Below, piece after piece: positions 1-40,024 of a stretch of 40,024 nucleotides of DNA. The notes beneath the pieces were generated by a model, which was not told the origin of the DNA, searched no databases, and saw only the letters and a list, made by a program, of their open reading frames with translations. A program made the position numbers and the translations under genes. Source of the stretch: Candidatus Hydrogenedentota bacterium (GTDB lineage: Bacteria > Hydrogenedentota > Hydrogenedentia > Hydrogenedentales > CAITNO01). The stretch lies in the NCBI GenBank assembly GCA_012730105.1, contig JAAYBJ010000082.1, positions 1-40,024 of the forward strand, written 5' to 3'. Position 1 is the first letter of the stretch, and the number at the start of each line of letters is the position of its first letter.

Positions 1-1
1 G

Positions 2-64
2 GACAATCTTTTCCCTGGCATGGTGTACCTCCTGGTTTACGACAAAACAAAAGGCAAACCATAG
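2..64 (+). CDS. C-terminal tail of an unidentified protein (partial)
   Basis: A reading frame is open from the window edge and ends in TAG at 62-64, giving about 20 residues that finish in LLVYDKTKGKP. It lies just upstream of the 23-bp terminal repeat array, so it may be the end of the last gene of an IS21-like element, where the helper ATPase gene would sit. Too little sequence is visible to assign a family. It could also be chance. Confidence 0.3.
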   Translation, partial: DNLFPGMVYLLVYDKTKGKP

Positions 65-117
65 CAGTTGGGTGGTGGATTATCCCGCGCCGAGAACGCT
101 CGACTCGTGGAAAGGGC

Positions 118-230
118 CGGAACCGACCGGAACAGGGGGGCGCAATCAATCGGAATGGGTGGGCGCAATCAATCGGAATGGGTGGGCGCGATCAATCGGA
201 ATAGGGGGGCGCGATCAATCGGAATACCCA
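118..230 (+). repeat. 23-bp tandem terminal repeats, IS21-like right end
   Basis: Four near-identical 23-bp units start at 141, 164, 187 and 210 (core ATCAATCGGAAT followed by a G-rich GGTGGGCGC-like spacer), with a more degenerate unit at 118. The last unit ends GGAATACCCA, so the array stops in CA at 229-230, exactly where homology to another IS begins at about 231. From memory, IS21-family ends carry multiple GGAAT-ending repeats of about this period that bind the transposase. The family call rests on this resemblance and on the terminal CA. No istA or istB gene is visible in the window. Confidence 0.55.
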
Positions 231-522
231 CACACGCCCGGTTCAAACACCAGACCAAGGTAAAGTCATATCGCTCCCCCAAGTCGGCGGGCTTCACCAC
301 CGCTACGAACGCCGCGCCGCCTGACCCACACACTACTTGTCCTTGATTCCTTTCGCGCTGTTCCCACGAACGAAGAATGCCCGGCCATGTGGAAGTCAGC
401 ATTGACATACCGAAGAGTTAATCAAGAGTCAATTTACGAGTTCAGAACATCAACTCGCACACTCGCCCAGCATAAGATTTCTTTCGTCAATTGCGCCAGC
501 CATGGCCGGACGGATTTTCAGG
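231..522 (+). mobile_element. Decayed 3' end of an integrase-type IS
   Basis: This stretch parallels the last roughly 290 bp of the intact element at 13547-14920. It holds the transposase C-terminus and then a non-coding flank of the same length: the shared GGATTTTCAGG lies 198 bp after the stop codon here and 200 bp after it in the intact copy. The flank is diverged, with best matches around 350-400 and 509-522. The left side is cut by the repeat array ending at 230. Nothing else was recognised between 325 and 644. Confidence 0.7.
232..324 (+). pseudogene. Transposase C-terminal fragment
   Basis: Read in the frame that contains GAC at 253, the fragment encodes a peptide ending QVGGLHHRYERRAA and stops with TGA at 322-324. 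This is nearly identical to the last 30 residues of the intact transposase at 13695-14720. Everything upstream of the codon near 232 has been replaced by the 23-bp repeats, so no functional protein can be made. Confidence 0.8.
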
Positions 523-644
523 AAGCACAGGCTCATCCGGTATTGAAACCCCAAAAACATAATCATAAAACAGAACGTTAATATCTTCGATTGAGGAAAT
601 TAATTAATGTCGCTGAATAACGCTATACAAGTGAAAAGAGAGAC

Positions 645-1697
645 TTATGACTCATCACTTCTGGCCTTAGATTCAAAAACTACCAGCAACAGTATTGTTC
701 CAGTTGCCGCAATGGCGGCAACCATAAAGGGTATCTCAACAGTTATCGGAAATAGAATAACGCTTGTAAGCGCCAGCATTACGCCAATGTTGTGGCCATA
801 GTGTTCCCAAAGTTCAATGTCTGCTTTGCACTTTCTTTTTTCGGCCAACTCTTTTATGGCATAAACGCTCCCGCCTCCGAATCCACCCAGAATCCAAGCC
901 ATCCCCAATAGATGCGGGTTTCGGATACATGCAGCCATGAATAAAAGGCAGATAACAACCCAGACATGTCCCAGGATAACTGCCGCCCGTGCTGACAGCC
1001 CGAATATTCGTTTTTGCACTGTTTCGCCGGAGATGTACGATAGCCATCCGAGCGCAAACCATACGGATACAGCGCCCGCATCACGCAAGGTTATGGTCGT
1101 TTCTTCCCTAAGGCCTGGGTTTAACAAGTGTGCGATTAGGACATAGGCGTAGGCAAAGTAATGGATTTGATGCACGAGCATGACCCACCCATATCCATCA
1201 GGCCGCCATCGGCGGTTTATTTGAATCCACCGGGTTCTAATGGCCGATGTGGGGATGGCAGTCCATATCACAAGACAGGAAATAAGTGAAACAGGAACAA
1301 GTGTTTCGAAATCAAAGATGGCGCCGCATATGATTCCTGCTATAAATCCCGTAACGCGCACCAAACGTTTGATACTTACAGGAACAGGAGGCTGCTTCGG
1401 CGTCAGCCAATCACGCGCGCTTTGTATCCCACCGCTTATAAAAGAGACCAGAAGCAGCAGCACCAGTGTATTGTGCAGCATGAAAGGCAACAGCAGCAGG
1501 GCCATGGCCTGAAGAAACGCTGCACCACGCAAAGAAAGATTCAGTGGATTACGGATTAAACACCCAACCTGATAAGCCAAAGCAAAAGCCAACCCGGTTG
1601 CAAGGTTGAAGTGGCTGAATCCAGCGATTACAACACTTGTTTCCAGTACGCCTGACAGGAGGCTCAGCATAAGGTACCTATAGGTATGTGATTTCAC
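645..1697 (-). CDS. Polytopic membrane protein, transporter-like
   Basis: About 350 residues with roughly ten hydrophobic segments, short loops and a polar C-terminus ending FESKARSDES. No family motif was recognised. The size and topology would fit an MFS-like or other secondary transporter, but this is not shown. The start is taken as GTG at 1697 because AGGAG lies a few bases upstream. A longer frame opens with TTG at 1742 but overlaps the upstream gene and has no such site. It is the last gene of a four-gene minus-strand operon (4718 to 645), 22 bp after the SPL-type radical SAM gene, so it may export or import the pathway's product or substrate. Confidence 0.7.
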   Translation of the reverse strand: MKSHTYRYLMLSLLSGVLETSVVIAGFSHFNLATGLAFALAYQVGCLIRNPLNLSLRGAAFLQAMALLLLPFMLHNTLVLLLLVSFISGGIQSARDWLTPKQPPVPVSIKRLVRVTGFIAGIICGAIFDFETLVPVSLISCLVIWTAIPTSAIRTRWIQINRRWRPDGYGWVMLVHQIHYFAYAYVLIAHLLNPGLREETTITLRDAGAVSVWFALGWLSYISGETVQKRIFGLSARAAVILGHVWVVICLLFMAACIRNPHLLGMAWILGGFGGGSVYAIKELAEKRKCKADIELWEHYGHNIGVMLALTSVILFPITVEIPFMVAAIAATGTILLLVVFESKARSDES

Positions 1698-1719
1698 TTG
1701 TCTCTCCTGTATGTGAAGA

Positions 1720-2520
1720 TTAATGTTTGTAGAAGCCAACAAGTTTTCGCTTGCTTTTTTTGCAGGCTTCTGTCAGCTCTGTTTCCACTGCGTGCCAGTA
1801 TTCCTGAGAACGCACCTTATGCTGCCAGTCCTGGGAGAATCCGCAACTGGTGTATGCCTCTGCGAGATCACTGCTATTCCCGCACTTGAGGTTAATCGCT
1901 TCTCCCCAAATTTCATCGGCATAGGGCGCTACTGTCGCGACAATAGATTCCACATCAGTAATATCCGGCAATACCGGGCCAATAAACACGTAGGTCTTTA
2001 TGCCATGGGTATGCAGTTCTTTTAAAGCATCCATGCGTTTTTGAACTGTTGACGTGCCTGGCTCAAATACCTTTCGAAAACCTTCATCATGAATGGGAAG
2101 GCTGATGCCAACAGAAACCTTTTCATTGCCCCTGGCCAAGACATCAATGTCGCGCGTAACCAAACTGGATTTGGTCAACACAGAAAAAGACACATTATGC
2201 TCGACAAGCAGTTCCATGCACGCTCTTGTAATGCCATAGCGATTTTCTATCGGCTGGTACGCATCACATACCGACCCAATTAGTACGGGCCCTGTGACTT
2301 GGCTCCGTTTAAGTTGGCGCGCAAGTACCTCTGGAGCATTCACTTTAACATCAACGAATGAACCCCATTCTTCTTCCGAGTGTCCGGTAAATCGCCTCAT
2401 AAAACGCGCATAACAGTAACGGCAGCGATGGGTGCATCCCACGTATGGATTAAGGCAATAGGGCGACTCCGGGAGCCGACTTTTCTGAAGAATGGATTTG
2501 CACTGTATTTCAGTGGTCAT
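1720..2520 (-). CDS. SPL-family radical SAM protein
   Basis: 266 residues. An N-terminal NPYVGCTHRCRYCYARF segment carries the CxxxCxxC cluster motif (about residues 29-36) in the form CTHRCRYCYA, typical of the spore-photoproduct-lyase-like/Rv2578c group of radical SAM proteins. The following GSVCDAYQPIE and GPVLPDITD segments also fit that group. Members bind a [4Fe-4S] cluster and cleave S-adenosylmethionine; the substrate of this subgroup is generally unknown. True spore photoproduct lyases are longer, and the rest of the window gives no sign of sporulation. It is the third gene of the operon, 12 bp after the DHOD-like gene, which argues for a shared pathway rather than DNA repair. Confidence 0.8.
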   Translation of the reverse strand: MTTEIQCKSILQKSRLPESPYCLNPYVGCTHRCRYCYARFMRRFTGHSEEEWGSFVDVKVNAPEVLARQLKRSQVTGPVLIGSVCDAYQPIENRYGITRACMELLVEHNVSFSVLTKSSLVTRDIDVLARGNEKVSVGISLPIHDEGFRKVFEPGTSTVQKRMDALKELHTHGIKTYVFIGPVLPDITDVESIVATVAPYADEIWGEAINLKCGNSSDLAEAYTSCGFSQDWQHKVRSQEYWHAVETELTEACKKSKRKLVGFYKH

Positions 2521-2532
2521 GGTGATACTCCT

Positions 2533-3684
2533 TTAGTAAGTTACCGCTGTAGAGGGTTGATATTCAGAATTCGGCTTCAGGCAGATGGCGTTTGCGGGGC
2601 ATAATTCAAGACAAAACCTACACCCTTCACATTTGCCTGGCAGTATGCAGGGACCATCTGCTCCTTCTTTAATCGCAGTGCACATAAGTTGCCGCGTACA
2701 TCGGCCGCAAGAAGTGCAAAGGTCTGGGTCAATTTTAGCATGGGCAGCAATAAAGCCCACCGCTTCTTCAGTACAGCCGTATGCGGTCCAATTGTAGTTT
2801 TGCAGGTCTGCACAAGTACGATTAATCCAGTCGGTTCCCTCGCAAAGTATCGGCGTCGCCACCTGAACAGCATCCGCGCCCATGGTCAAAAGACGTGCAA
2901 CATCCCGTGCATCACTTACGCCACCGCCCGCCAGAATAGGAAGATCTGTCTGAGTTCGAAGCCGATACAAGTATTCACATACCAGTGGAAACTGCCAGGC
3001 CCCGAATAGTGATGCCGCATTCAGCCCATTTGCATAAGCAAAAACGGGCAGGTCTGGAGACTTAAGGCGCCTGTCTTCCGGAAAACGTATCCGGATAGAA
3101 TCCAGTATGGACCAACCGACTATTCCTGTATCTGCAAATGTTTTGATCGCGGCGCCAGGGCGTATTTCCTGGTTCATTTTGGGCAACAGGCCAATGCTGG
3201 ACTCACAAGCGATCTCAAGTATCAGGTTGTAGAGACGCCCTTGTGTCTCAGGGAGCGATAAGTCTTCTTCTAAGTAGAATAGGTCCAGCTGAGCACACGC
3301 GATGCCATTCGCTTCAAACATCAAGAGCGTTTCAATCCACTCCTGGCTGTCCAGTGTATACGCTGCCACACTTGGAATCACAGGCATTTCAGAGTATGTT
3401 CTCAGTTCATTGATTATCTTGCATGCTTTCTCCGGGTGAATCAGTTCACGTGCGGTAGTAGAAGTGCCCCACAGACCACGGTCGGTATTGCGAAAGCGCC
3501 TCATCCCCTGATCAGTCGGCGTTGTTCGAATCCCGTGACAGGACTTCAGGATTGCGGCCCCTGCCCCCGCATCGGCACACCGGCAGAGCCGCTCGATGTC
3601 CTCGGTAGCTGGACAGGATGCGACCACAATCGGATTGGCCAACGCGATATTTCCCATCTGAAATGCTTTTTTCTTTAAACTCAT
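2533..3684 (-). CDS. Dihydroorotate-dehydrogenase-like protein with ferredoxin domain
   Basis: 383 residues from ATG 3684, which has an AAGGAGG site 8 bp upstream; a longer in-frame opening to 3777 lacks this. The first 300 residues form a DHOD/PreA-like FMN barrel: NPIVVAS near the start and LPILAGGGVSDARDVARLLTMGADAVQVATPI for phosphate/FMN binding. The tail has two cysteine clusters, CTSCGRC and CEGCRFCLELC, consistent with [4Fe-4S] ferredoxin motifs. The usual catalytic S/N-C-P-N loop is not seen: the equivalent strand reads AQLDLFYLEED. It is therefore unlikely to be a true pyrimidine enzyme. It lies between two radical SAM genes and may supply electrons or reduce an intermediate; this is inference. 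Confidence 0.75.
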   Translation of the reverse strand: MSLKKKAFQMGNIALANPIVVASCPATEDIERLCRCADAGAGAAILKSCHGIRTTPTDQGMRRFRNTDRGLWGTSTTARELIHPEKACKIINELRTYSEMPVIPSVAAYTLDSQEWIETLLMFEANGIACAQLDLFYLEEDLSLPETQGRLYNLILEIACESSIGLLPKMNQEIRPGAAIKTFADTGIVGWSILDSIRIRFPEDRRLKSPDLPVFAYANGLNAASLFGAWQFPLVCEYLYRLRTQTDLPILAGGGVSDARDVARLLTMGADAVQVATPILCEGTDWINRTCADLQNYNWTAYGCTEEAVGFIAAHAKIDPDLCTSCGRCTRQLMCTAIKEGADGPCILPGKCEGCRFCLELCPANAICLKPNSEYQPSTAVTY

Positions 3685-3707
3685 TTTGAGTGCCTCCTTA
3701 CCATTAG

Positions 3708-4718
3708 TTATGCCGCTGACTTTTTGCTTCTGCTTGACCCATCCAGCACATCTGCCGTATATGCTTTTATCACGCATTGGCGAGGATACTTCCGTCGCAA
3801 ATGATTGCGCGACTCCCTACCGGATGCGCGCCATTCACCAACCTCGTCTTTAAGTGCATTGCCTGCGACGAATGCGGCATCGAGGGGAGAACCACCCAGT
3901 CCGTACGCCCAGGGACAGGTAAGAAGCGTCCCGTCCGGCATGATGCACCACGTATCATCCCCCATCTTGCATGGCACTCCGCCGTTACCTCCAGGCAACA
4001 GTCCCTTAAGCGCACACTGTACCTTTATCTTGGGTCCGTCAGGATAGTGTTTTTCAAGACGCATAAATTCGGAAATAGTCATGCGATAGTTGTCTTCCGT
4101 TGGCGTCAGCGTTCCAAATTGACTCGAGTCACCGCCTCGCCCCACAGGGAAATAGCTCATCAACAGCACTTCAGGGATGCCTGCATCCCGCAACGCATTA
4201 TAAATCAAATGGGCGCCTTCGACATGGCAGTTCTCAACCGTTAACGGGCATTCCACATGGACCTCAATCCCCAAGCGATGCACCTGTGGTACCAGCGCAA
4301 TATTTTCCGATGAATACGGGCGATACCCATCATAGGTGAGATGGATTGCGCCCGGGTATCCAGCCCTTGACTGGTGTATGTCCGCATCAAGCCAAGCGAC
4401 CAACGATTTCGCCGTTGCTGTTATGGCCACTTGTTTTGGGTTTTGGGTCTTCTCAATTATGAATGGAATCAGGTCTTTATAAACCCAGGGCAGGGACAAA
4501 CAATCGCCACCCGAAAGGTCAAATTCAGTATTGGGATTGGAGTGGAGGATTTTAGCAACAATATCACACCACTGGGCCGGACCAAGTTCCCGCCCGGCCG
4601 CCTGTTCTTTGGTGGCAAGGTCTGCGCATCCGCCGACCGAATCGTTGTAATGAGCATCTACAGCGCAAAACTCGCAGTTGTACGTGCAGCATCTTGTGAG
4701 GCTGAGTATGTATCTCAT
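3708..4718 (-). CDS. Radical SAM protein with SPASM-like C-terminus
   Basis: 336 residues. CTYNCEFC at residues 11-18 is a CxxxCxxC radical SAM motif, and FDLSGGDCLSLP matches the GGE-type SAM-binding strand. Near the C-terminus, CKMGDDTWCIMPDGTLLTCPWA has the cysteine spacing of a SPASM/twitch domain, which holds auxiliary Fe-S clusters in peptide- and sugar-modifying enzymes. It heads the operon and is followed 23 bp later by the DHOD-like gene. The ATG at 4718 has an AGGAAAGGG site upstream. A maturase-type role is possible, but I found no convincing precursor peptide next to it: only a seven-codon ORF without a ribosome site at 4763-4786. Confidence 0.8.
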   Translation of the reverse strand: MRYILSLTRCCTYNCEFCAVDAHYNDSVGGCADLATKEQAAGRELGPAQWCDIVAKILHSNPNTEFDLSGGDCLSLPWVYKDLIPFIIEKTQNPKQVAITATAKSLVAWLDADIHQSRAGYPGAIHLTYDGYRPYSSENIALVPQVHRLGIEVHVECPLTVENCHVEGAHLIYNALRDAGIPEVLLMSYFPVGRGGDSSQFGTLTPTEDNYRMTISEFMRLEKHYPDGPKIKVQCALKGLLPGGNGGVPCKMGDDTWCIMPDGTLLTCPWAYGLGGSPLDAAFVAGNALKDEVGEWRASGRESRNHLRRKYPRQCVIKAYTADVLDGSSRSKKSAA

Positions 4719-4926
4719 GATGACCCTTTCCTGTTGTTAATCACCGTGCATCGTGCAATGTCTTACTGCCAGGGCTTCATGCCCATTGATAATTAAGGCA
4801 GCTCTGCGGGGATTTTCCGGGGTCATCTTTGAGCAAGTGCAATTGACTTACACTGATTGTCATGCTGCGGCCATTTTTTTCTTAAACACAGACTTGTGGT
4901 AACCTAGATGCCAAAGTGAATCTGAT

Positions 4927-5659
4927 ATGATAATTGAATCGAAGAAGGATCGCGCGGAGAAACAGGGTGCGCTTGGAGCCAACCAACGGTGGCGCGTGCG
5001 GTGCATTCGGGACGTGGTTTTGCGACTTTTGCGGGGTGAGCCGTTGGACGCTGTAAACTGGTAGGTGCGTGTGGATATCCACCGTCTGCAACAGTGGCGC
5101 GTGAAGGCGGTTGTGGGAATTGGTGAAGCCTCCAAAGATTGTACGGGAGATGCGCCGCAAGTGGACCTGGACACAGCCAAGCGCCACATCGGTGAACTAT
5201 CGATGAAGTTCGAACTGCTTAAGCGGGAAAGGTACCTACACCGCCCTTTTCCAAGGAAGAGGTCGTGAAATAAGCGCTCAGGTATCTCCCTCGATCGGCA
5301 GAGTCTACGGATTTAAGCGCATGTGCAAAGTCTGCCAGTTTGCCCACCCTACTTCTGTACACACAGAGGAGCAATGTGCGTGGGCGCCGAAGGCGCCCAA
5401 AGTGCGGTCCCGAGTCCCTGTACTCGGAAAGGACATTACAGAATTGGTTCGAGCCGACCTTGACCAATCACCGTTCTTGGGCGAGGCTCGCAGCAAGGTT
5501 TGGGCACGCCTGAAATACGGGGTTGGCCTTATGGTGGGGCGAAAGCGGGTGCTGCGGCTGATACGCGAGCACAACCTGCTTGCGGCGGCCCTAACATTCC
5601 CGACACTGTTCCTGACAGATTACTACACAACGAACATAAGATTGAAATCTACGGAATGA
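4927..5659 (+). pseudogene. Degenerate IS3-family transposase (orfA plus truncated orfB)
   Basis: orfA begins at ATG 4927 and encodes an RRWRVRCIRDVVLRLLRGEPLDAV-type helix-turn-helix, but TAG at 5062-5064 breaks it. The same frame continues through LDTAKRHIGELSMKFELLKRE, a leucine-zipper-like stretch, to TGA at 5266-5268. orfB follows in another frame from about 5260 with ISAQVSPSIGRVYGFKRMC and later SPFLGEARSKVWARLKYG and RKRVLRLIREHNLLA, all typical of IS3 orfB N-termini. It loses homology after about 5610, and the whole DDE catalytic domain is absent. The remnant ends about 10 bp from the stop codon of the helicase gene. Confidence 0.8.
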
Positions 5660-5670
5660 TGCTGATTTAC

Positions 5671-8600
5671 TCACACACCCGGTTCATAGAAAGAGAGAAG
5701 GTACTCACGTATTTCACCGGGAAGATCACGTACACCTTGACTTTGAAATGTGAAGTATTGCAGGATGTCCTCTAATCGCCAAAGACCAGGACGGCCATTT
5801 GTGTGCCATTCCTGGAAAACTGTTCGACCTAAATATCCACGTGCAATGCAGATTAAAAGTACCAAAGCTCCAAAAGCCGTCAATTCCTTTAATTGTGGCT
5901 CTAATAGCGGAGAGTGTTCACAGCGCCAGGGATACCAAATGACAATGTCTTTATCACTTAAACTATCCAACATATCGCTTGCACTGTGGGAAACGACATA
6001 CAACATGATATCCTGTCCCGGAGCAAAACTTAAACGGATACCAGTTCCTGAACTTATATCTCCCACTAAATACTCAGAAGAATACTCATCGTCTCCGAGC
6101 AGCAAACGCTGAAGAAGTCGACCAACATGGTGGATGTCGTCTACGTTTGGCAGACCTCCACCAGAATAACGTAAGTTATGGTCTACAAGTAGCAAATCCT
6201 GTATCTGTTTACAGAACTCGTGCCATACTTCGTGGAGCGTTTGTCTGTGAGACATAAGGTTCATAACTGAGTCAAACTCTCTCGCAAAGAATCGAAAAAC
6301 GTTGTCAACTATGTGACTTGAAGAGACCCCATCTGGAAGCGATATACTGCTAAAAAGATCCATTGGGCATGTTGCAGATAGAATTCTACAAGGAGTAACA
6401 TTGCGCTCCAGTAATCTTCGAATAGATTCTCGGTTCAGAGAGTAAGTATCAGCAGATTCACCAATGTGTAAAGCAATCCCTTCCGTAGGTACTCCCCACA
6501 TTAGACGACGCGCGAAACGCGGAAGATGTGTTTGAAATTCCTTTGGTGCTTCATCAGAAAGGTCAGCAAAACAACGCCAGCATAAAACAACGAGCCATGA
6601 CAATCGATCACAATATTTTTGGGAAAATGGCTTCTGTAAATCCGGATAATGTTGACTTGACAACTCAGTCATCTTACCGAACTCTTCTCCTCGCACCCAC
6701 ATCAAAGCGGCGGAAAAAAGTCTCATTAGCATCGGTTCACGAAATTCTTCACGTGTCGTGCCTCCCAGGTCACCCAGGTCAACACAGTCCCTAGCATGTT
6801 CGCGAATGATTGTGATTACATCGTCAATGGTCTCCGAAGATAACTCCAAGCGCTCAAGTTCATTTCTAAGCACGTCTTCGATATCAGTATCGTTCTTTCG
6901 AAATGCTTCTTCTCCACGATCTCTTTTCCCCGCACCCTGTTCCCAGCAATAAGTACGCCCAAATTGCCAAAAGTCGCGGGCACTAATGATACCCGGAAGG
7001 ACCAATTCTACTGGCCGGTTTGGGATATCTAGTTTCTGCAATCTCGTGAGCCAACGCTGGATTGGCGAAATGCTCCCGAAATGAGTTCCGGTGTCAACTA
7101 GAGCAAAGATGTGCGGAAGGGCCTGATATGAATTATCGGCGTTAAACTTGGCGTTAGAGGGAACAACACTTGTTCTGCGCATAAGAGCAGGACGTACACC
7201 GGGGTCACTGGCCAACTCCATAACACGAAAAATGATTTCTTTCGCTCGTTCTCTACGACGTTCTTCTGCAGCGATATAATAAAGAGAGTATTTAAAAAGC
7301 GCAAGTATATCACGTACTCTGACAGTACTACCTTCGTTGCCTCCCAAATGTCGCATCATTACAGCGACAGTCCGCATGGTCGGAAACGATACGTCATGAA
7401 TATCTACTAATGTTTCATCCTCAATCTTTCGAAGATCCGCGTCAAGTATGGCGCTACTCAAAACTTCTTCTTCAGGATTAGTCTCTAAATAATAACGGTT
7501 AATGACTTCTTCCGCATCCTTCGCAGCGTTAATGCATATAAGAGCTTCACCCCGTTCAGCCAGCTCCCATCGCCCCGCACGACCAAGCAGGTTGTGATAT
7601 TCATTAGGCTTTAACCATTCTTTTGGTGAGGTGTCATCAGCATCGTAATCAATACGCGGCCAACGTAGGTCAGCAAGAATAACACAGTCAACACTAAGAT
7701 TGACCCCATAGGTCAGTGTTTCCGTTGTATAAATTACATAAGCAGGCTTTGCTGTTCGAGCGGAATTGAAATGTTGTTCAATACACTGACGAATAGTCCG
7801 ATGCGTATCGCTAACATGTATATATATTCCTTTCTCTGCAAGACCTGTGAGCAACTTCTCTTCATTCGAATTCTCAAGGTTTTTCAAGGATTCACGAAAT
7901 CCCTTAGGTATTGAAAGATCGTTAATACCCTTACGCTTAGACAAGTGTTTTTGAGCCAAGCGCCGAATTCGAAAAGAAGAATTAACACAAACAAGAATTA
8001 CGCCATAATCTTCAGACTTCTTCTGTACAAGTTCAACAAGTTCTTCGTCGTAATCACCTTTTATTTTTGATTTTAATGCTTGTTTTAATAAATTAGAATT
8101 GATTTTGGCGAGTAAAGATTTTGCATTGGAACTTGACAAATATCGGTCACTAGCCTGCTGAAATGAAACAATGTCCATCGTTTCCATGCTGCGTGACCAA
8201 ACTAGCTGATGAAGTAATGGAACAGGCCGTTTTTTTGCGGCTAATTTTATTGGTTTAATTTCTCTATCGTTTTTGTCTGTGAACGTGAAGAATTTTAAGA
8301 TGGCCTCCTTCTCGACTATTTGCTCAGTACTGATTGCGACAATTCTGCATGGCCTGTCCGCGCTACGATTATTGTACAAGACTCGAGCAATTAATGCATC
8401 AATAACTCCCCCGCGTTGTTCTTGAGCCAACATATGAATCTCGTCAATAACAAGCATTCCTATACTGTGGAGAAGACCGCCTCTATCTCGGGCATTACCA
8501 CTTAGGAAGATATCAGCCTTTTCATTAACAATCATCGCAACTTTGAAATCCCCTGCACGAATGCGAGCATCGTTTTCAGGGAACTCACCAGATGACCTCA

Positions 8601-9708
8601 ATACGCCTCTCTCCGCAAGTTCGGTATTCTCCTGGCAATAACGTTTGATAAACGTTTGGTAACGTTCATTGACAAGCGACCTTGTTGGTGCGATATAGAT
8701 AACAGGCCGAAGTTGTTCGACAGCCACGTTTAACATGAGCATTTCAACTACTGTGGTTTTTCCACACCCGGTTGGCCCTCCTAATAGTATATGGGAACGT
8801 TCGCGGTTTGATCCGTAAGTGGGAAACAATGTATAGGCGTCAAGATTATCCTCTGCAGCACTCGGAATTTTAGCCAAATGTTCCTCATGATATGTCAATA
8901 CCCTTTCCGCCATCCCTTGGTCTAGGACTTCGCTAGACCAGAATTTAGAATCGCCTGCTACAATTGTGTTCACTGTATTTGGTGATTCCGGCAAAGCACT
9001 CTTCAATAACTGAAGAAGTTTGTGCTGTTTCTTGTCCTTGTGAACTGTGTCTGTTGCTCCCGCTTTGCTGCGGCTTTGGAGACCCAGCCATTGAGCGAGT
9101 CCTTGAATAGCAGAGCAATCACTCGGTTCCCATTTTCCTTCAGGTGTCAATGGTAATAAACGAACTAGGCCTTGTCCCTTATTATTGGCTATCTTGTAAC
9201 GCAAATTATCTATATCTTGTTGCGATAATTTGTGATGTGAGTAGCCGGTCTCCTGAGAATCATCCGGATGTATTATAAGTAATGCGCCATGATCGATAGC
9301 GTGTTGACATTTCTTATCGATTTTGCCAGAACTTCCAAGGGGATGATGTGAACCTTGACGAAAATTGGCACTTAGTAAAACAAGATCATAAGATACGTCA
9401 GTGGGTTCCTTTGGAAACACGTAGCAGGCCATAATCTCGCCGAGCATAGAAGCGGAACGACCATCAATACGGCAATCACGCAGATCTTTAGCATTAATTG
9501 ATGCTACTCGAAAACACACCCCTGTTACTTTTGCAAGATTCTCAAAACAACGATTCAGGTAGGGATCACTGAATGGCTGAACAGAAGGTAAAAGAGTGTT
9601 GTTCCAAAATAAACCTAGTTTTTCATTAGTTTCATAAATGACTACTGTTTCGATATAATGCTTGCCTTTTTGTTCAACAAGCAAGGGAAAGCCTAATGCC
9701 AGATTCAT
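5671..9708 (-). CDS. Lon-like protease domain fused to Ski2-like helicase
   Basis: 1345 residues. The superfamily 2 helicase core is clear: GGPTGCGKT (310-318, Walker A), PTRSLVNE (341-348, motif Ia), DEIH (422-425), AIST (458-461, motif III), TLTYGVNL (664-671) and GRAGR (709-713, motif VI). Order and motifs match Ski2/Hel308-type enzymes. The first 160 residues look Lon-like: IDGRSAS (81-87) resembles the Lon Ser motif DGPSAG, giving Ser85, and HHPLGSSGK (121-129) resembles LPIGGLK, giving Lys129; the 44-residue gap is close to the 43 of E. coli Lon. HGALLIIHP matches the strand that follows. The C-terminal 600 residues are not recognised. The start overlaps the previous stop by ATGA, so the two genes are probably coupled. 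It is the last gene of a four-gene cassette. The helicase is certain, the Lon fold probable, and a defence role only inferred. Confidence 0.85.
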   Translation of the reverse strand: MNLALGFPLLVEQKGKHYIETVVIYETNEKLGLFWNNTLLPSVQPFSDPYLNRCFENLAKVTGVCFRVASINAKDLRDCRIDGRSASMLGEIMACYVFPKEPTDVSYDLVLLSANFRQGSHHPLGSSGKIDKKCQHAIDHGALLIIHPDDSQETGYSHHKLSQQDIDNLRYKIANNKGQGLVRLLPLTPEGKWEPSDCSAIQGLAQWLGLQSRSKAGATDTVHKDKKQHKLLQLLKSALPESPNTVNTIVAGDSKFWSSEVLDQGMAERVLTYHEEHLAKIPSAAEDNLDAYTLFPTYGSNRERSHILLGGPTGCGKTTVVEMLMLNVAVEQLRPVIYIAPTRSLVNERYQTFIKRYCQENTELAERGVLRSSGEFPENDARIRAGDFKVAMIVNEKADIFLSGNARDRGGLLHSIGMLVIDEIHMLAQEQRGGVIDALIARVLYNNRSADRPCRIVAISTEQIVEKEAILKFFTFTDKNDREIKPIKLAAKKRPVPLLHQLVWSRSMETMDIVSFQQASDRYLSSSNAKSLLAKINSNLLKQALKSKIKGDYDEELVELVQKKSEDYGVILVCVNSSFRIRRLAQKHLSKRKGINDLSIPKGFRESLKNLENSNEEKLLTGLAEKGIYIHVSDTHRTIRQCIEQHFNSARTAKPAYVIYTTETLTYGVNLSVDCVILADLRWPRIDYDADDTSPKEWLKPNEYHNLLGRAGRWELAERGEALICINAAKDAEEVINRYYLETNPEEEVLSSAILDADLRKIEDETLVDIHDVSFPTMRTVAVMMRHLGGNEGSTVRVRDILALFKYSLYYIAAEERRRERAKEIIFRVMELASDPGVRPALMRRTSVVPSNAKFNADNSYQALPHIFALVDTGTHFGSISPIQRWLTRLQKLDIPNRPVELVLPGIISARDFWQFGRTYCWEQGAGKRDRGEEAFRKNDTDIEDVLRNELERLELSSETIDDVITIIREHARDCVDLGDLGGTTREEFREPMLMRLFSAALMWVRGEEFGKMTELSSQHYPDLQKPFSQKYCDRLSWLVVLCWRCFADLSDEAPKEFQTHLPRFARRLMWGVPTEGIALHIGESADTYSLNRESIRRLLERNVTPCRILSATCPMDLFSSISLPDGVSSSHIVDNVFRFFAREFDSVMNLMSHRQTLHEVWHEFCKQIQDLLLVDHNLRYSGGGLPNVDDIHHVGRLLQRLLLGDDEYSSEYLVGDISSGTGIRLSFAPGQDIMLYVVSHSASDMLDSLSDKDIVIWYPWRCEHSPLLEPQLKELTAFGALVLLICIARGYLGRTVFQEWHTNGRPGLWRLEDILQYFTFQSQGVRDLPGEIREYLLSFYEPGV

Positions 9709-10883
9709 TTATTATGCTCCAAGATAATAGCAACAGTATCATCCGAACAGCCAGACGATGGTGGATCGATAATCTGAAATATAATATCGGCCGCGCCAAC
9801 CACTGATAGGCACTCACACACAGTCCCATCCTGTTTTCGTATAGAAAAATACTCCTGTTCTTTTGTCTTCTGGAAGTATATGGCGATACTTTCGGTTGGA
9901 CTTAGAAAAACGCTGATCCGACCAGAACCATTATAATCAATGGATACTTCTATTGAGCCGTCTCCTGACAACGACCATGTGCCCGCCATTCCAGCACTGG
10001 ACGCTGCAAGTCTTAATCCAGTTTGAGATGAATTTTTCTTTTCGTTGAGTCTGGTGCGCACTAGGTTTAATGACTTGACGTTTTCCAAAAGGTTTGAATC
10101 ATGTGTGGCTAGAACCTGCAGCGCCTCAACACGTAAAGACGTTGTTGCAATGGTCATAAACTCTTGAAAGATACGACACGGCTCAAAGTAGGCGTGTATC
10201 TTGTTCTTTAAAGCACTACCCCCCATAATCTTTGAATGATCAACGCAATTTTTATGCTCTAGTTTGTCAAGCAACGCATCCAGTTCCTCATCCATAAGAT
10301 GGCCAATACACATTTTAAGCTTGGAAAGGGGAATAGGTTGTTCAAGAAAAGGGGTTACGACTATAGTGGGGTGAAACGCACTTTTCTGGAATACCAAGTC
10401 ATTTTCAGCCGCCAGTTCCGGCCAATCACTGATTGGTATTGCCTGAACCACTGTATCAGAGGATTCCGGGGTTTCAACAAGCAATATGGTATTCACTGTC
10501 GGAAATTCGAACTTGGCAGTCGCTGTATCCGGATTGATTTCCCAGATGGCGCCAAAGCAGGGGGGAATCTTCGCGCATTCCTGTAAGATCTTTTTGGCAC
10601 GGGAAATTTCGGCAGATTTCTCGCGTACAAAATTCCTGATGTTTTCTATCTGGTCCTCTGCTTCTTCAAGTGAGATGTTCCAGTCTTCATCGCTACCGGA
10701 CATATACGCTTCTTCCTCGCGTAATGCCTCGCAGGTTGATTCGAGATATTTCATCAGCGGTCCGCTGGCACGGTCAGCAATACAGTACATGAAATGCTCC
10801 ACGTGTATAGCATCCCGAAAATACGTTGCAAGTATTTCAATTAAATCCTCCGAAAAGTTAAATTTTTGTTCATTTTCTTTCAT
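9705..10883 (-). CDS. Hypothetical protein of the helicase cassette
   Basis: 392 residues, family not recognised. Residues 1-50 look helical (FSEDLIEILATYFRDAIHVEHF). Residues 52-100 form an acidic, probably coiled-coil stretch with SGSDEDWNISLEEAEDQIENI. The C-terminal third looks beta-rich (GTWSLSGDGSIEVSIDYNG, then SIAIYFQKTKEQEYFSI) and could be a small binding domain. There is no signal peptide or membrane segment, so it should be cytoplasmic. Its stop overlaps the helicase start by 4 bp, which suggests the two proteins are made together and may form a complex. ATG 10883 has only a weak GAGAG site. Confidence 0.75.
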   Translation of the reverse strand: MKENEQKFNFSEDLIEILATYFRDAIHVEHFMYCIADRASGPLMKYLESTCEALREEEAYMSGSDEDWNISLEEAEDQIENIRNFVREKSAEISRAKKILQECAKIPPCFGAIWEINPDTATAKFEFPTVNTILLVETPESSDTVVQAIPISDWPELAAENDLVFQKSAFHPTIVVTPFLEQPIPLSKLKMCIGHLMDEELDALLDKLEHKNCVDHSKIMGGSALKNKIHAYFEPCRIFQEFMTIATTSLRVEALQVLATHDSNLLENVKSLNLVRTRLNEKKNSSQTGLRLAASSAGMAGTWSLSGDGSIEVSIDYNGSGRISVFLSPTESIAIYFQKTKEQEYFSIRKQDGTVCECLSVVGAADIIFQIIDPPSSGCSDDTVAIILEHNK

Positions 10884-10959
10884 GATATTGTCTCTCGTAT
10901 GTCTTATCCGTTGGTATGTCCCTGCAAGTCCCTATTCCCTATTATAAGCAGGCTTCTTG

Positions 10960-12027
10960 CTAAGATTCCGGTTCCAAAGGATATGTATTTTGAAATATGT
11001 GGCATTGTTCAATTAACAAAGTCAGCACTTTGCTGCGCTCCGGCTCCGACAAGCCGTTCAGGTGCATGCTAAGTTGACGCTCCAATGCCGCACGCCGATC
11101 CGAAAAACGTACGGCATGATATCCATGTAGCCGTGCCCATGCCTTGGTCTCAGCATCGCTCCTCTCCAATACCCGGCCAGATATAACAAACCGATCCTCT
11201 GTCCTTAACCAACCCCAATACAAATCCGCCTGTTCTTTAGCCAGATTATGCAGCCCTGGCTCTGTTGGTCGCAGATTGTCGGGGCACAGCGCAGTCATTA
11301 CCTCTTCCGGGTTGTTTGTCTCGCTATCTGGTGGCATTTCCAGGCATGCTTCGTTGCCGTATATATCCTGTGGCATGAAACTGCAAATCGCTTCAACGAA
11401 GGGTTCGCGGGCAATACCGCTGAATTGTTCCGAGGCGAATTTATGCAACATCCTTAGATCATCGTTCGCCAGCAGCGGATGATCGTATTTTGAGTCTTGA
11501 TGATAGAGACGTATTTGAATGGGAATTCGGGTATCACAATCGGACTTGGTATTACCAGGCATTACAAAAACAACTTCATCGCGCAAGAAGTCTACAATAG
11601 TGGGGCCGCAAACCTGCGAACCCTCAGAAAAGGAAAGCGGCGGCTTAATATCATGGACTTTTTCTTGCAGGCGTTGTTTCAAATTCTTTCCAAAAAGGTC
11701 ATTGAAATAATCTTGCAGGAATTGCCGTCTATATTTTCTTAGAAACTGTATGTCAGGAGTAACTGTTTTCAACAAAGAGGCTTTGATGTATTCATCGCTC
11801 AGCAGATACATCAGGAAAGCTTGGGGCAATTCATTCATTAAGACAGATCGTGTTGATTCTTCCTCGCCTTTGCCGCATTTACTAATAACTGCTTTTACTT
11901 GAGCGGAACTTAACCTTAAAAATTGCATGCACTCGCGCACAAATCGGTGATGCAAATCTGTTCTGATCGTGCCCACGTCGCTAAATGACCGCATTACCTG
12001 CCCAAGAAGTTCAGGAAAGTCCATCAT
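10960..12027 (-). CDS. Hypothetical protein of the helicase cassette
   Basis: 355 residues, family not recognised. The N-terminal half is helical and basic (FLRKYRRQFLQDYFNDLFGKNLKQRLQEK in outline). The middle contains VCGPTIVDFLRDEVVFVMPGNTK. The C-terminus is again helical (RRAALERQLSMHLNGLSEPERSKVLTLL). No catalytic motif, signal peptide or membrane helix was seen. It starts 3 bp after the stop of the 183-residue gene, consistent with coupling. ATG at 12027 or 12024 could be used, and neither has a good ribosome site. A 76-bp gap separates it from the next gene downstream. Confidence 0.75.
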   Translation of the reverse strand: MMDFPELLGQVMRSFSDVGTIRTDLHHRFVRECMQFLRLSSAQVKAVISKCGKGEEESTRSVLMNELPQAFLMYLLSDEYIKASLLKTVTPDIQFLRKYRRQFLQDYFNDLFGKNLKQRLQEKVHDIKPPLSFSEGSQVCGPTIVDFLRDEVVFVMPGNTKSDCDTRIPIQIRLYHQDSKYDHPLLANDDLRMLHKFASEQFSGIAREPFVEAICSFMPQDIYGNEACLEMPPDSETNNPEEVMTALCPDNLRPTEPGLHNLAKEQADLYWGWLRTEDRFVISGRVLERSDAETKAWARLHGYHAVRFSDRRAALERQLSMHLNGLSEPERSKVLTLLIEQCHIFQNTYPLEPES

Positions 12028-12030
12028 AAC

Positions 12031-12582
12031 TCAGCGCCCTTTTCCGATTGCGATATCATCCTGCGGATGAGGCGTATGCGCAGCGGAAAAAACCGCTTGT
12101 GCCTTGTTTTTCATAGGTTTCCTGCATTCAGCAGCATAGCAGTCTTCAATATATTGAAACTCCGACATCTCGGAAGGTGACAGCATGGTCTTAGAGAGGC
12201 CATCCTTCCACACGCTGTTCTTTGCCCAGAACAGGCTGGCGGAGATTGGATAGCAACGGTTGATGTTGAAATAAGTTACCCGTTCTTCCTGGGTTATCCC
12301 CTTCACCGGCAGTTCATAGCGAGGCGAGCCTTTGATTCTTGTATGGCCATGAATCATTATTATGGCGACCGATTCAGTATCAGGCGTACACTGAACACAG
12401 CCTGGATGCGCAGTGCGGTTGGGGTTGCGAGGATATCGCCCTTCTGGGTCTGATTCTTCCCATACCTCCTCTGAAACCCAGCGGATAGCTCCCCTGCGTA
12501 TCGGATCGAGTTCCAACATTAGCCGTAGTATTTGGTTCTGTTGTGGATGTTCAGCAAGCATCTGCACTTCCTTCGAATTCAT
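12031..12582 (-). CDS. Hypothetical protein, first gene of the helicase cassette
   Basis: 183 residues, family not recognised. It has few cysteines: HPGCVQC in the middle and CYAAEC near the C-terminus could form a metal site, but the spacing is not diagnostic. IIMIHGHTRIKGSPRYELPVKG suggests a beta core, and the last 40 residues look disordered (KPMKNKAQAVFSAAHTPHP). ATG 12582 has no clear ribosome site. An in-frame ATG at 12561 is preceded by AAGGAAG with about 6 bp spacing and may be the true start, which would shorten the protein by seven residues. The gene opens the four-gene run toward the Lon-helicase. Confidence 0.7.
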   Translation of the reverse strand: MNSKEVQMLAEHPQQNQILRLMLELDPIRRGAIRWVSEEVWEESDPEGRYPRNPNRTAHPGCVQCTPDTESVAIIMIHGHTRIKGSPRYELPVKGITQEERVTYFNINRCYPISASLFWAKNSVWKDGLSKTMLSPSEMSEFQYIEDCYAAECRKPMKNKAQAVFSAAHTPHPQDDIAIGKGR

Positions 12583-12605
12583 CTTGACAAAACACGTACA
12601 TGCCT

Positions 12606-12635
12606 ATGATACGGTTTCAATACAGATAAGTCCAA
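12606..12635 (-). promoter_or_regulatory. Candidate promoter of the helicase cassette
   Basis: On the minus strand TTGGAC and TATCAT are separated by 18 bp, with the -10-like box about 25 bp upstream of ATG 12582. The -10 match is five of six and the -35 match is poor, so this is tentative. Confidence 0.35.
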
Positions 12636-12795
12636 ACAAGTATTTTTCAGGGATAAATGAATGGGAGTGCCGCACGTTCCAGATCGCTGTGATGATTGGC
12701 TTTGTGTAACTGGAGTGCAAATTGCATCATATGTACGCGATCGGGCATATCAACCAGTTCCATATCCAGCAGTTTTGCTACAGTGGGGGAAAGCC

Positions 12796-13545
12796 TCAAT
12801 TCATGATCAATACCGTTCCTGTCGCATGACACTGCATTGTTGCAAAATACAATACGTAATTTGCAATCTCAGAAGGCTTTATAATATAACACAAAGGCGT
12901 ACGATCCAAAATATTGCCTTGTTCTTTCACAGACCCGGATTTATGACGCTCAGTGGCCACGTATCCGGGAACCACGGCATTGACCCGTATGGCTGGCGCA
13001 AGTTCCAGTGCCAGGGATTTTGTGATGCCGAGTAGGGCTGCTTTTGAGGCCACATAATGATGGGAGCGGCCCAGGGGAGCGGTCGCCGCAGTGGAGGCGA
13101 TATTGATAATATCGCCTTCCTGGCCGTCCAGTAGCCGCGCGAAGGCGCGTGTGGTCCACCACGGCCCCATCAGATTGGTGGCCATGACTTGCTCCCAGTC
13201 CGAATCCGTGATGGTGTGGAGATTACCCGGTGTACAGATACCGGCGTTGTTTACCAAGATGTTTGCCGGTTTACCAAAGGCGCGCAGTGGGGCTTGAAGC
13301 AACGCTTCCGCACCTTGGGGATTGCTGATGTCTGCAAGAAAAGGGACGGCATTGCCGCCGTCCCTTTCGATCTCGCCGCAGACCTGGTCCGCCAGATCAA
13401 CATTTTCTTGGCAACCGACTACTACACGGACTCCTGCTCCACTCAAGGCAAGGCAAATGGCCCTACCGATTTCCCGGCTTCCACCGGTAACCACGGCAAT
13501 CAGGGTATCATTGCTGGCAGCAATCATCGTTTCAGGCCTGTCCAT
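12796..13545 (-). CDS. Short-chain dehydrogenase/reductase, FabG-like
   Basis: 249 residues of a classical SDR. The NAD(P)-binding TGGSREIGRAI lies near residue 20, NNAG follows at about residue 95, and the catalytic Ser with HYVASK supplies Tyr and Lys. Glutamate in the glycine motif (SREIG in place of the common SRGIG) is a mild oddity. Substrate unknown; oxidation or reduction of a hydroxy or keto group is expected. The protein stops at VLIMN with TGA, and the frame would continue with a Gly after this stop, where most relatives have a DGG-type ending. A few residues are therefore probably lost. The probable left end of the IS at about 13547 lies immediately beside the start codon, so the native promoter was probably displaced. 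Confidence 0.85.
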   Translation of the reverse strand: MDRPETMIAASNDTLIAVVTGGSREIGRAICLALSGAGVRVVVGCQENVDLADQVCGEIERDGGNAVPFLADISNPQGAEALLQAPLRAFGKPANILVNNAGICTPGNLHTITDSDWEQVMATNLMGPWWTTRAFARLLDGQEGDIINIASTAATAPLGRSHHYVASKAALLGITKSLALELAPAIRVNAVVPGYVATERHKSGSVKEQGNILDRTPLCYIIKPSEIANYVLYFATMQCHATGTVLIMN

Positions 13546-13546
13546 G

Positions 13547-14920
13547 CTGAAAATTCGTACTTGTTGATATATAAGGCGTTAGGATAATCAGAATTTGGTT
13601 TCTGTTGCTGGTTGGATTGAGAAAAATCTGTCCATTTTTGTTATGTTACTCCTCTGAAAAATGTATTCCAGATTATTTTATTGGAGGAGTTTCGGTGAAC
13701 TTCATAGGATTGTGTCTCAGATTTCTATTTTCAATGTTCAAATCGCATTCAGCACTCTGTGCTGAGAATCTGGCTTTGCGGCATCAACTTTGCGTGTATC
13801 AGCGGAGTGTTAAACGTCCGAAAGTACGCCCTATTGACCGTATTCTTTGGGGCCTGCTATCAAGAGTTTGGACACGGTGGAAGGATGCGCTTATTTTTGT
13901 CAAACCGGATACAGTTATCCGATGGCAGCGCAAACGGTTCAAGGAGTATTGGAGGAGACTATCTACTTCCGGCAAGCCCGGCAGGCCTCCCGTCGCAGAG
14001 GAAGTTAAGAACCTGATTCGAACCATGTCGTCCATGAATCCGACCTGGGGTTCGCCGCGCATCGTGGGCGAACTGGCAAAACTTGGTATCACGGTCACCA
14101 AATCGACAGTGGACAAGTATCGCGTGCGCGTTCGAAAGCCGCCCTCCCCGTCGTGGCGCGCGTTTCTCAAGAACCACATGAAGGAACTTGTTTCGGTTGA
14201 CTTTCTGGTTGTGCCGACGGTCCGGTTCAAGATTCTCTATGTGTTTCTCGTGCTGTCCATTGAAAGGCGCCGCATCATTCACTTCGCCATTACTCAACAC
14301 CCAACTGCAGCATGGACTGCACAGCAAGTGGTAGAAGCCTTTCCATGGGACACCGCTCCAAAGTACCTGCTTCGCGACCGCGACAAGGTCTATGGCGGTT
14401 GGTTTAAGCGACGCGTCAGGAACATGGGCATCGAAGAAGTCCTCACAGCGCCACACAGTCCCTGGCAGAATCCGTATTCGGAAAGACTTAACGGATCTAT
14501 TCGGCGAGAATGTCTGGACCATGTCATTGTCTTCGGCGAAAACCATCTGAGAAGAATCATTGGTGATTACGTCGCATACTACAATGGTTCCAGAACACAC
14601 CTGTCCTTGGACATGGACAGCCCAGACATGCGACCCGTTCAGATGCCTGACCAAGGCAAAGTCATTTCGCTCCCCCAAGTCGGTGGACTTCATCATCGCT
14701 ACGAACGTCGCGCCGCCTAACACACATACTGTGTATCTCCTGTTCATTTTTCCGTGTTCCCACAAACGCAAGAGTGGACGGTTATGTTCAGTCCTTCCTT
14801 GGAGTTCCCCAAGCGCAAATCGAAGATAGATATCACGCATCGAAACATCGGATTGACTTCTCATCTTCTATCGGATTACGCTTAAAACAAACATGAATAC
14901 CTGTCGGATGGATTTTCAGG
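13547..14920 (+). mobile_element. Intact integrase-type IS element
   Basis: A single-gene insertion sequence of about 1.37 kb. The right end is supported by the second, decayed copy at 231-522, which keeps GGATTTTCAGG at the same distance from the transposase stop. The left end is proposed at CTGAAAATTCG (13547), which is close to the reverse complement of the right end, CTGAAAATCCA. The repeats are short and no clear target duplication was found, so the ends are uncertain by some 10 bp. The body has about 150 bp of leader, the transposase gene and a 200-bp trailing non-coding part. Confidence 0.6.
13695..14720 (+). CDS. DDE transposase with integrase core (IS3/IS481-like)
   Basis: 341 residues from GTG 13695, which has GGAGGAG 5 bp upstream; a longer frame to 13605 lacks a ribosome site. 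The N-terminal 110 residues are a basic helical DNA-binding part (AENLALRHQLCVYQR, then SGKPGRPPVAEEV). The rve catalytic core follows: Asp169 in LVSVDFLVV, Asp228 in YLLRDRD and Glu263 in NPYSER, a D-x34-E spacing. It should cut and join the element's ends. The gene is intact, in contrast to the remnant at 232-324, whose last 30 residues are nearly identical. Family members are often annotated simply as integrase core proteins; the exact ISfinder family is uncertain. Confidence 0.88.
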   Translation: MNFIGLCLRFLFSMFKSHSALCAENLALRHQLCVYQRSVKRPKVRPIDRILWGLLSRVWTRWKDALIFVKPDTVIRWQRKRFKEYWRRLSTSGKPGRPPVAEEVKNLIRTMSSMNPTWGSPRIVGELAKLGITVTKSTVDKYRVRVRKPPSPSWRAFLKNHMKELVSVDFLVVPTVRFKILYVFLVLSIERRRIIHFAITQHPTAAWTAQQVVEAFPWDTAPKYLLRDRDKVYGGWFKRRVRNMGIEEVLTAPHSPWQNPYSERLNGSIRRECLDHVIVFGENHLRRIIGDYVAYYNGSRTHLSLDMDSPDMRPVQMPDQGKVISLPQVGGLHHRYERRAA

Positions 14921-14932
14921 AATGACAGCATG

Positions 14933-14964
14933 AAAAAAGGACCTACGGTTCTCCGTAAGTCCTT
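14933..14964 (-). terminator. Rho-independent terminator of the tRNA gene
   Basis: On the minus strand an AAGGACTTACGG stem pairs with CCGTAGGTCCTT around an AGAA loop, with one internal mismatch, and is followed by a T-run (the A-run at 14933-14938 on the plus strand). It lies 10 bp after the 3' end of the tRNA gene. Confidence 0.85.
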
Positions 14965-14974
14965 GAAATATAAA

Positions 14975-15051
<77 letters not shown>

Positions 15052-15137
15052 GTAGTTCATCTGTGGGTATTATAACAAATACGCGTGGTCACATCAAGGG
15101 GGTGCCGGGATATTATTTTCCGCGGCGCTCACAGACG

Positions 15138-17420
15138 TTATGTAAGGCTGATTCCCATCATCTCTAAGGCTGCGATGAACGTATGAGATTCCGGCGATGC
15201 GGTGAGGTAAAAGAGGGCGGGCATTCCCAGCGGCGCGGACACATTGACCTCCAAGCCTTCTCCTGGACACACCCAAGACTGCCCGGTCCAAAGATGGGTC
15301 CAGTTCCCTTCGGGTAAATGACAGGTTATGGTTTGAATGCCAGGGTCAAGCACGGGGGCGAACATGAAAACAGAGCCAATCATGAATTGCTCACAGGTAA
15401 TTGATTGCAGGACAGGATCATCGGGATAGTGGATGAATGGATGACGCACTACGGGGAGGCCGGTTTGGGCTGCCTCGCGCACCAGGAATTTCCGGTAATC
15501 CGCCCAGGCGGCGTAGATCTTGGCGCAGTGGCTGAAGTGAGCCAGGGTTTCCTCATCGGTATAGAATTGATGGTTGGCCTCGGGGTTGATGCCTTCATGG
15601 GTGCGGAACACCACGGTAAAGGCATTGAGTTCCATCCAGCGCAGGAGCAGCTCCCGGTCGCGGGTAATGGAATATAACGGCGTGGACAGGCTGGTATAGC
15701 CGCCAATATCGCTGTGATTAAACGAAAACCCTGAGAACCCACTGCTGAGCAGTCCCGTGACAGCGCTCTTGATACCGTCGTGTTGGCCCCAGGAAGTCAA
15801 CTGGTCGCCCAGCCAGCACAGGGTGGAATAAGCCGGGGTTTCGCGAAAACCTGAACGGGTGAAGAAGACGATGTCCTGTCCGTTGTCCATTTCATCAACG
15901 ACTTCTCGATTTAAGCGCGCCCATAATTCCGGATAGTGGTTGTGTGCCTGTGTTGCGGGTTCGCCGGAAGACAGCCGCGCATCACAGGGCAACGCCTCGC
16001 CGAAATCCGCCATCCATCCGGATACACCCGTGGAAAGCACCTGGTCGCGCAGGATCCCTTTCATCCAGTCCCATGCCACAGGACTCGTCAGATCTAGCAT
16101 GGCCGCGCTGAAATCGGTATTCTTGATCAGATAGGTTTGACCTTTTGCGTTTCTGACCAGGTGACCAGCCGCTGAGGCTTCCTGAAACAGGTTTCTACCG
16201 TATGGTTTATGCCCTTCCGGATCGATAAAAAAAGGATTGATGTACGTCATCACACGAATGTTGTCAGTCGATAAATCCTGTAAAAGCGTGTCCCATCCCG
16301 GATAATGGTTGGGGTCAAGTTCCCAGTTCCACCAGAGTTGCCGCCCCACAATGGTCTTGCGTTGGCCGACCCAGTCCTGCAGCCAGAAAGCGGCAATGGG
16401 TGTGTCGTAAAGTTTTAACTGTTCCCAAACCCTTCTGACCTTGTCGGTGCCGCCTTGCATGCCGATTACCGCTCCCTCGAGAATCCAATCCGGCAGGGGG
16501 CGCTGACGGCCTGCAACGGCGGTGTATTCGGAAATCAGGTGTCCCGGGGTGTTGCCTGCCAGGAAACGGCCGCGCATTTCCCTGTCGTGCAGGCTGATTT
16601 GTATGACATTGTCGTCACGGAGGTCAAATACGGAATAGGCATGGGTTTCAAGGCAGAGGGAACGCATCTTGCTGGTCAAGTAATGGGGCACAGGCGCATA
16701 GGAAGTGTGCCAATTTCCGCCTGCGCCCGCCACAAGATCGACGAGAAAAGTAAGCGGTTGTTTCCCCCTGCCAATGCCCTGCTCCGACACGAATATGGGT
16801 ACCCGTTTACCTTTCAGGTCGCAATAAGTGAATTGTTCTCCGAATCCATAAATACGCTCCTCCTTTTCAGATGCGCAAGAAAGATACAAACGGTTGATCG
16901 CTGGAGATGGTGATGTTAAGCTAAACTGCAACTGATTATCTGAGCAGGATTCAAGCGTCAACTGGTAGGGGACGAAGGCAGCGGTTTCGGGTTGTTTGAG
17001 TGTTCCCGTGAACACGATTTTGGAACCATCAAAGATAATAGCGTCCAGGTATTGCTCCGTATAGTGTGGGCCGCGGCGGTCACTCACCGTAAAAAGTCCC
17101 CGGTGTTCTTTTATGGTCTCATGGCCGGTCCCCGCGATGAGAAACGATGTGCCACAGGGAGTCTCCCAGATGGTTCTGCCCGGGACATCCGCATGTGTCA
17201 CCGTCAGTGCCCCGCCATTATCCGGATTCCAATGGACCCGAAATCGTCCGGACTGGAATTGTTCTGGATGGGATAACGCTTCTGAGAAGGTCAGGGTACC
17301 GGATAAGGGGCGCTCCCGATACCTTCGTATACCCCAAGTCAAGGCACACAGACAGATGGAGAGAAACAAAGAAAGTAGGAAAGCCGCAAGCAGGATTCGG
17401 GCTGCGCGGCCGCGGCTCAT
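15138..17420 (-). CDS. GH31 alpha-glycosidase, YihQ/sulfoquinovosidase-like
   Basis: 760 residues with an N-terminal hydrophobic anchor (10-29), so probably periplasmic and membrane-bound. Similarity to E. coli YihQ is extensive: WLQDWVGQR, RQLWWNW, GWMADFGEALP with nucleophile Asp472, WLGDQLTSW with acid/base Asp539, and HSDIGGYT. Compared from memory with YihQ, the sulfoquinovose-binding Gln262, Gln288 and Trp304 match Gln322, Gln348 and Trp364, but the position of Arg301 is Gln361, with Arg360 beside it. The substrate may thus be a sulfoquinovoside or another alpha-glucoside. Its start overlaps the stop of the upstream carboxypeptidase gene by 4 bp. No sulfoquinovose catabolic genes are nearby. 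Confidence 0.85.
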   Translation of the reverse strand: MSRGRAARILLAAFLLSLFLSICLCALTWGIRRYRERPLSGTLTFSEALSHPEQFQSGRFRVHWNPDNGGALTVTHADVPGRTIWETPCGTSFLIAGTGHETIKEHRGLFTVSDRRGPHYTEQYLDAIIFDGSKIVFTGTLKQPETAAFVPYQLTLESCSDNQLQFSLTSPSPAINRLYLSCASEKEERIYGFGEQFTYCDLKGKRVPIFVSEQGIGRGKQPLTFLVDLVAGAGGNWHTSYAPVPHYLTSKMRSLCLETHAYSVFDLRDDNVIQISLHDREMRGRFLAGNTPGHLISEYTAVAGRQRPLPDWILEGAVIGMQGGTDKVRRVWEQLKLYDTPIAAFWLQDWVGQRKTIVGRQLWWNWELDPNHYPGWDTLLQDLSTDNIRVMTYINPFFIDPEGHKPYGRNLFQEASAAGHLVRNAKGQTYLIKNTDFSAAMLDLTSPVAWDWMKGILRDQVLSTGVSGWMADFGEALPCDARLSSGEPATQAHNHYPELWARLNREVVDEMDNGQDIVFFTRSGFRETPAYSTLCWLGDQLTSWGQHDGIKSAVTGLLSSGFSGFSFNHSDIGGYTSLSTPLYSITRDRELLLRWMELNAFTVVFRTHEGINPEANHQFYTDEETLAHFSHCAKIYAAWADYRKFLVREAAQTGLPVVRHPFIHYPDDPVLQSITCEQFMIGSVFMFAPVLDPGIQTITCHLPEGNWTHLWTGQSWVCPGEGLEVNVSAPLGMPALFYLTASPESHTFIAALEMMGISLT

Positions 17421-18547
17421 TCCTTACGGCCCATGCATCCGACGCTGTAGTCGGTCAACCGCGCCTTTTCCACGGATCTATCCGCAATTAAAGGGCTTCT
17501 GCCCAGTTCCTGATTCCCCAGCATCAGGCGCACCTGGCCGTGGACCATTTCCCCCTGGACGGGAGCGGTCAGGGCTGTCGGTGCGGTGATTTCAAGCGTG
17601 AGGTTCCGCAATTGATCCGTGCGCACAATGGTGGTAATGGAATCCCGGGCAAGGAGGCGGACCGCCTCATCCATGCTTTTGTTGACGGGAATGGCCTTGC
17701 CGATCGGTGTGCGCGCTTGTACCGGTTCTACGCGTTGCACCATCTGAAAACCCTGTTCCAGGAGGCTTTGGGTATGGGTGAAGCGTCCCCTTTTGTCACT
17801 GCCCATTACCACGGCAAGGAGCCGGATATCATTTTGCACCGCTGTGGCGGTAAGGCAGAAACCTGCGGCGCGGATATAGCCTGTTTTCAGACCATCACAG
17901 CCGGGAAGGGTGACAAGTAATTTGTTGGTGTTCGCTTTCGGTGTGTTTTCGGGGCGCAGGGCGAATTCCTTGGTACTCGTGAACTTTAGAATATTGGGGT
18001 ACTCTAGCAATGCCCGGCCCAGGGTCGCCATATCGCGGGCCGTGGTAAGATCAAAAGTCTTCCCATCATCGGGTGGCAATCCATTTACGCTGTAAAAGTG
18101 TGTATTCGTCATGCCTAGATCTGCCGCGCGGTTGTTCATGGCAAGCAGGCAATTCTCCACGCTGCCCCAGAGTCCTTCCGCTATCGCCACAGAGGCGTCA
18201 TTTGCGGAAATTACGCTAATCGCTTTCAAGAGGGTTTCCAAAGGCCATGATTCGCCTTCCTTCAAATAGGCTTGCGTGCCGCCCATGCTTTGGGCGTGTT
18301 TCGATATTGCTATTTCCGTGTCATAGCGCCACTTGCCTATGCGGATGCCCTCTTCCACGAGAAGCAGTTGCATCATTTTCAACATGCTTGCGGGGGGCCT
18401 TTGGAGATCCGCGTTAGATTCCGTTAAAACCATGCCCGTCTCGGCTTCAAGGCAGATATAACTTACCGGAGCAGGTTCTTCCGCAGCGGTGCATAGAGCG
18501 ACATACATCACAAGTAATGACAAACTTGGCAAAAAAACAAAACGCAT
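17417..18547 (-). CDS. D-alanyl-D-alanine carboxypeptidase (PBP5/DacF type)
   Basis: 376 residues. A signal peptide at 1-22 is followed by the penicilloyl serine transferase triad: SMLK (54-57, nucleophile Ser54), SAN (114-116) and KTG within GCDGLKTGYIRAAG. The enzyme trims the terminal D-Ala from peptidoglycan stem peptides in the periplasm. The beta-rich C-terminal region (AVRLLARDSITTIV onward) fits the PBP5 C-terminal domain. The ATG at 18547 is preceded by AAAAGGAG; an alternative TTG at 18577 would add ten residues ahead of the signal. It is translated just before, and overlaps, the GH31 gene. Confidence 0.9.
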   Translation of the reverse strand: MRFVFLPSLSLLVMYVALCTAAEEPAPVSYICLEAETGMVLTESNADLQRPPASMLKMMQLLLVEEGIRIGKWRYDTEIAISKHAQSMGGTQAYLKEGESWPLETLLKAISVISANDASVAIAEGLWGSVENCLLAMNNRAADLGMTNTHFYSVNGLPPDDGKTFDLTTARDMATLGRALLEYPNILKFTSTKEFALRPENTPKANTNKLLVTLPGCDGLKTGYIRAAGFCLTATAVQNDIRLLAVVMGSDKRGRFTHTQSLLEQGFQMVQRVEPVQARTPIGKAIPVNKSMDEAVRLLARDSITTIVRTDQLRNLTLEITAPTALTAPVQGEMVHGQVRLMLGNQELGRSPLIADRSVEKARLTDYSVGCMGRKE

Positions 18548-18655
18548 TTGACTAACAGTACTCCTTTTACTTCGCAACGGCTACAATCACTTCATTATAA
18601 AATGTCGGAAAAGGTATCGGTGGAAATTGGTGGCAGCCACATCGACAGGTATTGT

Positions 18656-21430
18656 TTACTGTGGATTCTCCCTCAATTTATGGATTATTTCGGTCATATC
18701 GCTGATAGGAAAAGGCTTGTGTAATATTCCGGCATACTTTCCGGGGTCCAATTTAATATCGTTAATATCCATGCTTGTCAACAAGAAAAGGGGTTTTTTA
18801 GATGTCACGGGGTTGGTGTGAAGCAGTTGCAGTAATTCATCCCGTTGACGCGCAGGCACATCCGCGTCAATAAATATGGCGATGGGGGGGCGCATCAGAG
18901 CGCCTTTTTCGAACAGCTCGGAAGGAGAAGAGGCGCAGTAGGAGTCAATCGTCCTGTATTTCAGGGCGCATTCAACCCATTCCAGGAAGCCGGGATCCGT
19001 ATCCAGCACCACGACGTAGGGTTTCGATGTAGTGGATTCATACAAATCGTGAATGTCATCGGCGGCGGAGTCGATGCCGCCGGAGACGATTTTTGCCATC
19101 AGTTGAACAAGCGCGTCCGCGGGAAAAGGCTTGAACAAAAAGCGGGTTTGGGTGTCATGGCCAAGGTGGCGTTTGAGCAGGTCCGTGCTCTCATGGGTCA
19201 GCACGATGACGGGGACCGTCGCGATGTCGCTTTGCTGACGCAAAAACCGCAGGGTGGTTTCTCCCGCGGTGTCCGCCGGAATATCGTTGACGATGATGAT
19301 ATCCAGGCCGTCTGAATTGAGTTTTCGGGCGGCCATATAGCCGTTTGCCGCAAAGGACACGAGGCATTTGCTGAGCGGAGGAAAGGAACATAACGCATCG
19401 CGTCTTTCGTCGTTTTCCTCAATAATGAGCACGCGCAAGGTGTATAGGTTTTCCGAGGTGACACTATCAACATCGCGGGAAAAAACACTATTGGGAATAC
19501 AAATCTGAAAAGCGGAACCGTGACCCGGTGAACTCGTCAACAGAATATTTCCCCCGTGCGCGTGGACAATATTCTGGGCTATGGAAAGGCCTATTCCGGC
19601 CCCCTCATACTTTCTCGTCTTTGAACTGTCAACCTGGAAAAAGCGCGTAAATATTTTTTCGTGATAGGCCGGATCGATGCCAATGCCTGTATCCCGTACG
19701 GAAAATAGGATATCAGACGCCGATTCATTCGTCACGGACAGGATAACGGAGCCTTCCGGTTCTGTGAACTTTACGGCATTGTTTAACAGGATGCCGAGCA
19801 GCTGACGTAATTTATCGCGGTCTCCCCACGCGTAAACCGGCGAGTCCGGCGCGTTAAAGGATACTTTAAGGTGTTTCTCGGTGGCGGTGGGAAGAATCGC
19901 CGCGAGGGCTTCCTTGCCGAGAACAACCGCATCATAGAGGTTGATAGCCAGTTGTATTCCCTTGATCTGCATCCTGCTGAATTCGATCATTTCATTAATA
20001 TGTAGGAGGAGATGTTTCGCGTTCCTTTCCATTACCGCCAATGCGTGGCGTTGCGCCTCGGAAACATCTCCCATGCTGTTGCCCAGAAACATCTCGATAT
20101 AACCCTGGATGGTGGTAAGCGGGGTGCGTAATTCATGGGTTACATTGGAAAGAAAACTGTCTTTTGCGCGGTCGTGAAGCCGCAATTCTTCGTTGACCCT
20201 CTCCAGTTCCCTGGCCCGGACAACCAATTGCTGCTGCATTCGTTTTAAATCGGCTATGGGAGTGATGGCCAGGGAGTATCCGGCCTCGTGTTCATCTTGA
20301 CCGCTCAGGTAGACCACGCCCGCAAGGGCAGGGAATGCATTACCGTTGGCATCGATAAATTCCACTTCCTGGCGCAATCCTTTTCCGCTGGGCTCGGATG
20401 TCGCCTGAACAAAAAGATTCAATATCCTTGAACGGCCCACGTTGTCCACATAGTCAAATATCTCACGGCCTTCTATGGCGTCGGCGGACGACTTAAAAAG
20501 GGTGCATGCCTGGCTGTTTACAAAGCGGATACGATATTGCATGTCCAGGGTGAGAAACCCTTCGTTCATGGAATATAAAAGGTGCCGCAGCCTGTTTTCG
20601 GACTGGTGAAGTTTCTGGGTCTGTTCTTCCACCTGTTTTTTCAGGTTCCGTGCAGATTGCTCGACCCGTTCGGTAAGGCGTCTATGCTCCGTGACGTCCC
20701 TGACGGTCGCCATGGTAAGGGTATGGCGCCCTTGCTTGTTGAAAATGGGCGCCCCGTTGATCAGAAAAACATGTTCGCCCTCATTGACATGCCAGACCAC
20801 TTCGTATTCGGAGGCAATGCCGCCTGCCCGGCTGTCAAACTGACGGGTGATCATGTCGAGCCCCAGGTCGGCGGCAATGTTGCGGGCGTTTCGCCCGAGA
20901 ATTTCATGGCGCTGCATGCCGAACATGTCAAGGGCCTGTTGATTGACGAGCATAATCGTGCCCTCGGGCGTGCTTAAAATAAAGCCTTCGGAAATATGTT
21001 CCGCGAGAAAGCGAAACCGGTCCGCCATTTCATCTATGCCGGCGCCCGTGCGGATTACCGTGTAAAGCACCACGAATAAACCCAGGAACAGACTCAGCAT
21101 GCCGATTACCTGGGAAATGTTTAAAAAGGTGTCCGTGCCGTATTCTTGAGCGGCAAGACTGTCAGTAAGGCCTGAAACGCTGTACGCGGCTCCTAAAATC
21201 AGCATTAATACGCCTGCAACTATTCCGAGGCGTTCCAACAAGCCTGTTTGATAACGCGACAGCAGGCTGCTTCCCGTATAGAGGGGGATGGTTACGGATA
21301 TGATAAGCGCGATATAACGCCAGAAAAGGCTGTCTAATTGCTGGGAATAGACCACGCCCCCGAGACCGATAAAGACCGGTATCACATAAAAGGTTAAGCG
21401 GCGGTATGTCTCGGAACGAATTATCTTCAT
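18656..21430 (-). CDS. Hybrid sensor histidine kinase with PAS and two receiver domains
   Basis: 924 residues. Four hydrophobic segments (about 12-130) anchor it in the inner membrane. Two PAS domains follow (about 140-255 and 285-400), joined by a coiled coil (NLKKQVEEQTQKLHQSENRL). The HisKA box is SNVTHELRTPL at about residue 440; the HATPase_c domain has NNAVKF, DTGIGID and GAGIGLSIAQN. Two C-terminal receiver-like domains come last. In the first, the expected phospho-acceptor segment reads DIIIVNDIP, so the acceptor Asp is out of place or lost. The second has IFIDADVP and a conserved KPF. No cognate regulator gene is adjacent. Its start overlaps the stop of rnhA by 4 bp. The signal is unknown. 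Confidence 0.88.
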   Translation of the reverse strand: MKIIRSETYRRLTFYVIPVFIGLGGVVYSQQLDSLFWRYIALIISVTIPLYTGSSLLSRYQTGLLERLGIVAGVLMLILGAAYSVSGLTDSLAAQEYGTDTFLNISQVIGMLSLFLGLFVVLYTVIRTGAGIDEMADRFRFLAEHISEGFILSTPEGTIMLVNQQALDMFGMQRHEILGRNARNIAADLGLDMITRQFDSRAGGIASEYEVVWHVNEGEHVFLINGAPIFNKQGRHTLTMATVRDVTEHRRLTERVEQSARNLKKQVEEQTQKLHQSENRLRHLLYSMNEGFLTLDMQYRIRFVNSQACTLFKSSADAIEGREIFDYVDNVGRSRILNLFVQATSEPSGKGLRQEVEFIDANGNAFPALAGVVYLSGQDEHEAGYSLAITPIADLKRMQQQLVVRARELERVNEELRLHDRAKDSFLSNVTHELRTPLTTIQGYIEMFLGNSMGDVSEAQRHALAVMERNAKHLLLHINEMIEFSRMQIKGIQLAINLYDAVVLGKEALAAILPTATEKHLKVSFNAPDSPVYAWGDRDKLRQLLGILLNNAVKFTEPEGSVILSVTNESASDILFSVRDTGIGIDPAYHEKIFTRFFQVDSSKTRKYEGAGIGLSIAQNIVHAHGGNILLTSSPGHGSAFQICIPNSVFSRDVDSVTSENLYTLRVLIIEENDERRDALCSFPPLSKCLVSFAANGYMAARKLNSDGLDIIIVNDIPADTAGETTLRFLRQQSDIATVPVIVLTHESTDLLKRHLGHDTQTRFLFKPFPADALVQLMAKIVSGGIDSAADDIHDLYESTTSKPYVVVLDTDPGFLEWVECALKYRTIDSYCASSPSELFEKGALMRPPIAIFIDADVPARQRDELLQLLHTNPVTSKKPLFLLTSMDINDIKLDPGKYAGILHKPFPISDMTEIIHKLRENPQ

Positions 21431-21948
21431 TCGTCTTCCATTTCGCTGCGAACTGGAATGCCTTTGGTTTTCTTTGATGTTACGGGCAATGCGCGCTGTT
21501 CGGCTATTGCGGACTGCGCCAGTTGATCACACCGTTCATTATAGTAATTCCCGCTGTGGCCCTGAACCCAATTCCACTGAACCTCATGTCTGGAGCACAG
21601 CGTATCCAATTGCCGCCACAAATCCGCGTTTAAGACCGGCTGATTGCCGCGCATCCAGTTCTTGCGCTTCCAATTATGTATCCAGGAGGTTATCCCCTGA
21701 ATCACGTATTTGGAATCGGAGTGCAACTGCACCCGGCACGGGCGCTTCAAAGCGGTCAGGGCTTCAATTGCGGCCGTAAGTTCCATTCGATTATTCGTAG
21801 TATCACGGCAACCTCCGGTTATTTCCCGGCAGTGACTTCCGGCAAGAAGAACCGCCGCCCAACCGCCAATTCCTGGGTTGGGTTCGCAACCCCCATCCGT
21901 ATAGATAATTACGCATGGTACCGTGTCTTCACCAGAGGTCTTTGCCAT
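21427..21948 (-). CDS. rnhA: Ribonuclease HI
   Basis: 173 residues with all type 1 RNase H signatures: IYTDGGCEPNPGIGGW (first catalytic Asp), NNRMELTAAIEAL (Glu), LHSDSKYVIQGI (Asp) and WVQGHSGNYYNERCDQLA (fourth acidic residue and His loop). It cuts the RNA strand of RNA-DNA hybrids. A short N-terminal extension of about ten residues and a 20-residue basic C-terminal tail go beyond the E. coli enzyme. It is the first gene of a two-gene unit with the sensor kinase, which looks like chance pairing rather than a functional link. Confidence 0.93.
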   Translation of the reverse strand: MAKTSGEDTVPCVIIYTDGGCEPNPGIGGWAAVLLAGSHCREITGGCRDTTNNRMELTAAIEALTALKRPCRVQLHSDSKYVIQGITSWIHNWKRKNWMRGNQPVLNADLWRQLDTLCSRHEVQWNWVQGHSGNYYNERCDQLAQSAIAEQRALPVTSKKTKGIPVRSEMEDE

Positions 21949-22175
21949 GGGAGTAAAAAAACTCCATCATCAATAGCGTAAACACACTATATTGTATACC
22001 ATCGCCTGGACTAAACCACAGTTTGTGTTATACCATAACTGCCTTGGATTAATAAAAGTTTTTCCGCGGCAACATTTCAAAATTCTTTTATGTTATGTTA
22101 AGATAACCACTGTGCATGAGTGTGGAGGCAGTTTGTCGGAATAAGTTTTCAACCGCAACTTGAAAGTGGAGTGGC

Positions 22176-22781
22176 ATGAAACCAAGACGCAAGTTATTCG
22201 TGATGGCCTTGTTAATCGTGGTATTTACAGTCGGCTGCGCACGTAATCGTTCATCCGCGCCGTTGTTCACCGATAGTGAGTTCAGCGCGACACAAGAAGA
22301 CGCGCAGGAACGCCTGCGGGAAATTATAAGCCAGCAGGTGGCGTCGGAAAGCCAGGCCGGGGAAGGAAGGGTGGTGCCTGTAATCCATCGACGCCCCTAC
22401 TATTTCAAGGAATATTCGGTATATCCCGATGGTCCGGAGGCCTTTGAAATAGAATTTCGGGAAAATGATTCCCGCACGCGTCCTCTTATTGCGGAAGTTA
22501 AATTGAATAAAGTCCGTTATTCGACTCAAATGCATCGTAAAGAAGGTCGTGCCGCAGCCGATAACAATTTTTACCGTGACAGTGGCGAGGAATTGTTGGT
22601 TTATGAGTGGCATAATGGTCGATGGACGAGAACGGGAGCCATCTTTAATGCTCAAACGACGGAGGAGCAGGTAAACGGCCAGTGGGTGCCCCACAAAGAG
22701 GAAACGGTGCGCGTGAATCCCGAAGAGGAGCAACGCGGGTGGTTCGGCCGTATGTGGGAGCGTATTCGCGGTGGTGAATGA
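22176..22781 (+). CDS. Predicted lipoprotein of unknown function
   Basis: 201 residues. A basic start (MKPRRK) and hydrophobic core end in TVGC at 18-21, a lipobox with Cys21 as the lipidation site. The mature part is highly charged and likely beta-rich (YYFKEYSVYPDGPEAFEIEF, LLVYEWHNGRW), ending in a WFGRMWERIRGGE tail. No family was recognised. GTGGAG precedes the ATG. It is expressed divergently from rnhA and overlaps the next gene by 11 bp, so the pair may work together at the cell envelope. Confidence 0.8.
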   Translation: MKPRRKLFVMALLIVVFTVGCARNRSSAPLFTDSEFSATQEDAQERLREIISQQVASESQAGEGRVVPVIHRRPYYFKEYSVYPDGPEAFEIEFRENDSRTRPLIAEVKLNKVRYSTQMHRKEGRAAADNNFYRDSGEELLVYEWHNGRWTRTGAIFNAQTTEEQVNGQWVPHKEETVRVNPEEEQRGWFGRMWERIRGGE

Positions 22782-24141
22782 TCTGGACACACCACATGTG
22801 CCCCGGGAAAATGAATCCTCCCATGAACGCTCTTGCGCTGTGACGGCAGGCACACCTGGGGAAGGTCGCGGCAATCTTATTTTGTGGGCGATTTTCCTGA
22901 TTAGTATTGTTCCGGTTTTTGCCTATAATCCGGGTATTGTTGTCGGAGAAACCGTGAACAGTCGATTGGCCACGGTGTACGCGCTTGTGCACGATGGCAC
23001 ATGGTACATTGATCGGCCCGTCACGGATGCCGGGAATCCCTTTGAAGTCCGTACTGTGGACAAGGTGCAGACGGACAACGGCAGATTGATATCCAGCAAA
23101 CCCCCTGTATTACCGCTCATGATGGCTGCGGAATATGCCGTGATGAAGCATTGGGCCGGTTGGGACCTGCAAAATACGGCCGAGCTGAAGTCGATTTTGC
23201 GGGTAATGATTCTGAGCTTGATTAAATTGCCTTATGTGCTGGGTATGTTTTTCTTGCTGCTGCTGCTGAGACTTTTCACCGGGGACGGGGTAAAGGCGGG
23301 CATTGTGTTGCTATGTGCCGCTTTCGCTTCCCCTGTACTTGGTTATGCTTTCCAGATCAACAACCACACCCCTTCGGCGGCGGCTCTGTGCGGGGCCCTT
23401 TATTTTGGATTCGGCTTGTATACGGAAAAACTAAAGCCCGCTGCCTGGCGTTTTGTCGCGTTTGGCTTTTGCAGCGCCTTTGTCTTCGTTACGGATATCC
23501 CTATCACCATATTTCCCGCTTTTTTGGGGATGCTCCTGCTGTACAAATTCCCGCGCAAATGCCTGACATGGGGCACCATCGGCGCCGCCCCTTTGCTTCT
23601 TCTGCATTTTGCGCTTATGACCGCCATTACCGGCAGTCCATTGCCTGTGCAAACCCGCGAATCCATGTATAACTTCAGAAATTCCTATTGGAGAAATCCG
23701 ATCGGTGTAGACGGTTTGAATGAAAGTCGCCTCGTCTATCTTTTCCACATGAATTTCGGCCGTTTCGGCACTTTTTTGCTCTTCCCGGTGCTGGTTTTGG
23801 CCTTTCCGGGGGCGATCCGCATGGTACGTGATAACAGCAGAGGGCTGAGGCCCTTTTCTTTGGCGATGGGTGTGGCGATTTTTATTCTTACCGCTTATTA
23901 TGTCTTCAAAACCAACAATTACGGCGGTGCGGCCTATGGCTTCCGCTGGCATATAGGCATGGTTCCCATATTGTTATTTCTGGCGCTGCCTCAGGTTGTC
24001 GCCATGCGGAAAGCGTACCACTGGACCCTTTTCGGAATCCTTTTCTTGGTTTCCGCCTGGTCCTGTTATGAGTGTGTTCAGGCGCCTTGGGGAGCCAGTC
24101 ATGAATGGACCTGTCGTATTTTCTGGGGGCCTGTTTTCTAA
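22771..24141 (+). CDS. Polytopic membrane protein, GT39/ArnT-like
   Basis: 456 residues from GTG 22771 with about ten or eleven membrane segments after a 30-residue polar N-terminus. The first periplasmic loop starts with GETVNSRLATVYALVHDGTWYID, the place where PMT/ArnT-type glycosyltransferases carry their catalytic acidic and arginine residues. SSKPPVLPLMM follows, as in related uncharacterised membrane glycosyltransferases. Such enzymes transfer sugars from polyprenyl-phosphate donors. The donor and acceptor cannot be told. It is coupled to the lipoprotein gene and converges on the methyltransferase gene 40 bp away. Confidence 0.65.
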   Translation: MVNDLDTPHVPRENESSHERSCAVTAGTPGEGRGNLILWAIFLISIVPVFAYNPGIVVGETVNSRLATVYALVHDGTWYIDRPVTDAGNPFEVRTVDKVQTDNGRLISSKPPVLPLMMAAEYAVMKHWAGWDLQNTAELKSILRVMILSLIKLPYVLGMFFLLLLLRLFTGDGVKAGIVLLCAAFASPVLGYAFQINNHTPSAAALCGALYFGFGLYTEKLKPAAWRFVAFGFCSAFVFVTDIPITIFPAFLGMLLLYKFPRKCLTWGTIGAAPLLLLHFALMTAITGSPLPVQTRESMYNFRNSYWRNPIGVDGLNESRLVYLFHMNFGRFGTFLLFPVLVLAFPGAIRMVRDNSRGLRPFSLAMGVAIFILTAYYVFKTNNYGGAAYGFRWHIGMVPILLFLALPQVVAMRKAYHWTLFGILFLVSAWSCYECVQAPWGASHEWTCRIFWGPVF

Positions 24142-24181
24142 CGACGGGCACCATTTTGGGGATCGCCGGTCCACATCAGCA

Positions 24182-25297
24182 TCAGGTTTCGAGATGCGCC
24201 CAAAAGTCATATTCTACCGGGGGACGTTCCGCAGGAAGAGAGAACGGGAAGGCTCGGTAGGTCTTGGGGGACACGGTCTTCACGCGTTCGTAGCCGTCAA
24301 GTATCCAATCCGCCGCGGACTGCTCCAGCGAGTCGGTTAACAGCTGTTTCGGATCGGGGGAATGGCGTTCCGATACCTTTCCCAATCGGAGAATCAATCT
24401 CGTTCCCGGTCGGCTGATTGCCGCACAGTGCCTCCACACGGCAGCAAGATCGCGCGTATAGCACGCTGGATCGTCCTGGTCAAGCCTGCCGGGCGTCTCT
24501 TCTTCTATTCCCAGCAGCCACATGCGAAGCCATTGACTGGAATAGTAGGCATCCAATCCGTAATACGGCGGTGAACAGAAAATACAGTCAATATCCCTAA
24601 AGGGGTGGTAGCACTCCGAAGAACGGTTGTCGCCCAGGAGGATTTGTCCGGGAACGGGCGGGGGGCAGTCGGCGAAAAGGTAACAGGCACGCCGTGCTAT
24701 GGCATCCAGCACATTGATTTCGGGAGGATTCTTGCCGTGTTTTGCCCAATAGTCTGTCAGGAGTTGCGAAGCCGGAGAAAAGGAGGACGGCATTTCATTG
24801 GACAGGTAGGCTCCGCGAATGCTGTTGCCGGGGCCATGAATAAGTCCGGCGATTGTGGCGCAAAGGGCCGCATCCAATTCTGAAATCAGGCATGTTTTGA
24901 AATGGGAACGAAACGCAAGCAGGTCCCGCAGCACCGAAGGGGAGAAGCACAGGCGCCAGAATTCTCCCGCCGGCGGGATCTCATCATGGTTTGCCTGTGC
25001 CAGAATTGCCGCCGCGTGATTTATGAGTGACGCGGGCTGCAGGGACGAAAGTTTAGCCCGTGAAATGACGGCGGCAAGAAGATTGGAATCCATGCCGTAT
25101 GCCTGGGAGCCCAAAAGTCGCGCCGCCAACGGGGTGGTGCCGCCGCCACAGAAGGGGTCGAATACCTTTTGGGGGTTATTTTCCGCAAGTTGGGACAAGG
25201 GAAAGGTCAGGGGGAAACGCGTGAAATAGGGGCATATCGAATCCAGACGACATTGACGCTTGCGGGGTAAGGTCACCGATGGCCCCTTTCCTGTCAA
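24182..25297 (-). CDS. Site-specific DNA methyltransferase (N4/N6 amino type)
   Basis: 371 residues. DPFCGGGTT (47-55) is the SAM-binding motif in the form found in beta-class amino-methyltransferases, and CSPPYYGLDAYYSSQW is the catalytic (D/N/S)PPY motif. Motif IV thus follows motif I at some distance, with no recognisable large target-recognition insert. It should methylate adenine N6 or cytosine N4. No restriction endonuclease gene is near it, so it looks like an orphan enzyme. Oddly, its start overlaps the stop of trkH by 4 bp, putting it at the end of the potassium operon. Confidence 0.82.
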   Translation of the reverse strand: MTGKGPSVTLPRKRQCRLDSICPYFTRFPLTFPLSQLAENNPQKVFDPFCGGGTTPLAARLLGSQAYGMDSNLLAAVISRAKLSSLQPASLINHAAAILAQANHDEIPPAGEFWRLCFSPSVLRDLLAFRSHFKTCLISELDAALCATIAGLIHGPGNSIRGAYLSNEMPSSFSPASQLLTDYWAKHGKNPPEINVLDAIARRACYLFADCPPPVPGQILLGDNRSSECYHPFRDIDCIFCSPPYYGLDAYYSSQWLRMWLLGIEEETPGRLDQDDPACYTRDLAAVWRHCAAISRPGTRLILRLGKVSERHSPDPKQLLTDSLEQSAADWILDGYERVKTVSPKTYRAFPFSLPAERPPVEYDFWAHLET

Positions 25298-26784
25298 TAC
25301 CGTTTCCAGAAAGACGGAATGAACAAAGTACAGATGGCATACAACTCAAGCCGGCCCATGGCCATCAACAGGGAAAGTAACAATTTACCGCTGGCCGGCA
25401 GGAAACTATAGGATTCCACCGCGCCCACCAGTTCCAGGCCCGGTCCAATATTGTTCAAACAGGCCGCAACGGCGGAGAAACTGCTGGTGAGAGGTAATTT
25501 TAAATAGGCCAGGTAAAGGGTGCCCAAGATAGTCGCAAAAATGTAGATGGTGAAAAACGTCAGGAGCGATTTTTGATGTTCGTTTGGAATGATAAGTTCG
25601 TCCACGCGAAGCACCCGTATATTTTTGGGTTGAAAGGTGTTTTCCAAATGCTTGTATACGAGTTTCAGCAACAAAAAGACCCGGACCACTTTGAGTCCCC
25701 CGCCGGTGGATCCGGAACAACCGCCAACAAACATCAGGACGACCAACAAGGCCCTTGAAAAATGGGGCCACAAGTCAAAATCGACGGTGCAAAATCCAGT
25801 GGTGGTCATAATGGATACGGTATGAAAAACGGACGCCCGCACATGGTCCCAGATGTCCGGACTCGTTGACAGGTTTTCAACCCCGATTGGGCCCGGCAGG
25901 GAATGGTCGGCAGCATGAAGGTTAAGCGTAATCAGCAGGGAGGAGGCTGCCAGCAGCAGGATGTAAAAGCGAAATTCCGCGTTTTTAAGAAATTTTTTGT
26001 AGTCCCCTTGGCTTAAACAAAAAAGCAGGCTGAAACTGGTTCCCGCGATGATCATGAATATGACTAGAATCGCCTCGATCAAAGGGCTGTTGTAGGCGGC
26101 GATGCTGTTTTGACGGGTGGAAAAACCGCCCGTTGCCAGCGTGGCAAAGGTATGGCAAAGAGAATCGAAGAGACTCATGCCCGAAACCCAAAGCAGCAGG
26201 GTTAAGGAAACGGTAAGGAACAGGTAGATTTTTAGAAGGATAATTGCCGAATCCTTGATTCTTGGCCGGATACTGCTTTTGTCCAATCCAGGCATTTCAG
26301 AGCGATACAGCAGTTTGCCGCCTGCACCGAGGAACGGCAGGATTATGATGAGCAACAGAATGATGCCTAATCCACCCAGCCAATGGGTAAAACTTCGCCA
26401 AAACAGTAAGCTCTTAGGAAGGGATTCAATGTCGTCCAGGACGGTTGCGCCTGTGGTGGTGAATCCTGACATGGATTCAAAATAGGCGCTGTCAAAGGCA
26501 AGTTCTCCAGAGAGCACATACGGCAGTGCGCCGTAAAAAGCGGTCATCAACCAGCCAATGCCGACAAGCGCGAGGGTTTCTCGGTGATACAACTGGCCGT
26601 CATCTTTGCGGCCCAGCACAAACAGCAATCCGCCTGTGCAAAGGGCAGCAAGCATGGACAGGGTGAAAGCAGCCAGCATCTCTGTTTCCCAGTAGATAAG
26701 GCTGCACAGGACGGACGGCAGAAACATGAACGATATGGCCATGTTGGCAAGGCCAAGATGCTTGGCAAAGCTTCGGTGGTTCAT
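25294..26784 (-). CDS. trkH: Trk potassium transporter membrane subunit (second copy)
   Basis: 496 residues of a TrkH/KtrB-type channel-like subunit. Four pore loops are visible: MSGFTTTGATVLDD, ATGGFSTRQNS, MTTTGFCTVDF and NNIGPGLELVG, together with GCSGSTGGG and GTSFSLLF segments of the M1-P-M2 repeats. It moves K+ across the inner membrane with the TrkA regulator, encoded upstream in the same operon. ATG 26784 is preceded by AAGGGATC. It is 196 bp downstream of its paralogue, and that gap holds nothing recognisable. Confidence 0.92.
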   Translation of the reverse strand: MNHRSFAKHLGLANMAISFMFLPSVLCSLIYWETEMLAAFTLSMLAALCTGGLLFVLGRKDDGQLYHRETLALVGIGWLMTAFYGALPYVLSGELAFDSAYFESMSGFTTTGATVLDDIESLPKSLLFWRSFTHWLGGLGIILLLIIILPFLGAGGKLLYRSEMPGLDKSSIRPRIKDSAIILLKIYLFLTVSLTLLLWVSGMSLFDSLCHTFATLATGGFSTRQNSIAAYNSPLIEAILVIFMIIAGTSFSLLFCLSQGDYKKFLKNAEFRFYILLLAASSLLITLNLHAADHSLPGPIGVENLSTSPDIWDHVRASVFHTVSIMTTTGFCTVDFDLWPHFSRALLVVLMFVGGCSGSTGGGLKVVRVFLLLKLVYKHLENTFQPKNIRVLRVDELIIPNEHQKSLLTFFTIYIFATILGTLYLAYLKLPLTSSFSAVAACLNNIGPGLELVGAVESYSFLPASGKLLLSLLMAMGRLELYAICTLFIPSFWKRY

Positions 26785-26980
26785 AGATCCCTTTATATTT
26801 CAAGCATACTGCGTCATTTCTGTGTGTTTATGGTCGTAAGGGCACCTGGAAATCCAACCCCTCGCAACATTGTATTGATATCGGCATTGCCTTCACAAGA
26901 ACGTACGGGAAGTATAACAAACTCTACCGTGCGCTTGATCGCTGAGAATTGTGTAATCCTGTCTTGTAAGCATCAAAATA

Positions 26981-28471
26981 TCAATATTTCCTCCAAAAAG
27001 AGGGCAGAAAAAGGGCGCAGATCGCATAGAGCTTAAGTCTTCCCATAGCCATGATGAATGACAATAAGACTTTTGCTGAAGCCGGCATGAATCCATAATT
27101 TGAAACTGCTCCGACCTGATCGAGGCCGGGGCCGACACCATTAAAACATGAGGCAACCGCGCTTAAGCTGGTGACCATAGGAATTCCAATAGCGGTCAGG
27201 AGCAATGTCGCTGCGATAAACACACAGGCGTATAGTGTAAAGTAGGATAATATAGACCGCTGTAATTCTTTGTCAACAATCATGTTGTCCGCGCGAAACA
27301 CGCGGATATCTTTAGGGCGGAATGTTTGTGTAAGGTGCCACACAGCCATTTTAAAAAGCAGCATGACGCGAACGACTTTCAGTCCGCCGGAGGTTGATCC
27401 GGAGCATCCTCCGATTACCATGAGAACCAACAACAGCATACGGGAAAAGTCGGGCCACTGATTGAAATCCGTGGTACAAAATCCTGTGCAGGTCATTATG
27501 GAAACGGTCTGAAAAACAACCAGGCGGATACGTTCCAGAAAACCGGGGTCTCCGTGAGTTTCCGGAGCCCCGATAAGGCCAGGGATGGATGGGTGGGAAA
27601 AAAGAATATTAAGGCTTATCAATACTGCCGATACCAGCAACAGGGACAGGTAAAGGCGCCATTCCCCGTTCTTATAAACCGTCTTGTATTCCCCCACTGC
27701 GAAACAATAAATCAGGCTGAAACTTGTGCCCGCGATTATCATAAAGACGCATATAATGCATTCAATCAGCGGACTGTCATAGGCGGCAATGCTTGCGTTG
27801 CGGGTGGAAACCCCCCCCGTTGCCAGGGTCCCGAAAGTATGACAAAGGGAATCATATAAATCCATGCCCGCGAATAGCAATAACAGGGTCATCAGAATGG
27901 TAAGGCCTGCGTAAATACGAAAAAGGAAAATGGCGGAATCCTTGATCCGCGGTTTAAAACTGCTCTTGTCCAGACCCGGCATCTCGGAACGGTACAGGAG
28001 TTTACCGCCGGCACCGAGGAAGGGAAGCACAATAATGATCAGCAAAATGATGCCCAATCCCCCCAGCCAGTGGGTAAAACTGCGCCAGAAAAGAATACCT
28101 TTAGGAAGTACTTCTATATCCGATAATATGGATGCGCCTGTTGTGCTGAAACCGGACATGGATTCAAAATAAGCGTCCACAAAAGAAAGATGGCCCGAAA
28201 GGATATAGGGTATCGCGCCATATAAAGCGATGAGCAGCCAGCCGGCGCCCACCAATCCAAGCGTTTCTCTATGCTGAAGACTGTTATCAGCCCTTCGACC
28301 CAGCATATAGAGCAGGCCGCCGCAAGCGGCTGTGAAGAGAATGCAGCACAAAAAAGTAGCGGCCACCGCAGTTTCTTTGTACCACAACGCGCACAACAAA
28401 GATGGCAGGAACATGGGGGATGAGGCAAGACTGAAAACGCCCAGGTTTTTCAGGAAGGCGGATTTGTTCAT
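26981..28471 (-). CDS. trkH: Trk potassium transporter membrane subunit (first copy)
   Basis: 496 residues, the same length as the downstream paralogue and similar throughout. Its pore loops read MSGFSTTGASILSD, ATGGVSTRNAS, MTCTGFCTTDF and FNGVGPGLDQVG, so loops 1, 2 and 3 differ from the paralogue by only a few residues next to the conserved glycines. It begins 6 bp after the stop of trkA with no obvious ribosome site of its own, which suggests coupling. The pair probably arose by tandem duplication followed by divergence. Confidence 0.92.
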   Translation of the reverse strand: MNKSAFLKNLGVFSLASSPMFLPSLLCALWYKETAVAATFLCCILFTAACGGLLYMLGRRADNSLQHRETLGLVGAGWLLIALYGAIPYILSGHLSFVDAYFESMSGFSTTGASILSDIEVLPKGILFWRSFTHWLGGLGIILLIIIVLPFLGAGGKLLYRSEMPGLDKSSFKPRIKDSAIFLFRIYAGLTILMTLLLLFAGMDLYDSLCHTFGTLATGGVSTRNASIAAYDSPLIECIICVFMIIAGTSFSLIYCFAVGEYKTVYKNGEWRLYLSLLLVSAVLISLNILFSHPSIPGLIGAPETHGDPGFLERIRLVVFQTVSIMTCTGFCTTDFNQWPDFSRMLLLVLMVIGGCSGSTSGGLKVVRVMLLFKMAVWHLTQTFRPKDIRVFRADNMIVDKELQRSILSYFTLYACVFIAATLLLTAIGIPMVTSLSAVASCFNGVGPGLDQVGAVSNYGFMPASAKVLLSFIMAMGRLKLYAICALFLPSFWRKY

Positions 28472-28477
28472 ATAAAT

Positions 28478-29830
28478 TTAGTGCCCTTGGAATATTCGCT
28501 GGGCGTCCGGAATGGTGTTTGCCTTGGCAATTACGACAACAGAGTCACCATTTTTCAGAATATCCTCACCGCCGGGAACAAAGGCGGAGTCACCGCGAAT
28601 AATAGAGGCAACGATGAGATTATGGGTGATAAGTGCGTTCAATTCGCGTAATTTTTTGCCTGCTGCAGGAGAGGAATTACCGAGAGCGATTTCCAGGACT
28701 TCCACATCGCCTTCCCGGAGTACTGAAGACGTGGAAATGGACTGTTGACGCAGTATTTTGAGTACGCTGTTGGCGACCGCGTCTCTCGGCGTCACCGCCA
28801 TATCAATGCCGAGTTTTACCACCAGGGGCGCAAAGTCCGGATGATGCACCACCACCGCACCCATTCTGACGCCTACCTCGCGGGCGAGTACCCCGGCGAT
28901 GATATTACGCTCATCATCTTCGGTGGTGGCCACGAATAAATCGTAGTCGGACACATGTTCCTGCTCGAGATTGGTGCGCGACGTGGCATCCCGGTGAATT
29001 ACATGTATATTGGCTTTGCGAAAACCGGTCGCGATGCGTTCAGCCTTTTCCTTGTTCACCTCAAATAGTTTAACGGAAGTGATTTTCCCCTCCAGCGAAT
29101 GGGCGATCCATCTTCCTATGGCGCCCCCGCCCATAATTACAACATGCTGCATTCGAGGTTCTGTACCTTGAAACTTCTGAAGCGCCTCGTGCATCAGGCC
29201 ACGCTTGCCGATCAGGGTGACTTTGTCTCCAGGGGAAATGCGATCATTACCGTGGGGGATGGTCATCTTGCCGTTGTGTTCCAGGACCCCCACCAGAATA
29301 CCGCTGCCGGGCGGCAGGGTGTCGCGCAACAGGTTATTAGCCGCCGGTGCGTTGTCGCTAACACGCACCTGTCGAAGCTGAATTTGGCCCCGGGCGAAAT
29401 CTTCCGAGGCCAGCACCCCGGGATAAATAATATAGTTGACAATTTCCTGTGCCACAAGGGCGTCTGGACTGAGCATGTAGTCAACACTCAAAAAACCTTC
29501 ATATAAAAAACTTTCTTCGATGAAGACGGCTTTTTCCACACGCGCCAGCACCTGCCGCGCGCCGAGACCCTTGGCGGCGGCGGCGGCGATAAGATTGGTT
29601 TCATCCGAGCCGGTGCAGGCGATGAACAAATCGGCTTCGCCCGCCTGCAGGGATTGAAGCAATAAGGCCGACGTGCCGTCGCCCGAAACAACGTGGGCGT
29701 TTAAGGCCATGTCAATCTGTTCATGGCGTTCGGCGTCCGCCTCGATTACGGTCACATCGTACTGTTCTTCACTGAGCATGTGGGCGAGATGAAAGCCGAC
29801 ACGTCCTCCGCCCAATATAAATATGTTCAT
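28478..29830 (-). CDS. trkA: Trk system potassium uptake regulator
   Basis: 450 residues from ATG 29830, with GGAGGG 4 bp upstream; the longer frame to 29884 is not favoured. Two Rossmann RCK domains are visible, the first opening NIFILGGGRVGFHLA and the second HVVIMGGGAIGRWIAHSL. Each is followed by a RCK_C/TrkA_C module (for example LREGDVEVLEIALGNSSPAAGKKLREL). The protein binds nucleotides at the cytoplasmic face and gates TrkH. The two-copy RCK layout is the usual full-length TrkA form. It leads the operon trkA-trkH-trkH-methyltransferase. Confidence 0.93.
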   Translation of the reverse strand: MNIFILGGGRVGFHLAHMLSEEQYDVTVIEADAERHEQIDMALNAHVVSGDGTSALLLQSLQAGEADLFIACTGSDETNLIAAAAAKGLGARQVLARVEKAVFIEESFLYEGFLSVDYMLSPDALVAQEIVNYIIYPGVLASEDFARGQIQLRQVRVSDNAPAANNLLRDTLPPGSGILVGVLEHNGKMTIPHGNDRISPGDKVTLIGKRGLMHEALQKFQGTEPRMQHVVIMGGGAIGRWIAHSLEGKITSVKLFEVNKEKAERIATGFRKANIHVIHRDATSRTNLEQEHVSDYDLFVATTEDDERNIIAGVLAREVGVRMGAVVVHHPDFAPLVVKLGIDMAVTPRDAVANSVLKILRQQSISTSSVLREGDVEVLEIALGNSSPAAGKKLRELNALITHNLIVASIIRGDSAFVPGGEDILKNGDSVVVIAKANTIPDAQRIFQGH

Positions 29831-29855
29831 GAAACCCTCCATTGTGGGTGGGAAG

Positions 29856-29884
29856 ATACTAAAGAGGATTTTTAATTCTATCAA
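29856..29884 (-). promoter_or_regulatory. Probable trkA operon promoter
   Basis: The minus strand has TTGATA, a 17-bp spacer and TAGTAT, which ends about 25 bp upstream of the trkA start codon. The match to the sigma70 consensus is five of six and four of six. Confidence 0.5.
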
Positions 29885-30265
29885 AGAAATCGAGTAAAAT
29901 AAAGAATCTATCCCGCTGTTCCGCTTTTGCGACTTGGAACATTTTACTGCCTGACGGTATCTAAACGGGAGGGTGTAGACCTGACATGAAGGGAAAAGGG
30001 GGGATTAAGGTCAGAAGGGTTGGGATAGATTTACTCTTTCGGGGTGTACCTGATGTGAATTAAATAGACTTGGCAAGGGAAGCATAACATTCAAGGAGAT
30101 CAGAAGTGACGGCTTCCTTGATTATCTTCCAGGGGGGATGGCAAGAGTCCTTTATATGATAAACTTTACAAATATACACTGAACACAACAGAGATACAAC
30201 GATCCGGACATTTTTACGGTCATCAGCAAGAATGCCGCACGGCAAAGTATATTTTAGTAGCTACC
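29885..30265. other. Intergenic region between trkA and accA
   Basis: A divergent intergenic stretch of 381 bp. It should contain the accA promoter, but no convincing box pair was found. A 25-codon plus-strand ORF (29986-30063) starting MKGKGGIKVRRVG has a GGGAGGG site that is too distant (12 bp). No RNA structure or repeat was recognised. Confidence 0.5.
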
Positions 30266-31093
30266 ATGAAAAAACATTCTAAAGAACTAAGCAACGATGC
30301 CTGGCAGCGGGTTGAACTCGCAAGACACGCCTTGCGCCCGCGTATGATGTATTTCGTGGAAAGGCTATTTGAAGATTTTATTGAACTGCACGGAGATCGT
30401 TGCTCCGGAGATGACCCCGCAATTATGGGAGGAATAGGGCGATTTTCCGGGGAGACCGTGGTCATTATCGGTCAACAGAAGGGGGTGGGCACGGAAGAGA
30501 AAGTGCAGCGGAATTTCGGTATGGCCCATCCGGAGGGGTATCGCAAAGCCTTGCGTCTTATGAAAATGGCCGCCCATTTCGGTTATCCCGTTTTGATCTT
30601 TGTAGATACCCCCGCCGCCTACCCGGGCATTGAAGCGGAGGAACGGGGGCAGGGCAGCGCCATCGCCTCCAATCTTTTGGAAATGTTTAACTTGGAAACC
30701 GCGCTGTTTGCCGTTGTTCTAAGCGAAGGCGGCAGTGGGGGGGCTTTGGGCATAGCCGTTGCAGACTATATCGTCATGTTTGAGCATGCGGCCTATATGA
30801 TCTGTCCACCGGAGCGTTGCGCGGAAATTCTTTGGAGAGATCAGGACAAGAAATATCTTGCCGCAGGGGCGCTTAAAGCGACGGCCGCGGACCTGTTGGC
30901 TATGGGGCTCATTGATAAAGTGCTGCCGGAACCCAAAGGGGGCGGACATCAGGCGCCCGAGGCCATGCTACCGCCCCTGGCAGAAGAAATTCGTTATTTT
31001 CTTAGGGAACAAAAGACAGGTCGATGGAGCCCCGGGCAGCGTCAAAACAAGTTCCGAAAAATGGGCGCATGGAATTGTGCTACCCATGAATAA
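30266..31093 (+). CDS. accA: Acetyl-CoA carboxylase carboxyltransferase subunit alpha
   Basis: 275 residues. WQRVELARHALRPRMMYFV, EKVQRNFGMAHPEGYRKALRLM, DTPAAYPGIEAEERGQ, SEGGSGGALGI and CPPERCAEILWRD are all AccA signatures of the crotonase-like carboxyltransferase that transfers CO2 from biotin to acetyl-CoA. It pairs with AccD, not in this window. The usual AccA is about 315-320 residues; the first roughly 45-50 residues, a helical N-terminal arm, are missing here. ATG 30266 lacks a clear ribosome site. The upstream frame stays open for some codons but does not resemble AccA. It is the first gene of a plus-strand run and overlaps yggU by 8 bp. Confidence 0.93.
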   Translation: MKKHSKELSNDAWQRVELARHALRPRMMYFVERLFEDFIELHGDRCSGDDPAIMGGIGRFSGETVVIIGQQKGVGTEEKVQRNFGMAHPEGYRKALRLMKMAAHFGYPVLIFVDTPAAYPGIEAEERGQGSAIASNLLEMFNLETALFAVVLSEGGSGGALGIAVADYIVMFEHAAYMICPPERCAEILWRDQDKKYLAAGALKATAADLLAMGLIDKVLPEPKGGGHQAPEAMLPPLAEEIRYFLREQKTGRWSPGQRQNKFRKMGAWNCATHE

Positions 31094-31391
31094 CGACAAG
31101 GTAAACGAGCAGGATGCCGTGGTAAAAGTTCGGCTTCAGCCGCGCGCCTCGCGAACAAGTGTAAAGGTTACCGATGACGGTGTCGTACGCGTTTCCGTTA
31201 CAGCGCCCCCCGTGGATAACGCCGCCAATGTTGCGTTGGTGGAAGTATTAGCAAAATTATTGAATATACCTAAAAGCGCTGTAAGTTTAACCTCTGGTTT
31301 GCATTCCAGGGACAAACTAGTTCAAATAAAAAACATATCGAAAAAGGAAACTATGAGAATACTTGAAGTGCGTGGTAAAAATAAACCATAA
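31086..31391 (+). CDS. DUF167/YggU family protein
   Basis: 101 residues. VVKVRLQPRASRTSVK, VRVSVTAPPVDNAANVALVEVLAKLL and KSAVSLTSGLHSRDKLVQI fit the small YggU/DUF167 alpha-beta fold, whose role is not established. The ATG at 31086 lies inside the end of accA (8-bp overlap), which implies coupling. A longer frame upstream overlaps accA entirely and is not favoured. Confidence 0.85.
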   Translation: MNNDKVNEQDAVVKVRLQPRASRTSVKVTDDGVVRVSVTAPPVDNAANVALVEVLAKLLNIPKSAVSLTSGLHSRDKLVQIKNISKKETMRILEVRGKNKP

Positions 31392-31433
31392 TTTGCATAC
31401 TATGAAAAGTCATGGTAGTAGAGGAGTTTGTCT

Positions 31434-32252
31434 GTGGACTTGAAACAGAGCATAGAAGCCGCGAAACTGGCTATAGAAGCCGTTAGTAAATCCAAGCCTG
31501 AAATAGGTATCATACTGGGTACGGGATTGGGTATGTTGGGGGAAAAAATTGAATCAGGAGTGCATATTGCGTATGAATCCATACCCCATTTCCCCATCTC
31601 TACAGTGGATAGTCATGCGGGAGAGCTTATCGTAGGGCATTTGGCGGGGCGTAATGTCGTTGCGTTTAACGGGCGTTTTCACCGTTACGAAGGGTACTCC
31701 ATGAAGGAGCTTACCTTTCCGGTGCGTGTCGCAAAGGCCCTGGGAATACATACATTGATTGTGGCGAATGCCGCCGGTGGATTGAATCCGCAGTTTGCCG
31801 CCGGGGATATCATGCTGATTACGGACCATATCAATTTGATGATGGAAAATCCGCTTGTCGGGGAAAATGATGATGAGTTAGGCCCCCGTTTTCCCGACAT
31901 GTCGGCGCCGTATACCCCCGAATTACTGCGTTTGGCGGAAGACGTGGCGCTTGAGGAGAAGATTAAACTACAGCGCGGCGTGTATCTGGCTTGTGTAGGA
32001 CCCTGCCTGGAAACGCGTGCTGAATATCGTTTCATGAGAATAGCCGGCGCTGATGCGGTCGGCATGAGTACGGTTCCGGAAGTCATCGTGGCGGTTCATG
32101 CGGGATTGAAAGTGCTCGGGTTTTCGGTAATTACCGATGAATGCCTGCCTGACGCGCTTCAACCCGCCGATATCAACAAAATCATTGAAACCGCCAATGC
32201 AACGGAACCGCTTTTGACAAAGATCGTAATGAAATGTATCGCTCAACTGTAA
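31434..32252 (+). CDS. Purine nucleoside phosphorylase
   Basis: 272 residues of the trimeric PNP class. GIILGTGLGML near the start binds phosphate, followed by NGRFHRYEGY, VANAAGGLNP, CVGPCLETRAEYRFMR and ADAVGMSTVPEVIVA, the purine- and ribose-binding segments. It splits purine nucleosides to the base and ribose-1-phosphate in salvage. GTG 31434 is chosen because GAGGAG sits 7 bp upstream; the in-frame TTG at 31428 is too close to it. The last residues keep the DE-type base-binding loop (TDECLPD). It follows yggU by 42 bp. Confidence 0.92.
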   Translation: MDLKQSIEAAKLAIEAVSKSKPEIGIILGTGLGMLGEKIESGVHIAYESIPHFPISTVDSHAGELIVGHLAGRNVVAFNGRFHRYEGYSMKELTFPVRVAKALGIHTLIVANAAGGLNPQFAAGDIMLITDHINLMMENPLVGENDDELGPRFPDMSAPYTPELLRLAEDVALEEKIKLQRGVYLACVGPCLETRAEYRFMRIAGADAVGMSTVPEVIVAVHAGLKVLGFSVITDECLPDALQPADINKIIETANATEPLLTKIVMKCIAQL

Positions 32253-32299
32253 AATAACGGTTTTAAATATACTTTTTCATAAAAACAAGGACTTATAAC

Positions 32300-33349
32300 A
32301 TGACTGTGAAAATTATTCGTATCATTTTTGTAATTGCGTGTATCATCATGGGGGTGACTTGGGCACGCTTGATTATTGGCAACATGGAGGAAGCGGGAAG
32401 GATAATCGAATACCGGATGGTATGGATGCTCTTGGGCGGGGCTGCGGGCGCCGTTATTTCGGTTGCGGTGCTTACCATGCTTTTCTTCGTCACCCAGGAG
32501 ATGTACGAGCGTGTGGCGCCGTCGGTCGTGGCCATTGTGATAGCCATTATCGCAGGTTATTCCATTTCCAGGTATTTTCTCTTCTGGTTTCCCGATTTGG
32601 AGGTCACCTACCAGGTTTTCATTTCCGTCACGGTTGTGCTTCTTTTCGGATATATCGGAATCTATCTCGGTCTCACCCGGGCATCAAACTGGGAAGCCCT
32701 GGTCAGCGCGGTACGTCATCGCGCCGTTCAACCGACTACCCCGGTTTCCTTGAAACTTGTCGATACCAGCGTGCTGATAGACGGACGCATAGCGGACATC
32801 TGCCTTAGCGGTTTTGTGGAAGGGACCCTGTTGATCCCGCGTTTCGTTCTCAAGGAACTGCAGAATATTGCCGATTCGGCCGATATCGTGCGGCGAGCCA
32901 AGGGGAGGCGCGGACTGGATATCCTGAAGGCGCTTCAGGAAAGCGCGTACCCGGTGGGGGTCAGCATAATCGAGGATAATCCGGTGAATAGCCGCGAAGT
33001 GGATGAAAAGCTGGTAATTCTCGCGAAGCTGCACAATGCGCGCATACTGACCACCGACTTCAATTTGAACAAGGTCGCTCAAATCGAAGGGGTGACGGTG
33101 TTGAATATCAATGATTTGGCCAACGCATTGAAACCTGCCGTCCTGCCTGACGAAATCATGGAAGTAAAATTGATCAAGGAAGGTAAAGAGGCTACACAGG
33201 CGGTGGGGTATCTCGATGACGGCACCATGGTGGTGGTCGATAACGGACGCAGTTACCTGGGGCGCAATGTTCAGGTGCTGGTAACCAGCGTGCTACAAAC
33301 TTCCGCGGGGCGCATGATCTTTGCCCGGTTCAATAATCTGGCGAAATGA
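32300..33349 (+). CDS. PIN-TRAM domain membrane protein (YacL-like)
   Basis: 349 residues. Four membrane helices fill residues 1-125, then a PIN nuclease-fold domain begins at VDTSVLIDGRIADI and continues through LVILAKLHNARILTTDFNLNKVA, giving its conserved acidic residues. A C-terminal TRAM RNA-binding domain follows (LIKEGKEATQAVGYLDDGTMVVVDNGR). The order is that of B. subtilis YacL, whose function is unclear but probably RNA-related at the membrane. AAGGA lies 8 bp before the ATG. Its stop overlaps ispD by 4 bp, and YacL-type genes often precede ispD. Confidence 0.9.
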   Translation: MTVKIIRIIFVIACIIMGVTWARLIIGNMEEAGRIIEYRMVWMLLGGAAGAVISVAVLTMLFFVTQEMYERVAPSVVAIVIAIIAGYSISRYFLFWFPDLEVTYQVFISVTVVLLFGYIGIYLGLTRASNWEALVSAVRHRAVQPTTPVSLKLVDTSVLIDGRIADICLSGFVEGTLLIPRFVLKELQNIADSADIVRRAKGRRGLDILKALQESAYPVGVSIIEDNPVNSREVDEKLVILAKLHNARILTTDFNLNKVAQIEGVTVLNINDLANALKPAVLPDEIMEVKLIKEGKEATQAVGYLDDGTMVVVDNGRSYLGRNVQVLVTSVLQTSAGRMIFARFNNLAK

Positions 33350-34029
33350 AAGTTCAAGTACTGATTCCCGCTGCCGGCATGGGACGGCGTTTGGGCGCTG
33401 ACAAACCCAAGGCGCTTGTGTCGCTGGCCGGTCGTCCGCTTATTCAGATCACGCTTGATCGGATGGGTGCCCTGGCGGGGGAAGCAAGGGCCATCGTCGT
33501 GTATCCCGAGGGTTTTAAAAGGGAATTCATGGATGCCATTCTGCCTGTACAGTCAGAAGTATCCCTGGTGCCCGGAGGCAGCGAGCGGCAGGATTCCGTG
33601 TATGAAGGGCTGAAGGCGCTCGATGATGACACAGAAATTGTTGTCATACATGATGCCGCACGGCCTTTTGTGCCCCTTAAGGCGGTCTGTCGGGCTGTAG
33701 AAGAGACAGAACGCTACGGAGCGGCAACACTGGCTATACCGGTCGCGGACACCATGCTTTTGGGAGATGAAGAGGGGTTCCTTGATAGTACCCCCGATCG
33801 TTCCCGGGTATGGGCATGCCAGACGCCGCAGGTATTCAGAACGGAAATCATCAGAAAGGCCTATGCCTTGGACGGAGCGACGCGCAAATCCGTTACGGAC
33901 GATGCCACCCTGGCGCGGCTTGCGGGGTTTCCGGTAAAACTTGTGATGGGGGATGCCATGAACCTTAAAATAACCACTCCGGACGATGTGGCGTATGTCG
34001 AATATCTGTCAAGGCATGGAATGCTATGA
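33346..34029 (+). CDS. ispD: 2-C-methyl-D-erythritol 4-phosphate cytidylyltransferase
   Basis: 227 residues. PAAGMGRRLGADKPKAL is the CTP-binding loop, and VIHDAARPFVP, PVADTM, QTPQVF and DDATLARLAG follow as in IspD. It joins CTP and methylerythritol phosphate in the third step of the MEP isoprenoid pathway. The length fits the family (about 230). It overlaps the PIN-TRAM gene and ispF by 4 bp each, so all three are probably translated together. Confidence 0.95.
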   Translation: MKVQVLIPAAGMGRRLGADKPKALVSLAGRPLIQITLDRMGALAGEARAIVVYPEGFKREFMDAILPVQSEVSLVPGGSERQDSVYEGLKALDDDTEIVVIHDAARPFVPLKAVCRAVEETERYGAATLAIPVADTMLLGDEEGFLDSTPDRSRVWACQTPQVFRTEIIRKAYALDGATRKSVTDDATLARLAGFPVKLVMGDAMNLKITTPDDVAYVEYLSRHGML

Positions 34030-34508
34030 TTCGCGTTGGCATCGGTTATGATATTCACCGCCTGGCCCAAGGGAAACCGCTTGTCCTGGGCGGGGTAGCG
34101 ATTCCCTATGAACTGGGCTTTGTGGCGCATTCGGATGGCGACGTACTGTGTCATGCGATTGCCGATGCCCTGCTCGGAGCGGCCGGTTTGCCCAATATCG
34201 GGGTCCTGTTCCCGGATACGGATCCGGCCTTCAAGGACGCCGATAGTCTCAAATTACTGTCCAAGGTGGTGGACGTTCTCAAGGAAAAGCGGAGTATCCC
34301 GGTACAATTGGACGCTAACATCATTGCCCAGCGTCCAAAAATCCAGCCCTATATCCAGGCGATGCGGACGAAAATCGCACAATGTCTGCATATTCCCGTG
34401 GAATCCGTTTCGGTGAAGCCGCGAACCAACGAGGAGGTGGGACCGGAGGGGCGCGGGGAGGCGATTTCCGCGCAGGTGGTGCTCTTAATCACAACAGAGG
34501 GGCCTTAG
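34026..34508 (+). CDS. ispF: 2-C-methyl-D-erythritol 2,4-cyclodiphosphate synthase
   Basis: 160 residues. GIGYDIHRLAQGKPLVLGG contains the metal-binding Asp and His, then HSDGDVLCHAIADALLGAAGLPNIGVLFPD carries the second His and cap residues, and the tail has NEEVGPEGRGEAISAQ. It closes the cyclic diphosphate in the fifth MEP-pathway step. The length is normal. Directly downstream of ispD with 4-bp overlap, the usual arrangement of these partner enzymes. Confidence 0.95.
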   Translation: MIRVGIGYDIHRLAQGKPLVLGGVAIPYELGFVAHSDGDVLCHAIADALLGAAGLPNIGVLFPDTDPAFKDADSLKLLSKVVDVLKEKRSIPVQLDANIIAQRPKIQPYIQAMRTKIAQCLHIPVESVSVKPRTNEEVGPEGRGEAISAQVVLLITTEGP

Positions 34509-34513
34509 GAGAG

Positions 34514-35449
34514 ATGGACAGGGAGCGTATACCCGTCTGCCTGGTGGTGGGTTTTCTGGGCAGCGGCAAAACGACTTTCCTGAAGCAAATTATCAGGAAG
34601 TACGCGGGGAAGCGCCTGGCGTTCATCATCAACGAATGGTCGTCTCTTGATGTGGACGGGGCGATGATACATCGTGAACACGACAAGGTGGTGTGTCTGG
34701 CGGGAGGGAGCGTGTTCTGCAAGTGTCTGTCCGGCCAGTTCATTCAAACGCTGAAGGATCTTCCCCGGGCGCTGCACATTCCGTCCTGTGAGGGGGTGGT
34801 AGTTGAGGCCAGCGGAATTGCCGATCCCGGTGTGGCGGGGAAGATGTTGCGGGAAAGCGGCTTGGATGCCCTGTATTATCTTTCTGATATCGTGGCGGTG
34901 GTTGACCCCGGAAACATAGCCGTCCTGCTTGAAAAACTTCCCAATATAAAAGCGCAGTTAACTGCCGCCGACAAAATTATCCTCAACAAGGTGGATGTTT
35001 ATAGCGGGGAGGAAGTAAGTACTGCTGAACGGACTGTACGGTCGCTGAACGAACATGCCGCGCTATGCAGGGCGGTGCAATGCGATGCCGACATTAGCTT
35101 GTTCGGCAAGAAATCACAAGACGGGTTTTCTGGCAACTATGCGCTTTGTGCTGATCCGAATTTCTGTTCCGTGTGTGCGGAGGTGAAGGACAGTATCGAC
35201 CTGGACCGCTTGCAAAACGCCTTGAACGCTTACCAGGAGGTGTTGTTTCGGGGCAAGGGATTCGTCAGAGGTCCGGACGGACCCGTTTATCTGGATTGGA
35301 CGCCGTCGACGGTGTCCAGGTTCGATCTCCCGGATTATGAGGGGAAACTTGGTTTTGTTTTGATTGGCGCGGGGGACAAGTTGGCCGTGCTCAGGACGAT
35401 CGCCGCCCGAATAGAATCCGGCGCCTTTGGCGTGCCGCAGGATTCCTAA
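34514..35449 (+). CDS. CobW/COG0523-like GTPase (putative metal chaperone)
   Basis: 311 residues from ATG 34514, with AGGAG just upstream. GFLGSGKTTFL is the Walker A loop, VEASGIADPG a switch segment and ILNKVDVYS the guanine-specificity motif. COG0523 proteins normally carry a GGCxCC-type CxCC metal motif; here the equivalent GGSVFCKC has only Cys-Lys-Cys, so metal binding may be altered. A second pair, CADPNFCSVCAEVKDS, could add ligands. It follows ispF by 5 bp. Its link to the pathway upstream is not obvious. Later residues resemble the C-terminal CobW domain only loosely. Confidence 0.78.
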   Translation: MDRERIPVCLVVGFLGSGKTTFLKQIIRKYAGKRLAFIINEWSSLDVDGAMIHREHDKVVCLAGGSVFCKCLSGQFIQTLKDLPRALHIPSCEGVVVEASGIADPGVAGKMLRESGLDALYYLSDIVAVVDPGNIAVLLEKLPNIKAQLTAADKIILNKVDVYSGEEVSTAERTVRSLNEHAALCRAVQCDADISLFGKKSQDGFSGNYALCADPNFCSVCAEVKDSIDLDRLQNALNAYQEVLFRGKGFVRGPDGPVYLDWTPSTVSRFDLPDYEGKLGFVLIGAGDKLAVLRTIAARIESGAFGVPQDS

Positions 35450-35462
35450 AAGCAAGGTCGCT

Positions 35463-36830
35463 TCAGACTAATCCCACGCTTATCGCAATGCGGGCGAAGC
35501 CCAGTACAAGAAAGAAGCCGCACATATCCGTCAGTGTCGTCAGCATGGGAGGGGCGCCAAGGGCGGGATCGATTTTCAGTTTACGCAGCGCAAGGGGAAT
35601 TAATCCTCCAAGCGATACCGCGACCAGGGTATTCAGCGCAAAGGCGCCGCCGACGACCAGTCCCACAACTGTTGCGTCCTTTGAAAAGAAGGACGCTACA
35701 AGGCCGAGTGTCGTTCCCAGGATGGTGCCATTAATGAAGCCGATCTGCACTTCCTTTACCCACACGTGCCAGTAATCCTCCGGTTTTATAATACCCAGCG
35801 TAAGTTCGCGTATGCTCACGGCCACGGCCTGGTTGCCGCTGCAGCCGCTCATATTACAGACAATGGGCATAAAAAATACAAGAATAAACAGGCGGTTGAT
35901 GGTTTCCTGGTGACCCAGCACGACACTGGCCGCCAGCATACTGAGCAACATGTTTAGAAACAGCCAGGAAAGCCGCCGGGAACTGCGTTCAAAGAGGGGC
36001 ATGTTACGGAATTCCTCGCCGAATACGATACCGCCGAAACGAAGCAGTGTTCTGCCTTGCTGTTCTCCCCAGGCCTCAACGACATCCGCCTGGCGCACCA
36101 CGCCCTGAAGCACGCCGGATTCATCAACGACCGGCAGCCCCCAGAACGGATACCGTTCAAAAATATCGTCCAGTTCCTCCAGGGTCGTATTGGTAAACAC
36201 GAATATCGGATTCGCGATCATAATCGATTTGATGGGAGTGTTCAGGGGCGCGAAGAATAAATCGCGCAGGCGCAGGACACCCAGCAGGGCGTGACGGGAA
36301 GATTCCACATACACATACTGTACACCGGAGTCGGATTGTTGCTCGGAACGTTTGTGAAGATCGCTCTGCACTGTGGCAACCGTGGCATCCTCCGGGTAGG
36401 CAAAGAATTCGGTTACCATGATTCCGCCTGCCGTATCCGGATTATGCTTCAGCAGATCCCGGGCGTCTTTCGCTTCTTCCGGGTCCATTTGGCGGAGAAT
36501 CGCCTCGGCGTCATCTTCATCCAGTTCGGCCAGAATATCCGCGCGGCGGTCGCTTTCCATCTCTTCGATGATGCTGGCCGCTTCATCTATCGGCAGATCC
36601 TCAATAATGTCAGCGCCTTGGGCGTCGGCCATTTCCTCGATAATATCCGCGGCGTCTTCGGGTTCCAGCAGCAGAAGCACCCGGTTGCACTCTTCTTCGC
36701 CTAAACGGGAAAAGGCGCGTGCCGTGTCGCCGGGAGGAAGGTTGTCTAAATAATCAACGAGTTCTTGCGCATTTTTGTTCGCAATGAATTCACGGATAAT
36801 TTCCCATGGCTGCAATTGCGTATCGGGCAT
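35463..36830 (-). CDS. mgtE: Magnesium transporter MgtE
   Basis: 455 residues from ATG 36830, with GGAG 9 bp upstream. The N-terminal acidic MgtE_N superhelical domain (ADIIEEMADAQGADIIEDLPIDEAASIIEEME) and a CBS pair (for example GVLRLRDLFFAPLNTPIK and FWGLPVVDESGVLQGVVRQADVV) sense Mg2+ in the cytoplasm. Five membrane helices follow, with CGNQA-type NMSGCSGNQAVAVSIREL and the final LGFARIAISVGLV. The length matches the family. It converges on the CobW-like gene 13 bp away and lies downstream of glpK. Confidence 0.94.
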   Translation of the reverse strand: MPDTQLQPWEIIREFIANKNAQELVDYLDNLPPGDTARAFSRLGEEECNRVLLLLEPEDAADIIEEMADAQGADIIEDLPIDEAASIIEEMESDRRADILAELDEDDAEAILRQMDPEEAKDARDLLKHNPDTAGGIMVTEFFAYPEDATVATVQSDLHKRSEQQSDSGVQYVYVESSRHALLGVLRLRDLFFAPLNTPIKSIMIANPIFVFTNTTLEELDDIFERYPFWGLPVVDESGVLQGVVRQADVVEAWGEQQGRTLLRFGGIVFGEEFRNMPLFERSSRRLSWLFLNMLLSMLAASVVLGHQETINRLFILVFFMPIVCNMSGCSGNQAVAVSIRELTLGIIKPEDYWHVWVKEVQIGFINGTILGTTLGLVASFFSKDATVVGLVVGGAFALNTLVAVSLGGLIPLALRKLKIDPALGAPPMLTTLTDMCGFFLVLGFARIAISVGLV

Positions 36831-36896
36831 GGTTAGTATCTCCGTAGGAAAGTGGGTGTGCGGTAAAGAAAAATGAAGTGGAAAAGGGCGGCGTTC

Positions 36897-36920
36897 GGGA
36901 GGCCTTAGGAAAAGCCTCCC
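36897..36920 (-). terminator. Hairpin after glpK
   Basis: GGGAGGC (36897) and GCCTCCC (to 36920) can form a 7-bp stem across the glpK stop codon. On the minus strand a short T-run follows only after eleven bases, so this is a weak terminator or just a stable 3' hairpin. Confidence 0.35.
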
Positions 36921-38392
36921 CGGCATCTCTGAAGCGCGTCCTTCCATCCCGCAAGCAAGGTGGTGCGCGTTGCCGTGTCTATAACGGGCGTAAAGCGGCG
37001 GTCTTCGTGCCACTGGGTCTGAATGGAGCCGAGATTATCCCAGAAGCCCACAGCCAATCCGGCCAGGTAAGCGGCCCCCAGTGCGGTCGTTTCCAACAAT
37101 TTCGGACGGGTAATGCCGATGTTCAGAATGTCGGCCTGAAACTGCATCAGCAGGTCGTTGCCGGAAGCGCCCCCGTCCACGCGCAGTTCCTTGATGTCAA
37201 AACCGGCGTCGGCGGCCATGGCGTTCACCACGTCCGCAACCTGGTAGGCAATGCCTTCCAGGGCTGCCCTGGCAATATGGGCGGATGTCGTTCCCCGCGT
37301 CAATCCTGTGATGAGGCCGCGGGCGTGGGGGTCCCAGTGGGGGGCGCCGAGTCCCGCGAAAGCGGGCACCAGGTAAACCCCGCCAGTGTCGGGGACCTGT
37401 GACGCCAAGGGCTCCATTTCGGCGGAGGAGCGGATAAGGCCGAGTCCGTCACGCAGCCATTGAACCACCGCGCCGGCGATAAATACACTGCCTTCAAGGG
37501 CATAGGTTAGTTTGCCGTCCAGCATCCAGGCAACCGTGGTAAGCAGGTTATTGGCCGATGGTATGAGTTGTTCGCCCGTATTCAATAGCATGAAACAGCC
37601 CGTGCCATAGGTATTTTTGACCATGCCGGGCTCCACGCACATCTGGCCGAAAAGCGCCGATTGTTGGTCGCCGGCGATGCCTCCGATGGGCACGGGAGAG
37701 GAAAAGAGATCCCGGGAAGTCTCCCCGTAACGTTCGCTGGAGGATTTCACCTCGGGAAGCAGACTTCTGGGAATCTCAAGAAGGTTAAGCAGTTCTTTAT
37801 CCCAGTCTCCGGATCGCAAATTAAACAACAATGTCCGGGATGCGTTGCTGGCGTCCGTCACATGGAGGCCGCCGCCCGTCAGTTTCCAGACCAGCCAGGA
37901 GTCAATGGTGCCGAAGGCGAGCAAGTCCTTGTCCGCTTTTTCCCGCGCGCCCGGCACATGATCAAGAATCCACTTTATCTTTGTTCCCGAGAAGTAAGGA
38001 TCAAGGAGCAGTCCCGTCTTTTCCTGGAACAGCGGTTCATGCCCCGCTTTTTTTAATGCGGCGCACGTATCCGCCGTCCGGCGATCTTGCCACACAATGG
38101 CGTTATAAATGGGTTTGCCGGTGGAGCGGTCCCACACAACCGTTGTTTCCCGCTGGTTGGTAATACCAATGGCGGCTATGTCGCGCGGGGAAGCGTTAAT
38201 CTTGCTCATGGCTTCCACCGCCACGCTGATTTGAGAGGACCAGATTTCTTCCGGGTCGTGTTCCACCCAGCCGGGCTTGGGAAAATGCTGGGCGAATTCT
38301 TTTTGCGCTACCGATACGACTTGGCCATTGTGATTGAAGAGAATGGCCCGGGAACTTGTCGTCCCCTGATCTAACGCAAGTATGTAAGGCAT
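36905..38392 (-). CDS. glpK: Glycerol kinase
   Basis: 495 residues of the FGGY family. [18 protein letters not shown] opens the ATPase fold, [29 protein letters not shown] and [12 protein letters not shown] bind glycerol, and [14 protein letters not shown] and [20 protein letters not shown] are nucleotide-side motifs. It phosphorylates glycerol to glycerol-3-phosphate. ATG 38392 is preceded by GGAGG with 5-bp spacing. No glpF or glpD is in the window. A small membrane-protein ORF precedes it on the same strand. Confidence 0.95.
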
Positions 38393-38411
38393 TAGCACCT
38401 CCCAACAGCGA

Positions 38412-38606
38412 CTAACAGGCAGAAATGCCGACGTGGCGCCAAAATATGCGGGAATGTAAGGATACCACGTAAGCGGGGCGGTAGCCAATTTTTTCCCCGG
38501 GATCGTCGGATAAAATAGGTGGTATTGGAGGAATAGCGATAATCAAAAAGCCGCGTGCAACACGAATCATGCAGGCAATCAAGCGGATTGTTGCGCCCAG
38601 GTACAT
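38412..38606 (-). CDS. Small predicted membrane protein upstream of glpK
   Basis: A 64-codon ORF beginning [19 protein letters not shown] with an excellent GGAGGT site 6 bp before the ATG. Residues 5-34 form one hydrophobic segment ([20 protein letters not shown]), then a polar, basic C-terminus. No family was recognised. It ends 19 bp before the glpK start, so the two could share a transcript. The site and the membrane segment argue for a real gene, but length and lack of homology keep this tentative. Confidence 0.4.
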
Positions 38607-38740
38607 TGTCACACCTCCAGAACCAACGGGGCGTTCCGGTTTTTCGCGGTGAAGAAATGGTTTGTGTCGAAGGGTTCAATATGACCGCGAAAAGACCGGA
38701 ACCTATCTTCTGAATCTGTGAGAGAGGGCAAAAAAACTTC

Positions 38741-38769
38741 TTGACATTTCAGATGGAATAGTGTATTAC
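38741..38769 (+). promoter_or_regulatory. Strong sigma70-type promoter
   Basis: TTGACA at 38741-38746 and TATTAC at 38764-38769 are 17 bp apart. The -35 box is perfect and the -10 box matches five of six. It points toward the secreted protein starting near 38854-38892, leaving a leader of about 80-115 bp. Confidence 0.7.
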
Positions 38770-38853
38770 AGATATGTCATGGACAGTAGCGGTTTCAGGT
38801 TTACAGTGCTTAGACTAGACATCTTGCACGTGAAATGACAGGGAGGTAGGTTC

Positions 38854-38895
38854 ATGCGCGTAGTATTCTCGGATAGGTATAGGGGGGGGCAATGA
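38854..38895 (+). CDS. 13-codon ORF coupled to, or true start of, the downstream gene
   Basis: ATG 38854 has a strong GGGAGGT site and encodes MRVVFSDRYRGGQ, with TGA at 38893-38895 overlapping the ATG of the next frame (ATGA). It runs through an 8-G homopolymer at 38882-38889. One added G would fuse it in frame to the downstream protein. It is therefore either a coupling leader peptide, a switchable start, or an artefact of a homopolymer error. Confidence 0.4.
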   Translation: MRVVFSDRYRGGQ

Positions 38896-40024
38896 CTCGG
38901 TACAGTATTGTTCTGGCGCTCCTTATTTTACTGGTAGCCTTAGGCGTTTTGGTTCGCCTTGAAAAAACAAGTGCCGTGGCCATGGCCGCCGATAGTCCGC
39001 CGGTTCTGCTTGTTCTCAAACAGCCCGATACCTCAGATTCACACCCAAGCGCAAGCCAAGTCCTCTATGCCCCGGAAGCTGCCACGGCCAAAGCCTTTGG
39101 GGAAGGGCCAACGGTATTGGAGGACACCGCACCCATACCCTCCTTCCCGCAATCAAAAGTGCTGCTTGCTTCGTTGCCTATGACGCCCTTTGTGCTGGAT
39201 CCCCTGTTGGTAGCCGTTCTTTCCCGGGACGTGGCGGAGGATACGACGGAGGAGGAACCGTCCCCCGATGTGGCTGCCATCACCAAAACTTATATGGAGG
39301 AAAAGATCGAGGCCTTGATGGAACTCTCGGGCAGGTATGAAGTGGCCCCGGAAATCCTGCAACGCGAAGAGGAACAGGAAGGCGTGGAAGCGCTGGTCAT
39401 TGACACCGAAACGGGAGCGTTCAAGAATCCCCCCGTCGAGTTGTTTCCGGGCGTGCGTATCGTCAGCCTTGCGCCCCTGGAAAAGCAACCCCTCCTCGAG
39501 AGCGAGATCAAGAGAAGTCACGGCATTCTCAAAAGTGGAGAAGGGGAAGGCGAGGCGGAAGGGGAAGGAGAGCCGGATCCGTTCGCCACGCTGGACCTAC
39601 AGTCGGATTTTATCGCGTTCCTGTCGAGTTTTTTCGAAGACTATAGCTCGGGAATGGAGGATACCTTTGATTTCAATGCCTTCACCGTAGAGACCATTGA
39701 TGACGTGGAAGAGATCCTGCCCGCGCCCAACGGCATCCCCGATCTGGCCGAACTGCTGGTACTGGAAACCTTTCTGAAAACGCCCACCCTCGATTTTTCC
39801 TCGACCGGCGGCCCTTCCCACCAGAGCGCGGTGAATCGCTGGCAGTATTTTGAGACGCTGTACGGACCGGTCAGCGACCCGTCCCTCGCGCCGGTTTATC
39901 GGGTGGGCCTGGCCTACAGTTGCCTGGACGACTTCATGTCCATCTATATCGGTGCGGCACTGCTGTCTATCACCACCGAGGCGGAGGTGGACTTTGCCAA
40001 CCTTATCGATGCCATGGAGACTAC
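38892..40024 (+). CDS. Membrane-anchored or secreted protein of unknown function (partial)
   Basis: The frame is open from ATG 38892 to the window edge, 377 codons without a stop. Residues 4-22 form a signal or anchor helix (YSIVLALLILLVALGVLV). An acidic, proline-containing stretch follows, then around residue 220 a GEGEGEAEGEGEP low-complexity linker that probably separates domains. The visible C-terminal part (PTLDFSSTGGPSHQSAVNRW, then YRVGLAYSCLDDFMSIYIGAA) is not recognised. GGGGGGGG before the ATG could serve as a poor ribosome site, but the better one lies at the 38854 start. Confidence 0.75.
   Translation, partial: MTRYSIVLALLILLVALGVLVRLEKTSAVAMAADSPPVLLVLKQPDTSDSHPSASQVLYAPEAATAKAFGEGPTVLEDTAPIPSFPQSKVLLASLPMTPFVLDPLLVAVLSRDVAEDTTEEEPSPDVAAITKTYMEEKIEALMELSGRYEVAPEILQREEEQEGVEALVIDTETGAFKNPPVELFPGVRIVSLAPLEKQPLLESEIKRSHGILKSGEGEGEAEGEGEPDPFATLDLQSDFIAFLSSFFEDYSSGMEDTFDFNAFTVETIDDVEEILPAPNGIPDLAELLVLETFLKTPTLDFSSTGGPSHQSAVNRWQYFETLYGPVSDPSLAPVYRVGLAYSCLDDFMSIYIGAALLSITTEAEVDFANLIDAMET

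Follow-up and report, generated by a model that had tools for sequence, protein, structure and literature searches.

In the Calp system (CalpL/CalpT/CalpS), cleavage of CalpT by CalpL frees the sigma factor CalpS. CalpT is a 33-kDa protein, which CalpL cuts to a 23-kDa fragment (PMC11417357). In Hachiman (HamAB), HamA is a DUF1837 nuclease with a D-E(X)K motif, and HamB binds this nuclease partner via its N-terminal extension (PMC12278908). A locus that invites comparison with both systems lies in the window (the whole stretch of DNA analyzed, 40,024 nucleotides of a contig from a Candidatus Hydrogenedentota bacterium). It consists of four minus-strand genes, transcribed in the order gene 1, gene 2, gene 3, gene 4, with a 3-bp gap between genes 1 and 2, a 76-bp gap between genes 2 and 3, and a 4-bp overlap (ATGA) of genes 3 and 4; the open reading frame listing reproduces exactly the coordinates, lengths and junctions that the original prediction gave for the four reading frames. 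What had been taken for a helicase with three partners is instead a three-gene core with an exchangeable fourth gene, either a helicase or a TPR protein. The features of the locus are as follows.

12031-12582, minus strand: gene 1, 183 aa, 21 kDa; constant core
10960-12027, minus strand: gene 2, 355 aa, 41 kDa; constant core, without known family
9705-10883, minus strand: gene 3, whole, 392 aa
10017-10883, minus strand: gene 3 N-terminal part, residues 1-289, 33 kDa; common to both cassette types
9705-10016, minus strand: gene 3 C-terminal part, residues 290-392, 11 kDa; exchangeable, proposed docking domain
5671-9708, minus strand: gene 4, 1345 aa, 153 kDa; Ski2/Hel308-like SF2 helicase, greatly extended at both termini
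8809-9708, minus strand: gene 4 N-terminal extension, residues 1-300; fold uncertain, Lon-like by eye
8755-8781, minus strand: Walker A motif GGPTGCGKT of gene 4, residues 310-318; identical in the related locus G035
8428-8445, minus strand: motif II, DEIH(ML), of gene 4, residues 422-427; identical in G035
7570-7605, minus strand: motif VI, NEYHNLLGRAGR, of gene 4, residues 702-713; identical in G035
5674-7431, minus strand: gene 4 C-terminal region, residues 760-1345; well conserved between the window and G035
5321-5659, plus strand: IS transposase remnant past the 3' end of gene 4 (HTH_21, E=3.7e-4)
12796-13545: SDR (short-chain dehydrogenase) gene, between gene 1 and the rve_3 transposase
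13605-14720, plus strand: 371-aa rve_3 IS transposase, past the SDR gene as seen from gene 1 (PF13683, E=1.4e-14)

Four loci are known in all, two per cassette type. The helicase type is represented by the window and G035, the TPR type by G010 (Candidatus Hydrogenedens sp.) and G004, where a TPR-repeat protein replaces the helicase as gene 4. The same four genes stand in the same order in G035, with a 3-bp gap, a gap of ~71 bp and an 11-bp overlap, and genes 1, 2 and 3 recur in G010 and G004; the recurrence of this order, with nearly the same junctions, establishes that the arrangement is not due to chance. The TPR-type gene 4 of G010 is split over two contigs, its pieces (joined because they match neighboring stretches of the G004 protein, not because their sequences overlap) amounting to about 690 aa in sum, without a helicase. 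The G004 core is likewise spread over two contigs (C266 and C99), the adjacency of genes 2 and 3 there being inferred. The genes travel together: genes 1 and 3 are found in the same 4 of the 68 genomes of the phylum (Hydrogenedentota), and a search of 386 wider relatives turned up gene 2 in these four, accompanied each time by the other two. The helicase is found in 2 of the 386 (E<=1e-35), and both homologues adjoin core genes, so that the case that would have spoken against the original prediction, a helicase whose homologues never accompany the other three genes, is not what these genomes hold. No close relatives of the cassette were found among plasmids, phages and viral contigs. Scans of 84,980 genomes returned no relative for the helicase motifs and, for the gene 1 motif, only the Hydrogenedens locus and two further matches, whose reading frames are those of unrelated proteins; since exact matches were demanded, these scans leave room for distant relatives. 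Comparison with the CHAT-protease operons of Hydrogenedentota gave no signal of kinship. The module is not described in the literature searched; PADLOC-DB dates from 2023, and a later description is possible.

The G+C content of the cassette is 0.443, against 0.522 outside it in the window, and it is also below that of the flanks at the remaining three loci (0.505/0.619, 0.458/0.517 and 0.376/0.482). The AT-rich setting of the original prediction is thereby confirmed, and flanking by IS remnants was broadly right as well: the transposase fragment lies on one side and the rve_3 transposase on the other, the latter with the SDR gene in between. The left contig end carries a partial repeat of this second IS (77%) and, at window 115-229, a short array of tandem copies of a 23-bp unit, GGGCGCAATCAATCGGAATGGGT, next to an IS remnant that recurs at 14626-14768. 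Elsewhere on the contig, two successive TrkH potassium-transport genes stand beside a TrkA gene (25294-29884), and the 371-aa protein encoded at 24182-25297, adjoining a TrkH gene, matches methyltransferase models in part (N6_N4_Mtase at the cut-off; PADLOC MTase_II, E=3e-18). Neighbors are unrelated from locus to locus among the four. The G035 cassette lies near genes for a TrwB/TraG-type coupling protein and a Dam-type (D12) adenine methylase, and ~14-18 kb from it a ZorD/DpdE-like SNF2 helicase (E=1e-123) adjoins PDC-S02 (E=3e-134). In this segment (L152:10424-14408; G035 contig C32, about 74.9-78.9 kb) the 924-aa SNF2 helicase overlaps the 427-aa PDC-S02 protein, and several unmatched large ORFs lie beside the pair; together these may form a separate defense unit. 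No defense neighbors were detected at the window, G010 and G004 loci. Because the remaining window contig holds metabolic and transport genes for the most part, the defense-island argument rests on one locus, G035.

Gene 3 can be divided near residue ~290 of the window protein, at a LAAS-like segment that is conserved. Its first ~289 residues align across all four loci at 23-40% (shuffle z 9-31), the window sequence matching that of G004 at 39%, G010 at 33.5% and G035 at 23%, each with z of at least 10. The last ~103 residues, in contrast, come in two versions: the helicase-class tails of the window and G035 match at 38% (z=18) and the TPR-class tails of G010 and G004 at 35% (z=15), while similarity between the classes is undetectable (z -0.5 to 1.8; 0.6 and -0.5 for the window against the TPR types). 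Tail class agrees with gene 4 type at four of four loci. For genes 1 and 2 and the N-terminal part of gene 3, however, the closer relatives of the window are G004 and G010, not G035. We read the gene 3 tail and gene 4 as one exchangeable unit, whose boundary would lie inside gene 3. The four loci are compatible with either direction of exchange, and one replacement in an ancestor shared by G004 and G010 would be enough to explain the tail classes; the two versions could also have arisen by fast divergence and not by replacement. By either route the tail changes together with gene 4, which makes it probable that the tail is the docking domain for gene 4.

Judged by its sequence, gene 4 is a member of the Ski2-like helicase group, as had been claimed. 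Its helicase core (approximately residues 300-760) is intact, with a DEAD match (PF00270, E=1.6e-16) and a partial Helicase_C match in Pfam; motifs I, II, V and VI of the Ski2-like SF2 family are present (GGPTGCGKT, DEIH, TLTYGVNL and NEYHNLLGRAGR) and are kept in the G035 helicase, which is 53% identical. The best named match is the Hel308 model (107 bits, far under the model's cut-off), and the PDB relatives by sequence are ASCC3, Brr2 and Hel308 (E down to 8e-30). The Hachiman HamB profiles of PADLOC match residues 304-756 only (E 8.5e-20, 68 bits). Residues 1-300 and 760-1345 have no family match in Pfam, PADLOC, NCBIfam or PHROGs; a single-sequence AF2 model of residues 1-303 (pLDDT 34) is unfit for fold searches. 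Close to the C-terminus, residues 1276-1294 (window 5827-5883) form a strongly hydrophobic 19-residue stretch, LTAFGALVLLICIARGYLG (hydropathy 1.85), which is kept in G035 and may be a buried helix or a membrane contact.

Genes 1-3 have no convincing match in Pfam, NCBIfam, PHROGs or PADLOC, nor do their relatives at the related loci in Pfam or PADLOC, and no nuclease motif was recognized in them. The proposed check by profile search (PADLOC, Pfam) thus finds only the core of gene 4, and the description of the three partners as belonging to no recognizable family holds. For two of these proteins described as cytoplasmic, those of genes 1 and 2, the hydropathy profile shows no prominent membrane segment (maxima over 19 residues of 0.65 and 1.05). 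In global hhalign, gene 1 gives a weak profile signal against PemK (12.8 versus 2.5+-1.9 for shuffled profiles, 0/40, z about 5), although a single 0/40 or 0/60 in this analysis is no more than suggestive because the profile comparisons covered several pairs, with 40-60 shuffles. This MazF-like resemblance sits in gene 1 and not in the adaptor gene 3, for which a local PemK-like signal was gone in restricted and global tests. Gene 1 possibly encodes a PemK/MazF-like barrel with three histidines that are invariant in the alignment of homologues (H59, H78 and H80), but HP or HF takes the place of the RP motif of PemK. Gene 1 has no Pfam match, and a genome search with PF02452 did not detect it; its structure predicted from two sequences (pLDDT 38) is unfit for fold searches. 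A sigma factor was considered for gene 2 and rejected: hhalign scores are at shuffle level, the C-terminus aligns out of register and there is no Pfam match. Promoter-like sites 5' of gene 1 are at chance level.

The cassette probably has a role in defense, for which a working scheme can be proposed. The constant core would consist of genes 1 and 2 together with gene 3 except for its last quarter, and gene 4 would be its exchangeable input, here a Ski2-like helicase engaging nucleic acid. Gene 4 would be held on this core by the ~11 kDa at the C-terminus of gene 3; such docking would explain why the tail is exchanged with gene 4. The helicase would engage abnormal (invader or damaged) nucleic acid, and the resulting change would pass by way of gene 3 to the core. 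Output would come from the core, with gene 1 (PemK/MazF-like with an active site of its own) as the likeliest effector. We regard the chances as evenly balanced that the whole is a mobile four-protein module, an anti-phage or anti-plasmid defense unit of core, docked gene 4 and gene 1 effector. More tentatively, the cassette may represent a new kind of defense module, in which a constant three-protein core takes a helicase or TPR (possibly Lon-like) plug-in, the matching plug is the C-terminal domain of the adaptor, and the swap boundary lies inside the adaptor gene. If so, it adds a defense unit whose three core proteins fit no described family and places a Hel308-like helicase within a bacterial accessory unit; replacing sensor and matching adaptor tail together would be a natural route to new sensing, and the sensor/effector interface would become directly testable through tail swaps.

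The defense role, first proposed from architecture and setting, gains from the mobile, G+C-poor surroundings of the cassette and from the conjugation gene and two PADLOC-type defense genes at G035, and is still one that we infer. The same conjugation gene would also suit a mobile-element or stress/repair operon with no part in defense (serving, for example, nucleic-acid repair or the regulation of a conjugative element), and repair is a role of Hel308-like helicases; however, the very patchy spread (4 of 68 genomes), the different neighborhood at each locus and the lack of any recognized replication, partition or transfer gene within the unit render such an operon unlikely. Exchange of whole modules is typical of conflict systems, and this also speaks against such an operon. 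A diverged Hachiman-type system, with the helicase as sensor and one of genes 1-3 as a nuclease effector changed beyond recognition, is very improbable. The Ski2-like core common to both, the match of the HamB profiles to it, and the use that HamB makes of its N-terminal extension to bind a nuclease partner (PMC12278908) speak for it, but the parallel goes no further than the helicase core: genes 1-3 have no HamA/DUF1837 match in the window (PADLOC, Pfam, NCBIfam) or at the related loci (PADLOC, Pfam), just as the original prediction had said of the partners, and their alignments contain no invariant D-ExK; the helicase is nearer to Hel308 (107 bits) than to HamB, there are two further partner genes, and the sister type is without a helicase.

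A switch resembling Calp is conceivable but quite unlikely: in it, a Lon-like protease at the N-terminus of gene 4 would, once the helicase or TPR sensor is engaged, cut gene 3 and release a regulator (gene 2 or gene 1). By eye, DGRSAS in gene 4 (S85; 9448-9465) resembles the Lon serine motif DGPSAG. Local hhalign of the TPR-type gene 4 with true Lon gives 24.9 against 13.3+-2.1 for shuffled sequences (0/60), the N-terminus of the helicase gives a weak 18.3 with Lon_C against a null of 13.0+-2.4 (2/60), and the two signals fall on the same C-terminal Lon block. The division of gene 3 into 33 and 11 kDa recalls CalpT with its 33 kDa cut to 23 kDa (PMC11417357), and the PemK/MazF resemblance of gene 1 would suit such a switch too. 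On the other hand, global comparisons give no Lon signal, and a wider Lon set adds nothing to that of the helicase; by manual alignment the serine is present, but where Lon has its catalytic lysine, the window has D131 and G035 has A; gene 2 is without sigma-factor signal over its length; and there is no CalpL match among PDB sequences. As applied to gene 4, the label "Lon-like" is weakly supported: the serine-type motif and the local signal speak for it, the global tests and the replaced lysine against. No signal of kinship links the N-terminus of the helicase with that of the TPR type. An ORF from one genome of the same genus (L081:604-1098) resembles, on inspection by eye, the Lon-like C-terminal portion of BrxL.

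How, then, does the putative defense cassette compare with what has been described? With Hel308, Ski2, Brr2 and ASCC3, gene 4 shares a helicase core in which motifs I to VI are intact; it differs from them in its unmatched 300-residue N-terminal and 585-residue C-terminal extensions and in lying in an operon with three unknown proteins. The candidate system PDC-M23B of PADLOC matches the helicase core (E=1.1e-15), but the match is confined to that core and extends to no partner in the cassette. Calp and the cassette are alike as multi-protein operons with a possible Lon-like part, a possible MazF-like part and a two-portion adaptor; the cassette has a helicase or TPR protein instead, and the catalytic Lon lysine is not kept (manual alignment). 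Gene 4 of either type has no SAVED match (PADLOC, Pfam), no ECF sigma factor partner was found (Pfam, hhalign), and no CRISPR genes were seen beside the cassette; judged from these searches, the cassette falls short of Calp on two counts, SAVED and the sigma factor. Hachiman and AbpAB share with the cassette a large Ski2-like SF2 helicase beside partner proteins and an N-terminal extension before the helicase core, whereas the cassette has no HamA/DUF1837 and no recognized nuclease motif, has three partners and a helicase closer to Hel308 than to HamB, and has a sister type without a helicase; on sequence grounds it is not Hachiman, since HamA is missing. A member of none of the systems compared, the cassette would nevertheless, if the defense reading is right, work like the helicase-sensor systems.
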